Shown one piece after another: positions 1-64,000 of a stretch of DNA of 64,000 nucleotides. The position numbers and the translations under genes are program-made. The stretch's first letter is position 1. Each line of letters starts with the position of its first letter. The notes under the pieces were generated by a model. That model had not been told where the DNA came from. It was given only the letters and a program-made list of their open reading frames with translations, and did not search any database. This stretch comes from DHVE2 group archaeon (lineage in GTDB: Archaea > Thermoplasmatota > Thermoplasmata > Thermoplasmatales > Aciduliprofundaceae), in assembly GCA_027023265.1 (NCBI GenBank), contig JALVVV010000049.1, positions 124,001 to 188,000 on the forward strand. The letters run 5' to 3'.

Positions 1-409
1 CGTCCACGATGCACACGCATAACTTGTCCCCGTCGCTGAACTCTCCGTTTCCGTCCAGGTCGTCCAGCTTAGCTTCGATATGCCACTTCCCGCCGGAAGT
101 CGCATTGCTCCATATTCCTTTTTCGCCGTCGTATTTCAAAGCGGTAACCGTGTTGTTAAGCACAACCACAATCCTGACGTTGCTGCAGGCGGTTTTTTCC
201 GGGATTGTCATGGTTATTGTGAAATTCACGCTCCGGGCAAAAGAAGAGCTCGGAATTTCCGTCAGGCTTCCCGTCACTTTGGCCGTGGAAGCGGTTCCAC
301 CCAGCATGTTCGTGCCCACCAAAACGTACAGCGTGGCAGCGAGAACAACTGTTATGGCAACCATCAAAATCGTGGCAATCACGGGACTCACGCCCTCCTC
401 TCTTGCCAT
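1..409 (-). CDS. Archaeal type IV pilin-like protein (partial, C-terminus off the left edge)
   Basis: The open frame runs 136 codons from ATG at 409 to the window edge without a stop. It begins MAREEGVSPVIATIL, the class III signal of archaeal pilins: a short charged segment, Gly as the -1 residue, then a hydrophobic helix (residues about 7-30). In this family a prepilin peptidase cleaves after that Gly and the helix packs into the pilus core or anchors the subunit. The C-terminal part has an acidic DLDGNGEFSDGD stretch that recurs in the neighbouring pilin. The gene lies 41 nt downstream of the second pilin gene, same strand, so probably one operon. A GGGGTG stretch precedes the start. Pilin class is well supported; adhesion or assembly role is inference. 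Confidence 0.85.
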   Translation of the reverse strand, partial: MAREEGVSPVIATILMVAITVVLAATLYVLVGTNMLGGTASTAKVTGSLTEIPSSSFARSVNFTITMTIPEKTACSNVRIVVVLNNTVTALKYDGEKGIWSNATSGGKWHIEAKLDDLDGNGEFSDGDKLCVCIVD

Positions 410-450
410 TTAAAAACACCCCAAAAAATAAAAAATAGTGGAAGTTGGGA

Positions 451-939
451 TTACTGGGTGGGTATAGTTGTCTGCGCATTTCCAGAATAGCCAGCAATGC
501 TAACAGACACAGTATATCCACTGAGAGATCCACCAGATATCACAAGCATATCTCCATCGGATAGCTGCCCATTACCATCCAGATCCTGCACGCTTACGGT
601 GTATGTTGTACTTCCTATCGTGATAGTACCTCCCCCAGTGGTATTCAACGTAGTTTTACCTCCGGTACCAGTTGCAGGTGTGAGCACAACAGTAACCTTG
701 GTAAAGGCGGCACTTGATGGATTGCTCATAGCAACCCTCAAATAAACAGGTCCGCTACTTGGATTAGACTGCTGCTGGTCATAAGTCAAGCTCGCAATCA
801 TCTTGTTCGTTCCGCCGGTTCCCATTCCTGCGACCATTATGTACACGGTCGCTGCCAGCACTACCGTAATTGCCACCATCAATATGGTAGCGATTACGGG
901 GCTCACGCCTTCTTCCTTTTTGTTATATATCTTCTTCAT
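451..939 (-). CDS. Archaeal type IV pilin-like protein
   Basis: This is a 162-residue protein starting MKKIYNKKEEGVSPVIATIL. The start at 939 is chosen over longer upstream options because a GGAGGA ribosome-binding site lies 9 nt before it. It has the prepilin-peptidase site (KKEEG then VSPVIA), a hydrophobic helix about residues 13-35, a Thr/Gly-rich beta domain and a DLDGNGQLSDGD acidic loop near the C-terminus. The N-terminal 30 residues are nearly identical to those of the downstream pilin, while the rest has diverged. This pattern fits a duplicated pair of subunits. It diverges from trkA across a 222-nt AT-rich spacer. Confidence 0.88.
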   Translation of the reverse strand: MKKIYNKKEEGVSPVIATILMVAITVVLAATVYIMVAGMGTGGTNKMIASLTYDQQQSNPSSGPVYLRVAMSNPSSAAFTKVTVVLTPATGTGGKTTLNTTGGGTITIGSTTYTVSVQDLDGNGQLSDGDMLVISGGSLSGYTVSVSIAGYSGNAQTTIPTQ

Positions 940-1130
940 TTTGTTCAGTCCTCCTGCCCGATTGGGCATGTGATATATATTCCCACCCATACTTAAACAT
1001 TTCGCTAAAATCAAGGCATATTTTGAAAATTTTACCGTGATATATGTTATCACTGGGCGTATTTTTAAATTCTAAAATTTAATACAAATTAAATTTTTAA
1101 ACAAGACCACGGGCGTTATTTTTAGAAAAT

Positions 1131-1138
1131 CTTTAAAT
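1131..1138 (+). promoter_or_regulatory. TATA box of trkA
   Basis: CTTTAAAT is centred 27 nt before the trkA ATG at 1162, so the transcript is expected to start at or beside the start codon (leaderless). The preceding 940-1130 is AT-rich and otherwise holds only the divergent promoter region of the pilin genes. Confidence 0.55.
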
Positions 1139-1161
1139 CCGCAGTTTCATTATCCACCATC

Positions 1162-1812
1162 ATGTATATTATCGTGATAGGTGGCGGCAGGATCGGGGAG
1201 TACCTGGTGAGCATGCTCATTGAAGAGGGCCACGATATCGCGCTCATCGAGAAAGATATTGAGAGGGCAAAGCACATGGCGGAAAATTACGATATTCTTG
1301 TTATCAACGGGGATGGGGGCGAGGCTAAATTCCTTGAAGATGCGGGAATACACAAGGCTGATGTGCTGGTGGCGTGCACGGGGAACGACCAGATTAACTT
1401 CGTGGCCTGCCAGCTTGCTAAGAGCTCTTATTCCGTAAAAAAGGTAATTGCGAGAACAACAAACCCGAGCAACAAAATACTTTACGAGAAGTTAGGCGTG
1501 GACGTGGTGGTCAGCACCACCGAGGCCTCGGCCAAGGCAATTTACGCGGGCATAAAAGGATTCTCCGCTGTTTTGACTTTCAGCAGGGACGTGGAGCTCA
1601 TTTACGCAAGGATTTCAAAAGACTCTCCCCTCAATTCCGCAAAAGTTGGAGACCTGCACATGCCGTGGGGCAGCGTTCTTGCAGCCATTCTGAGAGATGG
1701 TAACATAATGATTCCCACGGAAGACATAGAGCTTAAGGAAGGTGACGAAATAGTGGTAATAAACAAGAAGGGTGTGGAAAGCAAGGTTAGAGAGCTCATC
1801 GGTGGAAAGTAA
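1162..1812 (+). CDS. trkA: TrkA-type potassium uptake regulatory subunit
   Basis: This 216-residue protein is the cytosolic NAD(H)-binding gating subunit of a Trk/Ktr potassium uptake system. An RCK_N Rossmann domain spans about residues 1-130, with the GGGRIG nucleotide loop at 7-12 and an acidic residue after beta-2 (IEKD). An RCK_C ligand-binding domain follows from about 135. It is half the size of bacterial double-RCK TrkA, the usual archaeal form. It is immediately followed by trkH (1-nt gap), so the two are translated from one transcript. Family assignment is firm; ligand preference cannot be read from sequence. Confidence 0.95.
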   Translation: MYIIVIGGGRIGEYLVSMLIEEGHDIALIEKDIERAKHMAENYDILVINGDGGEAKFLEDAGIHKADVLVACTGNDQINFVACQLAKSSYSVKKVIARTTNPSNKILYEKLGVDVVVSTTEASAKAIYAGIKGFSAVLTFSRDVELIYARISKDSPLNSAKVGDLHMPWGSVLAAILRDGNIMIPTEDIELKEGDEIVVINKKGVESKVRELIGGK

Positions 1813-1813
1813 G

Positions 1814-3220
1814 ATGATTAGCAAGGTATGGTATCTGGTTCTGAAACTCATAACGTACATCACTCCTTTCATGATTTTTGACGCCGTTTACGCGTTGCTG
1901 GTTGACCACAGCACCATGCTATCTCTATCATTTCTGTTTCCGGCCATATGGGTCATATTTCTATGGACATTGTTCATGAACAATCCTCCGCCGGAAAAGC
2001 TCACTCTGAGAGAATCCTTCCAAGTTGCCGCACTGGGCTGGCTTTTAATGTCCTTCGTGGGCGCCCTGCCCTTCTTCCTGTCCGGGTACCTCGACCCCTT
2101 AGATGCATGGTTTGAGAGCATGTCCGGATTCACGGCCACGGGTCTGAGCATGTTCTCCGACGTGGAATCTTTGCCACGGAGCATACTTCTATGGCGCTCC
2201 CTTACAGAGTGGATTGGCGGCGTTGGGGTTATTGCACTTTTCCTATCAGTCATGTACCGCACGAGCAAGGTTGTCCAGACCCTTTACTTCGCCGAGGGCA
2301 GAAGCGACAAAACGGAACCAACAATAATAGGAACGGTGCGCAAAATTTGGCTCATATACGTGTTTTACACCTTTCTCTTCGCTTTTATATTCTTCATTCT
2401 GGGCGCTCCTTTATTCGATTCCATAAACATAGCAATGACCGCACTGGCCACGGGGGGTTTTGCAGTTACCAACAACAGCATAGCAGCGTACCCACCGGGA
2501 GTTGCAGTAGCGATGATTTTCGCCATGGCCTTTGGAGGCATATCCTTCGTGTCCCACATAAACCTCTTCAAAGGCCGAATTAGAGAATTTTTCACCATTG
2601 AGGTAAAAGCCATGCTTGTCATCGTTCTCCTATTTTACCTTATGATGTTTCCTCATCTGATGGCTCGGGGCATGAGTTTCTGGGGTGCCACGCTAAACGC
2701 CAATTTTCACATTGTATCCGCTTTAACAGGTACTGGATTCAGCATCAGCGATTTGAGCAAAATGAGCGACTACGAAAAAACCATACTCACCCTATCCATG
2801 ATTTTCGGAGGCGCGTACGGCTCCACAGCCTCGGCTCTAAAACTCATTCGCGTCGTGGTGCTGTTTTACGGAATTGCCTGGTACGTGAGAGTCAGGCTTG
2901 CACCCAAGAGCGCGGTCATACCCTTCAAAATCGGAAAGAAAGTTTTCGAGCCCACAGAGGTACGAGACGTTTCCATATACACCACAACTTACCTTCTTTT
3001 CCTCCTTGCAGGAGCCATGGTATTCATGCTGTACGGCAACTCCCTGGCAAACTCGCTGTTCGAGGTGGCAAGCGCTGAGGGAAACGTTGGTTTGAGCGTA
3101 GGGATAACATCGCACACCATGCCATGGGTGGAAAAGATAGTTTTGATTTTGGAGATGTGGTTTGGCCGTCTTGAAATATACCCCGTTCTTTTAATGTTCG
3201 TTGACATATTCAAGAAATGA
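1814..3220 (+). CDS. trkH: TrkH-type potassium transporter membrane subunit
   Basis: This 468-residue polytopic membrane protein is the ion-translocating subunit paired with TrkA. Four selectivity-filter loops with the conserved glycine are visible: FTATGLS, LATGGFA, LTGTGFS and EGNVGLS, one per repeat. ATG at 1814 is chosen because it directly follows the trkA stop and a GGTGGA sequence; the longer frame from 1772 would lie inside trkA. The C-terminus is intact. A structured element follows just after the stop. Confidence 0.95.
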   Translation: MISKVWYLVLKLITYITPFMIFDAVYALLVDHSTMLSLSFLFPAIWVIFLWTLFMNNPPPEKLTLRESFQVAALGWLLMSFVGALPFFLSGYLDPLDAWFESMSGFTATGLSMFSDVESLPRSILLWRSLTEWIGGVGVIALFLSVMYRTSKVVQTLYFAEGRSDKTEPTIIGTVRKIWLIYVFYTFLFAFIFFILGAPLFDSINIAMTALATGGFAVTNNSIAAYPPGVAVAMIFAMAFGGISFVSHINLFKGRIREFFTIEVKAMLVIVLLFYLMMFPHLMARGMSFWGATLNANFHIVSALTGTGFSISDLSKMSDYEKTILTLSMIFGGAYGSTASALKLIRVVVLFYGIAWYVRVRLAPKSAVIPFKIGKKVFEPTEVRDVSIYTTTYLLFLLAGAMVFMLYGNSLANSLFEVASAEGNVGLSVGITSHTMPWVEKIVLILEMWFGRLEIYPVLLMFVDIFKK

Positions 3221-3224
3221 ATAT

Positions 3225-3350
3225 CCCCCGGCACTAACAGCACCTATCACCTGTCAAGATGCCTGACCCTGCCGGGGGTTTATGCGGCATCCTCTGGCCC
3301 GTGCATCACAGCTCGATGACCCATCGCTCTCCGCCGGGGGCCCTGATGCC
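3225..3350 (-). ncRNA. Candidate novel structured small RNA
   Basis: This GC-rich block lies in an otherwise AT-rich spacer between trkH and porG. Read on the minus strand it begins with GGCATC at 3350, 24 nt downstream of a TATATAT box at 3371-3377, the spacing expected for an archaeal transcription start. Hairpin 1 (3350 to 3286) closes GGCATC with GATGCC and GGCCC with GGGCC, with an inner CGATG/CATCG hairpin. Hairpin 2 (3278 to 3225) closes CCCCCGGCA with TGCCGGGGG, nine perfect pairs. The 36-nt loop of hairpin 2 carries a second GGCATC that could pair with the GATGCC strand of hairpin 1. It does not match tRNA, SRP RNA or RNase P RNA as far as I can tell. Expression is inferred, not shown. 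Confidence 0.6.
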
Positions 3351-3370
3351 ATGACACAATTGCACGACAG

Positions 3371-3377
3371 ATATATA
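3371..3377 (-). promoter_or_regulatory. TATA box of the candidate small RNA
   Basis: ATATATA on the plus strand reads TATATAT on the minus strand. Its centre is 24 nt upstream of the first paired base (3350) of the structured element and no minus-strand protein gene follows, so it is best explained as the promoter of that RNA. Confidence 0.5.
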
Positions 3378-3409
3378 GTTTTTCCACATGTTGAAGTTTT
3401 CAGAGAAAC

Positions 3410-3417
3410 ATTTAAAC
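3410..3417 (+). promoter_or_regulatory. TATA box of the porGDAB operon
   Basis: ATTTAAAC is centred about 27 nt upstream of ATG 3440. This predicts a leaderless porG mRNA and supports 3440 rather than the in-frame ATG at 3428. Confidence 0.5.
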
Positions 3418-3439
3418 TCATGTCCCCATGCCCTCATCC

Positions 3440-3991
3440 ATGTACGAGGTAAGGTTCCATGGAAGAGGTGGCCAGGGAGCCGTTACGGCTGCGAACATCC
3501 TGGCTATTGCTGCAGTGAAACAGGGATTTTATTCACAGTCTTTCCCGTATTTTGGCGTGGAAAGAAGAGGTGCACCTGTACAGGCATTTACAAGGATTGA
3601 CGATAAGCGTATCGATTTGAGAATGAACGTTTACGAGCCCGATGCGGTGGTTGTTCTCGACCCCACGCTCATGAGCGTCATTGACGTGACGCAGGGGCTC
3701 AAGGAAGGCGGCATAATCATAATAAACACGGCAAAGAAACCTGAAGAATTAGGATTCTCCGGGTACAAAGTTGCCACAGTTAACGCAACGGAAATTGCCC
3801 TCGAGCACAGGCTTGGTTCCCAGGCAGCACCCATCGTGAACACTGCAATACTGGGTGCTTACTCAAAAGCCGTGGGCAACGTGAAAATCGAGCACGTGTT
3901 AGAAGCGATAAGGGAGAACGCTCCCGCAAAGAAAGAAGAAAATGCAAAAGCGGCCGAGGCTGCTTACGAGAAAACTGTTCTGGGGTGGTAA
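3440..3991 (+). CDS. porG: Pyruvate:ferredoxin oxidoreductase, gamma subunit
   Basis: This 183-residue protein starts [13 protein letters not shown], the signature N-terminus of the gamma domain of 2-oxoacid:ferredoxin oxidoreductases; the gamma domain binds the CoA side of the reaction. It is first in a gamma-delta-alpha-beta operon, the four-subunit order known from Pyrococcus and Thermotoga pyruvate synthase. The complex oxidises pyruvate to acetyl-CoA and CO2 with reduction of ferredoxin, or runs in reverse. The start follows the TATA spacing and the family N-terminus. Confidence 0.93.
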
Positions 3992-4312
3992 ATGATGGAA
4001 TTAATAACAAGAGGCGCAGTTATAACTGAGCCGGGAAATGCTGTTGAAAATAAGACTGGCTCCTGGAGAGTATTCAAGCCCGTGATTAACTACGAAAAGT
4101 GCATTCGCTGCATGATTTGCTGGCAGTACTGCCCAGAGCCATCTATACTAAAATTAGAAGACGAGAAGACTAAAAAAGATACTCCTGCACCTAAAGAGGC
4201 TCTTAAAAAGCTGCCCGTTGTGCAAATAGATTACGACTACTGCAAGGGCTGTGGGATATGCGCGAATGAATGTCCTGTTAAAGCAATAGATTTTGTTATG
4301 GAGGAGAGATAA
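3992..4312 (+). CDS. porD: Pyruvate:ferredoxin oxidoreductase, delta (ferredoxin-like) subunit
   Basis: This 106-residue protein holds two [4Fe-4S] motifs of the 2x4Fe-4S ferredoxin type: CIRCMICWQYCP and CKGCGICANECP. It passes electrons from the thiamine diphosphate site of the beta subunit to external ferredoxin. It directly abuts porG (stop TAA then ATGATG) and is followed at once by porA, with a GGAGGAG site in its last codons. An adjacent second ATG at 3995 is equally possible as start. Confidence 0.95.
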   Translation: MMELITRGAVITEPGNAVENKTGSWRVFKPVINYEKCIRCMICWQYCPEPSILKLEDEKTKKDTPAPKEALKKLPVVQIDYDYCKGCGICANECPVKAIDFVMEER

Positions 4313-5509
4313 ATGAAGGCGATGATAAGAGGTAATGAATCAATCGCGTACGCGTTCAAGCTGGCGAGGGTTCAGGTCGTACCGGCGTACCCGATAACAC
4401 CGTCCACCTTAGTACCGGAGAAGATAAGCGAATTCATAGCAAATGGCGAGATGAAAGCCGAGTTCGTGCCTGTGGAAAGCGAGCACAGCGCAATAAGCGC
4501 GGCGATAGGTGCAAGTGCCAGAGGCGTTCGCGTTGGAACCGCCACGGCATCTCAGGGCCTTGCCCTCATGCACGAGGTCCTGTTCATAGCATCAGGCATG
4601 AGGTTGCCCATAGTGATGGGGATTGGCAACAGGGCGCTGAGCGCACCGATAAATATATGGTGTGACCACCAGGATAGCATGGCAGAACGAGATTCAGGAT
4701 GGATGCAGTTTTACAGCGAAAACAATCAGGAAGGTCTTGACCTTGGAATAATGGCATTCAAAATTGCAGAGGACAAGAGAGTTCTCCTTCCGGCAATGGT
4801 GGGTCTGGACGCTTTCGTTCTCACGCATACTGTGGAACCTGTGGACATGCCGGAGCAGAGCGAAGTTGATGATTTCTTAGGAGAGTTCAAGCCCAACTAC
4901 GTTACCCTTGACCCGAACAAACCCGCGACTCTCGGCTCATTCGGATTTCCAGAGCACTACACAGAATTCAGGTTTGCCCAGTGGGTTGCCATGGAGCAGG
5001 CCAAGAAGGTAATAGATGAGGTATTTGAAGAATTTGAAAAGAAGTTTGGAAGAAAATACAGAAAGGTTATGCCAGAGTACACCGAAGATGCTGATATCAT
5101 ATTCGTAACCATGGGCTCAATGAGCGGAACAATGCGCGAGTACATAAAGAAACTGAGGGCGCAGGGCAAGAAAGTTGGCATGGTTAAGATAACCGTGTTC
5201 CGCCCGTTCCCCAAGGAAGAACTAATTGAGGCTTTGCAGAATGCAAAGGTCGTTGCTGTCGTGGAAAGGAACATATCCATGGGATTTGCCGGAGCAGTGT
5301 ATGGTGAGCTTGCGGCAACCTTTGCAAACAAGAGCAAAAAACCAAAGTTCGTGGATTTCATCGTGGGCCTTGGTGGCAGAGATATCACTTTCAACACCCT
5401 GGAATCCGTGTACAAAGTGGCAGAAAAAGCCCTAACTCAGGATGTGGATGATGTGAACTGGATAGATGTAAATAAAGAAGCTGTTTACAAGTCGGAGGGA
5501 TTGCAATGA
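4313..5509 (+). CDS. porA: Pyruvate:ferredoxin oxidoreductase, alpha subunit
   Basis: This 398-residue alpha subunit has the N-terminal pyrimidine-binding fold with the AYPITPST motif near residue 28 that positions thiamine diphosphate and substrate. A C-terminal domain begins near 260 (DADIIFVTMGSMSG). Length and the IWCDHQDSM region resemble archaeal PorA more than the 2-oxoisovalerate VorA, so pyruvate is the likely substrate, though a broader 2-oxoacid range is possible. The gene overlaps porB by four bases (ATGA), indicating translational coupling. Confidence 0.93.
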   Translation: MKAMIRGNESIAYAFKLARVQVVPAYPITPSTLVPEKISEFIANGEMKAEFVPVESEHSAISAAIGASARGVRVGTATASQGLALMHEVLFIASGMRLPIVMGIGNRALSAPINIWCDHQDSMAERDSGWMQFYSENNQEGLDLGIMAFKIAEDKRVLLPAMVGLDAFVLTHTVEPVDMPEQSEVDDFLGEFKPNYVTLDPNKPATLGSFGFPEHYTEFRFAQWVAMEQAKKVIDEVFEEFEKKFGRKYRKVMPEYTEDADIIFVTMGSMSGTMREYIKKLRAQGKKVGMVKITVFRPFPKEELIEALQNAKVVAVVERNISMGFAGAVYGELAATFANKSKKPKFVDFIVGLGGRDITFNTLESVYKVAEKALTQDVDDVNWIDVNKEAVYKSEGLQ

Positions 5510-6399
5510 ATTATGAAAATGAAGAATTCTTTGCACCCGGACACGGCATGTGCGCCGGATGCGCTGCACCTATAATAGTCAAATGGATTTTGAAGTGGGC
5601 GGGTCCAAATACCATAGTTGCAAACGCAACGGGATGCCTGGAAGTGGCAACCACCGCGTATCCCCGCACATCATGGCGCGTGCCATGGATTCATGTTGCC
5701 TTTGAGAATGCAGCCGCAGCAGCAAGCGGCGTGGAAGCAGCCACCAGAGCCAAAGGTGAAAAGTTAAACATAATTGCCTTTGGAGGAGATGGAGGCACCG
5801 TTGATATAGGATTTCAGGCACTGAGCGGCATGGTTGAGCGCGGACATGACGTTCTTTACGTTCTCTACGACAACGAAGCGTACATGAATACCGGAATACA
5901 GAGAAGCGGCTCAACTCCGTGGGGTGCATGGACCACCACCAGCAAGGTAGGTTCTGCAAACCCGATTGGGAAGTTAAGACCCAAAAAGCCAATATCCATG
6001 ATTATTGCCGCACACAACGCTCCGTACGTGGCAACTGCAAACCCTGCAATGTTCCAGGATTTCAAAAAGAAGGTGCAAAAAGCACTTAATACTCCTGGTG
6101 CGAAGTTCCTGCACGTGATATCCTCATGCACGACTGGATGGAGACACGACCCGAGCAAAACAGTGGAAATCATGCGTCTTGCAACGGACACTGGCATATT
6201 CCCGCTATACGAAATTGAAAATGGGGACATTGAAAACATGCGCATAACGTACAAGCCGAAGAAATTCAAGCCCGTGGAAGAGTACCTCAAGCCCCAGGGC
6301 AGGTTCAGGCATCTGCTGAAGAATCCCGAATATGTGAAAAAATTGCAGGAAGATGTGGATGCGTGGTGGGCCAAGTACGGGCACCATTATCATCCATAA
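5506..6399 (+). CDS. porB: Pyruvate:ferredoxin oxidoreductase, beta subunit
   Basis: This 297-residue subunit binds thiamine diphosphate and a [4Fe-4S] cluster. Visible are the GHGMCAGCAAP cysteine motif at about 13-23, an early NATGC cysteine, and the GGDGGTVDIG to DNEAYMNTG stretch that forms the Mg-diphosphate site. It is the last gene of the por operon. Its final 10 bases overlap the 3' end of the convergent decarboxylase gene, and a run of seven T follows the stop. Confidence 0.95.
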   Translation: MNYENEEFFAPGHGMCAGCAAPIIVKWILKWAGPNTIVANATGCLEVATTAYPRTSWRVPWIHVAFENAAAAASGVEAATRAKGEKLNIIAFGGDGGTVDIGFQALSGMVERGHDVLYVLYDNEAYMNTGIQRSGSTPWGAWTTTSKVGSANPIGKLRPKKPISMIIAAHNAPYVATANPAMFQDFKKKVQKALNTPGAKFLHVISSCTTGWRHDPSKTVEIMRLATDTGIFPLYEIENGDIENMRITYKPKKFKPVEEYLKPQGRFRHLLKNPEYVKKLQEDVDAWWAKYGHHYHP

Positions 6400-7487
6400 A
6401 CTTTTTTTAATTCTTTTAGAAATTCATCAATGATTTCTTTTCTAACGTGGGGCATGACCACGATTCTCAGAGAAGAGTACTTGGGATTTGCAGAAACTGC
6501 CCATCCTCTTTTTAAAAGTTCTTTTTTCACCCATTCAACATTGTCCACGATAATATTTGCGATGTTCATCACGGGTCTGGCAAGTATCTCAAAACCGCTC
6601 TCGTGAGCGCGATTCACGAGATACTCTGTTCTTTTCATCAGTTCAATTACAGAATTACGATACCCGCTCATACCAAAATGAAGGATTGCTGCGTAGCTGG
6701 CAGCCACGCTTCCACTCTGCCTTGTGCCCAAAAGAGTCTCGCTTTTACCACCAATAAGGTACGGAGCATCCACCCTTATCCGCTCAAATATATTTTCTCT
6801 GGCAAGTATGCCACCTGCAGGATACGGTGCAAATCCCATCTTGTGAGGGTCAATAGTCACGGTCTTCACGGAAGGCACAGTGAAAGCAAAATCTATATTT
6901 TCGGGCAAAAATGGAATAACGAACCCTCCAAAGGCAGCATCCACATGTAGATGGCATGAAAGTTCTGCGCAAATGCCACCAACACGGGAAATCGGGTCAA
7001 TATATCCTAAGGGCGTGGTTCCCGCCGTGACAACAACCACATCACCATCCTGAACCATCTCCTCTAAAGCCAAAGTGTCCATTACAAACCCGCGCATGGG
7101 CACGTATTCCACTGGCATACCGAGTAGGTCAGCAGCTTTGATAACAGAGAAATGCGCATCTTCCGTTGTTAATATTCTCCGGAACCCCATTTTTCTAGCA
7201 GCCCATAGAGCAGTGATATTTGCTTCAGTTCCTCCGCTAACCACGTGGCCGAATGGAGAAAGGTTCCCTGTTAGCCTGCCCATGAACCGAACAACCTCAC
7301 GTTCCATTTTCGCCGTACCCGGATACAAGCCGGGGTTTCCCAAATTAGCCTGATAAAACCTGAAAAAAGCATTTAGCACGACCTCAGGAGGATTGGTGTA
7401 CATGGAGCTCAGTACCCGCCCTGACTCGTAATGCATATCCTCTCTATAATACGAGTTCAGGGCATCCATAATCTCTGCATCTTCCAT
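6390..7487 (-). CDS. mfnA: PLP-dependent L-aspartate / L-tyrosine decarboxylase (MfnA family)
   Basis: This 365-residue group II decarboxylase has the pyridoxal-phosphate lysine in DPHKMGFAPYPAGG, the cofactor-binding HVDAAFGG and the GGTEAN motif. Archaeal MfnA homologues either decarboxylate tyrosine for methanofuran or aspartate to beta-alanine for coenzyme A. Nothing in the window suggests methanogenesis, so the aspartate/beta-alanine role is more likely; this is inference. A TTAAT-type TATA region lies about 23 nt upstream of ATG 7487, suggesting its own promoter. Confidence 0.88.
   Translation of the reverse strand: MEDAEIMDALNSYYREDMHYESGRVLSSMYTNPPEVVLNAFFRFYQANLGNPGLYPGTAKMEREVVRFMGRLTGNLSPFGHVVSGGTEANITALWAARKMGFRRILTTEDAHFSVIKAADLLGMPVEYVPMRGFVMDTLALEEMVQDGDVVVVTAGTTPLGYIDPISRVGGICAELSCHLHVDAAFGGFVIPFLPENIDFAFTVPSVKTVTIDPHKMGFAPYPAGGILARENIFERIRVDAPYLIGGKSETLLGTRQSGSVAASYAAILHFGMSGYRNSVIELMKRTEYLVNRAHESGFEILARPVMNIANIIVDNVEWVKKELLKRGWAVSANPKYSSLRIVVMPHVRKEIIDEFLKELKKVYG
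6402..6408 (+). terminator. Poly-T transcription terminator of the por operon
   Basis: Seven consecutive T directly follow the porB stop on the coding strand, the usual archaeal oligo-U termination signal. It lies inside the last codons of the convergent gene. Confidence 0.5.
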
Positions 7488-7521
7488 ACCCCGTAAAAAG
7501 AGTAAAGGTAATTAACATTTT

Positions 7522-8835
7522 TCAGAGAATTGGCAGCAGATTTTCTATCTCCCACTGTGTAACCTGCGCCCTGTACTCTTCCCATTCTTTGCGCTTCACG
7601 TGTAGAAAATGTGAGAATAGGTGATTACCCAGGGTATCGCGCATTAGCTCGCTGCGAGAGAAATGGTGCAATGCCTCGCCCAGGCTCTCGGGCAGGGATT
7701 TTATTCCCATTTTTCTACGCTCTTCTTCGCTCATTGCAAATATGTTCTGCTCCACTGGCTCAGGGGGCTCCATTTTTCGTTCTATACCGTCCAGCCCAGA
7801 TGCAAGCATGACGGCAAACTGGAGATACGGGTTTCCAGCAGGGTCCGGGTTGCGCAGCTCCAAACGAGTTTTAGCTTTTCTACCCGCAGGAACACGTATA
7901 AGCGCGCTCCTGTTTCTATTTGCCCATGATATGTAAACGGGTGCCTCATACCCGGGAACCAGGCGCTTGTACGAGTTCACCCATGAGTTCAGCACGGCAG
8001 TCATTTCTTCCGCATGGGTCAGCAACCCTGCAAGGTACCTCAGGGCTATTTCGCTCAGCTCCCACTTTCCACGAGGGTCATAAAACATATTTTCCCCTGT
8101 ATCCTCGCTGAGCAAACTTTGATGCACGTGCATTCCCGTTCCATTGATGCCAAATATGGGCTTTGGCATGAACGTTGCGTACAATCCATGTCTAAGTGCA
8201 ACGCGCTTGATCATAGCCTTTAATGTGAGTATCCTATCAGCTATCTTCAAAGCGTGGTCGTACCTAAGGTCTATCTCGTGCTGCCCCGGCGATACCTCGT
8301 GATGAGCAGCCTCCGGATTGTATCCCATGGCACTTAACAAACCAAGTATTTCCATTCTGACTTTCTCACCCTGGTCAATTGGCCCGTAATCAAAATACCC
8401 TGCGTAATCATTTGGCTCTAAAATCGTTTTTCCATCACGAATCTTTAAAAGGAAAAACTCGAACTCAGGTCCCGTGTAAAATCCAAATCCCAGTTTAGAT
8501 GCTTTTTCGAGTACACGCTGGAGCACGTACCTTGGATCTCCTTCAAATCTCTTCCCGTCGCTTGAATACACGTCGCATATTATCGTTGCGCTTCTATAAT
8601 CATCCGGAAGTACCTGAAAAGTTTGCGGATCTGGCACCGCGCGCATGTCGCTTTCATCAATGGTTGCGTAACCAACTATACTCGAGCCATCAAAAACTAT
8701 GCCTTCACTGAGCGCCTTTTCCAAAAGCTCCGATGGAATCATTACACTCTTTACCTGACCAAGTATGTCCATGAACTGAAGGTGCACGTACCTGATCCCC
8801 TTCTCTTTGGCAAGCTTTACAATCTCCTCCTGCAT
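7522..8835 (-). CDS. glnA: Glutamine synthetase, type I
   Basis: This 437-residue enzyme makes glutamine from glutamate, ammonia and ATP. Conserved segments are FDGSSI, GPEFEFFLL, GQHEIDLRY (metal and ammonia site), NGTGMHVHQSL and VPGYEAPVYISWANRNRSA. The length is that of the short alpha-type enzyme of archaea and Firmicutes, without the adenylylation-loop region of the longer beta type. It starts MQEEIVKLAKEKG at 8835 behind an AT-rich TATA-like region. Its 3' end is 34 nt from the downstream mfnA start. Confidence 0.97.
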   Translation of the reverse strand: MQEEIVKLAKEKGIRYVHLQFMDILGQVKSVMIPSELLEKALSEGIVFDGSSIVGYATIDESDMRAVPDPQTFQVLPDDYRSATIICDVYSSDGKRFEGDPRYVLQRVLEKASKLGFGFYTGPEFEFFLLKIRDGKTILEPNDYAGYFDYGPIDQGEKVRMEILGLLSAMGYNPEAAHHEVSPGQHEIDLRYDHALKIADRILTLKAMIKRVALRHGLYATFMPKPIFGINGTGMHVHQSLLSEDTGENMFYDPRGKWELSEIALRYLAGLLTHAEEMTAVLNSWVNSYKRLVPGYEAPVYISWANRNRSALIRVPAGRKAKTRLELRNPDPAGNPYLQFAVMLASGLDGIERKMEPPEPVEQNIFAMSEEERRKMGIKSLPESLGEALHHFSRSELMRDTLGNHLFSHFLHVKRKEWEEYRAQVTQWEIENLLPIL

Positions 8836-8874
8836 GGTTCCCCATGTTTTTATTTACTTAATCTTTTCTCCAAC

Positions 8875-9660
8875 CTACCTACCAAACCTTCTCTTTCTAA
8901 GCTGATATGCCCTTATTGCCCTCAAAAAATCTATTTTACGAAGGGTTGGCCAGTACACGTCCGAGAAATAAAACTCAGAGTACGCACTCTGCCATAGCAG
9001 GAAATTTGAAATGCGCTCCTCCCCAGATGTCCTGAATATCAGGTCCGGATCGGGCAAATCTCCCGTGTACAGATGCTTTCTAACAGTGTCTTCGTCAATA
9101 TCATCTATTTTTAGCTTCCCCTCAACAACCTCCCGGGCAATTTCCCGTATTGCCCTTATTATTTCTTCCCTTCCTCCGTAAGCAATGGCCACATTAAGCA
9201 GAAATTTATCATTGTTCTTAGTTTTCTCTTCGGCATATTTTATGGCATCCTGCACATCTTGCGGCAAAAACTCCGTCTGTCCGATTATCCTTATCCTCAT
9301 ACCGTATCTATGGGTTCTTTCATCATCTGCAGCTTCTTTCAGGCTATCCACAAAAAGACGCATCAGGTGCTCAACCTCGTCCCTGCCCCTCAAAAAATTC
9401 TCCGTGGAAAATGCATATACCGTTACAATCTTTATTCCTATCTCGCGGCACCATTCCAGCACTTCCTCCAGTTTCTTACGACCCATATCGTGGCCTAACA
9501 TGTCGTTCATTTCCAGCTCCGATGCAAATCTCCGATTACCGTCCATTATTATGCCCACATGCCTCGGAATACTCCCTTTTTTAACCACATCTATCAATTT
9601 TTTCTCGTAAGCCTTGTACGCGGTTTCCGCAATGCTTCCTCTTATCGTGCCCGTGCTCAT
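8875..9660 (-). CDS. uppS: Cis-prenyltransferase (polyprenyl diphosphate synthase)
   Basis: This enzyme elongates isoprenyl diphosphate to the long polyprenyl carrier lipid used for glycan transfer in archaea. It shows IMDGNRRFA near residue 38, YAFSTENF, and RTSGEERISNFLLWQSAY with SEFYF near the C-terminus, all family hallmarks. ATG at 9660 gives 261 residues. A longer frame from 9690 would overlap the end of the large surface-protein gene, with which this gene is probably co-transcribed (20-nt spacing). Many N-linked glycosylation sequons in the adjacent surface proteins fit a need for this lipid. Confidence 0.93.
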   Translation of the reverse strand: MSTGTIRGSIAETAYKAYEKKLIDVVKKGSIPRHVGIIMDGNRRFASELEMNDMLGHDMGRKKLEEVLEWCREIGIKIVTVYAFSTENFLRGRDEVEHLMRLFVDSLKEAADDERTHRYGMRIRIIGQTEFLPQDVQDAIKYAEEKTKNNDKFLLNVAIAYGGREEIIRAIREIAREVVEGKLKIDDIDEDTVRKHLYTGDLPDPDLIFRTSGEERISNFLLWQSAYSEFYFSDVYWPTLRKIDFLRAIRAYQLRKRRFGR

Positions 9661-9679
9661 ACTACCACATCGATATAAT

Positions 9680-12600
9680 TCATCGCACATATCCTTTTTT
9701 CTTTCTGAGCAAAATCATTAATGCAGGAATTACCAAAGGCAAAATATATACAGATAACTCTGGGACTTTGGTGTAATCCACCGCTGAATCACTGCACGAG
9801 TTTCCAAGTACACTATCGTCCACGCTGAGGGTAGTATTCACATCGGCAGAGCTTATCACTCTAACCTTAATCCTCACGGAACTGTGCTCACCAACAACAA
9901 AATCAGGATTCCCATCATCATTTATATCATAACTGCTGTTTACCCAGCTCCATCCAGTACCCGTGTTGCTGTAAGCTACCAAATCCCACTGAGAATTTGA
10001 GCTATCGTAAACATAAAGAGTTATGTTAGAGGGCGCGGTGGAACTGACTTCCACTGTTATTATATCCGTACCGCTTCCGTTGTTCCAAATATCGTGGTAG
10101 TACCACACGGTAGTTCCAGTTGTTCCGTTATTGTGAGGAGATATAGATATATTGCAAGCAATGCTGAACGAAGTATAAGTGTAATTTATCACACCGTTTC
10201 CCTCCTCAGCGGTAACTTTCACCCAGTAAGTACCAGCATAAGAATCTGCGGGTAGTGAGTAATCAGCACCGTATATATAATACCCTAAAGAAGTGTCATC
10301 CTCTTCCAGCCCCAAAGTCAAATTTGAAGAACTACCATCAGGAGCAAGTATTTCGGCGCTCACGCTTTTTATATCGTAGCTCCCAAACGGCTCTATTATC
10401 TTAGTACTCACATGAATTTCATCACCCGCAGAGTAATTGCTCTGCTCCACGTAACTGCCATCGGAAGTGACATTGTAAAGAATTACATTCTGGGCATAAA
10501 TATAGGAAGTGGTGGTGAAATTAATTTTAGATGGATAAGAAGAAGTGTTGAAGTAAATATCGCAATCATTATCCGCCGTGAAAACAAGGTACACTCCATG
10601 ACCCTTTGGAATCAAAGATATTTCAGGTACAAAGCTTACAGTATATGCCTCCGTTTCTCTCTGAACTAAAGTAATGTTCGCACCTCCGATATATGTGCCA
10701 TCGTCCATGTAAAGTGATACATTTCCAGTCGTGGCAAAGCGGGTATATATGTACATGGTCACAGTTATATTCCCCGTGAGCGTGAAATCATTAATAAATG
10801 AAGATTCCTGAACCCATTGTGCCGAGGTAACCCTTGATTCCTCTCCCTCCGATGAGCCAAGTTCTGGATAAAGCGTGTTTTCAGAAGAACCAACTCCCAG
10901 ATAGAGAGTCTTGTTATCGCTTGCCCTTAAAATAGCCTCGTCGTGCACGGTGAAGGAAGAATTGCCTGTAAAGGAAGCAATGGTTATGTTCACGTAAGAG
11001 TCAGGTTCAGTCTCGCTAAGAGATAGATTAACCTGCATTATAAATCTAACTTTATCCCCTTGCATGACCGTTATATCGGGCTCGTTATTTTTATCGGTGT
11101 CATTTCTGATGTACACCCATCCTCCCCTGGAAGAATTGTAAATGGCGTAAAGAACGTCCTTTGAATCAATGATTTTGTTGTTATCCACATCCCTGTATAT
11201 GGAAACCTCAAAGGGTGGTGCATCGTTAGAATTAATCTGGAAATTATAAACATCATCGCCATCACCGGTGTTATCAATCCTGTGCCTGAACCACGCGTGA
11301 TACTTGCCAGATGGCACAAACAACCACTTTGAAACTGCATGGCGAACGTTGCTGTTTACCCAGAAAGAAGCGTTCATAGACACATGCTCCGGCGTGGCCT
11401 CATTGTTCTGCGCTTCCACACTTATATTGTACTTACCAACAAAGGCGTAAAGTGTGCTTGAGTTATCTATCACTATTCCATCAAGGACAAAGCTGAAGTA
11501 AAAAACGCCGTAGCAGGAAGTGTTCGTGTAAACGCTCATCTTGGAATTTGAGAGAATAACATGGCCAAGCGCATCCTGAACAGACAAATTAACTGCATCG
11601 CTGTTTATGTGCTTGAATCCCAGAGGGTCAGTTATATTTGCAAATATTGACACGGTATCTCCCTTCGTGAAATTGGATACCCTTGTACCATTATTTTCTG
11701 TATATAAATCCGTAATGCTCATCCCGTTTGCCGTGAAACTCAGATAAGAATCGTCAGAAGTGATTGATGAGCCGTTGTAAGTTATCTTTATATAATCCTC
11801 TTCAGCAGCATTAAAATTGGACATGAATGTAATATTTAAAGCCATAGTGTACCCCTTCGGTATAGTGCTGTGAACCACCTGCAATGGAATCAGATTCGGG
11901 CTATTTGCCTTGAGCTTACCGCTTTGAAGAGAATTATTCCAGAATCCAACTAACAGTCTCGTATTCCCGCTTTTCCCTATAAGGCTTATGTTCAGATAGT
12001 CTGTTCCGGAATCATTTTTGATATCATTCACCTGAAGCAACACCACTGGAAGATTCACCGTGAGATTCTCGCAGAGAGGCTGCTCGTAATCCCAGCTAGC
12101 ATAAGCATAAGAGTAGGTATTAAGTAAGGGTAAAGAGTTCGCTATCAACTGTATAGTCTCAGCACTGCTTCCCACGGTCCAGTTCATGTTGCCGGGCTCC
12201 TCGTTAATGTTGGCATGCAAGTGCATGGTGTACATGGAAGTGGAAGAACGCTCCCCTGTTTTAGTTATTGACGGCATATCGTACTCGTGCTTCCAGTTAA
12301 ACACGGTAATCCACATTTTTCCACGGGTGATGTTTAACCCCGTGCTCAGCTCAACCGCGTGGTACCCGGAGGCTATATCGGATACCGTGCCGAGATTTTT
12401 CCAGGAGCCATGGGAGAATTTGAAAAGATGCGCATTGTAAATTCCATCCCTACCCGTGATTGTGATTTTGTAATTTACCGGGAAAGGCACCCATGGAAGA
12501 CGCACACTCTCCCCCATGTTCAAATCTTCAAAATAAATCTCGGCAGTGTCGTTTCCATTTTTCGGCCTTACCGGTGGTGGGGGCCCAATATACACACTAA

Positions 12601-14371
12601 CGTGCCTTCCTGCATATGGTTTTGGGAAATCGTCTGGGATGGTGGTATTTAGCCACATATCATTTCCATACGGGTAATCGGGAATTCCATCGCCGTCCAC
12701 ATCAGGTAGTTTCTCTCCATTTACTACCACGTAACTTTTGTTGTCCGGTATACCATCATTGTTGAAATCATGAGGGTACAAATCGTATTTGTCAGGAACG
12801 GTGTCCCTATCGCTATCCTTTGGCACCCACTCTCTAACTATGGGTACATCATCGCCACCCATAAACTCTCCCCTTACCTGCATGAACACATCCGTGAAAT
12901 CAGGAGTGCTTGAGTAATTAACCAGGTCAATGTTAGCATCATGAACATCCATTATCACATCAGATTCTCTGTTTTTCCAGTCCCCAAAAGCACCATCTAT
13001 TCTTACCCTGTCTGGCGCTTTAAATAGATACATATTCTTCTCCTCGCGAATGTATGATACCGGCAGGCTCTTGGCATACACGGCTGCATCCATAGTGACG
13101 AGGGAACTCTCATTACCGGAAAATTTCGCATATAAAGTCATATGCTCTTCAAATATTTTTTTGTCCACGGTGAAAATCACCGTTCCGTTTCCGCATGAGC
13201 CGGAGTAATTACCGTGTTCCGTAACCAGCGTGGCAGAGGTGATACTTGCACCTGCATACTCAAACTCAACCTTTGACAAAACAAATTTCACAGGTGAATT
13301 TATGTATATGTTCATCAAAGGAGTGTTATTCTTGGCAATATCCCCAGCGGTCGTGATTTCCACCTGAACGGTGGGCTTATCCACAAATAAAGGCGCGGAT
13401 TTCAGCGTGGTGTTTGCCTTTTCTATAACCAGTACTTTTGCATTCTTTCTAATCCCATTAATCATGAACTCTATGCTGTTCTTACCGTATGAGTACTGCA
13501 TTTCCCCTGTTTTTGTAAAATTCCACATATCTTCTGAGGATGAATGCTTCCACAGCACAGCACCCTTAAGGGTGTCGTTCCATCCATAGAATTCCGCCAC
13601 GTAAGTCGCCTTAATACCACTCACATAGTAACCTTCATTTTCCCCGTCATCCACCATAACATATATCCTGTCTGGCTCTGAAAACAAGTACTGCTTGTGA
13701 AGATAAAAATAGAGCGCCCCGCCCTGATAAATGTATTTGTAATGCAGCCCCTCCAATTCGTAACCGGGAATCCCGTTCCACTCCGAAAAGTTGCCATCTA
13801 TCCTTATTCCCGGTGAAACCAGGAAGAGAGTCGCAGATATGCCAGAAATAATCAGCAAAACAATTATTATGAATGGAACAACTCTGAACTTAACGATTTT
13901 CTCTGGCTTAAATGATTTCAATCCAAACCCGTTTATAAAACCTTCCTTTGAAACAATCCCGCCATCATCAATCTCTTCTTTTTTGATTTTAATCTGTGGC
14001 TTTTTAACTCCGGTTTTTAGAGCCGCATTGAATATAATGTTAAAAGCGTCCTCCTGGGAAATATCGAGAAGTTTTGCTATCTCCTCTTTCTTTGCCTTTG
14101 ATATGCTCTCCACATCGTAATCGTTCAGAGCCAAAACAAGAGCTTTTTCCCTGTCAATCCCCGTGGAATCAGCAATATCATAAGCTTTTCCGGTTATTTC
14201 CCTTGCTGTCGCAATTATTACTTTTAACTTCCCCTTTGAAATCCTCGGTATGTGCTTTTTCAGCTCATCTTCATCCATCTTGGCAATTTCTTCAATACCT
14301 ATCCCCGCCTCTTTCAATTTTTTTGCTCTTTTTTTGCCAATATATGGCAGCTTTTCGTATTCTAAGCTCAT
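9680..14371 (-). CDS. Giant membrane-anchored surface protein with cytoplasmic helix-hairpin-helix region
   Basis: This 1563-residue protein has an unusual order. Residues 1-120 are predicted cytosolic and hold two helix-hairpin-helix-like segments (LPYIGKKRAKKLKEAGI at 8-24, then another around 60-110). A transmembrane helix spans about 163-187. The rest is extracellular: two segments starting RIDGNFSEW and RIDGAFGDW that resemble CBM9-like sandwiches, acidic calcium-type repeats (DSDRDTVPDKYDLYP, DVDGDGIPD) near 530-570, then Ig-like sandwiches rich in Asn-X-Ser/Thr sequons. The C-terminus is VPELS, a hydrophobic stretch and RKKK, resembling an archaeosortase-type sorting signal. Its ATG overlaps the stop of the upstream TPR membrane protein by four bases. 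Function is unknown; an envelope or adhesion role is inferred. Confidence 0.85.
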   Translation of the reverse strand: MSLEYEKLPYIGKKRAKKLKEAGIGIEEIAKMDEDELKKHIPRISKGKLKVIIATAREITGKAYDIADSTGIDREKALVLALNDYDVESISKAKKEEIAKLLDISQEDAFNIIFNAALKTGVKKPQIKIKKEEIDDGGIVSKEGFINGFGLKSFKPEKIVKFRVVPFIIIVLLIISGISATLFLVSPGIRIDGNFSEWNGIPGYELEGLHYKYIYQGGALYFYLHKQYLFSEPDRIYVMVDDGENEGYYVSGIKATYVAEFYGWNDTLKGAVLWKHSSSEDMWNFTKTGEMQYSYGKNSIEFMINGIRKNAKVLVIEKANTTLKSAPLFVDKPTVQVEITTAGDIAKNNTPLMNIYINSPVKFVLSKVEFEYAGASITSATLVTEHGNYSGSCGNGTVIFTVDKKIFEEHMTLYAKFSGNESSLVTMDAAVYAKSLPVSYIREEKNMYLFKAPDRVRIDGAFGDWKNRESDVIMDVHDANIDLVNYSSTPDFTDVFMQVRGEFMGGDDVPIVREWVPKDSDRDTVPDKYDLYPHDFNNDGIPDNKSYVVVNGEKLPDVDGDGIPDYPYGNDMWLNTTIPDDFPKPYAGRHVSVYIGPPPPVRPKNGNDTAEIYFEDLNMGESVRLPWVPFPVNYKITITGRDGIYNAHLFKFSHGSWKNLGTVSDIASGYHAVELSTGLNITRGKMWITVFNWKHEYDMPSITKTGERSSTSMYTMHLHANINEEPGNMNWTVGSSAETIQLIANSLPLLNTYSYAYASWDYEQPLCENLTVNLPVVLLQVNDIKNDSGTDYLNISLIGKSGNTRLLVGFWNNSLQSGKLKANSPNLIPLQVVHSTIPKGYTMALNITFMSNFNAAEEDYIKITYNGSSITSDDSYLSFTANGMSITDLYTENNGTRVSNFTKGDTVSIFANITDPLGFKHINSDAVNLSVQDALGHVILSNSKMSVYTNTSCYGVFYFSFVLDGIVIDNSSTLYAFVGKYNISVEAQNNEATPEHVSMNASFWVNSNVRHAVSKWLFVPSGKYHAWFRHRIDNTGDGDDVYNFQINSNDAPPFEVSIYRDVDNNKIIDSKDVLYAIYNSSRGGWVYIRNDTDKNNEPDITVMQGDKVRFIMQVNLSLSETEPDSYVNITIASFTGNSSFTVHDEAILRASDNKTLYLGVGSSENTLYPELGSSEGEESRVTSAQWVQESSFINDFTLTGNITVTMYIYTRFATTGNVSLYMDDGTYIGGANITLVQRETEAYTVSFVPEISLIPKGHGVYLVFTADNDCDIYFNTSSYPSKINFTTTSYIYAQNVILYNVTSDGSYVEQSNYSAGDEIHVSTKIIEPFGSYDIKSVSAEILAPDGSSSNLTLGLEEDDTSLGYYIYGADYSLPADSYAGTYWVKVTAEEGNGVINYTYTSFSIACNISISPHNNGTTGTTVWYYHDIWNNGSGTDIITVEVSSTAPSNITLYVYDSSNSQWDLVAYSNTGTGWSWVNSSYDINDDGNPDFVVGEHSSVRIKVRVISSADVNTTLSVDDSVLGNSCSDSAVDYTKVPELSVYILPLVIPALMILLRKKKGYVR

Positions 14372-15558
14372 TCTACCAACCCACCTATCTGTGATTTATA
14401 TTTATTTGCCTCCTCCGACATCCCAAGAGCGGTTAGCAGGAAATAATAATTCACCTTTGCGGCTTTTTTATCCTCATCTATTTTTATGGCCCTTTCTAAA
14501 AGTTCCCTCGCTTTTTCATACTCACCCTTCTCCATGTAGCATCTCGCAAGGTTGTTAAGTGCGTTGTAATAATTCGGGTCATTCTCAAGAACCTTCCTGT
14601 AAGTTTTCATAGCCTCATCCATTTTTCCGGTTCTGAAATACAGGTTCCCCAAATTAGTCATATACACCTTATCCCCTGGCTTAATCCTGTTCAATTTTCT
14701 GAGATAAATCTCGCTTTCATTGTACTTGCCCATTTTCATCAATGCAATCCCCATTCCGTTGAGAACTCTTTCATCGTCAGGATACACTTCGTAAGCCCTT
14801 TTGAGGTGCTCGTACGCTTCCTTGTACTTGCCACTTTCAAGTAATTTGCATCCTTTCTCTATGTCACGATATACTTTTTCTTCCGCAATTTTAGCAATGA
14901 GCATATTGGCAAAGTATATGAAGAAAGTCAAAGTGGAAAGGAATACTATGGTCATATCGTAAATGCCATAGCTTCCGTTTGAATGTATATTAAGAAGTTC
15001 GTGGGCAGGTGCTATAAACATAAATGACAAGCTTAAAAGTATAAAACCGACATTTGCAGCCTCGGCAGGTTTTTTGGTTCTCAGAGAAAGATAAATACCA
15101 ACAGCAATAAGAACAATGCCAATAGAAATCATCACTTCATCAAATATCCCAAAGTGAAAAGAAAGAAGGGCACTTAGAGGGGGCATAACAGATAGAATGG
15201 AAAATCCCACGAAAGATAATACCAGACTCCGAATTTCCCGGTAATCAAGGTCTTTTGTAAGAAGCAGCATCAACAATGACACGAGAGAAACCAATCCCCC
15301 TACAAACCAGCTGAAAAAAGTTATTATCACACCTATGCCGAGAATTACCAGAGACGGTATCAACAGCCAGTTACTTTTGCCAACTCTGGTAAAATACAAA
15401 AATGTAAATACGAGGGATAGCAACCCAAGGGAAAATATGAGCTCGGTGGCCACCCAGAAAACACTTTCAACGGTTAAGTTGCCAAATATGAAAATTATTA
15501 GAGAGGAAACAACCGCTGCGACATCCAGCCCTAATATATACTCTGCATATCTCTCCAT
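14368..15558 (-). CDS. Polytopic membrane protein with C-terminal TPR domain
   Basis: This 396-residue protein has about eight hydrophobic segments in residues 1-225, then at least four tetratricopeptide repeats from about 240 to 390 (for example YKEAYEHLKRAYEVYPDD and YEKARELLERAIKID). The TPR part is expected in the cytosol, where it could bind partner proteins. The stop overlaps the start of the giant surface-protein gene in an ATGA, so the two are translationally coupled and may work together, perhaps in its export or assembly. No family name is recognised. Confidence 0.85.
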   Translation of the reverse strand: MERYAEYILGLDVAAVVSSLIIFIFGNLTVESVFWVATELIFSLGLLSLVFTFLYFTRVGKSNWLLIPSLVILGIGVIITFFSWFVGGLVSLVSLLMLLLTKDLDYREIRSLVLSFVGFSILSVMPPLSALLSFHFGIFDEVMISIGIVLIAVGIYLSLRTKKPAEAANVGFILLSLSFMFIAPAHELLNIHSNGSYGIYDMTIVFLSTLTFFIYFANMLIAKIAEEKVYRDIEKGCKLLESGKYKEAYEHLKRAYEVYPDDERVLNGMGIALMKMGKYNESEIYLRKLNRIKPGDKVYMTNLGNLYFRTGKMDEAMKTYRKVLENDPNYYNALNNLARCYMEKGEYEKARELLERAIKIDEDKKAAKVNYYFLLTALGMSEEANKYKSQIGGLVE

Positions 15559-15743
15559 AGTATAATGATTGAACTTTTGTTATTTTAACATTTCGGTATT
15601 TTTTAATTAACCAACAATAAATCTTTGGATTTAAGCAACGCATAATTGCAATAAATTTCCATAATTAAATGTAAAATATTTATCATACATAAAACAAGCA
15701 ACTCCCTGGAAAGTCTTAAATAGGCATTCTTTTTATTTCAACT

Positions 15744-18329
15744 ATGCGCGGAGTTGCTTTGTTGGTAGTACTGATAGCGGCACTGGTGATATACTCTTCA
15801 TTGGGAAGCATTCATAACACTAACATTGAAAAGAGCAATGGAAACACGGAAACAAAGGATGTTAATCCATTTGTTACCATCTCCAATGGCAAATTTTATC
15901 TAAACGGAAAAGTTTTCATACCAAAAGGCGTGAATTACTACCCCCGGGATTACGGATGGCAGTACATGTGGGAAAACTTTACGAAAATAGAGGGTGTAAT
16001 AGATGCAGACATGGCAAGAGCAAAGGCACTTGGGGTAAACGTTGTCAGGATAATAATACAGTTCAACGCATTTGGCGGTGGAAATGCCACAAGGGTAAAG
16101 CAAAACCTATCCAAGCTCAATACCATGCTTTCCATACTGGACAAGTATAACATGAAGGCAATAGTCACCCTGCTTGATAAGGAGAGCCCTTTGGATAACA
16201 TGACAGCACAGCTAACACAGGTAAGGACAATAGTCAGCGCTTTTAAAAACGACCCGAGAATTTTCGCCTGGGACCTGCGCAACGAGCCGGACCATTTTTA
16301 CTACAGTAAGAGCTGGACACCACACCTGTCAAAGCCATTCGTGATGGACTACCTTCACACCATACTGAACGAAGTAAAGAAAGATGACCCCAACCATCTT
16401 GTTACCGTTGGTGAGTACGGATGGTACCTTGGAGACAGGCACACGCCCGTAAGCTATCCCGTAAATTACACCTTCAACAACGGCACATACAATGGATGGA
16501 CCGTGAAGTATGGCACATGGGACGCAAGCTCCGGATACCTGGAAGGAGAGAAAGGAGTTATCAAGATTAACGATACATCATGGTGGGACAAAACTGGATA
16601 CACCATATCTCTTAAAATGAAAACAAGCGCTCCTGGCGGCTACAACTGGAATGTGGGCACAATAAGATTTAGATATATAAACGATTCTAATTATTACGCT
16701 GTTATGCTCAAGAAAGACGGGCACATAGAACTTGGAAAAATGCAAAATGGCACCTGGCATTCTTATTTGAACGACACATATACCGGTTTAAACTGTACGG
16801 AGTGGCACGATTTCAAGCTCGTTGTTTTCAGACAGGACATAGAGGTCTACGTTGACGGGGTAAAGTACCTGTACTACTGGGACCCAAATCCCATAAATGA
16901 ATCAGGTAATGTATATGGAGGGATTGCACTGGACGCAGATAATTCCACTGCGGAATTTGATGATGTTAAGGTAAGACTGGGGCCCTCCATTATTGAGGAT
17001 GACATATTCAAAGATGTTGATTTTCCAATGTTCCACTGGTACGATCCGAGCAGCGAGCTCAAGTATGTTCTCAACGCCCTGGAAAACCACACAGATAAGC
17101 CAATATTCATAGAAGAAATAGGGCTGCCCACCGCCGGTACGGGGTGCACGCACAACGAAAGTTCCGTGGCGACCTGGCTATCAAATGTTTTATCCACCGT
17201 GAAAGAATACGATAACGTTTATCCAATGATTTGGATTCTAAACGATTTCTCCCCTGAGGGCATTCCTGGAAGCACCGACCCGAACAGCACCCAGCACTTC
17301 TTTGGGTTATACAGATTAAATTACACCCTGAAACCCAGCGGGGTGGTATTCCGGGACCAGTTCACAGGGACACAGCTAATAAACAACGCTAAATTTGTGT
17401 CCGCATCACATCCAGAAATAATGAATTGCAGCGAAACGGCAAGCGTAAGCATAACGTACAACGATACCGGGGATACGTACTGGAACGCTTCTCGGGATTA
17501 CAGGCTTGGCTCACAACAACCGCATGACAACCAGATTTGGGGCATGGGAAGAGTGTACATGAATCCTTCAACAACCATATACCCCGGCGAAGAATACACA
17601 TTCAAGTTCAACATAACCGCGCCTTCAGTTCCGGGAAAATACTCGTTCTCATGGAGAATGCTCCGTGAGCACGTGGAGTGGTTTGGTGACGAATACGACA
17701 GTTCAATAAAAGTATATGACCCAAATCTGAACACCGTGGTTGATGATGAAATGAATACCATGGCAAACTGGAGCACTGTACAGGGCAGCGCAAGCAATTC
17801 AAATAGCACGATGGATATGAGCGCAAACACGCTTGTCGTCGAAAAAGACAAATGGAGCGATTTTTCAATAAGTTACAGGGGATACGGGATAGCCGGAAGC
17901 AACTGGTCAAGCGGGATTACTTTTGTGAAAGCACATGATACCAGTCTCGATAATTATCTTGGATTCACCCTCCACGATAACGGATTTGCAGAGATATTTT
18001 ACGTGGTAAATGGAAAAGTGCAACACAATGTATCCTACGCCAATACATCATTCAGGCCTTATGAACTCAACACTTACTACATAAGCATCAGTGGAGACAT
18101 AATGAAAGTGTACATTGACGGCACATTGATTTTAACTGCAGATATATCGTACTACCCATACTTTGATTCCACGGACTACATTGGATTCACCACAGACACC
18201 GGAGCAAATATAGACTACGTGGGAATTTACCAAAACGATGTGCCAGAATTCCACGGGGCACTCGTCCCCATGGTTATGCTACTGCTGATAGGCACGGCAG
18301 CAATAAGAAAACTTAAAAATAGAAACTGA
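15744..18329 (+). CDS. Secreted GH5-like glycoside hydrolase with inserted lectin-like domain
   Basis: This 861-residue protein has an N-terminal hydrophobic signal (residues 4-20). A TIM-barrel GH5/GH-A type catalytic domain spans about 42-505, with acid/base Glu181 in WDLRNEP and nucleophile Glu458 in PIFIEEIG. Residues about 240-412 interrupt the barrel and read as a LamG/concanavalin-like sandwich. Residues about 545-650 resemble an NBR1/NEW-type Ig domain (WGMGRVY, PGEEYTF, WRMLREHVEWFG). A second LamG-like domain spans about 665-825. The C-terminus, VPEF at 833-836 then a hydrophobic helix and basic tail, resembles a PEF-CTERM sorting signal. Substrate is not predictable; a beta-glucan or mannan is plausible. 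A TTAAATA box lies about 27 nt upstream. Confidence 0.85.
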   Translation: MRGVALLVVLIAALVIYSSLGSIHNTNIEKSNGNTETKDVNPFVTISNGKFYLNGKVFIPKGVNYYPRDYGWQYMWENFTKIEGVIDADMARAKALGVNVVRIIIQFNAFGGGNATRVKQNLSKLNTMLSILDKYNMKAIVTLLDKESPLDNMTAQLTQVRTIVSAFKNDPRIFAWDLRNEPDHFYYSKSWTPHLSKPFVMDYLHTILNEVKKDDPNHLVTVGEYGWYLGDRHTPVSYPVNYTFNNGTYNGWTVKYGTWDASSGYLEGEKGVIKINDTSWWDKTGYTISLKMKTSAPGGYNWNVGTIRFRYINDSNYYAVMLKKDGHIELGKMQNGTWHSYLNDTYTGLNCTEWHDFKLVVFRQDIEVYVDGVKYLYYWDPNPINESGNVYGGIALDADNSTAEFDDVKVRLGPSIIEDDIFKDVDFPMFHWYDPSSELKYVLNALENHTDKPIFIEEIGLPTAGTGCTHNESSVATWLSNVLSTVKEYDNVYPMIWILNDFSPEGIPGSTDPNSTQHFFGLYRLNYTLKPSGVVFRDQFTGTQLINNAKFVSASHPEIMNCSETASVSITYNDTGDTYWNASRDYRLGSQQPHDNQIWGMGRVYMNPSTTIYPGEEYTFKFNITAPSVPGKYSFSWRMLREHVEWFGDEYDSSIKVYDPNLNTVVDDEMNTMANWSTVQGSASNSNSTMDMSANTLVVEKDKWSDFSISYRGYGIAGSNWSSGITFVKAHDTSLDNYLGFTLHDNGFAEIFYVVNGKVQHNVSYANTSFRPYELNTYYISISGDIMKVYIDGTLILTADISYYPYFDSTDYIGFTTDTGANIDYVGIYQNDVPEFHGALVPMVMLLLIGTAAIRKLKNRN

Positions 18330-18332
18330 AAG

Positions 18333-19454
18333 TCACCAGAATTTCCCCATACTTTCCATGGGGATCGGGCACATTACAATGCGCCGTGCCCAGAGGCAAT
18401 CGGCACAGCTGGGCTCGTTGCCCCAGCAATCTCTTTGAGTGTCGTGAACGTACTGGCAAGCATCTACAAGTGGACAATCGGTGCAAGAAGGATAAATAGA
18501 GTTCTTCACCACAAAACGGAACCATGAGTATTCCCTAGAAGTCCATATATCTTTCAAACTCTGTTTTTTTACATTTCCAAAAGAATGCGCGTAAACCATT
18601 TTTTCGCGGGAATTCACATATTCGGGATATGTGTGCAAAAATCGATAGCATGGTGCAACCTCTCCATCCCAACGTATCACGGAGACTTTTTTCTCAACAA
18701 ACTCGCAATGCCTTTCGGTCCGGATTTCAAATTCTGGAACACGAAGCACAAAGCCATTATAAGAGTTCCTGTGAAGTTCCTCAAGATAGGGGCCAAGAGA
18801 AACGGAGCCGTCGTATAAAATCAGACCGGTATGCTTTTCATTCACAGGAACAATATTGGAAAACAGAAGCGAATCAACATCGTAATCACCCATGATTTTT
18901 GCTATTTTTCCCATCTCCTTGTAATTTTCTTTAGTAAGGACAACTTCCACGCCCACGTGCGGGAGCTCGCTTTTTCTGTTTTTTCTCGCCTTCACAATTT
19001 TATTCAAGCGGTCAATGGTCACCCCGGGGATCACGTGCCCTATTTCCGTGGGCTGCACGGGAAGCGCGTCCAGTGAGAGGAAAATCAGGTCAACAGGAAG
19101 TTTCACCAATTCTTCTATTCTCTCATCACTGAGGAAAAAACCGTTGGTGGATATCCCCAGCGCATATCCTCTTTTTTTCACCTCCCGGACCATATCCATG
19201 AACCGCGGGTGAACCGTAGGTTCTCCGATACCACCAAAATAAATCATTCGAAGCTCGGGAAACTCAGCGGCATCGTCTAAAATTTTTAAGAAGAGTTCGA
19301 AGGGCATATCCCCCTCTTCATCTAACCAGTGCTGCTTAAAACACATCTCGCACCGGAGATTGCACCGATTGGTTATCTCCAAGTACAGATATCTCATATC
19401 TGGCTCTTCAGGTATGTTAATTATCACGTTATCTAAATGAAATTTGTGCATCAT
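18333..19454 (-). CDS. Radical SAM/SPASM maturase of the tungsten cofactor oxidoreductase cassette
   Basis: This 373-residue protein has the radical SAM motif CNLRCEMC near residue 32 and a cysteine-rich C-terminal SPASM region (SCTDCPLVDACQYVH, CWGNEPSCADC) for auxiliary iron-sulphur clusters. Radical SAM proteins of this kind occur beside aldehyde:ferredoxin oxidoreductases and small MoaD proteins and are thought to mature the tungstopterin enzyme. The start overlaps the MoaD-like gene by four bases. Its 3' end lies 3 nt from that of the convergent hydrolase gene. The maturase role is from family context, not from visible substrate residues. Confidence 0.85.
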   Translation of the reverse strand: MMHKFHLDNVIINIPEEPDMRYLYLEITNRCNLRCEMCFKQHWLDEEGDMPFELFLKILDDAAEFPELRMIYFGGIGEPTVHPRFMDMVREVKKRGYALGISTNGFFLSDERIEELVKLPVDLIFLSLDALPVQPTEIGHVIPGVTIDRLNKIVKARKNRKSELPHVGVEVVLTKENYKEMGKIAKIMGDYDVDSLLFSNIVPVNEKHTGLILYDGSVSLGPYLEELHRNSYNGFVLRVPEFEIRTERHCEFVEKKVSVIRWDGEVAPCYRFLHTYPEYVNSREKMVYAHSFGNVKKQSLKDIWTSREYSWFRFVVKNSIYPSCTDCPLVDACQYVHDTQRDCWGNEPSCADCLWARRIVMCPIPMESMGKFW

Positions 19455-19705
19455 CCACCACCCGCTGGGGGAAATACGGATACTATGTCTTCATCATTTA
19501 TTTCAGTTTTGTAACCATCCATATCCAATATGTTACGTCCGTTGACCAAAATCATATTTCTTCCCTCTACTTCATTTTTAAACTCGTCGCCGAAAATTTC
19601 GTAAAGACGATGCAAAAGCTCGCCAACATTTTTCACATTTTTTATTTCAATCTCCCTTTTGCCGGTAATATCTCGGAGCGTTGCAAAAAATTTCACGATG
19701 GCCAT
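19451..19705 (-). CDS. MoaD/ThiS-like ubiquitin-fold sulphur carrier
   Basis: This 84-residue beta-grasp protein starts MAIVKFFATLRDITGK and ends PPAGGG; the C-terminal Gly-Gly is the thiocarboxylation site of MoaD-type sulphur carriers for molybdopterin or tungstopterin. ATG 19705 is chosen because an ATTTAAAT TATA box sits about 28 nt upstream, inside the end of the AOR gene; a longer frame from 19714 adds three residues. It is coupled to the radical SAM gene and follows the AOR gene, indicating a dedicated sulphur donor for that cofactor. Confidence 0.9.
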   Translation of the reverse strand: MAIVKFFATLRDITGKREIEIKNVKNVGELLHRLYEIFGDEFKNEVEGRNMILVNGRNILDMDGYKTEINDEDIVSVFPPAGGG

Positions 19706-19730
19706 GTATATCAAAAAAGAAAAAATGAAT

Positions 19731-21548
19731 TTAAATGTATTCCTCCAGCCCTAACTCTTTCAATTTCTCCCCTGGAATCGTGCCATCCTCGTTCCAGCCG
19801 CGGAGCGCGTAGTACCTCGGAAGCATCTCTTTGAGACGCACAACATGACCTTTATTCGGCCCTTCAGGCATGGGCTCATCTGTTAGCCTTTTTGGTAGCG
19901 TGTCCTCTTCCAGCGGGTTCAATCCTGCTTTGAGATTGAACAGACGCTCTGCGTTCCAAATCTTTTCACCTATTTTGAGCCATTCTTCCGTGCTCATGTT
20001 GAATCCGAAGGCTGCATTGAGCAAATCGCGGTAATCATCCGCTCCGAGTCCAAAGGTGGTGAAAACGCACAGGCCAGCGGCGTCAATAACTGCCGTCAAA
20101 TCCTGGAAGAGTATGAGCATTTTCACCTTATCGTCGCTTATGTCGTGCGGGTCCATCTTGTAAGGATATCCTAAAATCTCGGGGCTGATGAGATAGGCTT
20201 TTATGTGATCCCCTCCGCGATTATCCGTGGCGTAACCCAATCCGTGTCCCTCCGCTCCGCGAGGGTCATACGCGGGCAGCTCTTGCTTCTTAACGCCCAT
20301 GAAGCAATCCACGCACCCGTACTTCTCCGCAAGGCGATACCCTCCTTCCGCAAGAACCTCGCCAAAGCCTTCGCGCTTTGCAAGTTTGGATATATAATAG
20401 TGTATTACTTCCGTGTTTCCCCATCTAAATGGTGGTGCATCACCCAAATCCTCCTGTGTAAGCAATCCCCTGTCATATAATTCCATAGCAGTTGCCAGTG
20501 TTCCTCCGGTGGATATAGTGTCCAGACCATAATCGTCGCATAGATGGTTCGCTTCGATTATTGAAGCCAAATCGTTTATACCCAGATTCGCTCCAAGTGC
20601 CCACAGGCTTTCGTATTCCGGTCCCTCCGTCTCGCCAACAGTCTCCGTATCATTCACGCGACCGCACCCTATTGGACAGGCGTAGCACGGCTTGTTTCTC
20701 TTTAAATATTTCTTGGCCATTGCCTCACCGCTCTGCTCTTCCGCATACTTGAATTGTCCATACCGGAAATTCATCGTCGGATACAATCCGTTCTGATTGA
20801 TTATGTTCACCAAAACCGCCGTGCCAAATGACGGCAGACCTTTTCCAGCAACGGCATCGTTCTTCAGAATCTCCGTCTTTTCCCGGACCACCGAAATGAA
20901 CTTGCTTCTGTCAATAACCTCCACTCTTTTATGCCCTCTCACGACTATCGCTTTAAGTTTTTTAGAGCCCATAACAGCTCCGACTCCGCCTCTACCAGCG
21001 GCGCGGTGCCCGTTGTTCATTACCGCTGCAAATCTAACAAGATTCTCCCCTGCAGGCCCTATTGATGCGATTTGCACGTGCTTGTCCCCGAACTCTTCCG
21101 TCAATATTTTTTCCGTTTCTCCAACTCTCTTGCCCCATACGTGCGACGCGTCCTTCAATTCCACTTTGTCATCCTCTATGCGCAAATATACGGGCTTATC
21201 GCTCTTTCCTTCCACGATAATAGCGTCCCATCCCGCCATTTTAAGTTCCGCACCGAAAAATCCACCGGAGTTTGCTATCGCAATGTATCCCGTGAGCGGG
21301 CTTTTGGTTATGACCATGTATCTCCCGCCCGTGGGCGCAGTCGTTCCAGTGAGAGCCCCCGTGGAGAAAATCATTTTGTTTTCTTTACTCAGCGGGTCCG
21401 CCTTTGGGTCCATCTCTTTCAAAAGATAATGTATTCCGAATCCTCTCGTTCCGAGCCATTTCTTCACAAAATCTTCTCCGAATTCTTCCGTTTTTATTTC
21501 TCCCGTGCTCAAGTTCACTCTCAATATTTTGCCCCAGTACCCATACAT
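19731..21548 (-). CDS. aor: Tungsten-containing aldehyde:ferredoxin oxidoreductase
   Basis: This 605-residue enzyme is of the AOR family, which oxidises aldehydes to acids with ferredoxin, using bis-tungstopterin and one [4Fe-4S] cluster. It starts MYGYWGKILRVNLSTG, like characterised AORs. Cluster ligands are visible as CYACPIGC and the late Cys in AAGLCVF. Pterin-binding segments GRGGVGAVMGSKKLKAI and DPRGAEGHGLGYATDNRGG are intact. The second of two adjacent ATGs (21548) best fits the AGGAAGGTGAT site. It leads a cassette with MoaD and radical SAM genes. The aldehyde substrate may come from 2-oxoacid metabolism, but this cannot be told from sequence. Confidence 0.93.
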   Translation of the reverse strand: MYGYWGKILRVNLSTGEIKTEEFGEDFVKKWLGTRGFGIHYLLKEMDPKADPLSKENKMIFSTGALTGTTAPTGGRYMVITKSPLTGYIAIANSGGFFGAELKMAGWDAIIVEGKSDKPVYLRIEDDKVELKDASHVWGKRVGETEKILTEEFGDKHVQIASIGPAGENLVRFAAVMNNGHRAAGRGGVGAVMGSKKLKAIVVRGHKRVEVIDRSKFISVVREKTEILKNDAVAGKGLPSFGTAVLVNIINQNGLYPTMNFRYGQFKYAEEQSGEAMAKKYLKRNKPCYACPIGCGRVNDTETVGETEGPEYESLWALGANLGINDLASIIEANHLCDDYGLDTISTGGTLATAMELYDRGLLTQEDLGDAPPFRWGNTEVIHYYISKLAKREGFGEVLAEGGYRLAEKYGCVDCFMGVKKQELPAYDPRGAEGHGLGYATDNRGGDHIKAYLISPEILGYPYKMDPHDISDDKVKMLILFQDLTAVIDAAGLCVFTTFGLGADDYRDLLNAAFGFNMSTEEWLKIGEKIWNAERLFNLKAGLNPLEEDTLPKRLTDEPMPEGPNKGHVVRLKEMLPRYYALRGWNEDGTIPGEKLKELGLEEYI

Positions 21549-21684
21549 CATATCACCTTCCTGCCATTGTATATCATGGAACATACCTAATGTACTTTTC
21601 CACATGTAAACTAAAGCATAACGGATTACAAAATAAAAACAGAGTCAAGGAAAGTTTAATACAGTCCTCGAAATACCTATCCCC

Positions 21685-22572
21685 GTGAAACTGGAAGATT
21701 TAGGAGAACGCAGGGCAATAGACATGATATGGGATGCCATTGGTAAGAAAGTAGATTACGATGACTGTGCGGTGATTGATGATGGAAAACATTACCTGCT
21801 CCTGACCACGGACTATGTTGGAGAGGAAACGCACTTCACAGGGAACGTTAATCCTCAAGTACTGGGCAGTTTCATAGCGGCTGTAAATTTAAGTGACATA
21901 GCAGCGATGGGCGGCACCCCTGAATTTTTCATGCTATCCTCCTTCATGCCAGGAGACACGCATTTTGATTTTGCAAAGGAGCTAATCACCGGAATGCAAT
22001 CTATGTTAGAGAGATACAATGTCACATACTTGGGCGGAGATTTCAAAAAAGCAAAAATGATAGGTTTTTCTGGATTTGCGGTCGGAAGGGTATTGAAGGA
22101 AAACATACTCAGGAGAAAAGGCGCAAAGATTGGTGATGTGATATACGTAACCGCCCCAATGGGAAAAAACGCTGCATCTTACTTCCTCTGGAAAGCAGGA
22201 TTGGGCGATTTTGAACCCGTGTTGGAAGTGGAACCCCGCGTTAATGAAGGGAAAAAACTCGCTGGCAAAGCGCACTCGTGCATGGACACTTCCGATGGAT
22301 TGATTGCCAGCATGTTTCAGATGCAGGAAATAAATAACCTTGGATTTTCAATTGACCTTGATTCCGTACCCCTGCACCCGCTTGCCATTGAGGTTATAGA
22401 AGACTTGAAAATATCCATCACTGACCTTCTAAATTTTGGCGGGGACTACGAGCTTGTATATACTGCATCCAGCAAAATTTTAGGATATGAAATAGGAGAG
22501 GTAGTAGGGGAAAAGATAGATTATGGAGGCAAGGGTTATGAAAGCTTTGGCAAGGTACTGGACCAGGCTTGA
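21685..22572 (+). CDS. thiL: Thiamine-monophosphate kinase
   Basis: This 295-residue kinase makes thiamine diphosphate, the cofactor of the Por complex upstream. PurM-like features are DDCAVID near residue 26, TTDYVGEETHF, NLSDIAAMGG, SCMDTSDGL and the C-terminal GGDYELVYT. The start is GTG at 21685, with no better ATG. Its last 35 bases overlap the start of the next radical SAM gene, suggesting co-translation. It diverges from aor over a 136-nt AT-rich spacer. Confidence 0.93.
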   Translation: MKLEDLGERRAIDMIWDAIGKKVDYDDCAVIDDGKHYLLLTTDYVGEETHFTGNVNPQVLGSFIAAVNLSDIAAMGGTPEFFMLSSFMPGDTHFDFAKELITGMQSMLERYNVTYLGGDFKKAKMIGFSGFAVGRVLKENILRRKGAKIGDVIYVTAPMGKNAASYFLWKAGLGDFEPVLEVEPRVNEGKKLAGKAHSCMDTSDGLIASMFQMQEINNLGFSIDLDSVPLHPLAIEVIEDLKISITDLLNFGGDYELVYTASSKILGYEIGEVVGEKIDYGGKGYESFGKVLDQA

Positions 22573-23545
22573 AGGTAAAAAGGTAAGATGCGAACTGTGT
22601 CCACACAGGTGCATTTTAGATGAGGGACAGGTTGGGATTTGCAGGGTCAGAAAGAATATAGGTGGAAAACTTTACACGCTCAATTACGGAACGGTATCAT
22701 CAATGGCTGTTGACCCGATAGAAAAAAAACCACTCTTCCACTTTAAACCGGGTTCTCGCATATTCTCGGTATCCACGGTGGGCTGCAATTTGAGATGCAA
22801 ACACTGTCAGAACTGGGAGATAAGCCAGGTCGGACCAGAATACCCGTACACGAGAGATTTCAAAGCTTCAGCCGTGGTAAAGCTCGCTGAGGAGCAAGGG
22901 AGCGAGGGAATTGCGTTCACGTACAACGAACCAACCATATGGCACGAATTCTCGGTAGAGGTGGCAAAAATAGCAAAGAAAAGGGGAATGTACAACGTGT
23001 ACGTTACAAATGGGTACATACAGGAAGAGCCACTGAAAGAGTTAGTAAATTACATAGACGCTTTCAACATAGACATAAAGGCATTTACAAATGAATTTTA
23101 TATCAAAATAACCGGAGGAACCCTACAGCCAGTTCTAAGAACAGCAGAATTCGTACACCATTCTGGCAAGCATCTGGAGCTCACATATCTCATAATTCCC
23201 CGTTTAAACGATGAGCCAGAAGAAATAAGAAAATTTGCAGAGTGGGTCAACTCCATATCTCCTGAAATTCCCGTTCATTTTTCAAGGTTTTACCCAACAT
23301 ACAAGCTCACAGACAGAAAAGAGACTCCCTTGAAGACCGTTCACAACGCTTACAAAATTGCCAAGGACATTGGATTAGAATACGTTTACCTTGGAAATAC
23401 CTGGGAGCCAGAGTACGAGAGTACATACTGTCCAAATTGCGGCAACCTGTTAATAAAAAGAGAGTTTTACGACACTAAAATCACCGGACTCACACCGGAG
23501 GGAAGGTGCAGCAAGTGCGGCAAGAAAATAAACATAGTACTTTAA
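22538..23545 (+). CDS. amrS: AmmeMemoRadiSam-system radical SAM protein
   Basis: This 335-residue protein has the radical SAM motif CNLRCKHCQNWE, a preceding N-terminal Cys set (CELCPHRC, GICRV) and a C-terminal zinc-ribbon-like pair (CPNCGNLL, CSKCGKK). These features define the PflA-like AmrS family that travels with AMMECR1 and Memo proteins; the reaction is not established to my knowledge. ATG 22538 is chosen because GGAGG lies 8 nt before it. It overlaps the end of thiL. The partner AMMECR1 and Memo genes are not in this window. Confidence 0.85.
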   Translation: MKALARYWTRLEGKKVRCELCPHRCILDEGQVGICRVRKNIGGKLYTLNYGTVSSMAVDPIEKKPLFHFKPGSRIFSVSTVGCNLRCKHCQNWEISQVGPEYPYTRDFKASAVVKLAEEQGSEGIAFTYNEPTIWHEFSVEVAKIAKKRGMYNVYVTNGYIQEEPLKELVNYIDAFNIDIKAFTNEFYIKITGGTLQPVLRTAEFVHHSGKHLELTYLIIPRLNDEPEEIRKFAEWVNSISPEIPVHFSRFYPTYKLTDRKETPLKTVHNAYKIAKDIGLEYVYLGNTWEPEYESTYCPNCGNLLIKREFYDTKITGLTPEGRCSKCGKKINIVL

Positions 23546-23567
23546 TTTATTTTTAATTCCCATACAT

Positions 23568-24473
23568 TCATCTTGCTTTTTTGCTAACTGCCCCGTATGT
23601 TTTCGCATCCATGTTATCTGCATGAGCCACTATCACCGCCTCGGGAGTGGATGGGTCCCTTGCTGAACCCCAGCCCATAGCAATCATGTCATGATGACTC
23701 AGTATTATGTGAATCAGCTCTTTTTTCAATTTCAAGGGAAAATCCTCAATCTCATCTATTTTTCTGCTCACCATCTCTGCACCCATGTAAATATGCCCGA
23801 GCATTTTTCCGTCGTTACTGTACTCTATTGTAGAGGTAAATTCGTATTCCCAAACCTTCCCTATATCGTGAAGAAGAGCCCCTGCAGTAACAAGGTCAAC
23901 ATCTACCGTGGGATAAAGAGCCGCAACGGTCCTGGCAATTTTTGTAACATTGAGAGTATGATGTAGCAACCCGTGAATTCCTGCAGAATGGAATTTCTGG
24001 GAGGCAGTGGCAATGTAAAATTTATCCCAGAACTCACCGCTGAACACATTGTTAAGAAGGGCTTTAAGGTACCTGTTTTCCACAGCACTAATAATAGAAA
24101 AAAACTCATCTTTCATATCTTCAGCGTTCACATTCAACCATGGCAACTCGTCTATGGACATCAAACAATCATTCAGATCATAATCATCAATTGGTTTTAT
24201 AAAATTATTGAATTTTTTACTTACGCTTATGTAGGGCACCCCGTTACCTCTATTCGCGGTAACATGTCCACGAATGATAACGCACTTTGTATCTTTCAAA
24301 GAATCGTAAAGGGATTTCAAATCCTCATCTTCATTTCCCCAGTAGGTCACGGTTATTTCATCTAAGTACTTATCCCTGATTTTGAGCACCATTCTCTTCC
24401 CACCATCGTATTCTTTGGGTTCTTGAATGTTCACAAGGGCATATTTTCCCTCGATGTTGTCGTTTAAACGCAT
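23568..24473 (-). CDS. OB-fold / HD-domain protein (YhaM-like 3'-5' exoribonuclease family)
   Basis: This protein of about 301 residues has an N-terminal OB-like nucleic-acid-binding region (about 1-95) and a C-terminal HD phosphohydrolase domain. Metal ligands are visible: H in GIHGLLHHTLNV, HD in GALLHDIGK, H in GHIYMGAE and the HHD of ILSHHD. The same architecture occurs in Bacillus YhaM, a 3'-5' exoribonuclease. ATG 24473 fits a TATATC box about 30 nt upstream; ATGs at 24494 and 24515 are possible but sit too close to that box. Activity on RNA or DNA is inference. Confidence 0.8.
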   Translation of the reverse strand: MRLNDNIEGKYALVNIQEPKEYDGGKRMVLKIRDKYLDEITVTYWGNEDEDLKSLYDSLKDTKCVIIRGHVTANRGNGVPYISVSKKFNNFIKPIDDYDLNDCLMSIDELPWLNVNAEDMKDEFFSIISAVENRYLKALLNNVFSGEFWDKFYIATASQKFHSAGIHGLLHHTLNVTKIARTVAALYPTVDVDLVTAGALLHDIGKVWEYEFTSTIEYSNDGKMLGHIYMGAEMVSRKIDEIEDFPLKLKKELIHIILSHHDMIAMGWGSARDPSTPEAVIVAHADNMDAKTYGAVSKKAR

Positions 24474-24660
24474 ATCCCTTATCCTCTTACTCATAAAAAG
24501 ATATATGCAGCACATTACAAATAATTTTCACATTTGATCGACATATGGCTTCTCAGATAAATGATTTATTGAAATTATTAGGCATCCCCATATCTTTATA
24601 CGAGATTGCGCATATCCTACCGTGGTAATATTTCCCACTAAAAACAGGCACGGTGATTAA

Positions 24661-25890
24661 ATGGGTGAGTACATAGATATGTTTGCAGATGAACTTTCAA
24701 AATTGAAGTCGTTCAGGGGAGAGAGCGACATGGTGAAAGAAATTGCCGGGAGAATGCACAGGTACTGGAAGAATATTCCAGACAAGCAGGTGGATTCTTT
24801 TTCTGCGGTTGGCGTTGATTCCAGCTTGCAGAGCGTTGCACTTTCAACCGGATACACCCTGATTGTTGTCAGGGCATGCCTCGCATCAACCGTCAAAAAA
24901 AGAGATTTGAAGGTTTACATAACCACAGGAGAAGTTACCGAGCTTGGAAACAGGCTCATGGAAAATATGGAAAACAGGCTTCTGAGCGAATATATAGAAG
25001 AGGTTAGCTTCGTGGATGGCTCGCTGTACGGTCGCGCGAGCCACGTGCCACTGCAATTTCACAACGATGGATTTGAAAATTTTATTCTGGAATACTACTC
25101 AAATTACAATCGCCTTATCGAAAATGCCAGAAAGAGAAATTCAAAGTTGATAGGCATAAGCAAGAGCTCGGGCACCACTTTTTTGAGGGACATGGTTGTT
25201 ATGGAGCTGTACATGGAAGAGCTGGAGAGAAATGGATTGAAAGAGGATGATGACCTAAAAAGTCTTCCGTACATGGCTTTAGACCGGAAGAACGCTGCCT
25301 TGAAGACTGCAAGGAAAAAGTTAAAAGAGAATGGCCTCGAAAAGGCTTACATGTACATTGAAGAACTCACGAAAAAGAGACCCGATGCATCCATACTGAC
25401 CATGTTCGAGCCGGGAATGAGCGTACCTGTGCTGTTAGGCTCTTCTGCCAGAGCAAGGAGAATGTACAAGTCAATATCCTCCGACGAAAATTACATAAAA
25501 GACATCTTTTACGGCACAGATGTGGAGGACACAGAGATAAATACCGTGAAAGAATACCTGAACAATTACGCCTTCGTGTCATTCTACATTTCATTCGCAC
25601 CGGGATTTTTACTTAGAGTAGATATGCCCGCCTTTGTGGCAGGTATTGAGAGGAGAATGCAGGAAGTGTACTGGCCAGAACCCATTGAAGAGGACATTTC
25701 AAACATCGTGGGAATAATAAGAAGAGAACACGGGGATAACTACGTGCACAATGTGCACCTCTACGCCGCAGATTTAGATGCAAGATTAACGCACGGAGAT
25801 TTTATGAAAATGTATTATCCACTCATAGAGAGAGAATTGGAAGCTAACGCTTCTGTTGGAGATTACAGGTACATATGGAGAGGTGAATAA
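24661..25890 (+). CDS. nurA: NurA 5'-3' nuclease of double-strand break resection
   Basis: This 409-residue protein has the NurA N-terminal motif VGVDSSLQ (catalytic Asp), the conserved VDGSLYGR with Asp, and the C-terminal HLYAADLDARLTHGDF block. NurA degrades the 5' strand together with the HerA translocase during archaeal recombination repair. herA starts 2 nt after its stop. mre11 and rad50, often in the same cluster, are not beside it here. Confidence 0.92.
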   Translation: MGEYIDMFADELSKLKSFRGESDMVKEIAGRMHRYWKNIPDKQVDSFSAVGVDSSLQSVALSTGYTLIVVRACLASTVKKRDLKVYITTGEVTELGNRLMENMENRLLSEYIEEVSFVDGSLYGRASHVPLQFHNDGFENFILEYYSNYNRLIENARKRNSKLIGISKSSGTTFLRDMVVMELYMEELERNGLKEDDDLKSLPYMALDRKNAALKTARKKLKENGLEKAYMYIEELTKKRPDASILTMFEPGMSVPVLLGSSARARRMYKSISSDENYIKDIFYGTDVEDTEINTVKEYLNNYAFVSFYISFAPGFLLRVDMPAFVAGIERRMQEVYWPEPIEEDISNIVGIIRREHGDNYVHNVHLYAADLDARLTHGDFMKMYYPLIERELEANASVGDYRYIWRGE

Positions 25891-25892
25891 GA

Positions 25893-27407
25893 ATGGATGA
25901 AGTAGGAATGGTTGTTGGAAACACGGAAACAGGAAAATTTGTTATTGCTCTGCCAAAAGATACAAAGCTGATGGAGAACGAATATGTGGTAACAAAAGTT
26001 AGAGAAAGGGATATTTTGCGGGATGTGGTTGGACGCGTGGCGCAGATGGGCGCACTATCCGAGATTTTAACTCACGAAACCACTTACGATTCCCTAATGA
26101 AGTTAGTAAGCAGAGATATTGACGTGCCCAAAATTTACGCGGAAATAGAAACGATAGGGTATCTGGACGAGGGAGGCGTGAAATTCCCGAGAAATCCGCC
26201 CATGCCCGGAGAAAAGGTGTACCGGGCATCCAAAGAGCTGCTGGACAGCTTTTACCACATTGGAGAGCTGCCGATTCACGTAGGTACATTATTGACGAGG
26301 GACGACGTGAGCATAAATCTGAATCCAAAGGGATTTTTGAGGCACATGGCAATTATTGGCCAGACAGGAAGCGGAAAAAGCTACACCACGGGCGTTATAA
26401 TTGAAGAGCTTTACGACAAGGGAGCGAGCATAGTAATCATTGACCCCCACGCTGATTACGTTAGAATGAACAGGAGCAGAAGCGGAGATGTTATAATACC
26501 TAGGTTCTCCGTGTTCAGAAATTCCATGAGTGTGAGCAGGTTTGACGATGTGGATGCAGCCCCACTGACCATATCTCTTAAAGACTTAATGCCTGATGAA
26601 ATAGCAAACATAATCGGCATATCTTCAAACTACAAGAGAATGATTGGGATATTATCTGCAGCAATAGATTCGTTTAAGGGCAGCATGAATTACGAAGATT
26701 TAAAAGGAAAAATTGAGAGCTGGGCACGAGGGGCAGAAAAACCACCCAAATCATACAAAGACGAAGATGCCCAGAACGTATTGAGATATCTAACTCTTGC
26801 CGAGAAAAGAGGAATTACGGGAATTTTCTCGGAAGAAACCACACCTTTGGAGCAAATAATAAAACCCAAGCACATATCCGTTCTGGACCTCTCCGGACTG
26901 AAAAGCGATATACAGGAGGTAATAGCCAATATATTTTTAACCAAGATTTACGAGAAAAACACAACCTCCAAGGAAATTGAACCGGTATTTATCGTTATTG
27001 AGGAGGCGCATAACTTCGTGCCCGGCACACAATATTCAAAATCAAAGGACATAGTGAAAAAAATTGCAGGAGAAGGAAGAAAATTTGGAGTTATGCTCAT
27101 CATGATTACCCAGAGACCACACAAAATAGACGCAGATGCGCTCTCTCAAGCAAATAGCTACGTGGTCATGAGATTGAACAATAGCGAAGATATTACGGCG
27201 GTAAAAATTGCAGCCGAGAATCTTGGAGATGACCTTTCCACTCTGCTTCCTCACCTAAATCCCGGAGAGGCAATAATAGTTGGGCCCGTGGTAAACGTGC
27301 CAGCAATTGTGAAAATAAAAGAGAGAAAAACGCAGGAAGGCGGTGGAGACATAGACATAGTCAACACACTAAAGAGATACAGAGAAAGCTACAAAGAAGA
27401 GGGATAA
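25893..27407 (+). CDS. herA: HerA hexameric DNA translocase/helicase
   Basis: This 504-residue protein has an N-terminal HAS-barrel-like domain (about 1-120) and a FtsK-like ATPase core: Walker A GQTGSGKS near residue 155, Walker B VFIVIEEAHNF near 370, and a sensor region MITQRPHKIDADALSQ. It pumps DNA through a NurA dimer. The tight coupling to nurA supports a working pair. Confidence 0.95.
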   Translation: MDEVGMVVGNTETGKFVIALPKDTKLMENEYVVTKVRERDILRDVVGRVAQMGALSEILTHETTYDSLMKLVSRDIDVPKIYAEIETIGYLDEGGVKFPRNPPMPGEKVYRASKELLDSFYHIGELPIHVGTLLTRDDVSINLNPKGFLRHMAIIGQTGSGKSYTTGVIIEELYDKGASIVIIDPHADYVRMNRSRSGDVIIPRFSVFRNSMSVSRFDDVDAAPLTISLKDLMPDEIANIIGISSNYKRMIGILSAAIDSFKGSMNYEDLKGKIESWARGAEKPPKSYKDEDAQNVLRYLTLAEKRGITGIFSEETTPLEQIIKPKHISVLDLSGLKSDIQEVIANIFLTKIYEKNTTSKEIEPVFIVIEEAHNFVPGTQYSKSKDIVKKIAGEGRKFGVMLIMITQRPHKIDADALSQANSYVVMRLNNSEDITAVKIAAENLGDDLSTLLPHLNPGEAIIVGPVVNVPAIVKIKERKTQEGGGDIDIVNTLKRYRESYKEEG

Positions 27408-27446
27408 CCTGGTTAACCTTAAATAAATGCGCGGAATTACTAAAAT

Positions 27447-29246
27447 ATGAAATACGTACCGGATACCAGCGTAATCGTAGATGGCAGATTTTTGGAATTT
27501 TTATCAGGCGAGGAGGAAGTGGAGGAGATTGTAATCCCGGAAGCGGTGCTGGGAGAAATAGAGCACCAAGCTAACAGGGGGCTCGCCATAGGTGCCTCAG
27601 GTATGAGGGAATTAAAAGAGATAAGAAGACTCTGCGAGGAGAGAAGAATTGAGCTGAAATTCTGGGGAACGAGGCCAACCGAAATATTAATTAAAGGAGC
27701 TAAGCTTGGTGAGATGGACAACATCATTCGTGAATGCGCTCTTTCCAATCAGGCCACCCTTGTGACCGGGGACCGTGTACAGAAAGAAATAGCGGAGATA
27801 AAGGGCATACCCACTATATTCTTAGAAGAGAGAAGAGAAGTAGATATGCAAATTGAAGATTTTTTCACCGAAGACACCATGAGCGTGCATATAAAAGCGG
27901 ATGTGGGCGCTTACGCCAAGGTTGGAAGACCGGGTAATTTCTCACTGGAGTACTTAAGAAGAGTTAGTTATAGAGAAGTAGAAGAAATTGCAAATGACAT
28001 TATTGAGAGAGCGAGACGTGATAGAAAATCATTCATAGAGATGGACACGAGAGGAGCAACTGTTGTGCAATTGCGAGAGTACAGAATTGCCATAACGAGA
28101 CCACCTTTTTCAGATGCCATGGAAATCACAGCTGTAAGACCCGTGGTAAAGCTGAAAATAGATGATTACACCATAACAGACAAACTCATGAAGAGAATTG
28201 ACGAGAGAGCGGAGGGGATATTGATATCCGGCTCGCCCGGTGCTGGCAAGAGCACTTTTGTACAGGCAATAGCCGAGCACTACGCCGCAAAAGGCAAAAT
28301 AGTAAAGACCATGGAGAAGCCAAGGGACCTCGTTCTGAGCGATGAAATAACTCAATACACCGCCCTAAACGGGGAAATGTCAGCAACAGGAGATATTTTA
28401 CTTCTGGTCAGACCGGATTACACCGTATTTGATGAGATGCGTACAACCGATGATTTTCGCGTGTTCTCAGATTTGCGGCTTGCAGGTGTGGGCATGGTGG
28501 GCGTGGTGCACGCAACCCGGGCTGTGGACGCAATACAGAGATTCATAGGAAGAGTGGAGTTGGGAGTGATTCCGCAAATAGTGGATACCATAATCCACAT
28601 ATCCGGAGGAGACGTGGAATCTGTGCTCACGCTAAATTACACCGTAAAGGTTCCCTCTGGAATGAATGAAGATGACCTCGCGAGGCCAGTCATAGAGGTC
28701 AGGGATCTTAATTCAGAGAAGCTTCTTTACGAGATATACAGCTTTGGTGAGCAGGTTGTGGTTGTACCCGTTGAAGAGGAATCAAAGGGGATTTATCACC
28801 TTGCAGAAAGGGAGATTGAAAGGATAATAAAGAAAAGGTACCCAGGCACTAATGTTAAAGCAAAGGTAACGGGAAGCAATAGCGCAAACATATACGTGAG
28901 TGCTTCCGCAATACCAAAGATAATAGGTAAAAACGGGAAGAACGTTGCAAGGCTGGAAGAGGAATTAGGATTATCACTGAACGTGGAGCCCATGGAAAGC
29001 CTCGGAGCAGCAAATCAGGAAAATAGGAAACTTGTAAATGTGGAAATACACAAAAAAACGGTCAGGTTGGTCGTTGGAGAGGAATTTGCTCACAAAAAAG
29101 TGAATATTTACTCAGAAAACAGGCAGCTATTCGTTTCAACAGTATCCGCTAACGGGCATATAAACATAAGAAAGAGCACCACAAACGGAAAGAAAATAAT
29201 GGAAGCTATTGAAAGAGGAGAACGCATTTACGTGGAACTTCACTGA
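27447..29246 (+). CDS. PIN domain-ATPase-KH domain protein
   Basis: This 599-residue protein has an N-terminal PIN domain ([24 protein letters not shown] acidic residues), a central VirB11/PilT-like ATPase with Walker [10 protein letters not shown] near residue 260 and [10 protein letters not shown] as Walker B, and a C-terminal KH domain with [16 protein letters not shown] near 490. This three-part family is conserved across archaea; an RNA-processing or ribosome-associated role is suspected. It lies 39 nt after herA, same strand. Its 3' end overlaps the convergent CYTH gene by 7 nt. Confidence 0.92.
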
Positions 29247-29743
29247 TTCTCAAGCACTAACTCAAGATACGATTTCCTTTCCATATTTTTCAATCCCAAT
29301 TTTTTTGCCGCATCAAGGACTTTTTTCCTGCAATATTCATAATCACCAATACACTCCACCTCTGTGAATTCTCCGAGACCGTCCACAAAATCCACACATA
29401 TATTTAGTTCGCCCATCTTGTAATACTTCCTTCTCTTCTTGACAGTAGCAACCTTATGAAACCCCAGAGCTTTTAATATTTTATCCATAGACTCTCGATT
29501 ATCAAAATGAACTATGAACTCTTCCCTGCTCTTGGTATCCATCCCTACTTTTTTACCTTTGTAAGTTAGAGAATTATCGTTACGAATTCTCAAAGCTTCG
29601 TCAGTTTCTGCAAAATTCCTGCATGGGTGATTGTAATACACATCCACTTCAATTTCTTCTCTCAAAAACACCGCACCCATACTCAAAATTTTATCAATGA
29701 ATTCACTCTCGCTATTAATCCTGGCTTTGATTTCAACTTCCAT
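29240..29743 (-). CDS. CYTH-domain protein (class IV adenylate cyclase / triphosphatase family)
   Basis: This 167-residue protein opens with MEVEIKARI, containing the ExExK motif of the CYTH triphosphate-tunnel fold, followed by alternating charged strands (EALRIRND, LTYKGKK, KRRKYYKMGELNICVDFV, GEFTEVE). Family members hydrolyse tripolyphosphate or thiamine triphosphate, or make cAMP. Which applies here cannot be decided. A GATATATAC box lies about 22-25 nt upstream of ATG 29743. Confidence 0.85.
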   Translation of the reverse strand: MEVEIKARINSESEFIDKILSMGAVFLREEIEVDVYYNHPCRNFAETDEALRIRNDNSLTYKGKKVGMDTKSREEFIVHFDNRESMDKILKALGFHKVATVKKRRKYYKMGELNICVDFVDGLGEFTEVECIGDYEYCRKKVLDAAKKLGLKNMERKSYLELVLENQ

Positions 29744-29896
29744 AAAGATAGATTACCTGCGCGTATATATCTTTTATTTAAAGGTTTAAAGGACATTCAC
29801 ACAGGCACAACTGCTCTAAAATTATCTGAATACTCACGTAAATTTTTAATGGAGAAGTATTAAATACGAATGGTCAATTTAGATTAACGATAAAAC

Positions 29897-30697
29897 ATGG
29901 AACTCAAAAGGAAGGTAGTTCTGTTAGGCGATTCGGCCGTGGGAAAAACCTCACTGGTTCGTAGATTCGTGTATGACCAGTTCAGCGATGAGTACATACA
30001 AACCATTGGAACAAAGGTTAGCAAGAAGGAAATAGATATTCATTACGAAGGAGAAAAATACACTATATCGCTGGTTATTTGGGACGTCCTGGGACAGCAG
30101 GGATATTCAAAAGTTAAAAGCGCGGCATTTCGGGGCAGCGATGGGGCGATTTTTGTATGTGACCTCACGAGAAAAGATACCCTGCATAGCATCCTTCACT
30201 ACTGGATACCAACCTTGGAATCCATTGCTGGAGTACCTGGGATACTGCTCGCAAACAAAAGCGATTTGGAAAACATTGAAATTTCAAAAGATGAGCTTGA
30301 TGAATTCAGCAAGATAACTGGATTGCCGTACCTGATTACCAGCGCAAAAACAGGGGAGAACGTAGAATACGGATTTTACCAGCTTGCCAGGTTGATGATG
30401 ATATTCAAACCAATACACAGCACAGATAAACATAAAGATGAGATACACGATTTAAAAGGTGCCCTGGATTACATCATGAGTGATTTTTGCAGGAACTACG
30501 GAAACTGGAATGATGGCATGGCCATAGTTGAGGCTAATGTGAGGGCAATAGGCATGGATATAGGAAAACCAACGATAGAGCAGATACACATTCTCATTGA
30601 TAAGCTGTACAAAATTGAAATTTATAAAATAGGTATGGAAAAAGCGCAGAAAAACAGGATAAGGAGATTGGGCGTGGTGGAATCATCATTACCGTAA
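29897..30697 (+). CDS. Ras/Rab-like small GTPase with C-terminal extension
   Basis: This 266-residue protein has all five G motifs of the Ras superfamily: GDSAVGKTS (residues 11-19), a switch I threonine in QTIGT (35-39), WDVLGQQ (62-68) in place of WDTAGQE, NKSD (120-123) and SAK (149-151). The catalytic Gln67 is present. After the G domain (about 1-172) comes a roughly 90-residue mostly helical extension of no recognised family. There is no C-terminal prenylation cysteine. Its 3' end overlaps by 9 nt the end of the convergent ATPase gene, whose product seems to hold a Roadblock-like domain. A signalling or polarity switch is inferred. Confidence 0.9.
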   Translation: MELKRKVVLLGDSAVGKTSLVRRFVYDQFSDEYIQTIGTKVSKKEIDIHYEGEKYTISLVIWDVLGQQGYSKVKSAAFRGSDGAIFVCDLTRKDTLHSILHYWIPTLESIAGVPGILLANKSDLENIEISKDELDEFSKITGLPYLITSAKTGENVEYGFYQLARLMMIFKPIHSTDKHKDEIHDLKGALDYIMSDFCRNYGNWNDGMAIVEANVRAIGMDIGKPTIEQIHILIDKLYKIEIYKIGMEKAQKNRIRRLGVVESSLP

Positions 30698-33600
30698 CAG
30701 TTTCATCGCTTCTCTACAATGCCGCACCCACAGCTTTATGTTCATAGCACTGTAAATTTCCATGGCCCTTTCTAAACTTTCCCTTGCAGTATCGTACTCT
30801 TTTTTGCGGAGCCACAACAAACCAAATTCGTAATAGGTGCGAGCGAGCTCAAAGTTATTTGCAGATGATTTAAAGTATCTCATAGCCTTCGTTAACTCAA
30901 TTATTGCCCTGCGATAATCGCCCCGATCCCTCATCACCGCGCCCATTGCTCTTCTTGCTATCATTTCCATATCCTTAGAACCAATATCCCCGGAAATTTC
31001 AATTGCTTCTCTGGTGCAAACCTCCGCCTCGTCAATCTCCCTGAGGGAAAGATGCACCTCGGAAAGAGTTATGAGCACCTCTGCGTAACCGCTTTTATCT
31101 CCTATTTCAAGGAGCATGCTCTTCACGTTGGTGAGTATCTTCTTTGCATAATCAGGCTTCTTTTTCTCCATGTAAATTCTACCTATGTTCAGAAGAACTC
31201 GAGTGGAAGTGTGTCTATCCCCTATTTCCTTGCTTATTTTAAGACATTCCTTGAATTTCTCAAGGGCATCTTCCATTTCATCCATGAGATACAAAATCAT
31301 TCCAAGATTATTGAGCACGGATACCTTCAATCCCAACTGATTTATTTTATCGCTTATTTCAAAGCTCTTTTGGTAGTGCTCCAGCGCTTTTCCAAGGTCA
31401 CCACGCCTGTAATAAACGTTACCAATGCTATTCAGTAGCGTGGCTATACCATACTTGTACCCCACATTTTGCATTATACCGAGGCTGGAACTGTAAATTC
31501 TCAATGCCCTGTCCAAATCCCCGAGGGTAAGGTACACGTTTCCCATCTCAGATAGAACTTCTGCCACCTCTTTCATGTCTCCAATTTCTTTCATTATCTC
31601 CAGAGATTTTGTGTAGTATTTCTTCGCCTTTTCGTAATCACCCAGTACGAGATGTATATTACCAACTCCACGCAATATGTCACCCAAATCTCTCTTGGTA
31701 TCCACACCCTTACCTTTTGATGTGGTAATTATTCTGAGCGCATGTCTGAATTCTTCCAGAGCCTTCTGATACTCTCCCCTCATGAAATATACAGTTCCGA
31801 TATCACGGTGAATTCTCCCAACCACTATGGACTCGTTTCTGGGAACCATCTTTATAGATTCATTAAGAATTTTCAACGAGCCCTCATAATCACCCATCTT
31901 TGAAAGAATATCTGCAATCTTCCTGTTAAGCCGCACTTTATCAAGGGGATTGTTTGCTGCATCGAGAGCTTCTCTATACCTCTTTATAGCCACATCATAC
32001 TCCCCAGTGTAAAGGTAAATATCTCCTAAATTCTCCAAAATTTTCAATTTGGTATTCTGGTCATCTGCAAGCTCCAAAGCACGCATATAAAATTCTATTG
32101 CCTCGTAGTTTGCGTAATTTTTCCGTGACCTGTCCCCCAGCTCAATTAAAAATTTTACCGCCTTGGAATCCCTTGCCTCATAGTAATGATAAGCAAGAGT
32201 GTTGATTACCGGGGATAGATTATCCTTGTTCAGCTCATAAATAATATCCCCTATTATTTTATGGTACTTTCGCCTTAACTCATCAAGCAATTCATTGTAA
32301 AGAACTTCCCGAATAATAGAGTGCTCAAAACGGTACTTTCCATCCTTCTCGTAAATAAGTTTGTGTTTCCTGTAAATATTGTTCAGGAGCTTGAGTATCT
32401 TCAGTTCATCCATCATGGTCGTCAGGGCAAGAATGGCTGTGTCAAACTCCTCCCCCACCACGGAGGCTACATCCAAAATCTCCCTTTCTTCATCACTCAA
32501 CCTTTCCAGCCTTCTTTTTATTAACTCGTAGGCCTTTTTTGGAATTATTATCTTTTCGGCACGAGCCATTAGCTTCCATTTCTTCCCATCTTTCCTAATG
32601 AGTTTCTCGGATAGCAATAATTTAATGGTTTCTATTACAAATAATGGGTTACCTCCGCTCTCCTTGTATATCTTCTCACCCACCTTGTAATGATAATCAC
32701 CAAGTATCCTGCTTATAAGTATCCCCGTGTCTTCCCTGCTCAAGCGTGGCAATCCAATTATTTTCAGCAAACCGTCTCCTGCCAGGTTGTTAAGTACAAT
32801 TTCAAGAGGATGGAGATGCCCACCCACGGGGATAATCTCTTCTGGGCGATAAGTACCAACCATCAGTATCCTGTTATTTTTTATGTTTTTTGAAAGGTAA
32901 TAAAATAAATTTAAAGAGGTCTTGTCCGCCCATTGCATATCATCTATAAAAACAATAAGGGGATTTCGCTCAGAAACACGCTGCAATCCCATAACAATAT
33001 TGTCAAATATATTTTCCTGAACTATGCTTGGCTCACCTGCTAAATATCTTCCATCGTATTTTTTAGAAGTTATGAACCACTCTATTTTCTTTTTCGTATC
33101 TCCTGTTTTATCTTCAACACCGTGCCATTCCTCCAGGCCATCCTGCAACTCTTGAAGGATTCTCTTCATATCATCTATGAGAAACTCGCTGGGCTCTCCC
33201 TTTATCACCGTCGCAAGCGATAAGTTTCCAGATGACTGAATGAGGATGTTGTAATCCCCGTAGCTGAGAGCATTGAGAGACGCGTTTTCTTCGGTACCCA
33301 TTATCTTCAGAGAGTCCTTGACAAATGCCTCAATTGCTGTGAGCATGCCCGCAAAAATGTCCGGGTCCAGATTTGTCTCCTGGCGTTCAGCTTTGGCAAT
33401 CACAAGACCTGATTCATCAATAAGATACGCAGAAAGAACAAGAGGTGGCGGTTTATTAGAAAGGAGATACTCTAAATTTGCTCTTTTAAGGGCGCTTTTA
33501 AATGGAAAAAGAGGCTCCAAGCTCTCAGGCAAACATTGTCCACGAATTATCTTAAATCCCATGCTATCTGACTGCTTTATGAGTTCCTCTACAATTCGGG

Positions 33601-33793
33601 TTTTACCTATTCCCGCTTCACCGGATATGAAAACCGTTTTTCCCCTTCCTTCTTTAACCATATTTAAATAGTCATTGAGCTGCTTCAACTCTTCTTTTCG
33701 ATCAACAAGCTCTATGTTTTTAAAATTTACATCGGCCACGGGTGGAAATGGGCATGCTATTATAAAAAATTTCTCGATAGTGCTAAAATTCAT
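30689..33793 (-). CDS. AAA/STAND-type signalling ATPase with Roadblock/longin-like insert and TPR tail
   Basis: From ATG 33793 this is a 1034-residue protein. Walker A GEAGIGKT (residues 58-65) and Walker B LIVFIDDMQWAD (279-290) belong to the AAA_16/MalT-like ATPase class. Between them, residues about 117-222 form an extra alpha-beta segment (LSAYLIDESGLVIA, then NILIQSSGNLSLATVIKG) with the pattern of a Roadblock/longin domain. From about 520 to the end lie a dozen or more TPRs such as YEKAKKYYTKSLEIMKEIGD. An upstream TTG at 33823 could add ten residues but lacks support. Such proteins usually act as multi-domain signal integrators. The neighbouring Ras-like GTPase is a possible partner. 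Confidence 0.85.
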   Translation of the reverse strand: MNFSTIEKFFIIACPFPPVADVNFKNIELVDRKEELKQLNDYLNMVKEGRGKTVFISGEAGIGKTRIVEELIKQSDSMGFKIIRGQCLPESLEPLFPFKSALKRANLEYLLSNKPPPLVLSAYLIDESGLVIAKAERQETNLDPDIFAGMLTAIEAFVKDSLKIMGTEENASLNALSYGDYNILIQSSGNLSLATVIKGEPSEFLIDDMKRILQELQDGLEEWHGVEDKTGDTKKKIEWFITSKKYDGRYLAGEPSIVQENIFDNIVMGLQRVSERNPLIVFIDDMQWADKTSLNLFYYLSKNIKNNRILMVGTYRPEEIIPVGGHLHPLEIVLNNLAGDGLLKIIGLPRLSREDTGILISRILGDYHYKVGEKIYKESGGNPLFVIETIKLLLSEKLIRKDGKKWKLMARAEKIIIPKKAYELIKRRLERLSDEEREILDVASVVGEEFDTAILALTTMMDELKILKLLNNIYRKHKLIYEKDGKYRFEHSIIREVLYNELLDELRRKYHKIIGDIIYELNKDNLSPVINTLAYHYYEARDSKAVKFLIELGDRSRKNYANYEAIEFYMRALELADDQNTKLKILENLGDIYLYTGEYDVAIKRYREALDAANNPLDKVRLNRKIADILSKMGDYEGSLKILNESIKMVPRNESIVVGRIHRDIGTVYFMRGEYQKALEEFRHALRIITTSKGKGVDTKRDLGDILRGVGNIHLVLGDYEKAKKYYTKSLEIMKEIGDMKEVAEVLSEMGNVYLTLGDLDRALRIYSSSLGIMQNVGYKYGIATLLNSIGNVYYRRGDLGKALEHYQKSFEISDKINQLGLKVSVLNNLGMILYLMDEMEDALEKFKECLKISKEIGDRHTSTRVLLNIGRIYMEKKKPDYAKKILTNVKSMLLEIGDKSGYAEVLITLSEVHLSLREIDEAEVCTREAIEISGDIGSKDMEMIARRAMGAVMRDRGDYRRAIIELTKAMRYFKSSANNFELARTYYEFGLLWLRKKEYDTARESLERAMEIYSAMNIKLWVRHCREAMKLLR

Positions 33794-33856
33794 AATAAGT
33801 ATATTAACCCTCACAAAACGCAAGATTTATATTGAAGAATTGTATTTAATCAATAA

Positions 33857-33863
33857 GGGAGGT
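33857..33863 (+). promoter_or_regulatory. Strong Shine-Dalgarno site of the 37-residue gene
   Basis: GGGAGGT lies 6 nt before ATG 33870. A TTTATATT box at 33825-33832 lies about 42 nt upstream of the ATG, giving a short leader. Together they show that the small frame is a real gene. Confidence 0.55.
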
Positions 33864-33869
33864 AAGAGA

Positions 33870-33983
33870 ATGGTTCCACACAAGAAAAGGCAGGAATACA
33901 GCTTGGAAAGAGAAATTGAAAAAGAAGTTGAAGAAGTTTTAAAAAATGAGGAAATGGACATATTCTCTGAAGAGGGAGCGTAA
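33870..33983 (+). CDS. Small charged 37-residue protein
   Basis: The frame encodes a short protein beginning MVPHKKRQEYS, with a central heptad-like acidic/basic helix (EREIEKEVEEVLKNEE) and no cysteine or membrane segment. It is preceded by a near-perfect ribosome-binding site and a TATA-like box, and diverges from the AAA/TPR ATPase gene. Its function is unknown; a small helical binding protein is plausible. Confidence 0.6.
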   Translation: MVPHKKRQEYSLEREIEKEVEEVLKNEEMDIFSEEGA

Positions 33984-34113
33984 CCCTCTTTAAAATTTTT
34001 GGAAAAACACACAAGCATACATTTTAATTTTCCATACCTTTTTATAAGTCGCAAATATCGGAGAATCTACCTTTTGCAAGGCAATTAAAGCACATGTCGC
34101 AAAATGAAAGTAG

Positions 34114-34186
34114 CAGCCCCGGGCAGATTCGAACTGCCGTCCCGGGCTCCAAAGGCCCGGATGCTTGGCCACTACACCACGGGGCT
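34114..34186 (-). tRNA. trnQ: tRNA-Gln (anticodon UUG)
   Basis: The minus strand folds into a full cloverleaf. The acceptor AGCCCCG pairs with CGGGGCU, and the D-arm is GUGU/GCAU with an AGUGGCCAA loop. The anticodon stem CGGGC/GCCCG carries loop CUUUGGA (anticodon at 34150-34152), and the T-arm GGCAG/CUGCC carries loop UUCGAAU. The discriminator base is G and CCA is not encoded. There is no intron. The spacer 33984-34113 shows no gene. Confidence 0.95.
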
Positions 34187-34219
34187 ATTCCTCTTAAGGT
34201 GTAATATATGATTTGATAT

Positions 34220-34921
34220 TTAAGTTTCACCCTTTAAATGGTACTCAACGCGCTTCATAACCCCCATCAAACTATGAAACTCCCACTTGCTAAGTATTGC
34301 TCTTCCCAAGAGCCGCCTGAACATCACTTCGGTGTTTTTCTTTTTGTGAGGAGGAAAATCTATCATTGAAAGAATCTCCGAAAATCTTTTTACTAGAATA
34401 TCAAGCTCCATATCTTCTGCAGGTGGATTAGAATCAACCTCAACGGAATTTCTGTATATTTCATACAGTACAATGGCCGCAGCGTGAGTTACGTTCATTA
34501 TTGGATATTTGGGAGATGTGGGTACCGTAACAAGGACATCGCATAATTCCAGCTCTTCGTTATACAGCCCGTAATTTTCACGCCCGAACACAATGCCAAC
34601 CTTACCTTCAAAACTCCATATTCTCTTACCAAGTTCCTCAGGACTCAGAGCTATTCTGTTAAATTTTTTGGCTGATTTCGTACTTACCCCACTTGTGCCC
34701 ACCATAAAATCCAGAAACTCGCGCACTTCCCTGAAAGTATTCATTACCATTGCATTTTCCACTATGCTCCTTGCGTGCTTTGAAAATCTATATGCATCAT
34801 CGTCTAATTCAGGGGGATTCACGAGTATCATCTTATCAAAATCAAAATTAGCCATCGTCCTCGCCAAAAAGCCCACGTTTCCGGTAAACTGTGGCTCAAC
34901 AAAAACCACATAAGCTCTCAT
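34220..34921 (-). CDS. SpoU/TrmH-family RNA methyltransferase (TrmJ-like)
   Basis: From ATG 34921 this is a 233-residue SPOUT enzyme: N-terminal FVEPQFTGNVGFLARTMANF, then the trefoil-knot SAM-binding motifs VGIVFGREN and PIMNVTHAAAIVLYEI. It transfers a methyl group to a 2'-OH in tRNA or rRNA; archaeal members related to TrmJ modify position 32 of tRNA, which is the closest guess. The start is set by the family N-terminus and a TTTAAAA box about 28 nt upstream. It lies just downstream of tRNA-Gln in the genome, with opposite reading into that spacer. Confidence 0.88.
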   Translation of the reverse strand: MRAYVVFVEPQFTGNVGFLARTMANFDFDKMILVNPPELDDDAYRFSKHARSIVENAMVMNTFREVREFLDFMVGTSGVSTKSAKKFNRIALSPEELGKRIWSFEGKVGIVFGRENYGLYNEELELCDVLVTVPTSPKYPIMNVTHAAAIVLYEIYRNSVEVDSNPPAEDMELDILVKRFSEILSMIDFPPHKKKNTEVMFRRLLGRAILSKWEFHSLMGVMKRVEYHLKGET

Positions 34922-35078
34922 GAGGCATCGTAAAAGGCTATTGTTTTTAAATCTTCCTAAATTCAAATTAATGCCCATCACTGCTTCCAGGTAATTGTTT
35001 GTTTCAAAGGATTTTTCTGTTAGTAAAAGAAGAAAAACATTAAAAGTTCCAATCACATTACCCGGATGGTGAGCTTTC

Positions 35079-36023
35079 ATGAAAAGGATAATTGTCACAG
35101 GTGGATTGGGCCAAATAGGTTCCGAGCTTGTTCCCTTCCTCAGAAATAAATACGGAAAGGAAAACGTAATAGTTGCGGACATTAGAAAGCCAGAAAATGC
35201 GGACGAGGTTGAGCCGTTTATAACACTGGATGTGAGGAATGAAGAAGCGATAATATCTGCGATAAAAGAAAACGATGTAGATGCAATGTATCATCTTGCG
35301 GCTATATTGTCAGCCAAGGGTGAGGAGAATCCCCAGCTGGCTTTTGATGTGAACATAAAAGGACTTTATGCCGTTTTGGAGGCGGGACGGAAAACGGGGC
35401 TTGAGAGAATAATGATTCCAAGCTCCATTGCTGCATTTGGTCCAGAGACCCCCAAGGATAACACACCCAACGACACCGTATTAAAACCAAGAACAATGTA
35501 CGGGATTAGCAAGGTTACCGGCGAGCTTCTCGCACTTTATTACTGGGAAAAGTACGGGCTCGATGTGCGAGGCGTGCGCTACCCGGGCATAATAAGCTGG
35601 AAAGCCCCACCGGGAGGAGGCACGACGGATTACGCGGTGGAGATATTCTATTACGCACTCAAAGGTGAAAAATACACATGCTTCTTGCGAGAAGATGCAA
35701 CCCTGCCCATGATGTACATGCCAGACGCCATTAAGGCAATAACCATGCTGGCCGATGCCCCTGCGGAGAATCTGGTGCACCGCGCGGACTTCAACATTGC
35801 CGCAATGAGCTTCTCCCCCAAGGAACTGGTGGAAGAAATAAGAAAATACGTAGATTTCGAGGTAGAATACAAACCGGATTACAGGCAGAAAATCGCCGAT
35901 TCATGGCCCCGGAGCATAGACGACTCCGCCGCGCGCAAGGAATGGGGCTGGAAACCAGATTACGACATGGCCACAATGGTCAAAGACATGATTAAAAATT
36001 TGAAGAAAAAGTTAGGACTTTGA
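35079..36023 (+). CDS. tdh: L-threonine 3-dehydrogenase, SDR type
   Basis: This 314-residue extended short-chain dehydrogenase has a Rossmann motif GGLGQIGS at 8-15, an MYHLAAILS segment, catalytic YxxxK as YGISK near residue 145, and the block YPGIISWKAPPGGGTTDYA that is typical of the UDP-galactose-epimerase-like threonine dehydrogenases known from Thermoplasma. It oxidises threonine to 2-amino-3-oxobutyrate with NAD. The 3' end overlaps the convergent tgtA gene by 12 nt. Confidence 0.9.
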   Translation: MKRIIVTGGLGQIGSELVPFLRNKYGKENVIVADIRKPENADEVEPFITLDVRNEEAIISAIKENDVDAMYHLAAILSAKGEENPQLAFDVNIKGLYAVLEAGRKTGLERIMIPSSIAAFGPETPKDNTPNDTVLKPRTMYGISKVTGELLALYYWEKYGLDVRGVRYPGIISWKAPPGGGTTDYAVEIFYYALKGEKYTCFLREDATLPMMYMPDAIKAITMLADAPAENLVHRADFNIAAMSFSPKELVEEIRKYVDFEVEYKPDYRQKIADSWPRSIDDSAARKEWGWKPDYDMATMVKDMIKNLKKKLGL

Positions 36024-37820
36024 ACTTTCTATCCCTTCTCTCACTTTTACGCACATTCCCTTCGAGAAATGTAGCATCTCATCTCTCTGCATGAGCGTTT
36101 TTCCCACTGCAACTAAGTTATCCTGCTTATCCACGATAATAACTTCGTCTCCCGGCCGCAAGTCAGGGTCAGCATCCAAGACAAATTTAGCAAACACGTT
36201 CTTGCCCACACGGTTGAACTCGGCGGAGTCATCGCTCACAACAACCCGCATTTTTTTAAACTCGAAATGCGAGTGCAATCTCCAAGCGCCGGCAATTCGT
36301 AAGGATAAGAATCCATCTTCGGCACGGAGCGAGGCAACGTGCTCTCCGTCTACGATGACATTTCGTATCTTGCCCGTGTTCTTCGATTTCACTATCTTTA
36401 TCGCTCCCGAGAAAAGCGCATCCCCGGCACCCGCTCCAAATTGGTAGTCAGCAATCATTTTTATCTTTTTAATATCAAACTCTTCCCTAGTAATTTTTTT
36501 CACATCTTCGGGCACATTTTCGCGCTCTTCCCACGGGAACTCGGACTGCGCCACAGGATAGATGTCCTCAAGCTCTATTGGCACGTTTCCAAACGGGGTT
36601 TTCACAGCCACATCTGAGGGTATGCTTTCTAAATTTGCAGTCCAAGGCCTTTTCATTTCCACAATCTTTTCTCTATTTGGCATGCTCTTCAACCTTTTTT
36701 TAAGGCGATACACGATAGGCCTTTTCATGCTCTCCGCACCGGTGTAGAAAAACGCCGACTTTTTGCTTATGTTCTCGTACTTTTCTAACCATTTTCTATG
36801 CTTTAATATTTCCCGGTAAGCTTCTAACAACCTCGGATGCTCTCTCGCCCGAATCTCAGCGTACTCCCAAATGCGACCCTCGTGTATCGCTTCTTTTATT
36901 CTCTTTATTTCTTCCAAACTCATGTAGAGGTTATGCTCTGCAAGCAAGCGCTCTCTTTCCCTCTTATTCATCTTTTTTAGCTCATCTATATCGTGCCTGT
37001 CAAACACAGGCGAGAAAAACGGCGGATATTTTATGTCTTTCAAATGCCGCGTTCCATCGGGAAACAATAATCGGTCATCTCTTGCATATTTCACGTATGC
37101 CGCAGAATCGAAGAAATCTATGCCCAAGAGCACAGCGAGGGGAAAGAACATGGGGTGTCCCGCACCAAACAGATGCACGGGCTTTGACGGGTCAATAATT
37201 TTCTTGGCGTTTATTATGGCACGCACAACATCGCCGTAGCGGTAATCTTCCATAAGAGGTACAACACCTCCAACTGCAAAATAATCGAACCCGATGCGCT
37301 CCATCAACCGCGCAGAATACCTTCGCAAATCATCGTATATCGAGCCCTGCAGCACGCCGGCAAGGAGCATATCGCCCTTTATTTTCACGCTTTCTTTTCC
37401 TCTCTCGGCGGTTATTTCGATTGCCTTTTTGACCTCCTCATGCTCGTGATACGGCTCTGTGAAAACGTCCAATATGGTGCCTATATCCGTGCCTATCTCC
37501 CTTTGAAAATTCACGATATCGAGGTAATTCACTTCCACATCGCCGTACACGTGCTGCTGGAACGTGCCGCTATCGGTCATAATCAACCCTGAAAAATTGA
37601 GCATACGATGCAAGCCCTCTTTTAGCGCTCTTTCTCTCAGTTTCCGGTTTTTCCAGATTATATACGAATTGGTTATTAGGGCTTCCACATTGAATTTCGA
37701 TTGCATCTCTTCGGGAGGTATGATTATCAGATTCGGATTGACCACTGGCATCAACGCCGGCGTTTCCACGTTTTTGAACTTGCAGATTCGCGCCAAGCCA
37801 TCTCTCGTCTTGAGCTCCAT
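36012..37820 (-). CDS. tgtA: Archaeosine tRNA-guanine transglycosylase lacking the zinc cysteines
   Basis: This 602-residue full-length ArcTGT replaces guanine-15 of archaeal tRNAs with preQ0. The catalytic barrel is intact: TDSGTF with Asp83, and nucleophile-position Asp238 in DFFDSAAY. It is followed by the C-terminal domains ending in a PUA domain. The zinc loop, normally CxCxxC about 23 residues before a His, reads FFSPVF at 268-273, while the downstream His296 in AEHNLY is kept. So three of four zinc ligands are gone although the frame is intact. ATG 37820 fits the family start and a TTAAATA box about 22-25 nt upstream. The enzyme may be active without zinc or altered. Confidence 0.9.
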   Translation of the reverse strand: MELKTRDGLARICKFKNVETPALMPVVNPNLIIIPPEEMQSKFNVEALITNSYIIWKNRKLRERALKEGLHRMLNFSGLIMTDSGTFQQHVYGDVEVNYLDIVNFQREIGTDIGTILDVFTEPYHEHEEVKKAIEITAERGKESVKIKGDMLLAGVLQGSIYDDLRRYSARLMERIGFDYFAVGGVVPLMEDYRYGDVVRAIINAKKIIDPSKPVHLFGAGHPMFFPLAVLLGIDFFDSAAYVKYARDDRLLFPDGTRHLKDIKYPPFFSPVFDRHDIDELKKMNKRERERLLAEHNLYMSLEEIKRIKEAIHEGRIWEYAEIRAREHPRLLEAYREILKHRKWLEKYENISKKSAFFYTGAESMKRPIVYRLKKRLKSMPNREKIVEMKRPWTANLESIPSDVAVKTPFGNVPIELEDIYPVAQSEFPWEERENVPEDVKKITREEFDIKKIKMIADYQFGAGAGDALFSGAIKIVKSKNTGKIRNVIVDGEHVASLRAEDGFLSLRIAGAWRLHSHFEFKKMRVVVSDDSAEFNRVGKNVFAKFVLDADPDLRPGDEVIIVDKQDNLVAVGKTLMQRDEMLHFSKGMCVKVREGIESSKS

Positions 37821-37998
37821 GGGATAGCATGGGCACGGGGTATTTAATCGTTGATGGGAAAATTTCCAACTATGAAACACGAGCATTAGTTTTACGGAAT
37901 TTCAAAATAAGGTAGGTAGTGATGGAATGCAGGGGGCAATCTAACCATCTTTTCGCCCATATTTGAAGGTAGATTATGTTTAATCATACAGGTAAATA

Positions 37999-39111
37999 CT
38001 AAATCACCACCGCCTCGCACATCTCTTCTTTTTGTAGAATATCACCCGGGTCTCTCATCTCATCATATTCGATTCCTTCAATTTTTTCTAATATTTCTCT
38101 AAAACTGCCGAATTTTAGCTCTGGGTCCATGGCGATGAGTGAAAACAATTTATACGAACTTCTTTCTTTTCTGAGGGTTTCTATCATAAATATCTTTTTT
38201 GCGATTTCCAAATCCTCCGGGGTTATTTTCAAATTCTCAATGAAATTTACGAATTTTTTCTTTGCCTTTTCGTAATCATTATCGTTTAAACCAATGTATG
38301 CGAAGAAACCTCCTTTTCCGTGATGCCATTCCACTCGTGATTCTACCATGTACGCATCTCTGTGAAATTCTTTCCAAAACAGAGAGGTGGGGTAATTGCC
38401 TAAAATCGTAGAAAGAAGAAATGCACGAAGGTCATATTTTTCCAGAGGAAAGCCATATACGAGCTCTGCGTTATTCAATCCTTTTTTAACAACAATCTCT
38501 TTATTCTCCCACTCCCTTATTCTCCTCTCTGGAAATTCTTTACCATGGGGGACGCGCAGAGAATCAACGTTTATATACTCAGGAACTAACAGAATCGAAT
38601 TTCCCCCGTGATAATATTTTTTGTGCCAAACTCTAAGTTCTTCTATGTGTATATTTTCCAAATCTTCCATGGTTCCCATACTCTCGTGAAAATCCCATTT
38701 GAAAACCATGTTTTTAGCATATTCGTATGCGAGCTCCCACGGGTTATAATCACTCTCCTGCACGATTGAAGTAATTATTTTGCTCATTTTTTCTTCTTCC
38801 ACTTTATCCGACGGGAAAGACGGGTTATAAACAAGGGACAACAGGATTTTCAAAATATCCTCTGCGTCTTCAGGAAGAGATGAGAAGAAAAACACTGTTC
38901 TGTCGGGTAAAGTCTCTCCGTTGAGCGTCACTCCGTATTTTGCAGTTTCATCATCCGGATTAACATGCTCTTCATTACCAAGAAACAAAGAATGCTCCAA
39001 AAAATGAGATATTCCTCTTCTTCCCACGGGCTCATGGCTCCAGCCCACATTCACGCTCAGAAGGATATCTGCCAATTTACTTTTGTTATCTTTTACCTTT
39101 ACGATTTTCAT
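37999..39111 (-). CDS. M16-family (insulinase-like) metallopeptidase, single-lobe
   Basis: This 370-residue protein has the inverted zinc motif HFLEH at 36-40 and a candidate third ligand Glu119 in SIVQESDYNP, at the usual distance. Its size is that of one M16 half (two beta-alpha lobes), so a dimer or partner would be needed to form the closed chamber. M16 peptidases are uncommon in archaea. The flanking spacers 37821-37998 and 39112-39338 are AT-rich without visible genes. Confidence 0.85.
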   Translation of the reverse strand: MKIVKVKDNKSKLADILLSVNVGWSHEPVGRRGISHFLEHSLFLGNEEHVNPDDETAKYGVTLNGETLPDRTVFFFSSLPEDAEDILKILLSLVYNPSFPSDKVEEEKMSKIITSIVQESDYNPWELAYEYAKNMVFKWDFHESMGTMEDLENIHIEELRVWHKKYYHGGNSILLVPEYINVDSLRVPHGKEFPERRIREWENKEIVVKKGLNNAELVYGFPLEKYDLRAFLLSTILGNYPTSLFWKEFHRDAYMVESRVEWHHGKGGFFAYIGLNDNDYEKAKKKFVNFIENLKITPEDLEIAKKIFMIETLRKERSSYKLFSLIAMDPELKFGSFREILEKIEGIEYDEMRDPGDILQKEEMCEAVVI

Positions 39112-39310
39112 AGGATCCTAAATTTCAACAGCTTACTAAAATTTTTCTAAAGATAAGTGATATGTAAATGTATTTACAAAAAGAATGCACAAACCACACA
39201 TTTAATTTTTATCTATTTTTCCAGTATATAAAAGAATGTAACCAATATATAAATATCAATGTTTTCCTGTTTATGCGGGCTAGAACTTCACACTCTGCCA
39301 TGGTAAATAT

Positions 39311-39318
39311 TTTAAACT
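39311..39318 (+). promoter_or_regulatory. TATA box of topA
   Basis: TTTAAACT is centred 26 nt before GTG 39339, giving a leaderless transcript and deciding between the GTG start and the much longer in-frame extension to 39168. Confidence 0.5.
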
Positions 39319-39338
39319 TAGTGTTCATAACGCGCAAT

Positions 39339-41594
39339 GTGAAAACTCTAATTATCGCAGAGAAACGCAATGCAGCACAGAGAATTGCATATATTTTGTC
39401 GAATGGCAACTCCAAGTTTGTCAAGGTTGGCCGTGGTGGATACTTCAAGTACACTTCCAACGGAGATGAGTATTTTGTAGTGCCGCTCAGAGGTCATATT
39501 GTAGAGTTAGATTACGGCGAAGAGTTCAAGAGATGGGACATTAACAAGCTAATAGAATTGGTAAACGAAAAACCAAGGAAAATTAATAAGGAGCGTGGAA
39601 TAGTTAAAATTCTCTGGGACATAGCAAAAGATGTAGATGAGATAATAATCGCCACTGACTACGATAGGGAGGGAGAATTGATAGGCGTGGAGGCGCTGAG
39701 CGTAATCGAGAAGAAATACGGCAAGAAATTCAAAGTTAAACGCGCGAAGTTCAGCGCGCTTACCAAGCAGGAGATTGAAAAAGCGTTTAATAATTTGGTG
39801 GACATCAACTACAATCTTGCCAGCGCGGCAGAGGCAAGGCAGCACATAGACCTCGCGTGGGGCGCATCTCTAACCAGATTCGTGTCCATTGCCTCCGGGC
39901 GCAGGGGTCGGGAATTTCTATCGGTTGGCCGTGTGCAAAGCCCAACGCTCGCGCTAATCGTGAAGAGGGAAGAAGAAATTGAGAACTTCAAGCCCAAAAA
40001 ATACTGGGAGCTCACCGCAAAGCTCCAGAAAAAAATGAAATTTGAAGCTAAGCACGAGAAAAATCCGTTCTGGGAAGAAGAAGAGGTAAATAAAATTCTT
40101 GCAAAGATAGAAGGTGCCAAAATAGGAAAGGTACACGAGGTAAAAGTGGAAAATAAAGAGATATATTCTCCACCTCCGTTCGACACCACAACATTTCTAA
40201 GCGAGGCAACCAAGCTTGGCTTTTCCGCAGCAAAAGCAATGAAAATCGCCGAGGACCTGTACATGGGTGGCTACATATCGTATCCTCGCACGGACAACAC
40301 CGTGTACCCGAGAAGTTTGAACATAAACTCCATACTGAAATCACTGGAATCGAGCAAGTTTGGAGAAGAGGTAAAGAGATTGCAGGGGGAGCAGAGAAAA
40401 TATCCCACACGGGGCAAAAAAGAGACAAAAGACCACCCGCCAATCGTGCCGGTTCGCGGTGCAAAATTAAGCGGAGAGCGGGGAAAAATTTACGAGCTCA
40501 TTGTCAGGAGATTCCTCGCAACCCTCGCAAAAAATGGTGTTTACGAGGACATGAAAGCAAGGATAGATATCAAAGGAGAACCGTTTATCGCACATGGCCG
40601 TAGCCTCATCGAAGAGGGATGGCTACATTATTACCCGTACACCCACTTTGAAGAGAAGAAATTACCACCTTTAAAAGATGAAATGGAAGTAAAAGTTATA
40701 GAAATAGTAAAAGATGAGAAGCAAACACAACCACCCAAAAGATACACGCAATCATCTTTGCTTAAAGAAATGGAAAAATTAAATTTGGGCACAAAAAGTA
40801 CCCGGGCAGAAATAATACAGAAACTATTTGACCGTGGTTACGTAACAGGGAACCCGCTTAGGCCGACTGATGTGGGAAGGGCGCTAATAGGCAATTTAAC
40901 TAAGCACGACGTAGATGTTGTTCGCCCAGAGATGACAGCAAAGTTAGAAGAAGATATGGACAAGATAGAGAAGGGAGAAAAAAGCATGGACGATGTCATA
41001 AACGAATCGAAGGAAATGCTAACAACCATAATTAAAAAGCTTAATGACAACAAGGGAGAGTTTGGAGATAGCATGAAAAGTTCCATGCAAAGGGTTATCG
41101 GTGAATGCGACGGCGGTAAGCTCATTTATTACCCGCGCAAAAAGTTAGTGGTCTGCGATTCAGATAACAAGAAATTCTACTATCTACCGTCCACTGGATA
41201 CGTAGAGTTTCTCGATGAAAAATGCCCTATTTGTGGATTACCTCTTATAAAAGTTATCCGTAAGGGACAAAGCCCAGATATCAGGTGCCTTGACCCAAAA
41301 TGCGAGTACAACAAGAAAAAGGACGTTGTGGGAAAATGCCCCAAGTGCGGCGGAGATCTCGTGATAAGACAATCGCGCAACGGAAAGCGATTCATAGGAT
41401 GCTCCAACTACCCAAAGTGCGATGTTACCTATCCTCTTCCTCAGAAAGGTCAGGTCATACCCACCGGAGAGACATGTTGCAATGGCGCGCCTGTAGTAAT
41501 CATAAGGAAAAAAGGACGCAAAGACTGGAAAATATGCGTGGACATGAACTGTAAAGAGGAAAACAAGGATTCTGGCAAAAAAAGTAAAAAGTGA
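39339..41594 (+). CDS. topA: DNA topoisomerase I (type IA) with zinc-ribbon tail
   Basis: From a GTG start this is a 751-residue type IA enzyme that relaxes negatively supercoiled DNA. The Toprim domain is seen as IIAEKRNAAQRIA and DYDREGELIG. The active-site tyrosine lies in GGYISYPRTDNTVYP. The C-terminus holds zinc ribbons (CPICGLPL..C..C; CPKCGGDL..CSNYPKC) and a third cysteine-rich motif around CCNGAPVVI and CVDMNC. No reverse-gyrase helicase is attached. The GTG start is supported by a correctly spaced TATA box and by the family N-terminus. Confidence 0.95.
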   Translation: MKTLIIAEKRNAAQRIAYILSNGNSKFVKVGRGGYFKYTSNGDEYFVVPLRGHIVELDYGEEFKRWDINKLIELVNEKPRKINKERGIVKILWDIAKDVDEIIIATDYDREGELIGVEALSVIEKKYGKKFKVKRAKFSALTKQEIEKAFNNLVDINYNLASAAEARQHIDLAWGASLTRFVSIASGRRGREFLSVGRVQSPTLALIVKREEEIENFKPKKYWELTAKLQKKMKFEAKHEKNPFWEEEEVNKILAKIEGAKIGKVHEVKVENKEIYSPPPFDTTTFLSEATKLGFSAAKAMKIAEDLYMGGYISYPRTDNTVYPRSLNINSILKSLESSKFGEEVKRLQGEQRKYPTRGKKETKDHPPIVPVRGAKLSGERGKIYELIVRRFLATLAKNGVYEDMKARIDIKGEPFIAHGRSLIEEGWLHYYPYTHFEEKKLPPLKDEMEVKVIEIVKDEKQTQPPKRYTQSSLLKEMEKLNLGTKSTRAEIIQKLFDRGYVTGNPLRPTDVGRALIGNLTKHDVDVVRPEMTAKLEEDMDKIEKGEKSMDDVINESKEMLTTIIKKLNDNKGEFGDSMKSSMQRVIGECDGGKLIYYPRKKLVVCDSDNKKFYYLPSTGYVEFLDEKCPICGLPLIKVIRKGQSPDIRCLDPKCEYNKKKDVVGKCPKCGGDLVIRQSRNGKRFIGCSNYPKCDVTYPLPQKGQVIPTGETCCNGAPVVIIRKKGRKDWKICVDMNCKEENKDSGKKSKK

Positions 41595-41689
41595 TATTTA
41601 CAAATGTTTTCTTGGGTTTTTACGTGTCCCATTTCTCGTTTCTATTTGTTAAGTTTCAAAATAGATTAATTATTTACGGTCAAACTCTC

Positions 41690-41740
41690 GCTTTTTAATT
41701 TTTCTTCAAAAAAATTTACTTTTTTACAATTTACTTTAAC
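41690..41740 (+). promoter_or_regulatory. AT-rich terminator/promoter spacer between topA and nrdD
   Basis: The stretch carries several T runs of five or six (after topA) that could end its transcript, and TTTACTTTAA-type TATA candidates for nrdD. Exact elements cannot be assigned. Confidence 0.3.
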
Positions 41741-41752
41741 AAGTTTGTAACC

Positions 41753-41806
41753 ATGTCTGGTAAAAAATGTGCATCTAAAAAAGCATGTTATGGGAAACAG
41801 CAATGA
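41753..41806 (+). CDS. Possible 17-residue leader peptide upstream of nrdD
   Basis: The short frame MSGKKCASKKACYGKQQ ends in TGA that overlaps the nrdD ATG at 41803 as ATGA, the same coupling arrangement seen elsewhere in the window. It holds two cysteines and five lysines. No ribosome site is visible before it, so translation would require a leaderless mRNA. It may be chance. Confidence 0.25.
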   Translation: MSGKKCASKKACYGKQQ

Positions 41807-43734
41807 GAACATTAATGATGCTAAAAAACGATTTATTTCCTGCAGATATGAGGGGAAATATGAACTCGAAAAACATTGTCGAAGGATATATTTCTGCGGA
41901 GGACTGGAGAGTGAGAGAAAACAGCAACACAAATTACTCGTTCTCGGGGCTGATGCTGCACGCTGCTGGCTCGCTAATAGCAGATTACACGCTGAACAAC
42001 GTGTATCCTAAAGAAATTGCAGATGCACACAGAAAAGGATACTTTCACATACATGATTTGTCCTTCGGAATAATACCGTACTGTGCAGGATGGTATCTCA
42101 AGGACCTGCTGCTAAAGGGATTTGGAGGGGTCACCGGAAAAATATCATCAAAACCACCGAAGCATTTGGACACGGCAATTGCTCAAATAATAAACTTTTT
42201 AGGTACCATGCAGATGGAATTTGCGGGTGCACAGGCATTCAGCAGCGTGGATACGTACTTGGCACCCTTTGTACGCAGTGATAGGCTCAGTTACAGGGCT
42301 GTAAAGCAAAACATTCAAAGATTGATTTACGGTCTTAACATACCATCCAGATGGGGGTCACAAACACCGTTCACAAATTTTACCTTTGATTTAATTACGC
42401 CTTCAGACCTCGGAGCAGAGCATGTGGTAGTCGGAGGAGAGGAACTGGACAATACCTATGATGAGTACCAGAAAGAGATGGAAATGATTAACAAAGCATT
42501 TGTGGAAATAATGATGGATGGTGATGCAAACGGACGCATATTCACCTTTCCCATACCCACCTACAACCTGCTTCCAGATTTTGACTGGGATTCTGAAATG
42601 GCAGATATGATATTTGAAATGACCGCAAAGTACGGAACACCATACTTCCAGAACTACATCGGCAGTGACCTGGATCCTCGAAGTATAAGGGCAATGTGCT
42701 GCAGGCTCCAGCTTGATTTAAATGAATTGAGAAGCAGGGGCAACGGATTGTTTGGCTCTGGAGAACTGACAGGCTCAATAGGCGTGGTAACCATAAACCT
42801 GAACCGCATAGGCTACGAATCGAAAAACGAGGAGGAGTTCTTTGAAAAACTAACCGAGCTTATGGTGCTCGCAAAAGAGAGCCTTGAGATTAAAAGAAAG
42901 ATTGTAAATGAAAACCTGCGCAGGGGATTGATGCCCTACACCCGGATATACCTCGGCACTTTTGCAAATCATTTCTCCACGATAGGTGTAATTGGAATGC
43001 ACGAGGCGCTGGTTAATATGTTTGGAGTCGGGATATATGATGAAGAAGGACTGAAATTTGCGGTCAAAACTCTAAAATTTATGAGGGAAGTTCTTAAAAA
43101 ATTTCAGGATGAAACTGGGAATTTGTACAATTTAGAAGCGACTCCTGCAGAAGGTGCATCGTACAGGCTTGCCCGGCTCGACAAAAAGATGTACCCGGAC
43201 ATATACACGTCAGGCAATGAAGAGCCATACTTGACCAACTCAACATGGATTCCAGCAGATTACAAATTAAGCGTGATGGAGGCCATTGCGCATCAAGAAG
43301 TGCTTCAATCTTTATATACTGGTGGCACCGTATTCCATACGTATTTAGGAGAGAGAATAAGCAGTGATAGCGCAAAATCACTTGCGAGAAAGATTGCAGA
43401 AAAGTCAAAGATTCCTTACTTCACCCTCACACCCACATTTTCAATATGCCCTGTGCACGGATACATACCCGGCGAAGTTTGGGAATGCCCGTACTGTGGA
43501 AGAAAAACCGAAGTATATTCGAGAGTGGTAGGATATTTCAGACCTGTGGAATCATGGAACAACGGAAAGCAGGAAGAATACAAGGAGAGAATAAGCTTCA
43601 ATTTAAACGCTCTTTCGCTACCAACACGCGTTGTATCCTACAGGGACGTGGTAAAAGAAATTTCAGCGCCAGAGGTGGATTATTACTACGCAGGAGAGTC
43701 GAAAAAAGAGAAGGTAAATCTGGTGCTGATGTGA
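41803..43734 (+). CDS. nrdD: Anaerobic (class III) ribonucleoside-triphosphate reductase
   Basis: This protein of about 643 residues reduces ribonucleotides to deoxyribonucleotides by a glycyl radical. Visible are the active-site cysteines AMCCRL, the zinc site with CPVHGYIPG and CPYCGRKT, and the glycyl-radical region VVGYFRPVESWNNGKQEE near the C-terminus. The N-terminus starts directly at the catalytic fold, so the usual ATP-cone allosteric domain seems absent. ATG 41803 is used; ATG 41785 would add six residues. nrdG follows with overlap. Confidence 0.93.
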   Translation: MRTLMMLKNDLFPADMRGNMNSKNIVEGYISAEDWRVRENSNTNYSFSGLMLHAAGSLIADYTLNNVYPKEIADAHRKGYFHIHDLSFGIIPYCAGWYLKDLLLKGFGGVTGKISSKPPKHLDTAIAQIINFLGTMQMEFAGAQAFSSVDTYLAPFVRSDRLSYRAVKQNIQRLIYGLNIPSRWGSQTPFTNFTFDLITPSDLGAEHVVVGGEELDNTYDEYQKEMEMINKAFVEIMMDGDANGRIFTFPIPTYNLLPDFDWDSEMADMIFEMTAKYGTPYFQNYIGSDLDPRSIRAMCCRLQLDLNELRSRGNGLFGSGELTGSIGVVTINLNRIGYESKNEEEFFEKLTELMVLAKESLEIKRKIVNENLRRGLMPYTRIYLGTFANHFSTIGVIGMHEALVNMFGVGIYDEEGLKFAVKTLKFMREVLKKFQDETGNLYNLEATPAEGASYRLARLDKKMYPDIYTSGNEEPYLTNSTWIPADYKLSVMEAIAHQEVLQSLYTGGTVFHTYLGERISSDSAKSLARKIAEKSKIPYFTLTPTFSICPVHGYIPGEVWECPYCGRKTEVYSRVVGYFRPVESWNNGKQEEYKERISFNLNALSLPTRVVSYRDVVKEISAPEVDYYYAGESKKEKVNLVLM

Positions 43735-43739
43735 TTGCC

Positions 43740-44423
43740 ATGCTCATAGCGGGATTCCTGCCAGAATCATTCGTGGATTGGCGCGGTAAAATAGTGGCCA
43801 CAGTATTTACCCATGGCTGCAATTTCAGGTGTCCGTTCTGTCACAACTACGCACTTGTTAAAGGAAAACCGGTGACAATTCTTGCGCCGGAAAAAGTGTT
43901 GGAAAGCGTAGCCAGCATGAAGGACTGGATAGACGGGGTGTGCATAACGGGTGGAGAGCCAACAATACACGAGGATATCGTGAACTTTGTTAAAGAGCTA
44001 AGTAAAATAGTACCTGTAAAACTGGACACAAATGGGACAAGACCTGATATACTTTCATCATTACTTCCATATTTGGATTACGTGGCAATGGACGTGAAAG
44101 CACCTCCAGAAAAATACAGGGAAATGGCAGGAGTTGCTGTTAACATAGAGACTCTGGAAAAAAGCATAAAACTAATAATGGACCGGGCAAAGGACTACGA
44201 GTTCAGAACCACGTACGTTCCACTGCTCAAGAAAGAAGATATAGAAAAGATATCAAGATGGATTGCAGGAGCAAAAAGATATGTGATACAGCAGTTTTCC
44301 ACCCATGGTGGCACACTGAATCCAAATTTTTCAACTTTTAAACCTCACACGAAAGCGTATCTCAGTGAAACATGCAGCTCTGTAGAAAGCAGATTTGGAG
44401 AATGTATTATCGCGAATGTATAA
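43740..44423 (+). CDS. nrdG: Anaerobic ribonucleotide reductase-activating protein
   Basis: This 227-residue radical SAM activase has the motif CNFRCPFCHNY after the family opening LPESFVDWRGKIVATVF, and the SAM-binding TGGEPT. It generates the glycyl radical on NrdD. ATG 43740 lies 5 nt after the nrdD stop; a GTG at 43731 overlapping the stop is also possible. Sequence type is that of the longer NrdG2 group. Confidence 0.92.
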   Translation: MLIAGFLPESFVDWRGKIVATVFTHGCNFRCPFCHNYALVKGKPVTILAPEKVLESVASMKDWIDGVCITGGEPTIHEDIVNFVKELSKIVPVKLDTNGTRPDILSSLLPYLDYVAMDVKAPPEKYREMAGVAVNIETLEKSIKLIMDRAKDYEFRTTYVPLLKKEDIEKISRWIAGAKRYVIQQFSTHGGTLNPNFSTFKPHTKAYLSETCSSVESRFGECIIANV

Positions 44424-44468
44424 TAAATGCAGGAAAAGTATTTTTACCTTCTTTTATTTAGGTTATCG

Positions 44469-45329
44469 ATGAAAGACGAAACCTTTGCGCAATTAAATAT
44501 GTTCTTGATTTTCATAATATCAAACTTATTTGCACTTGCTATGATCCCCATCTACGCCGTGCTTTATGCAGGCTCGCTGGGGGAAGAAGGTAACAACCCC
44601 TGGATGGCCGTTTACTATGTGCTTTACATAATTGGCATCACTGCGGTTATTCTGTACATTGCCAAAAAGAAAAAAATAGGAATCCTGAAAGCAATTTTTT
44701 ATTTTGCGGTGGCGTGGAGCATGTGGTACGCCATTCTCCCGCTGTTTTACTACTTCAACATACCCTTTCCGGGAATTACCTCCCTTGCACTATCCGTAGC
44801 GCTAACTTATTTGCTCATAAAATACCCAGAATGGTACATGATGAATGTAACAGGCGTGTTGATGGCCGTGGGCATATCTCTTATACTGGGTCTCTCCCTG
44901 GGAATTGTACCCATAATTCTGTTTCTGAGCATTCTTGCAATATACGACGCAATTTCCGTTTACAAAACAAAGCACATGGTATCCCTTGCAGATAACGTTA
45001 TACAGTACAAGCTACCCGCATTATTTGTTGTTCCCTCCAAACCAGAATTCTCATACAAAAAAGTCAAGGGTGTGGCTCATGTCAAGAAAGAAAAAGGCGT
45101 AAGGGACGCATATTACATGGGATTCGGAGATGTCATGATTCCCGGTGTGATGGTGGTAGCAACAGCATGGAACTATGGGATGCTTGCTGGAGTATTCACG
45201 CTAACAGGAGCAGTGATATCCATGATTCTCCTAACCGCAATGGTAAACAGTGGAAAGCCGCAGCCGGGACTTCCATATCTAAACGCAGGTTCATTAGCCG
45301 GATTTCTACTATACTTACTGATTTTTTGA
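44469..45329 (+). CDS. Presenilin-family intramembrane aspartyl protease (A22-like)
   Basis: This multi-spanning protein of about 286 residues carries the catalytic pair of presenilin/signal peptide peptidase enzymes: YD in ILAIYDAISVY (Asp160) and GxGD in MGFGDVMIPG (Asp221), plus a PxLP-like QPGLPYLNAG motif near the C-terminus. It cleaves transmembrane segments inside the lipid bilayer in characterised relatives. A GTATTTTTA box about 28 nt upstream supports ATG 44469; ATG 44427 just after nrdG is an alternative. It overlaps the convergent zinc-ribbon gene by 15 nt. Confidence 0.85.
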   Translation: MKDETFAQLNMFLIFIISNLFALAMIPIYAVLYAGSLGEEGNNPWMAVYYVLYIIGITAVILYIAKKKKIGILKAIFYFAVAWSMWYAILPLFYYFNIPFPGITSLALSVALTYLLIKYPEWYMMNVTGVLMAVGISLILGLSLGIVPIILFLSILAIYDAISVYKTKHMVSLADNVIQYKLPALFVVPSKPEFSYKKVKGVAHVKKEKGVRDAYYMGFGDVMIPGVMVVATAWNYGMLAGVFTLTGAVISMILLTAMVNSGKPQPGLPYLNAGSLAGFLLYLLIF

Positions 45330-46241
45330 AAGCATATTGTCTATTTCTTCCATTTTCTCCAGCACTTTTACCAGATTATTTTCATCCCAGTATATTTTCA
45401 TCTCCCTTACCGCCATTATAATTCCCTTGGCATTTGATTTCCCGGCAAAAGTTTCCCTGGTAACCTCATCCTTTACCAATTTGAGAAAAGAGGTCATGGC
45501 TGCCTCTATCTCACTTTTTACAGGGGTAAACGCCTCGCTCAATACCTTAACAGCACCGTTGTATTTTTTGGAATCGGCCATATCCTTCGCAGTGTCAACT
45601 ATATTTGCCACTTTATCTGTGGGAATATTGTACTTGGCAGCAACCTCCATAGCATGCTCCACTTCTTCCAGCCTTTCGAGATACTCCTTCAAATCCTTGG
45701 ATATTTCCTCCGACCTTACCTTTAATTCTTCATAACTCTTTGCAAAATTATCCATGTCCCACTCGTCAAGATACGCATTTGCTTTTGTGTAAAGATCACG
45801 TATTTCGTTATTCATTCCAATCATGAGCTCGTACTTGGACATTTCACCCTTGTAGTAATCCACCAGCTCCTTTACCAATTTATAATAAGCGCTTTGAAGA
45901 TGGGAATATCCAGAAGGGTAATCTTCCTTCGCAGCGTATTTCTTAGCCTCCTTTATGTGAGTGTTTATCTCTGTCAGAGGTAGTTTTATTTTATTTGCCA
46001 TTATAATCAAGGATTTTAATTTTTTAATCAGGGTATCAATCAACATTCGATAATCCACATTTTCATCAAACACGGCGTAACAGTAAGGACAGAACTTAGC
46101 ATCTTCAGAAACCTGATGATGGCAAACGGGGCACTCGTAAAGCTCTTCTGGCTCCAAAATCTCTTCAGTTTGACCTTCATCAACCTTTTTCTCCTCGCTA
46201 AGTATCTCCTGGATTATCTCATCAATGTTCTCTTCTACCAT
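45315..46241 (-). CDS. Zinc-ribbon protein with long helical region
   Basis: This 308-residue protein has an acidic N-terminus (about 1-33) and a zinc ribbon CPVCHHQVSEDAKFCPYC at 37-54. The rest is almost all helical, with heptad-like charged repeats (for example ELKVRSEEISKDLKEYLERL), suggesting coiled-coil or helical bundles. No membrane segment is seen. Similar zinc-ribbon/coiled-coil proteins are common and unnamed in Thermoplasmata; the function is unknown. Confidence 0.75.
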   Translation of the reverse strand: MVEENIDEIIQEILSEEKKVDEGQTEEILEPEELYECPVCHHQVSEDAKFCPYCYAVFDENVDYRMLIDTLIKKLKSLIIMANKIKLPLTEINTHIKEAKKYAAKEDYPSGYSHLQSAYYKLVKELVDYYKGEMSKYELMIGMNNEIRDLYTKANAYLDEWDMDNFAKSYEELKVRSEEISKDLKEYLERLEEVEHAMEVAAKYNIPTDKVANIVDTAKDMADSKKYNGAVKVLSEAFTPVKSEIEAAMTSFLKLVKDEVTRETFAGKSNAKGIIMAVREMKIYWDENNLVKVLEKMEEIDNMLSKNQ

Positions 46242-46336
46242 AATAAATCACCCTTGCAATCAAAATGGGGATTACCGTTATATAGTTTGCGATTGAGAAA
46301 AAGAAAGCTTAAATGTTTTAGAGCATATCGTTCACC

Positions 46337-47362
46337 ATGGCCATAAAAATAGAAGAGCTTGTGGAACTCGCAAAGATAAGGAGCGAGACTGGATACGAAT
46401 CAAAGATTCTTCTTCACATTGAAGAAAAGCTGGATGCTCTTGGGGTAAATTACGAGAAGATGCCCGTGGATGAGGAAAGATACAACTTAATCGTTAATCC
46501 GGAGGAGAAATTTATGATTAATGCACATGTTGACACCGTCGGCGATTATTTCCCGCCGGAAATAGAAGGGGATATTCTCTGGGGTCGCGGCGTCATGGAC
46601 GATAAGGCTGGGGTTTTAATAATGCTCAAACTGATAGAAGAGTTCCGAGATTCTCTCCCCGTTAGCTATGTTTTCTTCGTGGACGAGGAGGAAGAGGGAA
46701 AAGGCTCGAAAAAATATGCGGAGAAGTACGCACATGATTTCGCGGTAACTATGGAGCCAACATCCCTGCAGGTTTGCACCGCTGAAGCCGGAAGTCTGGA
46801 GTTGGAGTTTGAATTCTGGGGGAAGGCCATGCACGGCTCATGCGCAAAGGAAGAGGAGAATGCAATCTGGCAGGGCATAAAGTTCATCAACTCCCTCAAG
46901 AAAATGAAGTTCTTAAACGCTGAGCATAAGCTTTTAGGGAATCCCGCAATAAATATTGAAATGTTTGACGGGGGAGACTACATTTTAGCCGTTCCAGAGA
47001 GTGCAAAGGCACTAATTGATTTCATATACCTCCCCTCGCAAAGTGCCGTTGAAATAATAGACGAAGTTAACAAAATCAGCAAGGAATACAACGTAAACCA
47101 CATGATTTACGACCTCTCCCCACCCTTCGAGATATCCGCTAAAAAAAGCGAGGTGAAAACATTTTTAAAGTATGCACGGAAAGGTGGATTCAGGAGCTGG
47201 AGCGATGCGCAGAATTTAGTAGATAAAGGCACACCCACCGTGGTATTCGGGCCCGGGGATTTGAGGAACGCACACACCAAAGACGAACACGTCAGAATGG
47301 AAGATGTTAATAAAGCTTATGAAATTCTAAAAAAGGTGCTGAAGGATTGGAACTCTTCGTAA
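46337..47362 (+). CDS. M20-family zinc peptidase/deacylase (ArgE/LysK-like)
   Basis: This 341-residue protein has the metal ligands of M20 enzymes: His and Asp in INAHVDTVGD, Asp in WGRGVMDDKAG, Glu in FFVDEEEEGKGS, and the late His in NAHTKDEHV. A dimerisation-type insert lies between. Relatives remove acyl groups in arginine or lysine biosynthesis (ArgE, LysK) or act as carboxypeptidases. No biosynthetic neighbours point to one of these. A CTTAAAT box lies about 28 nt upstream. Confidence 0.88.
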   Translation: MAIKIEELVELAKIRSETGYESKILLHIEEKLDALGVNYEKMPVDEERYNLIVNPEEKFMINAHVDTVGDYFPPEIEGDILWGRGVMDDKAGVLIMLKLIEEFRDSLPVSYVFFVDEEEEGKGSKKYAEKYAHDFAVTMEPTSLQVCTAEAGSLELEFEFWGKAMHGSCAKEEENAIWQGIKFINSLKKMKFLNAEHKLLGNPAINIEMFDGGDYILAVPESAKALIDFIYLPSQSAVEIIDEVNKISKEYNVNHMIYDLSPPFEISAKKSEVKTFLKYARKGGFRSWSDAQNLVDKGTPTVVFGPGDLRNAHTKDEHVRMEDVNKAYEILKKVLKDWNSS

Positions 47363-47452
47363 ATGAACAAGGAAAAACTTTTGGAAAGGATAGTTAACTT
47401 AGGGTATGAGAGATTTGAAAGGTTAAAAACGAAAAATATTTCAATGATCTGA
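47363..47452 (+). CDS. Possible 29-residue peptide or gene remnant
   Basis: A short frame begins directly after the M20 stop (TAAATG) and reads MNKEKLLERIVNLGYERF then a basic end. Composition is protein-like, but no partner, ribosome site or family is recognised. It may be a remnant of a longer gene or a coupled small protein. Confidence 0.3.
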   Translation: MNKEKLLERIVNLGYERFERLKTKNISMI

Positions 47453-47478
47453 ATTATATACAAAAATTAGTGGATAGC

Positions 47479-47985
47479 ATGTATGAAGGAACTGTGAAAT
47501 ATGAAGAGCGTGTAGTATTTTGGTCAATTTTGATTATTTTATTAGCTGTAGATTTAATCTTTTCTGCCATATTTATTTATCAAGCTTTAATAGGGCCAGT
47601 GGGTACAAATCCAGCACCTCAGTGGCTTATTTTAACTTTGATTGTAATTTTCTCCGTTCTATGCTGTTTATTCCGTTCTTACAAGCTTGCAATCACAGAA
47701 AATTTTCTAATTGCAGGTTATCCTGCCTATCATATACATCTACCTTGGGAGAACATTGTAAGTGCTGAAGAAGAGAAAAGAAGTATGTGGAGATATGGGG
47801 GCTATGGTATAAGAACTGGAAAGATTGAGGGTAAGAAAGTTTTGGTTCTATCTCTTCCAAGAATGAAGTACATTCGCTTGAAACTGAGAAACTCAAAATG
47901 GAGATATGTAATAATATCCACAAAAAATATTGAGAGTATCTTGAATTATATTAGGCAAGAAATAGAAATATATGGAAAAGATTAA
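47479..47985 (+). CDS. Membrane protein with bacterial-PH-like C-terminal domain
   Basis: This 168-residue protein has two transmembrane helices (about 14-40 and 47-70), then a mainly beta cytosolic part (LAITENFLIAGYPAYHIHLPWENIV-type strand pattern) resembling bPH-domain membrane proteins. A GAATTATATA box about 25 nt upstream supports leaderless translation from ATG 47479 rather than GTG 47470. It is a little more AT-rich than its neighbours. Function unknown. Its 3' end overlaps the convergent dehydrogenase gene by 4 nt. Confidence 0.65.
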   Translation: MYEGTVKYEERVVFWSILIILLAVDLIFSAIFIYQALIGPVGTNPAPQWLILTLIVIFSVLCCLFRSYKLAITENFLIAGYPAYHIHLPWENIVSAEEEKRSMWRYGGYGIRTGKIEGKKVLVLSLPRMKYIRLKLRNSKWRYVIISTKNIESILNYIRQEIEIYGKD

Positions 47986-49094
47986 AGATCTGCGTATTTC
48001 TTCGCTATTGCCTTGGCCATGTCCAGCGTGCTTGCATCTCCGCCAAAATCATAAGTGCGCACTTTTCCCTCGGCTATGACTTCCTCTATTGCCCTCTCTA
48101 ATCGAGCCGCTTTCTCCTTCTCTCCCAAGTAATCCAGCATCATACGAACCGCGCGTATCGTGGCTATGGGGTTCACCTTGTACTGCCCGGCATATTTAGG
48201 CGCGGAGCCGTGCACCGGTTCAAAGACGGCGTAGTTATCTCCGATGTTTCCCGATGCTGCAAATCCTAAACCTCCAACGAGCTGGGACGCAAGGTCAGAC
48301 ATTATATCGCCAAAGAGATTAGAAGTAACGAGAACATCGTATTTCTCAGGATTCTTGACCAGCCACATGGCCTGTGCATCGATGTTTGTTTCCCACATCT
48401 CAATATCGGGATATTCTTCGTGTATCTCACGGGCCACCCTGACAAACAGGCCGCTTGTCTCCCTGAGCACGTTGGGTTTTTCAACCACAGTCACGTTATT
48501 GAGATTATTCTCCTTGGCATACTCAAAAGCAGCGCGTACTATCCTTTCGGCACCCTTTCTTGTAATAATCCTCAGTGATATTGCCTTATCTTCATCTATG
48601 AATTTTTGGTATCTGGGATGTTCCTTAAACGCATTATTTATCTCTTCAGGAACGGGATAATACTCCACGCCACTGTATAGTCCCTCTGTATTCTCCCTGA
48701 AAACAGTTATGTTGATGTCATCTTTATAGTTAAGAGGATTGCCCTTGTATGCCTTGGCAGGACGCACGTTCGCATAGAGGTCAAAGAGTTGCCGAAGTCT
48801 CACTATGGGACTGTAGTACTGCAAGCCCTTACCTTGTAATTCCGGCGCCAATTCCTTCTGAGCCTCTTCCTTGGGTTTTGAGGTTATAGCTCCAAAAAGG
48901 GCGCAATCGGTCTCTTTCATTAGCTCTATAGTCCTGTCAGGAAGTGGATTTCCCTCCCTGCGCCAGAACTCCCAGCCAATATCCCCATACATGTACTCAG
49001 CATCAAGAGCTATTTCGTCCAGAACAATCATTGCTGCTTCAATCACTTCTTTGCCTACTCCATCTCCGGGCAACACGGCTATTTTGTAAGTCAT
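47982..49094 (-). CDS. Isocitrate/isopropylmalate-type dehydrogenase
   Basis: This 370-residue beta-decarboxylating dehydrogenase opens with IAVLPGDGVGKEV and has the substrate-binding arginines in VRLRQLFDLYANVRP and TVFRENTEGLYSG, the Asp metal ligands in TSNLFGDIMSDLASQ, and the cofactor loop VFEPVHGSAPKYAG. The substrate (isocitrate, 3-isopropylmalate or homoisocitrate) cannot be fixed by eye; no leucine or lysine genes adjoin it, and a TCA-cycle role is plausible. Confidence 0.88.
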   Translation of the reverse strand: MTYKIAVLPGDGVGKEVIEAAMIVLDEIALDAEYMYGDIGWEFWRREGNPLPDRTIELMKETDCALFGAITSKPKEEAQKELAPELQGKGLQYYSPIVRLRQLFDLYANVRPAKAYKGNPLNYKDDINITVFRENTEGLYSGVEYYPVPEEINNAFKEHPRYQKFIDEDKAISLRIITRKGAERIVRAAFEYAKENNLNNVTVVEKPNVLRETSGLFVRVAREIHEEYPDIEMWETNIDAQAMWLVKNPEKYDVLVTSNLFGDIMSDLASQLVGGLGFAASGNIGDNYAVFEPVHGSAPKYAGQYKVNPIATIRAVRMMLDYLGEKEKAARLERAIEEVIAEGKVRTYDFGGDASTLDMAKAIAKKYADL

Positions 49095-49185
49095 ACATAT
49101 ATCACCCGTACTATAATCGGAGTATTGGATTTAATGATTTTGCTTTCCTGCGGATATTTTAAATACCATACTCCATTCACAATAT

Positions 49186-49887
49186 ATGGAGTTGCCAGAA
49201 AGTGTCAAAAGGTTCAAGCACCCGATTTCTCTAACCTTGGCAATACTTGTAGTTACCGGTTCGTTTTTCGCGGGGTGGTTCCTAACAGTTCTCGCACCGA
49301 TCTTTATATTCTTGGTTTTCAAACTATTCTATGTTTGGAAAACCAAGGAAAGGCTCGCTTTGGGGAGTACTGCATTAATTGTAGGCACTCTGCTGTTCTT
49401 CTTCATATTTTCGTACCAGGTCTCTGATGTGGAGATGCAGAAATTCACGTCTGGGGGCATGGAAATAACCATAGAACCATACTCAACTCTGGACTTTAAC
49501 AAATCGGCAACTATAGAAGTCATTGTCCCAAGAGCCACAAACTCGACACTTTATTATGAGGTGAATAGCACTGCAACCAGACAAGCAATAGAAAAAGGAT
49601 ATGTAAACGGTACAATTTCTGGCAACACAACCAGATACGTTTTCAACGTGAGTATGAAGGAAGGGATATACTTTGTCAAGTTTGTTGTGGATGAGAGAGC
49701 AGGATACGGAGAAATCATCAGGGAGACACCAAACAAATTGTTTACTTATTTCCTGACTTCAAGTGGTGGCTACGTTATAGGTCTCTTAATCGTACTTTAC
49801 GTGCTATTCGTGTTCGGCATTCACCTTGTGCGCAAAAACAAAGAACTCATGTCACTTAGATATGAGCAGCAAAAGAGGGGAAGATAA
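49186..49887 (+). CDS. Membrane protein with extracellular beta domain
   Basis: This 233-residue protein has three predicted helices at about 16-40, 58-78 and 192-214. Between the second and third lies a roughly 110-residue segment with Asn-X-Ser/Thr sequons, likely outside the cell. The C-terminal tail is short and basic. No family is recognised. A TATTTTAAATA box about 25 nt upstream of ATG 49186 suggests its own leaderless transcript. Confidence 0.65.
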   Translation: MELPESVKRFKHPISLTLAILVVTGSFFAGWFLTVLAPIFIFLVFKLFYVWKTKERLALGSTALIVGTLLFFFIFSYQVSDVEMQKFTSGGMEITIEPYSTLDFNKSATIEVIVPRATNSTLYYEVNSTATRQAIEKGYVNGTISGNTTRYVFNVSMKEGIYFVKFVVDERAGYGEIIRETPNKLFTYFLTSSGGYVIGLLIVLYVLFVFGIHLVRKNKELMSLRYEQQKRGR

Positions 49888-49964
49888 AAACAAATAACAA
49901 CACGATAAAACATCTTCCCAAATTTTATGGAAACGCTTATTTACGCATAAAACATAATCATCGT

Positions 49965-51836
49965 GTGAAAGAAGATACCCCCGAAGAACTTATGCGCCGT
50001 GGGGATTATGAAGGCGCATACAGGATATATCGCGAAATAATTAAAAAAGGTACTGGCGATGCAACTGTCTACAACAACTGTGGCGTGGCTCTTGACTCCC
50101 TTGGAAAACACAAAGATGCGGTGGATTGCTATCTTAAAGCCATAGCTCTTGAACCAGATTATCCCACCGCCCACTACAATCTTGCAAACTCCCTGGTATT
50201 TTTGAGAGAATACGATGCTGCGCTTGAACACTATAAAATAGCACTTACTCAAAATCCAGACTTGAAGAGTGCGTACATTGATCTGGCAAACCTGTACATG
50301 TTAAAAAACGACCTTGCAATGATGCGCAGAACTTTAAAATACGCCATTTCCAGATTCAAATACGACCCTGATCTCGTTTATTCTGCGGCCGTTGTTTTAT
50401 TAGATGGAGGGGACACAAGAACTGCAATATCACTGCTTGAATATTGTTTAAGTATTAAACAAGACCCAAAATACTGGAACGCTCTTGGAAACGCGTACTA
50501 TGCGATGGATAACTACGATAAGGCTATGGAATGCTACAACAATGCGCTAAAATTAGACCCGGAGAATGCAGAAGCATGGAATAACAAGGGATTCACCTAT
50601 TTCACGCTTGGTCAAATGAACGCCGCAATAGATTCGTACACGAAAGCAATAGAGCTAAATCCAGATTACAGACAGGCATGGTACAACAGAGCATACACGT
50701 ACCATGCAATTGGAAAGCTGCATCTTGCTGTTCGCGATTACTGGGAAGCGCTCAAGATGGAGCCAATGGACGAGGTGGCCTGGAACAATATGGGAAACGC
50801 ACTTTACAACCTTAAAAGGTACATGGTATCCATTCCATATTTTATGAAAGCAGTAACCATTAATCCAAATTATGAAATTGCATGGAACAATATAGGAAAC
50901 GCGCTTGATAGAATGCACATGCACAGGTACTCCATACCATTTCATGAAAAGGCACTGAGCATTAATCCAAAATTTGATTATGCATGGCACGCAAAGGGAC
51001 ATGCACTCTGCGAACTTGGGCACACGGAAGAGGCTCTTGAATTTCTTGAGACGGCAATTGAGCTAAATCCGGACTACGGTGACACGTGGTACTGGCGAGG
51101 CGTATGTTTATGGAAATTAGAAAGATACGAAGATGCTGTGGAATCTTTGAAAATCGCCGCAGAGCGAGATCCCGAAGAGCCACACGAGGTTTATCTTTTG
51201 TTAGCAATGATATATGATAACTTAAATTACAACGCAGAGGCTTTAAAATATTACAAACTCGCCCTTCAACACGCCGAAAATGAAGATGCCAAGGCTGAGA
51301 TATTGATTAAAATGAGAAGGTACAACGAGGCTCTTGAGCATGCGAAACCAGAACTCAAAGCAAGAGTGCTCTATAAGCTTGGAAAATACAACGAGGTAAT
51401 AAAAATTAACGGAGAATCAAAAAAATTGAAATTTTTAAAGGCGCTCTCATACGAGGCCATGGGTATGTTTGAAAATGCGCTGGAAATCCTGAAAGAGATA
51501 GATGGAAAAGTGTATGACAGGGAAAGAATGTTTATAGAGTTTGTACTGGGCAAAAGAGATTTTGACCACCGCACATGTGGTGACAAGGAATTTTGCGTTA
51601 GGGTAGGTAGCGTGCTAATAGACATGGAGAAATACGAAGAAGCAATCAAAATATTTGCAAAAGTTAAAACGCCAGAATCTTACTATTTTGCAGCAAAAGC
51701 CTATGAGAACATGGGTGATTGGAAGAAAGCAGAAAAGTACTACGATATATCAATTGGATTGGGTATGGAAATACCCATGGATGAGCTGTGGAGGGTAAAT
51801 TATGAGAAGGTATCACCTGAGCAAAAAGAAAATTAA
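49965..51836 (+). CDS. Tetratricopeptide repeat protein
   Basis: This 623-residue protein starts with GTG at 49965 behind a TTATTTAC box. From residue 5 on it consists of tandem TPRs, about a dozen well-formed ones to residue 430 (for example YDKAMECYNNALKLDPEN, then AEAWNNKGFTYF) followed by more diverged ones. It has no membrane or signal segment and should act as a cytosolic scaffold. The last 35 bases overlap the PUA-protein gene, so the two are co-expressed and may interact. Confidence 0.88.
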   Translation: MKEDTPEELMRRGDYEGAYRIYREIIKKGTGDATVYNNCGVALDSLGKHKDAVDCYLKAIALEPDYPTAHYNLANSLVFLREYDAALEHYKIALTQNPDLKSAYIDLANLYMLKNDLAMMRRTLKYAISRFKYDPDLVYSAAVVLLDGGDTRTAISLLEYCLSIKQDPKYWNALGNAYYAMDNYDKAMECYNNALKLDPENAEAWNNKGFTYFTLGQMNAAIDSYTKAIELNPDYRQAWYNRAYTYHAIGKLHLAVRDYWEALKMEPMDEVAWNNMGNALYNLKRYMVSIPYFMKAVTINPNYEIAWNNIGNALDRMHMHRYSIPFHEKALSINPKFDYAWHAKGHALCELGHTEEALEFLETAIELNPDYGDTWYWRGVCLWKLERYEDAVESLKIAAERDPEEPHEVYLLLAMIYDNLNYNAEALKYYKLALQHAENEDAKAEILIKMRRYNEALEHAKPELKARVLYKLGKYNEVIKINGESKKLKFLKALSYEAMGMFENALEILKEIDGKVYDRERMFIEFVLGKRDFDHRTCGDKEFCVRVGSVLIDMEKYEEAIKIFAKVKTPESYYFAAKAYENMGDWKKAEKYYDISIGLGMEIPMDELWRVNYEKVSPEQKEN

Positions 51837-52254
51837 GGAAATTAAAAATAAATTAGCTCTGGACATATGGATAGACGGGCCCGTGGAAATGGTAGAAGAT
51901 GATTTTAAAATAGTGTTGATTAAAGGGATACCGTCTTTTTTCGAAAAAGATGGAACGTATTACCCTACCGTCATTCTGCTATTGAACACTGATTTTGAAA
52001 AAAATTACGTTATCGTTGACATGGGTGCCGTGAAGCACGTGCTCAACGGTGCAAATATTTTTGCAGCGGGCATCGTGGACGCAGACAGAACAATACAGCC
52101 AGGAGATTGCACAGTTATCAGAGATGAGAAATACAAGAAGCCACTCGCGGTGGGAATTGCTAAAATGAGTGGGGACGAAATGATATCCTCAAAGAAAGGT
52201 GTGGCTGTAGAATCACTTCATCATTATGGAGACAAAATAACGGCTCAACTATAG
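51802..52254 (+). CDS. PUA-domain RNA-binding protein (MCT-1-like)
   Basis: This 150-residue protein has an N-terminal alpha-beta part (1-70) and a C-terminal PUA domain (about 72-148; VDMGAVKHVLNGANIFAAGI, PGDCTVIRD, AVGIAKM). Archaeal homologues resemble the eukaryotic MCT-1/Tma20 translation factor that acts with DENR in ribosome recycling. The start at 51802 follows a strong GGAGGGT site. Its 3' end overlaps the convergent small membrane-protein gene by 10 nt. Confidence 0.88.
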   Translation: MRRYHLSKKKIKEIKNKLALDIWIDGPVEMVEDDFKIVLIKGIPSFFEKDGTYYPTVILLLNTDFEKNYVIVDMGAVKHVLNGANIFAAGIVDADRTIQPGDCTVIRDEKYKKPLAVGIAKMSGDEMISSKKGVAVESLHHYGDKITAQL

Positions 52255-52400
52255 CTCATTTTTGGTAATTCAAAAATAATGAAAGATGTGGCTATCCACG
52301 AGGCTCCCGCTATAAACGCCATTATGTTCTGCCATAACCCGTAGGCCACAAGCGCCGCGGGTATCCCGTACAACAGCGTGTAAACGAGAGCCTTGTGCAT
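52245..52400 (-). CDS. 51-residue two-helix membrane protein at the end of the ribosomal operon
   Basis: The frame from ATG 52400 encodes 51 residues: MHKALVYTLLYGIPAALVAY and on, two hydrophobic helices (about 4-22 and 24-43) and a short tail. A GGTGAG ribosome site lies 4-9 nt before the ATG and the gene starts 13 nt after the L12 stop, so it belongs to the ftsZ-secE-spt5-L11-L1-L10-L12 transcript. The protein is of unknown function. A membrane-biogenesis role would fit its operon partner SecE, but that is inference. Confidence 0.65.
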   Translation of the reverse strand: MHKALVYTLLYGIPAALVAYGLWQNIMAFIAGASWIATSFIIFELPKMSYS

Positions 52401-52413
52401 TTACTCACCGTGC

Positions 52414-52728
52414 TTATCCGAAGAGTGCACCCAATCCAGCTATTGCCTCTTCTTCCTTCTTCTCTTCTTCTTCCTCTTTCTTCTCTTCCTTTGCTTCCTC
52501 TTTCTTTTCCTCTCCAGAAGTCGGTGCTGCTACTGGAGCTGCCGCTGGTGCCACTGCTGCAGTCTTTATTGCTTCCTCGATATCTACCTCGCTAAGGGCA
52601 GACACCAGTGCCTTGATTCTGGCCATGTCAGGCTCTGCACCTGCAGCCCTAATTATATTCTCTATGCCTTCCTCTGTTATCTCTTTCCCAAGCGAATGCA
52701 GGATTAGCGCACTATACACATATTCCAT
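52414..52728 (-). CDS. rpl12: Ribosomal protein L12 (P1 type)
   Basis: This 104-residue archaeal stalk protein opens [20 protein letters not shown], with an N-terminal helical dimerisation part that binds L10, a hinge rich in Ala/Pro near 60-72, an acidic-lysine helix, and the C-terminal tail [13 protein letters not shown] that recruits translation factors. A GGAGGT site precedes the start. The tail is almost the same as that of L10 in the upstream gene. Confidence 0.97.
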
Positions 52729-52747
52729 TTTTACTACCTCCTTTTAT

Positions 52748-53743
52748 TCATCCAAACAAGCTTCCGAGGCCTGCTATTGCCTCTTCCTCTTTGTTTTCCT
52801 CATCTTCTTCCTTGCTTTCTTCTACATTTTCCTCTTCTTTTTCCTGTTCTTTTACTTCCGTATGACTGAAAGATATTAAACTTTTCAGTTCGTCATCCAA
52901 CCCATCTACTAACTTAGCCGCCACAGAAAGCATCTCCCTGTATGCCTTTGCAAGCAAGAGCTCAACGGTATCCCTGTTCACAATACCCGCGTTCACCGCT
53001 AAGTTAAGAGCCTTCATGTGCGCGTTGGCTATGATTATCGGCGCGGTTACACCAGTCGGGAACGCAGCATTAACACTCAGGTTTATAGCACTCTGAATGG
53101 CATTGAGCAGATCACCGTAAACTTTCTCAGTATCCACTTCAAGAACATCCTTGGGGAACACCATGCCATCTTCGTAAGCAGCCCTCAAGTCAAGACCAAC
53201 GGTTAACGGGTAGATTTCCAACTTAGTAAGAACCTGAGCAAGGTCCCTACTTATTACCTCACCCTTTTTAACTACAGTGGTATCTTTCCTAACCACTATC
53301 TTACCTTTTTGAATGGCAGCAGGAATACCAACTTTCTGCAGTTCACCAATAATTGGACCCGGCTTAAACGGCGTTTCTCCTTCATGCACCACAATATCCT
53401 CCGGAGCAACTTCTCCACCCTTTGCCGGAGCCTTTGTTTTACTTGCATCAAGAGTCTTGGCAAGCTTAAAAGCATTCATCTCCGTAAATATTATTCCCGT
53501 TTGGCCATCTATATACTCCCCCAACTCCTCAACATTTTCCTTATTTGCCTGTTTCAGCGCCAATTTTATTAATCGATTTTTACCCACGATAAACACTGAG
53601 TTTTCTCGCAAACTGGCCCTCATCTTCTGCATTTGAGGAGCAGGAATGTTATTAATGTTAACTATACCCACTACCGGATACTTGTTAACCAATTCCTCAA
53701 TTTTTTTGACGAAATCCTTTTTCCAAGGTGCAACATGCGCCAT
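52748..53743 (-). CDS. rpl10: Ribosomal protein L10 (P0)
   Basis: This 331-residue P0-type stalk base binds 23S rRNA through its N-terminal domain (about 1-105 plus 180-205) and L12 dimers through C-terminal helices (about 210-290). It has the archaeal extra domain at about 110-180 (VAPEDIVVHEGETPFKPGP). It ends with an acidic stretch and [13 protein letters not shown]. The GAGGTGA site for its ATG lies within the last L1 codons, so L1 and L10 translation are linked. Confidence 0.97.
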   Translation of the reverse strand: MAHVAPWKKDFVKKIEELVNKYPVVGIVNINNIPAPQMQKMRASLRENSVFIVGKNRLIKLALKQANKENVEELGEYIDGQTGIIFTEMNAFKLAKTLDASKTKAPAKGGEVAPEDIVVHEGETPFKPGPIIGELQKVGIPAAIQKGKIVVRKDTTVVKKGEVISRDLAQVLTKLEIYPLTVGLDLRAAYEDGMVFPKDVLEVDTEKVYGDLLNAIQSAINLSVNAAFPTGVTAPIIIANAHMKALNLAVNAGIVNRDTVELLLAKAYREMLSVAAKLVDGLDDELKSLISFSHTEVKEQEKEEENVEESKEEDEENKEEEAIAGLGSLFG

Positions 53744-53749
53744 TCTTTC

Positions 53750-54391
53750 TCACCTCAACTTTATCTTAACAGCAGGACCCATCGTAGTTTTGACATACAC
53801 AGAATCTATGTTTTGGATACCTCTTTCTAACTTATGCTCCAACCTCTTGATAACTTCCTCAACATTAGCTGCAATATCCTCTGGACTCATATCCTTCGTA
53901 CCAACAGGCACATGGAAAGTTCTCTTGTCCCTGCTCCTCATCCTAACAGTCTTCTTCAAGTTATTCACAATGGGGCAGGGATCTCCCCCCGGCGGTATTG
54001 GCTTTGGCATCTTGCCGCGAGGACCCAAGATCACACCAAGAACTTTACCAATCCTACCCATCAAAGGAGCTTCAGCAACGAAGAAGTCATATTCATTGGC
54101 TATTTTTCTAGCCTGCCTCTTGTTTTCAGCCAGTTTATCGATCTCTTCTGGGTGTATCACTAAATCAGCACAGTTCTTGCCCTTGAGCGCAGTTTCCCCA
54201 GACCCAAAAACAGCCACTTTTATTTCCTTTCCGCGCCCTTTCGGCAAAATAACCTCTTCGTTAATCCTGTTTTTAGGAATACTAAGATCCACATCTTTCA
54301 AATTAACGGCAAGGTCCACGCTTTCCTTAAACTTCCTTTCCTTCGATTTTTCCAGCGCTTCCTTTACTGCATTGACGATATTATCTTGCAA
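53750..54391 (-). CDS. rpl1: Ribosomal protein L1
   Basis: This 213-residue L1-stalk protein has the two-domain fold; the signature LGPRGKMPKP is near residue 125. It starts with TTG at 54391: no in-frame ATG exists nearby, and GGAGGTG lies 5 nt before the TTG. The C-terminus is GPAVKIKLR. A hairpin in the 48-nt spacer before it looks like the L1 autoregulatory target. Confidence 0.96.
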   Translation of the reverse strand: MQDNIVNAVKEALEKSKERKFKESVDLAVNLKDVDLSIPKNRINEEVILPKGRGKEIKVAVFGSGETALKGKNCADLVIHPEEIDKLAENKRQARKIANEYDFFVAEAPLMGRIGKVLGVILGPRGKMPKPIPPGGDPCPIVNNLKKTVRMRSRDKRTFHVPVGTKDMSPEDIAANVEEVIKRLEHKLERGIQNIDSVYVKTTMGPAVKIKLR

Positions 54392-54396
54392 TTAAA

Positions 54397-54403
54397 CACC
54401 TCC
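54397..54403 (-). promoter_or_regulatory. Shine-Dalgarno site deciding the TTG start of rpl1
   Basis: GGAGGTG on the minus strand lies 5 nt upstream of TTG 54391. It directly follows the 3' strand of the putative L1-binding hairpin, so repressor binding there would cover it. Confidence 0.75.
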
Positions 54404-54435
54404 TTGTAGTAAACGAGCCAACGGCTCTCCTACAA
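54404..54435 (-). promoter_or_regulatory. Putative L1-binding autoregulatory mRNA hairpin
   Basis: In the mRNA sense the L11-L1 spacer reads UUGUAG-GA-GAGCC-GUU-GGCUC-GUUUA-CUACAA. A lower stem of six pairs (UUGUAG/CUACAA) is separated from an upper GAGCC/GGCUC stem by an asymmetric loop, GA on one side and GUUUA on the other. This helix/asymmetric-loop/helix layout is that of the L1 site in 23S rRNA and of the known methanococcal L1 mRNA operator. It starts 5 nt after the L11 stop and ends beside the L1 ribosome site. Regulation is inferred. Confidence 0.65.
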
Positions 54436-54439
54436 GTTA

Positions 54440-54913
54440 TCACTCTTCAGGGATGGTGATTTCATTCTCCTTTATAAGCTTTTGCACCTCCCTTGGATCT
54501 TTACCTTCCACCGTCACACCCATGGACACGCAGGTTCCCAGCACTTCCAACGCCGTCCCCCTCAAATCGTAAGACAGCGTATTATCGTGCTTCATCCTTG
54601 CTATTTTAACAACCTGTTCAATCGATAGATTGCCCACGATATCGCCTCTCTTTTTACCACCCTTCTCAACGCCAAGCTCCTTTTTGATAAGAGCGGTCGT
54701 AGGTGGTGTACCCACAGTCACCGTAAATTCCCTTGTTTTTGGATCTACTTCTACCTTCACCGGAACCTGCATACCTGCGTATGCCTTGGTCTTCTCGTTA
54801 ATTACCTTCACTACCTGCGCCACATTTACACCCATAGGACCGAGTGCAGGCCCCAGGGGAGGTCCTGGCGTTGCTTTTCCACCTTCCACTAACACTTCAA
54901 CTGCTTGACCCAT
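54440..54913 (-). CDS. rpl11: Ribosomal protein L11
   Basis: This 157-residue protein starts [12 protein letters not shown]; the GAGGTGA site 5 nt upstream supports ATG 54913 over the longer in-frame option at 54931. The N-terminal [16 protein letters not shown] loop and the C-terminal rRNA-binding domain ([19 protein letters not shown]) are intact. The gene overlaps the end of spt5 by 17 nt. It forms the factor-binding GTPase centre with L10/L12. Confidence 0.97.
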
Positions 54914-55748
54914 TATCTTCACCTCTTTCAATCAATCTTACCGCTTCTGCTTTTACAGTTATAGGTATAGGCACCATAGCCTCGAACAACTCCACGGTTA
55001 TTTCATTCTTCGACTCATCCAAGTCGATGACCCTTGCATGTTCTCCCTTGAACGGGCCGTCTACCAACTCCACAATATCTCCCTTAGAAATAGTAGTTAT
55101 GGTTGGAGTGGGAGTCAAGTAATTCTTTATATCCTCAACCTTCATCTCGCCACGAACAACACCCTTCGCACCCCTAATTCCCCTAATTATTGAGAGAACC
55201 TTATCAGGACGAGAGGTCTCTACAAAAACATATCCCTTCAGATTGTAAGGCGCTAACACGGCAAAAATTTCCTTCCAACCCTTAACCTTAGCACTCATAC
55301 CAATGTCACGAGCAACTTTTACTTCCTGACCAATTTGAGTTTTTATGGCCACAATTGCACTTTCCACAGCCACGCGTATATCCTTCTCCCAAGGAACGTC
55401 CGTTTCCACACTTAACTTAAAAATTCCCTTGTCCCCAATATCCGCCGCCTTTGGAGGATATATGCTAAATTTTATCTCCTTATTTTTCCCTTTAGATACA
55501 TCGACAGTGTAACTAAGTTCCTTTGGTTCCATTCCACTTATGAGAACGTTCTCAACTTCTTTTGATACCCCAGCTATTTCAATTTTCCATTCCAGCTCGT
55601 TGTTCTTCATCTCAAACTCAGGAAGTATCTTAATTACTGCACTCTCCTTTTTATTACCCCTATTTTTCAAAATCAACATGGTTTCGGCAGGTCTTCCTGC
55701 AGGAATGCGAAATTCAGTTTCTGTGATACTAACTTCCAGCATTTTCAT
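54897..55748 (-). CDS. spt5: Transcription elongation factor Spt5 (NusG) with an N-terminal Ig-like domain
   Basis: Residues about 131-213 form the NGN domain ([31 protein letters not shown]) that clamps RNA polymerase with Spt4. Residues 219-275 are the KOW domain ([20 protein letters not shown]). The first 130 residues are extra: a beta-rich segment ([21 protein letters not shown], then strand-loop repeats) resembling an Ig-like/CARDB sandwich, with no signal peptide. Archaeal Spt5 is normally about 150 residues, so this is nearly double. Frame and codon use are continuous, and the gene sits between secE and L11 as usual. A second ATG at 55742 is better spaced from GAGGG. Confidence 0.9.
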
Positions 55749-55751
55749 CCC

Positions 55752-55976
55752 TCATTTGGGTATTTTCAGATAAACCTGAAGAATCATATAAATTGCGAAA
55801 CCGATGCCACCCACAAGAATTATACCAATCCCTGTTATAGTGAGCACCTTCGCGTACTCATCCCTTGTGGGCTTCCTTGCCATCTTCATAATTCTTGAAT
55901 ATTTACCCTTTCCGATCCTGGAGAATTTCCTTTCAATTTCGCGCTGAATTTCCTCGCTTTTATCGATGACTCCCAT
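55752..55976 (-). CDS. secE: Protein translocase subunit SecE (Sec61 gamma)
   Basis: This 74-residue protein has an amphipathic N-terminal part with RKPTRDEYAKV at 35-45, the conserved clamp motif, and one transmembrane helix at about 45-70. It holds the SecY halves together. It starts 4 nt after the ftsZ stop behind an AAGGTGA site and is followed by spt5, the standard archaeal order. Confidence 0.93.
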   Translation of the reverse strand: MGVIDKSEEIQREIERKFSRIGKGKYSRIMKMARKPTRDEYAKVLTITGIGIILVGGIGFAIYMILQVYLKIPK

Positions 55977-55980
55977 CTGC

Positions 55981-57072
55981 TCACCTTATCACATCAATAT
56001 CCTTTGACTTGAAGGTCTCACGCCCATGAATGTACGGGGATTTTACGCCAGTTATGACCACCATCACACGAATGGCATTGCCCAGAGTAGGATCCACGGA
56101 CGCACCCCATATTATGCGGGCACCATCGCTTATCTGAGATTGAACGTACTCCGCAACGCTTTCCGCTTCCTTCACTGTCATGTTCTCTCCACCAACCACA
56201 TCTATCAGTGCCCCCGATGCCTCACTTATATCCGCCTCTATTAATGGCGAATTCAGGGCCTCTTTTATGGCATCCTCTGCACGGTTCTCTGAATCACTTT
56301 CACCCATACCAATCATGGCAACTCCGCCACCTTTCATTATGGTCTTCAAATCGTTAAAGTCAAGATTTACCAGCCCCGGCTTGGTAATCATCTCTGCTAT
56401 ACCCTTTATGGCACGCATCAAAAGCTCGTCTGCAACCTTGAAAGCCATGTTAAGTGGCAATCTCGGCACAAGGTCAAGAAGCCTGTCGTTTGGAATGGTT
56501 ATGACCGTATCCACCACTTCCTTGAGCTTGTCCAACCCCCACATGGCGTTTTCCCAGCGCATTATTCCTTCTGCTTTAAAAGGCAGCGTGCAAACAGCAA
56601 TGGTTAATGCACCCAGCTCCTTTGCTATTTGAGCAACCACGTGCGAGCTGCCAGTCCCAGTTCCACCCCCAAGACCGCAGGTAATAAACACAATATCCGA
56701 GCCTTGGAGCAATTCTCTTATCCTGTCTTCAACTTCCCTTGCCGCTTCCTCCCCAACCTGAGGCAAAGCACCTGCCCCAAGACCGCGGGTTATTCTCTTT
56801 CCCAACAAAACTTTTCTGTTAGCATGAATTATTAGCAAATGTTGAGCATCAGTATTGGCCGCAATAAGCTCCACATCGTTAATACCCTCTTCCATCATCC
56901 TGTTTATCGTATTGCTACCTGCACCCCCACACCCAACAACTTTTATGTTTGTTTTTAATTTTTTCAAGAGGTCCAGTAGTTCCTGATCATCATCGGATGA
57001 AATACCTATCTCTCTTGGAGCCTCCTGTGGCACGGCTGCCTGTGATAGCACCTCTTTTACCAGCGACTTCAT
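55981..57072 (-). CDS. ftsZ: Cell division GTPase FtsZ
   Basis: This 363-residue tubulin-like protein has [13 protein letters not shown] near residue 47, the tubulin signature [12 protein letters not shown] in AANTDAQ and the T7 loop [11 protein letters not shown]. It starts at ATG 57072 with GAGGTGA 5 nt upstream; a longer open frame to 57210 is not supported. It forms the division ring, so this lineage divides by FtsZ. It is the first gene of the long translation/secretion operon. Confidence 0.96.
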
Positions 57073-57105
57073 AAAATCACCTCTACGTAAAGGATTAAAA
57101 CAACT

Positions 57106-57117
57106 AAAAATATAAAG
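57106..57117 (-). promoter_or_regulatory. TATA box of the ftsZ-secE-spt5-ribosomal operon
   Basis: On the minus strand CTTTATATTTTT is centred about 39 nt before the ftsZ ATG, predicting a leader of about 14 nt that contains the GAGGTGA site. Confidence 0.5.
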
Positions 57118-57232
57118 ATTTTCCTTCAAACCATGCTTTGAGCCACAAAATTTTTGAGCAGATGAATGTACAACATCTTTAAAGAATGTTACATATGAAA
57201 AAATTTTCAAGTAATACCCATATTATCAAGTC

Positions 57233-57643
57233 ATGATTAAAGACATACAAAACGAGATGAAAGAACGCGGATATGCAGTTGTTTACAAACCACACGAAGT
57301 AATGAAAGACTATAACGCCACATACAACGTGATTTACGAGGGTAAAAGAATCACAAATCCAGCAGGAATAAAACTGAAAATCCCTACCAACGAGATTTGG
57401 ATTTCGGAGAAATGGAGAAAGTACGAAAAATACATTCTGTTTCACGAATTCACGGAGATTAAGTTCAGGGCTATGGGGCTCGGCATTGACGAGGCGCATT
57501 ACCTTGCCGAGATGGAGTGCATAAAGAGATTTCGGGATGATCCCCTGTGGAGAAAATTCGTGGAGGAATTGCACATAAGCGATGTGGAGAACGTAGCTAC
57601 AGAAATACAGATGCACCTGAGAATAAAGAATAAGCAAAAATAA
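57233..57643 (+). CDS. Small protein with HExxE motif, possible metallopeptidase
   Basis: This 136-residue protein has ILFHEFTEIKFRAMGLGID then EAHYLAEMEC in residues about 67-97. HExxE followed by an AH..AE helix resembles the zinc helix of gluzincin-type or ImmA-like peptidases, though the canonical second His is Glu. It has no signal or membrane segment. It diverges from ftsZ over a 160-nt spacer. The family is not recognised and enzyme activity is only a possibility. Confidence 0.6.
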   Translation: MIKDIQNEMKERGYAVVYKPHEVMKDYNATYNVIYEGKRITNPAGIKLKIPTNEIWISEKWRKYEKYILFHEFTEIKFRAMGLGIDEAHYLAEMECIKRFRDDPLWRKFVEELHISDVENVATEIQMHLRIKNKQK

Positions 57644-57702
57644 ACATACGGAGAATGGGAACGGTTAATTACTGATTTTGCCATGCGGGGTAAGGTGATA
57701 AC

Positions 57703-59367
57703 ATGGAGAAAATTGTTGAGTGCGTTCCCAACTTTAGCGAAGGAAGAAATATGAAAACCATTCAGGAGATTGCTAATGCGGTTAAGGAAACAAAGGATGT
57801 GTATCTTCTGGACGTTGACCCTGGCGAGGCAACTAACAGGACGGTGATAACTTTTGTGGGCACTCCTGAGGGCGTGGTAGAAGCGGCGTTTAAGGCCATT
57901 AAAAAAGCTGCCGAATTGATAGATATGAGGGAACACAAGGGAGCGCACCCCAGGATAGGTGCCACGGATGTCGTTCCATTCGTTCCCGTTAAAGGTGTTA
58001 CCATGGAAGATTGCATTCGCCTCGCCGAAGAGCTCGGGAAGAGAGTGGGTGAAGAGTTAGGAATTCCCGTCTATCTTTACGAGTACGCTGCCAAAGAGGA
58101 TTATCGCCGCAATCTTGCGGATATTCGCGAGGGGGAGTACGAAGCGCTTCCGGAGAAATTGAAAGACGAGAAATGGAAGCCCGACTTCGGGCCGGCGGAA
58201 TGGAACGAGCATGTTGCAAAGACAGGTGCAACGGTGATAGGTGCAAGGGATTTTCTGATAGCGTACAACATCAATTTAAACACCACTGACAAAAAGCTGG
58301 CCAACAAGGTGGCAAAAGTAATCAGAGAGAAAGGATACAAGAAAAAGATGCACGACGGAACGAGGCAGCAGATTCCGGGAAGATTGAAGTACGTAAAGGC
58401 AATTGGCTGGTACATTGACGAGTACAGAAGGGCGCAGATTTCAATAAACCTCACAAACTTCCATAAGACTCCTTTGTGGAAGGTATTTGAGACTGCAGAG
58501 GAGGAAGCGAACAAAATAGGATTGAGGGTGACAGGAAGCGAAATAGTAGGATTGATTCCTTTGGAAGCAATACTGGACGCGGGCAGGCACTTCTTGGAGA
58601 AGCAGGGTAAGAGCACGGCAATTCCAGAAGAGGATATAGTGCACGAGGCAATCCTCTCCCTGGGGCTCAACGAAGTAGCGAAATTTGACCCAGATGAAAA
58701 GATAATAGAGTACAAAATTGAAAAGATGGAATCTCAAAATAAACTTGTGGACATGACAATAAGCGATTTTGTGGATGAGCTATCACGCGATTCGCCAGCA
58801 CCCGGCGGTGGAAGCGTATCGGCTTTGGTTGGAGCACTGGGAGCAGCCCTATCTTCCATGGTGGCAAATCTAACATACGGGAAGAAAAAGTACAGGGACA
58901 CTTGGGATGACATGCTGAAAGTAGGTTTGGAAGCACAGAAGCTAAAATACGAGTTCCTGAAGTTAATAGATAGAGATACAGAAGCCTTCGACAGGTTCAT
59001 GGCAGCGTTCAAGCTCCCAAAGAAAACTGAAGAAGAGAAAAGACTGAGGGAGCTGGAAATTGAAAGGGCAACAAAGAGCGCAATAGAAGTACCACTATCA
59101 ACTCTCAGGCTAACACCAGAAATACTGAACCTGGTGGAAATTTTGGCAGAGAAAGGAAACAAAAACGCAATAAGCGATGCAGGCGTAGCAGCATTGAGCG
59201 CCTACACCGCTGCCTACGGCGCGTACCTCAACGTCCTGATTAACTTAGCGGGACTTGGAGACGAAGAGTACAAGGATAAAACCATGGAAGAGGCTGATGC
59301 ACTGCTCAAACAGGTGAAAGAAGGACACGAAAAAATATTGGAGAAGGTGGTCTCGTCCCTTCACTGA
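57703..59367 (+). CDS. ftcD: Bifunctional glutamate formiminotransferase / formimidoyl-THF cyclodeaminase
   Basis: This 554-residue fusion has an N-terminal formiminotransferase domain (about 1-325; VECVPNFSEGRN, DPGEATNRTV, EHKGAHPRIGATDVVPF) and a C-terminal cyclodeaminase domain (about 350-554; SRDSPAPGGGSVSALVGALGAAL). It moves the formimino group from formiminoglutamate, a histidine breakdown product, to tetrahydrofolate and deaminates it. A TAAGGTGATAAC ribosome site precedes ATG 57703. No other hut genes lie next to it. It overlaps the convergent gene by 7 nt. Confidence 0.92.
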   Translation: MEKIVECVPNFSEGRNMKTIQEIANAVKETKDVYLLDVDPGEATNRTVITFVGTPEGVVEAAFKAIKKAAELIDMREHKGAHPRIGATDVVPFVPVKGVTMEDCIRLAEELGKRVGEELGIPVYLYEYAAKEDYRRNLADIREGEYEALPEKLKDEKWKPDFGPAEWNEHVAKTGATVIGARDFLIAYNINLNTTDKKLANKVAKVIREKGYKKKMHDGTRQQIPGRLKYVKAIGWYIDEYRRAQISINLTNFHKTPLWKVFETAEEEANKIGLRVTGSEIVGLIPLEAILDAGRHFLEKQGKSTAIPEEDIVHEAILSLGLNEVAKFDPDEKIIEYKIEKMESQNKLVDMTISDFVDELSRDSPAPGGGSVSALVGALGAALSSMVANLTYGKKKYRDTWDDMLKVGLEAQKLKYEFLKLIDRDTEAFDRFMAAFKLPKKTEEEKRLRELEIERATKSAIEVPLSTLRLTPEILNLVEILAEKGNKNAISDAGVAALSAYTAAYGAYLNVLINLAGLGDEEYKDKTMEEADALLKQVKEGHEKILEKVVSSLH

Positions 59368-60251
59368 TTTTCCCAATTTTTTAATTCTTTAACTGCAGAA
59401 AGGGTAAACAAAGAGAAACCTGCTGAAAACACTATTGACAAGAGAAAGGCGCCAAATAATATGGATAAAGAAAATGACCACGGATTTTCCGGTGAAAATG
59501 AGATATACATGATGTAAAGAGAGAACAGGAACAATATCAAAAACTCTACGAATACAGTAAAACATTCACCGCATCTCTTGGTGAGTTGGAATGAGTAAAC
59601 CAGCGAGTCTAAAAATCCCATGTTCAACAAAGAGACAAATGCAGGAGAATAAAAAAAGCGATAGGCAATCCAGAAAAATAGAATAATTAACAAGATAGAA
59701 GTGAAACCTGCACCGTTAGGCAAGTGATAAAGAAAATCAGGGATGGATAAACAATAGGCACCGTAGGATTCTATAACACGAACAGACAAAACTGGTACAA
59801 GATAAAACCAGCCAAGCAGTGCACCGAGCAAATACATGAAAGAAAATGAGAGGAACTTGTAATAGTTTTTAATAACACCACTAATTTTTTTAAGAGGAAT
59901 TGCCGATCCGATACCAACCGCTACAGCTACAAAAAAAGAATAAATAAATGACGAAGTCAGGTAGGATAGGAAAATGTTATCCCACACCTCATTAGAGTTC
60001 ATAAATTCAAAAACAAAAGATGTTGTCAATTCCATAGTTGCTAAAACCATGAAAATTATGAAAAATCGTAAAATACCATGCTTTCCAAGTATCCCTTTCC
60101 AGATGCACGGGGAGAAAAGATGCAACTCCGAAGATTTGCATTTTACATAACTCTCATCTAAAATCCTTTCTGATGACTTGAAAATTTTTAATAACCTCTC
60201 TTTTCTTGCCTCGCTAATAGCCTCATCAAGCTCCTCCACGGGGATTTCCAT
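59361..60251 (-). CDS. Polytopic membrane protein, unknown
   Basis: This protein of 296 residues has a charged N-terminal cytosolic part (1-55) with the cysteines VKCKSSELHLFSPC, then six to seven hydrophobic segments between about 70 and 285. A TTTATATT box about 25 nt upstream supports ATG 60251. The layout resembles Yip1/DUF-type integral membrane proteins but no motif fixes a family. It diverges from the 60323 gene over 71 nt. Confidence 0.65.
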   Translation of the reverse strand: MEIPVEELDEAISEARKERLLKIFKSSERILDESYVKCKSSELHLFSPCIWKGILGKHGILRFFIIFMVLATMELTTSFVFEFMNSNEVWDNIFLSYLTSSFIYSFFVAVAVGIGSAIPLKKISGVIKNYYKFLSFSFMYLLGALLGWFYLVPVLSVRVIESYGAYCLSIPDFLYHLPNGAGFTSILLIILFFWIAYRFFYSPAFVSLLNMGFLDSLVYSFQLTKRCGECFTVFVEFLILFLFSLYIMYISFSPENPWSFSLSILFGAFLLSIVFSAGFSLFTLSAVKELKNWENQ

Positions 60252-60322
60252 GGCAGATAATAGGTAAAGCAATATAAAATCATTTCACAAACAAAAATAT
60301 ATCCCAGATGCTATTACCAAAT

Positions 60323-60619
60323 ATGAATTATCCTGAAGAAGTTTTAACTATATCTAAAAAAGGGAAAACAGAAGTTCGTTCTCTGGTAGATTTCGGTACC
60401 TTCGCCAGATACGAATATCTGGACAGTGAAACAGGTAAAAGAGTAGAAAATAAGATAAAAATCGTGCTGTACAACGGCAAGGATTACGAGGAGTACTTTA
60501 TCATACCCCTCAAACAGAAGAACAGATTCTTGCTTTTAAAAGCAGAAAAGCGAGAAAACAGGAAATTAATAAAAGGAGAGAAAGTTGTAGATTTATTCGA
60601 GCTTCTTGGAATCGGTTAA
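60323..60619 (+). CDS. Small hypothetical protein
   Basis: This 98-residue protein starts MNYPEEVLTISKKGKTEVRS and has alternating beta-like stretches (VDFGTFARYEYLD, KIKIVLYNGKDYEEYFIIPL), a basic middle and a C-terminal helix. A AATATATCC box about 25 nt before ATG 60323 favours this over the ATG at 60308. No family recognised. Its last 27 bases overlap the convergent regulator gene. Confidence 0.6.
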   Translation: MNYPEEVLTISKKGKTEVRSLVDFGTFARYEYLDSETGKRVENKIKIVLYNGKDYEEYFIIPLKQKNRFLLLKAEKRENRKLIKGEKVVDLFELLGIG

Positions 60620-61117
60620 GTACCACCCCACAAAATTATCCACGAGGGAATCAAAAAAAGACTCGCGGTACCTTATTATTACCTTCGCTACCTCTTTCTC
60701 ATTTATAACATAATAATAGTTTTCCCTGCCAAGTACATCTTTTCCGAGTATGCCTTCATTCACAAGCTTTGAGAGGTGATAAGACAGTGAAGACGCTTGC
60801 ATTCCCATATCCTTAGCTATATCAGTGGCTCTACATTTTCCGTTTTCGATTAAATATATCACTATTCTTCTTCTAACCCTGCTCCTCAAAGCAGACATTA
60901 TTTTCCTCTCGCTCCGAGTCATCTCTGTATTTGGAAAAAACCGCCGGTAGCGGCCGTCTTTCTTCGCAACAATAACTTCCTCTCGCAAAAGCACATCTAT
61001 GTGATATTCCAGCATGCCTGTAGGCATGTTCAATCTTTTCTGAAGCTCTCTAAAATGCAACCCGGGACTTTTTACGATTTCCTCGTATATCCGCTTCCGA
61101 GTGATTAGCTCCGGCAT
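60593..61117 (-). CDS. Tandem winged-helix transcription regulator
   Basis: This 174-residue protein has two winged-helix units: residues about 4-70 (GLHFRELQKRLNMPTGMLEY as helix-turn-helix) and about 75-145 (CRATDIAKDMGMQASSLSYH). The second is of ArsR/MarR type. Such double-wHTH regulators are frequent in Thermoplasmata and haloarchaea. It follows the small membrane-protein gene by 4 nt with a GGGTGA site, so both form an operon. Confidence 0.82.
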   Translation of the reverse strand: MPELITRKRIYEEIVKSPGLHFRELQKRLNMPTGMLEYHIDVLLREEVIVAKKDGRYRRFFPNTEMTRSERKIMSALRSRVRRRIVIYLIENGKCRATDIAKDMGMQASSLSYHLSKLVNEGILGKDVLGRENYYYVINEKEVAKVIIRYRESFFDSLVDNFVGWYLTDSKKLE

Positions 61118-61121
61118 GGGT

Positions 61122-61382
61122 TCACCCTTTTACTGCTATACCTAAATACAGCGCCACGAGAATTATCAGGTCAAATAGCAGAAAGTAAAATACCACATCT
61201 ATATTCAAAGATAGCAGAGAATTCAGCGAGTAAATAAGTGCGTTTAAGAAAAACATAAAAAATGCCACAAAGTTGAAGAGCATGGCCTTCAAACGGTAGC
61301 GGTTATACGCCAGCAAAGAAACGGTCATCAGAACAACTGACAGGATAAGAACCATGCCGGACAGGATGTCATTTGTGAACAT
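61122..61382 (-). CDS. Small three-helix membrane protein in operon with a regulator
   Basis: This 86-residue protein is almost wholly hydrophobic, with helices at about 8-25, 33-55 and 62-84. A AATATAAAT box about 24 nt upstream of ATG 61382 drives it and the wHTH regulator. Similar pairs of a small membrane protein and an ArsR-like regulator are known in other archaea; the membrane protein may sense a signal, but this is inferred. Confidence 0.65.
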   Translation of the reverse strand: MFTNDILSGMVLILSVVLMTVSLLAYNRYRLKAMLFNFVAFFMFFLNALIYSLNSLLSLNIDVVFYFLLFDLIILVALYLGIAVKG

Positions 61383-61415
61383 AATTGTGAATGCTCACGA
61401 TGTAATTTATATTTT

Positions 61416-62456
61416 CTATTTCTCGATTATAATCAGGGGAATAATCATCTCCTCTTCAGAAACACCACCATGCATACCCTTTATATCGAAATCTTGATAC
61501 CACACACCCTCATTTTTACCAGGCAAAATCACGTAATCAGGTGCGCGAACATTCAGATATTTATGCTCCTTCCCCGGACCAAGTAGCTCTTTAAATTTAT
61601 TCCTATTTATGTACTCAAAATCCCCTCTGTAATCACCATATACAAAAACATCACGGGGAGAGCCACCCACCCTCGCATCTCGAAATTTCTCAACTCTCCT
61701 GTATAGCACGTCAACTTGCCCGTGGTCTGCGGTTATTATCGCGGTGCGGGGCACTCCTGAATTTACCGCTTCCCTTACGAATTTAGAGACACCCTTTATT
61801 TCATCAACCACGTGCTCGTTCTTTGTTCCGTACTTGTGCTGGGCAATATCCACCGCATCCGTGTAAAAATACACATAATCACTTTCATCTTCTCTAAGGT
61901 GCTTAAGAGCATCATCAAATGATTCATAGCCAACAACACGAGCTCCTGAGGTCATGTGTCGGGTAAAAAGGGAGGTGGTGTAATCATTAGGTAGATAAAC
62001 ACTGGATTTCAAACCATGGGAATTCAATTTTTCAAATATAGTTGGAAGACCATACAAGGTTGAGGGGTTGCAACCAGCCATGACCAACGAGTCCACGGAA
62101 TCAGAATCAGCAGGGGAGAAAAGTATGCTTTTCACAATATCACCGTACTCTTCGTAAAACATGTACCACTCCAATATACCATGCTCCTTGGGGCTCAACC
62201 CGGTGAAAACAGTGGGCAAAACCGCGGAGGTTGTGCTTGGAAAAATAGATGTTATAGATTCAGTGCATTCAAGTCCATCCCATAGAAAGTCACCCACAAC
62301 GTTCATGCCCATTGCATCAATCAAAAAAAGTATGAGCTTTTCAGCTCGTAAATCTCCATGACCTACTATTGCCTGGTTATCCTGAATCCCAAAGGCCCTT
62401 AAGACAGTGTGGGGCACGTTGTATATACTCTTCGAATAATTTGGCAGCACAACCAT
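61416..62456 (-). CDS. Alkaline phosphatase superfamily phosphodiesterase/nucleotide pyrophosphatase
   Basis: This 346-residue protein has the metal-binding fold of type I phosphodiesterases: first Asp in LFLIDAMGMNV, nucleophile Thr in SIFPSTTSAVLPT, Asp/His in TDAVDIAQHK, DHG in ITADHGQVDV and the last His in KGMHGG. No signal peptide is visible, so it is probably cytosolic. Substrate is unknown. It starts right at the guaB stop (adjacent bases), so both are likely co-transcribed. Confidence 0.85.
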   Translation of the reverse strand: MVVLPNYSKSIYNVPHTVLRAFGIQDNQAIVGHGDLRAEKLILFLIDAMGMNVVGDFLWDGLECTESITSIFPSTTSAVLPTVFTGLSPKEHGILEWYMFYEEYGDIVKSILFSPADSDSVDSLVMAGCNPSTLYGLPTIFEKLNSHGLKSSVYLPNDYTTSLFTRHMTSGARVVGYESFDDALKHLREDESDYVYFYTDAVDIAQHKYGTKNEHVVDEIKGVSKFVREAVNSGVPRTAIITADHGQVDVLYRRVEKFRDARVGGSPRDVFVYGDYRGDFEYINRNKFKELLGPGKEHKYLNVRAPDYVILPGKNEGVWYQDFDIKGMHGGVSEEEMIIPLIIIEK

Positions 62457-63923
<1,467 letters not shown>

Positions 63924-63925
63924 TC

Positions 63926-63933
63926 ATTTAAAA
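63926..63933. promoter_or_regulatory. Palindromic TATA element between guaB and the right-edge frame
   Basis: ATTTAAAA contains the palindrome TTTAAA. It is well placed for guaB on the minus strand (24 nt) and slightly close (about 20 nt) for the plus-strand frame at 63950, so one box might serve both. Confidence 0.4.
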
Positions 63934-63949
63934 CTTTCCCCCCTTAGCT

Positions 63950-64000
63950 ATGTTTAGTTCCCTGAAAAACCCCATGGGAAATAGATATGTTTCGAGTACC
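63950..64000 (+). CDS. Possible start of a plus-strand gene running off the right edge
   Basis: From ATG 63950 the frame is open for all 17 codons to the window edge and begins MFSSLKNPMGNRY. It lies downstream of the palindromic TATA element. Too short to identify; ATG 63974 in the same frame is an alternative start. Confidence 0.35.
   Translation, partial: MFSSLKNPMGNRYVSST

Follow-up and report, generated by a model that had tools for sequence, protein, structure and literature searches.

A conserved two-hairpin RNA gene of the Thermoplasmata with the anatomy of archaeal box H/ACA guides and predicted target sites in helix 69 and the A-loop of 23S rRNA

What is encoded by the GC-rich block at positions 3225 to 3350 of the 64,000-nucleotide stretch analysed here (the window), which comes from a DHVE2/Aciduliprofundum-type member of the Thermoplasmata? 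An earlier note, made from the sequence letters only, had proposed an unannotated, structured small RNA on the minus strand with its own TATA box, had assigned it to no known class and had suggested that it could form a pseudoknot or act as a two-state switch. The block is where the note had placed it, with a GC content of 62% for 3241-3360, the highest in the first 8 kb of the window. The host, however, is not strongly AT-rich as had been supposed, the surrounding genes having about 48% GC. The locus comprises the following elements:

3222..3352, minus strand: core of the predicted two-hairpin H/ACA guide sRNA (homologues of the core in 54 genomes of the order; covariation)
3371..3377, centre 3374, minus strand: TATA box of the sRNA, TATATAT (sequence; comparable box in relatives)
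3378..3384, minus strand: A-rich BRE-like element, AAAAAC, adjoining the TATA box upstream (sequence; A-rich in nearly all relatives)
1772..3220, plus strand: trkH potassium transporter gene, the convergent neighbour (NCBIfam TrkH)

The TATA box is centred at 3374, 24 nt upstream of G3350, with which the closing helix of hairpin 1 begins; this is exactly what had been read from the sequence. Of 17 relatives, 16 have a BRE/TATA-like box at 23-29 nt before the stem. The trkH gene ends 2 nt from the sRNA core and lies next to the sRNA, in convergent orientation, in each of the 16 relatives tested, which belong to two families. On the other side the gene for the gamma subunit of pyruvate:ferredoxin oxidoreductase (porC) starts at 3440; it is a neighbour of the sRNA in only one relative. 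The porC gene is apparently leaderless (window 3405-3440, plus strand): its ATG at 3440 is preceded at a distance of about 25 nt by a GAAACATTTAAAC box, and this ATG makes a better start codon than the one further upstream at 3428. Further away, window positions 451-1053 on the minus strand encode a type IV pilin/archaellin-like protein with a TIGR02537 N-terminal domain.

The minus strand of the block folds with a minimum free energy of -61 kcal/mol (z -2.4; 3 of 200 shuffles were equally stable). Of 1272 further 133-nt segments taken from the window, none reached equal stability. The plus strand also folds stably, because of the inverted repeats, but an RNA from that strand was rejected since the box positions, the promoter and the guide complementarity fit the minus strand only.

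A DNA search of 60 relatives yielded 17 loci, including that of the window, which have the stems, pockets and upstream A/T box in common while their flanks diverge. Model R1, built on these loci and matching 3220-3352 in the window, found a single copy of the sRNA in 54 out of 117 genomes of the order, and nearly all complete genomes of the order carry it; model R2 found it in 186 of 300 genomes of the class, again as one copy per genome. In one genome a second, weaker partial match (L107:270-352, minus strand, 27.6 bits) lies directly upstream of the main copy and ends in ACA; it is probably a further H/ACA hairpin. Among the 17 homologues 96% of cells were paired and 16 pairs showed two-sided changes (shuffle mean 5.8, matched by 0 of 500 shuffles). 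With 54 homologues, one per genome, two-sided changes were present in 33 of 38 pairs, covariation was 0.704 against 0.232 for shuffled and at most 0.134 for slid alignments, and 540 cells carried two-sided changes against a shuffle mean of 174 and no more than 110 in slid versions. The most conserved parts of the sRNA are the strands that we describe below as guides. Judged by these comparisons, the block holds a genuine minus-strand gene for a non-coding RNA, running from about 3352 to 3222, and a conserved one that is found through the whole archaeal class Thermoplasmata; the earlier reading of a structured small RNA holds, with its stems kept in the homologous spacers of related genomes by two-sided changes.

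Read in the direction of transcription, hairpin 1 consists of:

3345..3350, minus strand: lower stem, 5' strand, GGCAUC (two-sided changes in all 8 pairs, 54-sequence set)
3340..3343, minus strand: predicted 5' guide GGGC, pairing with A-loop GCCC (GGGC in 53 of 53 parsed homologues; GCCC in the LSU)
3330..3338, minus strand: upper stem, 5' strand, ending in the GA of the kink-turn (helix 2 of the covariation alignments)
3311..3329, minus strand: apical stem-loop beyond the kink-turn (helices 3-4 of the covariation alignments)
3298..3308, minus strand: kink-turn UGA and upper stem, 3' strand, with one bulged nucleotide (alignment)
3294..3296, minus strand: predicted 3' guide CAG, pairing with A-loop CUG just 5' of U2554 (guide/A-loop comparison)
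3286..3291, minus strand: lower stem, 3' strand, GAUGCC (covariation, 17 and 54 sequences)
3281..3283, minus strand: ANA box, AUA (sequence; ACA at the same place in L017)

Hairpin 2 follows with:

3270..3278, minus strand: lower stem, 5' strand, 9 bp, CCCCCGGCA (covariation, 17 and 54 sequences)
3264..3269, minus strand: predicted 5' guide GGGUCA, pairing with helix 69 UGACCC (target scan)
3257..3263, minus strand: upper stem, 5' strand, GGCAUCU (covariation, 17 and 54 sequences)
3246..3256, minus strand: kink-loop U-GA-CAGGU-GA-U (conserved UGA/UGA pattern)
3239..3245, minus strand: upper stem, 3' strand, AGGUGCU (covariation, 17 and 54 sequences)
3235..3238, minus strand: predicted 3' guide GUUA, pairing with helix 69 UAAC (target scan; in 20 outgroup copies)
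3225..3233, minus strand: lower stem, 3' strand, UGCCGGGGG (covariation, 17 and 54 sequences)
3222..3224, minus strand: ANA box, AUA (ACA in outgroup copies)

Both hairpins had been recognised before, hairpin 1 closed by GGCAUC/GAUGCC and hairpin 2 by the nine perfect pairs of CCCCCGGCA with UGCCGGGGG; the second GGCAUC, however, which had been placed in the loop of hairpin 2, is in fact the 5' strand of its upper stem and pairs with AGGUGCU.

Productive archaeal H/ACA guides have a 10-layer GA stem and an ANA box 14 nt from the upper stem (PMC4652768). As marks of the class we took a lower stem of about 7-9 bp with a pocket, an ANA box (usually ACA) 14-15 nt after the closing pair, a tandem G-A kink-turn or kink-loop giving 10 layers, guide strands complementary to rRNA around an unpaired UN, and the protein partners. 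Both hairpins have a lower stem with a guide pocket, and all stems covary; the lower stem of hairpin 1 has six Watson-Crick pairs and one G-U pair in the window and 8 bp in relatives. The box spacing is 14 nt in both cases, the AUA of hairpin 1 lying 14 nt after the upper stem and that of hairpin 2 at exactly this distance from the pair that closes its upper stem. Both boxes read ACA in L017, a member of another family, and the box after hairpin 2 reads ACA in outgroup copies from 20 further families. Hairpin 2 has the ten layers outright, as its 7-bp upper stem, a U-U pair and two sheared G-A pairs together make a 10-layer GA stem; in hairpin 1, where a GGA/UGA kink-turn carries the apical stem, ten layers are reached only if the one bulged nucleotide is counted. 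Complementarity to rRNA gives hairpin 2 a clear best site, and hairpin 1 a site at which three target nucleotides, not two, are left unpaired. The host genome encodes an intact Cbf5 (279 aa) and Nop10. On this anatomy the window RNA is a tandem pair of archaeal box H/ACA pseudouridylation motifs and so belongs to a known class, not to the switches, and the statement that it matched no class does not stand; its closest Rfam family is HgcG.

Which uridines the two pockets would present was addressed with a scan over every uridine of the host 16S and 23S rRNAs, whose scores are simple nearest-neighbour energy sums and not RNAsnoop values. In the host these rRNAs are encoded on separate contigs, 23S on C27 (L018) and 16S on C9 (L019), which fits the unlinked arrangement of these genes known from Thermoplasma. 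For hairpin 2 the best site was 23S U1975 in GUAAC[UA]UGACCCU at -18.8 kcal/mol, with the next uridine at -7.2, when the G-U closing pair was used as the pocket boundary; the other boundary gave no site. The guide-target duplexes are 7 and 4 bp, and U1975 is in helix 69, at E. coli position 1915. Known equivalents of this site are P. abyssi L2016 (guided by Pab40.3), M. jannaschii L2015 (guided by a motif of that species) and A. fulgidus L1970 (Af4.3).

Scans with hairpin 1 from single species were ambiguous as to the best site. The best site common to five families was 23S U2605 in CUG[UAC]GCCC, at -18.2 against -13.2 for the next, energies for which some 5' guides of the first family were taken from the lower-stem GGGC, the counts coming from a re-parse. 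This uridine is in the A-loop, at E. coli U2554. The pocket strands across the five families read YGGGC and CAG(A/C), and the top of the pocket is a pyrimidine-pyrimidine mismatch in all 53 homologues. The duplexes comprise 4-6 bp on the 5' side and 3-4 bp on the 3' side, with 4 and 3 bp in the window, where the 5' guide pairs over 4 bp against 5-6 bp in relatives. Within the order of the window the 3' guide is CAG in 53 of 53 homologues and the A-loop reads CUG in 10 of 10 LSU genes read, whereas outside it the guide is CAA in 20 of 20 genomes and the A-loop UUG in 7 of 7 read; the changed guide base faces the changed target base, at A-loop position 2551. This co-change is probably one evolutionary event, and as such it lends support to the A-loop as target but is no proof. 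Position 2555, the free N of the pocket, is A in the family of the window and in L017 and U elsewhere in the class, while U2554 is constant, and this makes U2554 the likelier modified base. The A at 2555 is at position 2606 of the host's own 23S (L018, reverse complement) and is also found in L020-L024 (CUGUACGCCC). Positions 2554 and 2555 are almost universally UU outside the Thermoproteota, and U2555A raises frameshifting in E. coli (PMC9976906).

Taken together, these results make it highly probable that the block is a single minus-strand unit for a tandem two-motif box H/ACA guide sRNA addressing uridines of helix 69 and the A-loop, and the sRNA very probably directs two 23S uridines at functional centres to pseudouridine. 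Transcription, RNP assembly, both pseudouridines and the exact geometry of the hairpin 1 pocket are what we infer from these data, as follows. The sRNA would be transcribed from its own minus-strand promoter as one unit, the kink-turn or kink-loop of each hairpin would be bound by L7Ae, with Cbf5, Nop10 and Gar1 placed along the stem and ANA box. The hairpin 2 pocket (GGGUCA/GUUA) would open around GUAAC[U A]UGACCC so that U1975 of the host's own 23S enters the Cbf5 active site, and hairpin 1 (YGGGC/CAG) would bind CUG[U A C]GCCC and present U2554 (own 23S U2605), which adjoins the CCA end of the A-site tRNA. A wider proposal, which we regard as quite possible though short of probable, is that hairpin 1 pseudouridylates A-loop U2554 throughout the Thermoplasmata by way of a non-canonical pocket, with a Y-Y mismatch at its top in the order of the window and a U2554-N2555-C2556 spacer, and that it would be an archaeal counterpart of snR10 that arose by guide change in the Pab40.2 slot, guide and target co-evolving at 2551.

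The alternative that fares best accepts an H/ACA RNA but has hairpin 1 modify another uridine, or serve as a non-modifying chaperone or assembly part. The unusual pocket top with its Y-Y mismatch and 3-nt spacer, the short 3' duplex and the second rank of other sites such as 23S U389 speak for it; we nevertheless consider it unlikely, given that U2605 is the best site common to five families and that the single guide-base difference between order and class matches the single base difference in the A-loop stem. It is far less probable that the block acts on the convergent trkH, as its terminator or as an antisense regulator, or is an element of the trkH/por spacer, and not a guide: the core does end 2 nt from the trkH stop codon with trkH as constant neighbour in two families, but porC adjoins in only one relative, a terminator has no need for guide strands to be the most conserved parts, and the anatomy matches H/ACA in detail. 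Coding, terminator and antisense readings were all rejected as leaving the top conservation of the guide strands unexplained. Next to no chance is left for the pseudoknot or two-state switch formed by GAUGCC of hairpin 1 and GGCAUC of hairpin 2. The earlier note rightly drew eight pairs in the window, and in the 17 nearest homologues the paired cells amount to 83%. Yet two-sided changes in this helix do not exceed those of shuffles (50/500 and 53/500), only 4 of 54 homologues have all eight pairs and most have two or three, and there is strong covariation in the nested stems with which it is incompatible; the helix, not conserved across the 54, is an accident of the window's nearest relatives.

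The guide reading supplies a model for the whole class and predicts modification sites in two hot spots of the ribosome, helix 69 and the A-loop. Most of what is known about box H/ACA guides comes from Pyrococcus, Archaeoglobus, haloarchaea and Pyrobaculum, and in the open literature that we searched no description of an H/ACA guide was found for the Thermoplasmata. Hairpin 1 and the A-loop provide a natural guide-target co-change, and they raise the question of how the uridine is positioned in a pocket that is mismatched at the top and leaves a spacer of three nucleotides.

The best Rfam match of the window is RF00064 HgcG at 24.3 bits (E 3.2e-5), below the gathering cutoff of 77, so the RNA, known in substance through this match, is missed by Rfam at its curated cutoff, and a whole-genome HgcG search of the host genome listed no match. 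Matches to neisseria_FSE, BSnc120 and DUF2693 were weak, at chance level, and were rejected. On whole genomes, the HgcG model lands exactly on these loci in 11 relatives (best 65 bits, E 1.3e-17), and in L017 and L047 the alignment covers the full 276 positions of the model, with three hairpins. Because the relatives' matches extend across three hairpins, the window gene is homologous to Pab40/Pf7, though not a member by the Rfam rule. L017:1346-1601 and L047:1498-1753 keep a third, upstream H/ACA hairpin resembling Pab40.1, where the window family has none. Of the three HgcG slots the window has only the second and third; the promoter of the window family lies directly before the second slot, which indicates that the first hairpin is absent here. 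In Pab40/Pf7/HgcG of the Thermococcales, the hairpin order is the same, with hairpin 1 in the Pab40.2 slot and hairpin 2 in that of Pab40.3, and the hairpin that the window lacks is the guide for P. abyssi L2588. The guide match of hairpin 2 agrees with the last HgcG hairpin, whose target is likewise the uridine of helix 69 (position 2016 in P. abyssi). The window RNA differs from HgcG in the AUA form of its boxes, in the kink-loop that hairpin 2 carries and in the pocket sequences of the middle hairpin, the guide of which departs from the consensus of the Thermococcales and points to the A-loop.

In Haloferax volcanii, HP2 is a predicted guide for helix 69 pseudouridines 1956/1958 (PMC2584109). 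It is like hairpin 2 of the window, whereas HP1 was proposed for Psi2621 and not for the A-loop. Yeast snR10, a eukaryotic snoRNA for which we claim no homology, addresses the same A-loop position as the predicted target of hairpin 1, taking its Psi2923 to correspond to E. coli 2554. In 25S rRNA this snR10-guided pseudouridine stands beside Um2921 and Gm2922 (PMC9045821). Af4 of Archaeoglobus fulgidus has a third motif that guides 16S 1167, and its Af4.3 guides L1970, the same site as hairpin 2. Its Af4.2b guides L2601, 631 nt downstream of L1970, and in the host the U2554 equivalent lies 630 nt after the hairpin 2 site; because the spacing matches, Af4.2b may, judged from position numbers only, be the same A-loop guide as hairpin 1.

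Follow-up and report, generated by a model that had tools for sequence, protein, structure and literature searches.

The archaeosine transglycosylase (ArcTGT, TgtA) encoded in the window, i.e., the whole stretch of 64,000 nucleotides analyzed here, has lost all three cysteines of its zinc site, and this loss is a fixed trait of its order, common to Thermoplasma and Aciduliprofundum. The explanation that we favor, with good confidence, is a working zinc-independent ArcTGT that became fixed at the base of the order and where the metal would have given way to an aromatic/aliphatic mini-core; it would be the only ArcTGT of the organism. The zinc-free variant of the window is ancient and very probably active.

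The gene lies on the minus strand, with M23 as the likely start, since the alignments of homologues begin at that residue. Its features are as follows.

36012..37820 (−), zinc-less ArcTGT (TgtA) gene from the likely start M23, 602 aa (TIGR00432)
36012-37886 (−), full ORF counted from the first ATG, 624 aa
37002..37019 (−), ex-zinc loop FFSPVF replacing CxCxxC (alignment)
36933..36935 (−), His318, position of the fourth ligand, retained (HNL motif)
37572..37574 (−), D105, catalytic Asp (DSG motif; alignment)
37107..37109 (−), D260, catalytic Asp (DFFDS motif; alignment)
36834..37775 (−), TGT catalytic (TIM-barrel) domain, residues 38-351 (PF01702, 245 bits)
36540..36770 (−), C1 domain region, residues 373-449 (PF14809, 22.9 bits, weak, cut-off 25.3)
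36258..36467 (−), C2 domain, residues 474-543 (PF14810, 97.8 bits)
36033..36248 (−), PUA domain, residues 547-618 (PF01472, 68.9 bits)

We take D105 to be the acid/base and D260 the nucleophile, following the roles in the TGT family. The minus-strand codons 37019..37002, TTT TTC TCG CCT GTG TTT, give F290 F291 S292 P293 V294 F295. The alignment with the ArcTGT of P. horikoshii (1IQ8) is gapless (phmmer E 9e-156) and sets PCSCPVC against PFFSPVF, with Cys1 changed into Phe, Cys2 into Ser, and Cys3 into Phe; the spacing between F295 and His318 is 23 residues, as in P. horikoshii. Codons and alignment confirm the original prediction in its reading of FFSPVF at the CxCxxC, of Phe at metal-ligand positions (F290 and F295 occupy the sites of Cys1 and Cys3), of the His at 23 residues, and of both catalytic aspartates (D105 in DSG and D260 in DFFDS). 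The remaining cysteines of the ORF, at 18, 20, 35, and 612 (the first two precede the likely start M23), are unable to rebuild the three-cysteine site.

With the TgtA equivalog TIGR00432, the protein scores 548.2 bits (cut-off 350), vs. 112.8 bits with the Q-type Tgt model TIGR00430 and 164.8 bits with the ArcS equivalog, both under their cut-offs (306.75 and 440, respectively). The motifs DSGTFQ, QGS, GGVVPL, and HLFGAGHP, which presumably line the preQ0 pocket, are present, aligned with 1IQ8 and kept among relatives. At the place of the Cys-x-Cys-x2-Cys…His zinc site stand F290/S292/F295 and H318, and the protein is therefore a zinc-less ArcTGT variant, not a canonical zinc TGT. An AlphaFold model built from a 50-sequence alignment has a mean pLDDT of 93.4; the ex-zinc loop (residues 268-273 in model numbering) falls inside the blocks 261-270 and 271-280, with 93 and 95. 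The whole chain of the model superposes on 1IQ8 (Z 51.7, 1.3 Å over 562 residues, 48% identity; Foldseek TM 0.90/0.94), so that an ArcTGT fold is expected from the model. Because AlphaFold folds confidently even without the metal, the pLDDT is no proof of zinc-free stability.

The spread of the loss was followed in ArcTGT genes from representative genomes, drawn from overlapping sets (60 relatives and the window's own genome; 200 genomes of the class; 146 of the phylum). Within the order (families f1 and f3-f6), 61/62 genomes with sequence over the site lack all three cysteines, the sole exception (G212) having a Cys only at the third of the positions; G003, the 63rd genome, has just a fragment that does not reach the site and stands outside the count. 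In the phylum outside the order, the site is CCC in 92 of the 101 sampled genomes. The named loci, which overlap with these genes so that the two counts are not additive, give 13/80 without the site and 67/80 with CCC; the former include loci of Aciduliprofundum sp., a DHVE2 archaeon, Cuniculiplasma sp., and a Thermoplasmatales MAG, the latter loci with Methanomassiliicoccales, Sysuiplasma, and Thermococcus in their titles. The other phyla are represented by P. horikoshii and three loci with Thermococcus or Thermococcaceae titles (L271, L277, L282), all four intact. Thus, while the original prediction was right about an otherwise complete ArcTGT with its zinc cysteines gone, the state is not peculiar to a single gene but fixed order-wide.

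The f2 genome G018 was excluded from the count. It has a different TGT (L062:161-1225, minus strand), also without the zinc-site cysteines and nearest to the Q-type model (204 bits, under the cut-off of 306.75); we found no ArcTGT in this genome, which is 86% complete.

The nine exceptions outside the order are three genomes of f42, three of f50, one of f47, one of f33 (G290), and one of f9 (G063). The ArcTGTs of f42 (L179, L190, L193), f50 (L182, L191, L192), and f47 (L181) belong to another class and have frames of 676-849 aa. The zinc His itself is replaced by Tyr or Phe in f42 and f47, and the zinc ligand is therefore unnecessary there. In f33, the one genome with sequence over the site has a long-branch ArcTGT (L189) with GEFSAAP at the zinc loop. 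The f9 locus (L144) has a very C-rich run at the expected zinc loop, which gives SPSPSPPRPTPTP and may be a sequencing artefact or a low-complexity insertion; a member of the same family (L145) is intact.

A tree of 138/246 rows, thinned by family, with the zinc columns removed and six fragments dropped, places all 48 zinc-less order rows that it contains in one clade (SH-aLRT 95, starred), and a single loss at the base of the order is therefore the best placement. Over the whole tree four changes are required, of which starred branches force three; one of the four is L144, whose C-rich low-complexity stretch we distrust. A single clade of the order and f42/f50/f47, a grouping defined after the tree was seen, is not rejected in an AU test on 54 chosen rows (p 0.338). 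Zinc losses do exist outside the order; given this p-value and the doubtful L144, we make no claim as to the number of independent losses.

The zinc-less gene is under strong purifying selection. By the Nei-Gojobori method, dN is 0.027 and dS 0.627 against G002, and 0.029 and 0.600 against G006 (both relatives 95% identical), hence a dN/dS of ∼0.04-0.05; more distant pairs, where dS is saturated, were left out. The replaced codons are kept in G002, G006, and G005, the nearest relatives covering the motif, with synonymous changes in and around them. The prediction that a sequencing error is unlikely holds in these three genomes, and an error of sequencing or assembly is ruled out, the change being common to independent genomes with synonymous differences and to the whole order. 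We also reject a pseudogene or inactive copy, on the dN/dS of ∼0.04 and the retained catalytic residues.

The proteasome alpha subunit of genome G038 and 1PMA, the T. acidophilum proteasome, agree at all 233 residues compared, and G038 is thus T. acidophilum. Its ArcTGT reads PQWSPLYDRY…RHNL, without any of the three cysteines, and the whole frame of 633 residues has a single Cys. A search with PF01702 gave one match in this genome and no second TGT. T. acidophilum is listed among the archaea with an experimentally identified ArcTGT, and its tRNALeu is described with G+ at 13 and 15, in PMC11298593; an ArcTGT acting on G13 and G15 is likewise reported in PMC6313347, where G+13 is given for only one tRNA of one species. 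According to these later papers, a zinc-less ArcTGT therefore works in that lineage. The changed function that the original prediction had offered as an option is unneeded, since they credit this member with both G+13 and G+15, and the function of ArcTGT is most likely unchanged. The multisite activity at G13 may mean a somewhat shifted function.

The genome of the window contains a second PF01702 protein, on the same contig outside the window (G000:C49:34633-35679, minus strand; L001:1495-2574). It has an intact zinc site (CSCYTC..H), scores 458 bits with TIGR00430 (cut-off 306.75) and only 163 with TIGR00432 (cut-off 350), and is single-domain, with neither C2 nor PUA. QueA, QueF (TIGR03139, 110 bits, cut-off 86.9), and QueH are present. 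Being a Q-type Tgt accompanied by QueF, QueA, and QueH, the second TGT is no replacement for TgtA; it is predicted to belong to a queuosine pathway at G34. A second canonical TgtA, which the original prediction had named as counter-evidence, does not occur in this genome, where the other TGT is a bacterial-type queuosine Tgt. Of the archaeosine genes, a RaSEA-family gene is present (361 bits with TIGR01210, which we take to correspond to RaSEA, cut-off 212), as is an ArcS-like gene with 395 bits in NF053620, below the cut-off of 600, and also below that of NF040592.

A full queuosine set (Tgt, QueA, QueF-II, QueH) thus stands beside archaeosine genes. Apart from the second TGT, the loci of the set, all outside the window, are:

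G000:C55:122566-123543 (L297)
G000:C57:11744-11968 (L296)
G000:C1:35033-35545 (L298)

The same set is found in G011, a single contig of 1,486,778 bases. Among 41 genomes searched, QueA occurs in 30, QueF in 26, and QueH in 24. A weaker QueA match (181 bits) is seen at G028:C5:3567-4562, in a genome of the genus of T. acidophilum; QueA is absent in T. acidophilum itself (G038) and in G036, of the same genus. Queuosine genes are reported for 34 archaeal genomes in PMC8204110, and our literature search found no paper on Aciduliprofundum and queuosine. A tie between zinc loss and the queuosine pathway is unsupported: f6, the family of T. acidophilum, is zinc-less although it has no second TGT and QueA is missing in seven of the eight f6 genomes searched. 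Organism-wide avoidance of zinc is also unsupported; the neighboring topoisomerase I retains its C4 zinc ribbon (PF01396, 64 bits), and the second TGT retains CSCYTC..H. Two genes from the ArcTGT gene, a tRNAGln gene with anticodon TTG (34113-34186, minus strand) adjoins a gene for a SpoU-family RNA methylase (34220-35182, minus strand).

The residues that replace the ligands follow a pattern. In the order rows covering the site, Cys2 is Ser (61/63) or Thr (2/63), followed by Pro in 59/63; the residue between ligands 1 and 2 is Trp, Tyr, or Phe in 44/63, and Cys3 is Phe, Leu, or Tyr in 51/63. Position Cys1 varies (Tyr 21, Pro 15, Phe 8, Glu 8, and others); with Glu, Gln, or Arg in 14/63, the replacement is not uniformly hydrophobic. 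The His is retained in 63/63 rows, and the catalytic Asp and His are kept in every order row covering them. We infer that the window protein binds no metal, that hydrophobic packing replaces it, and that the protein is active. The ancestor of the order would have dispensed with the structural zinc: with the middle Cys turned into Ser and the next Pro kept, the residue between ligands 1 and 2 turned into a mostly aromatic one (Trp/Tyr/Phe), and the third Cys into Phe, Leu, or Tyr, a few hydrophobic residues clustered beneath the HNL helix could hold the loop and helix formerly stapled by the metal. The enzyme would then replace G15 of tRNA, and possibly G13 as well, by preQ0, to be converted to archaeosine by ArcS and RaSEA.

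One could suppose instead that the window protein is decayed or inactive and that the second TGT, with its intact CSCYTC..H on the same contig, exchanges the base at position 15. This is extremely improbable: the second TGT is of the G34 type by its scores (458 bits with TIGR00430, 163 vs. a cut-off of 350 with TIGR00432) and lacks C2 and PUA, the genome has QueF, QueA, and QueH to go with it, the zinc-less gene has a dN/dS of ∼0.04, and T. acidophilum, without a second TGT, is nevertheless reported to make G+. Also very unlikely, on slightly better grounds, is a metal that has stayed in its old place, with His318 and oxygen or backbone groups as its ligands. The His kept in 63/63 order rows and the Ser for the middle Cys in 61/63 would suit such a site, but Phe, Leu, Tyr, and Trp at Cys1 and Cys3 are no zinc ligands, the HNL motif is kept for reasons other than zinc too (next to the His, the Asn and Leu do not vary in alignment A2), and some zinc-less homologues of another class have Tyr or Phe for the His.

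The ArcTGT of P. horikoshii, which retains the cysteines, reportedly modifies G15 only. By comparison, the ArcTGT of T. acidophilum, reported to act at 13 and 15 in PMC6313347 and PMC11298593, is zinc-less. The chemistry could thus be kept with the choice of site relaxed or shifted (G13 and G15), the loss of the zinc loop being part of how. We consider this unlikely: the correlation concerns one pair of enzymes with many other differences (∼45% identity), and G+13 is reported in just one tRNA of one species in PMC6313347. A broader proposal, that zinc is dispensable in TGTs and that a hydrophobic plug took over from the metal in the order and, probably, in separate lineages (f42/f50/f47, f33), letting ArcTGT reach G13 and G15, is speculative and has, in our estimate, a similarly small chance of being correct.

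A zinc-independent ArcTGT that works across the whole order would revise what is essential in TGTs: the metal would be a staple that can be replaced and would have no part in the mechanism, and the sequences of the order would offer natural templates for engineering zinc-free TGTs. Whether the multisite activity of T. acidophilum at G13 and G15 is connected to the remodelled loop is a testable question. Family resemblance alone is insufficient to call such enzymes inactive, or to call tested orthologues zinc enzymes. No zinc-less TGT is described in the literature searched, which mostly leaves out subscription papers; the primary T. acidophilum paper (Kawamura 2016, NAR) may mention it.

The bacterial and eukaryotic queuine TGTs (Tgt, QTRT1, QTRT2) act at G34 and are not known to carry the C1-C2-PUA portion at the C terminus. 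They share the TGT fold and chemistry with the window protein, whereas they keep the zinc site; the zinc domain is described as one of the two hallmarks of TGTs (PMC6165067), and even QTRT2, the non-catalytic subunit, has the site (PMC6165067, PMC4425180). Structural zinc cysteines have also been lost in nature, without loss of function, in other proteins of translation, namely in the pZBD of GluRS and the C+/C− forms of ribosomal protein S4, which have zinc and zinc-free versions (PMC4381286, PMC3087516), although these are other protein families and the likeness is one of analogy only. A close counterpart of the window protein is the T. acidophilum ArcTGT, orthologous, of the same order, and also without all three cysteines (PQWSPLY); it is reported as multisite (G13 and G15), whereas the window enzyme is known from sequence. 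The ArcTGT of P. horikoshii (1IQ8/1J2B) agrees with the window protein in family model, domain order, catalytic residues, and fold, and differs in holding its zinc by Cys279, Cys281, Cys284, and His307 (numbers counted on the alignment), where the window protein has F290, S292, F295, and H318.
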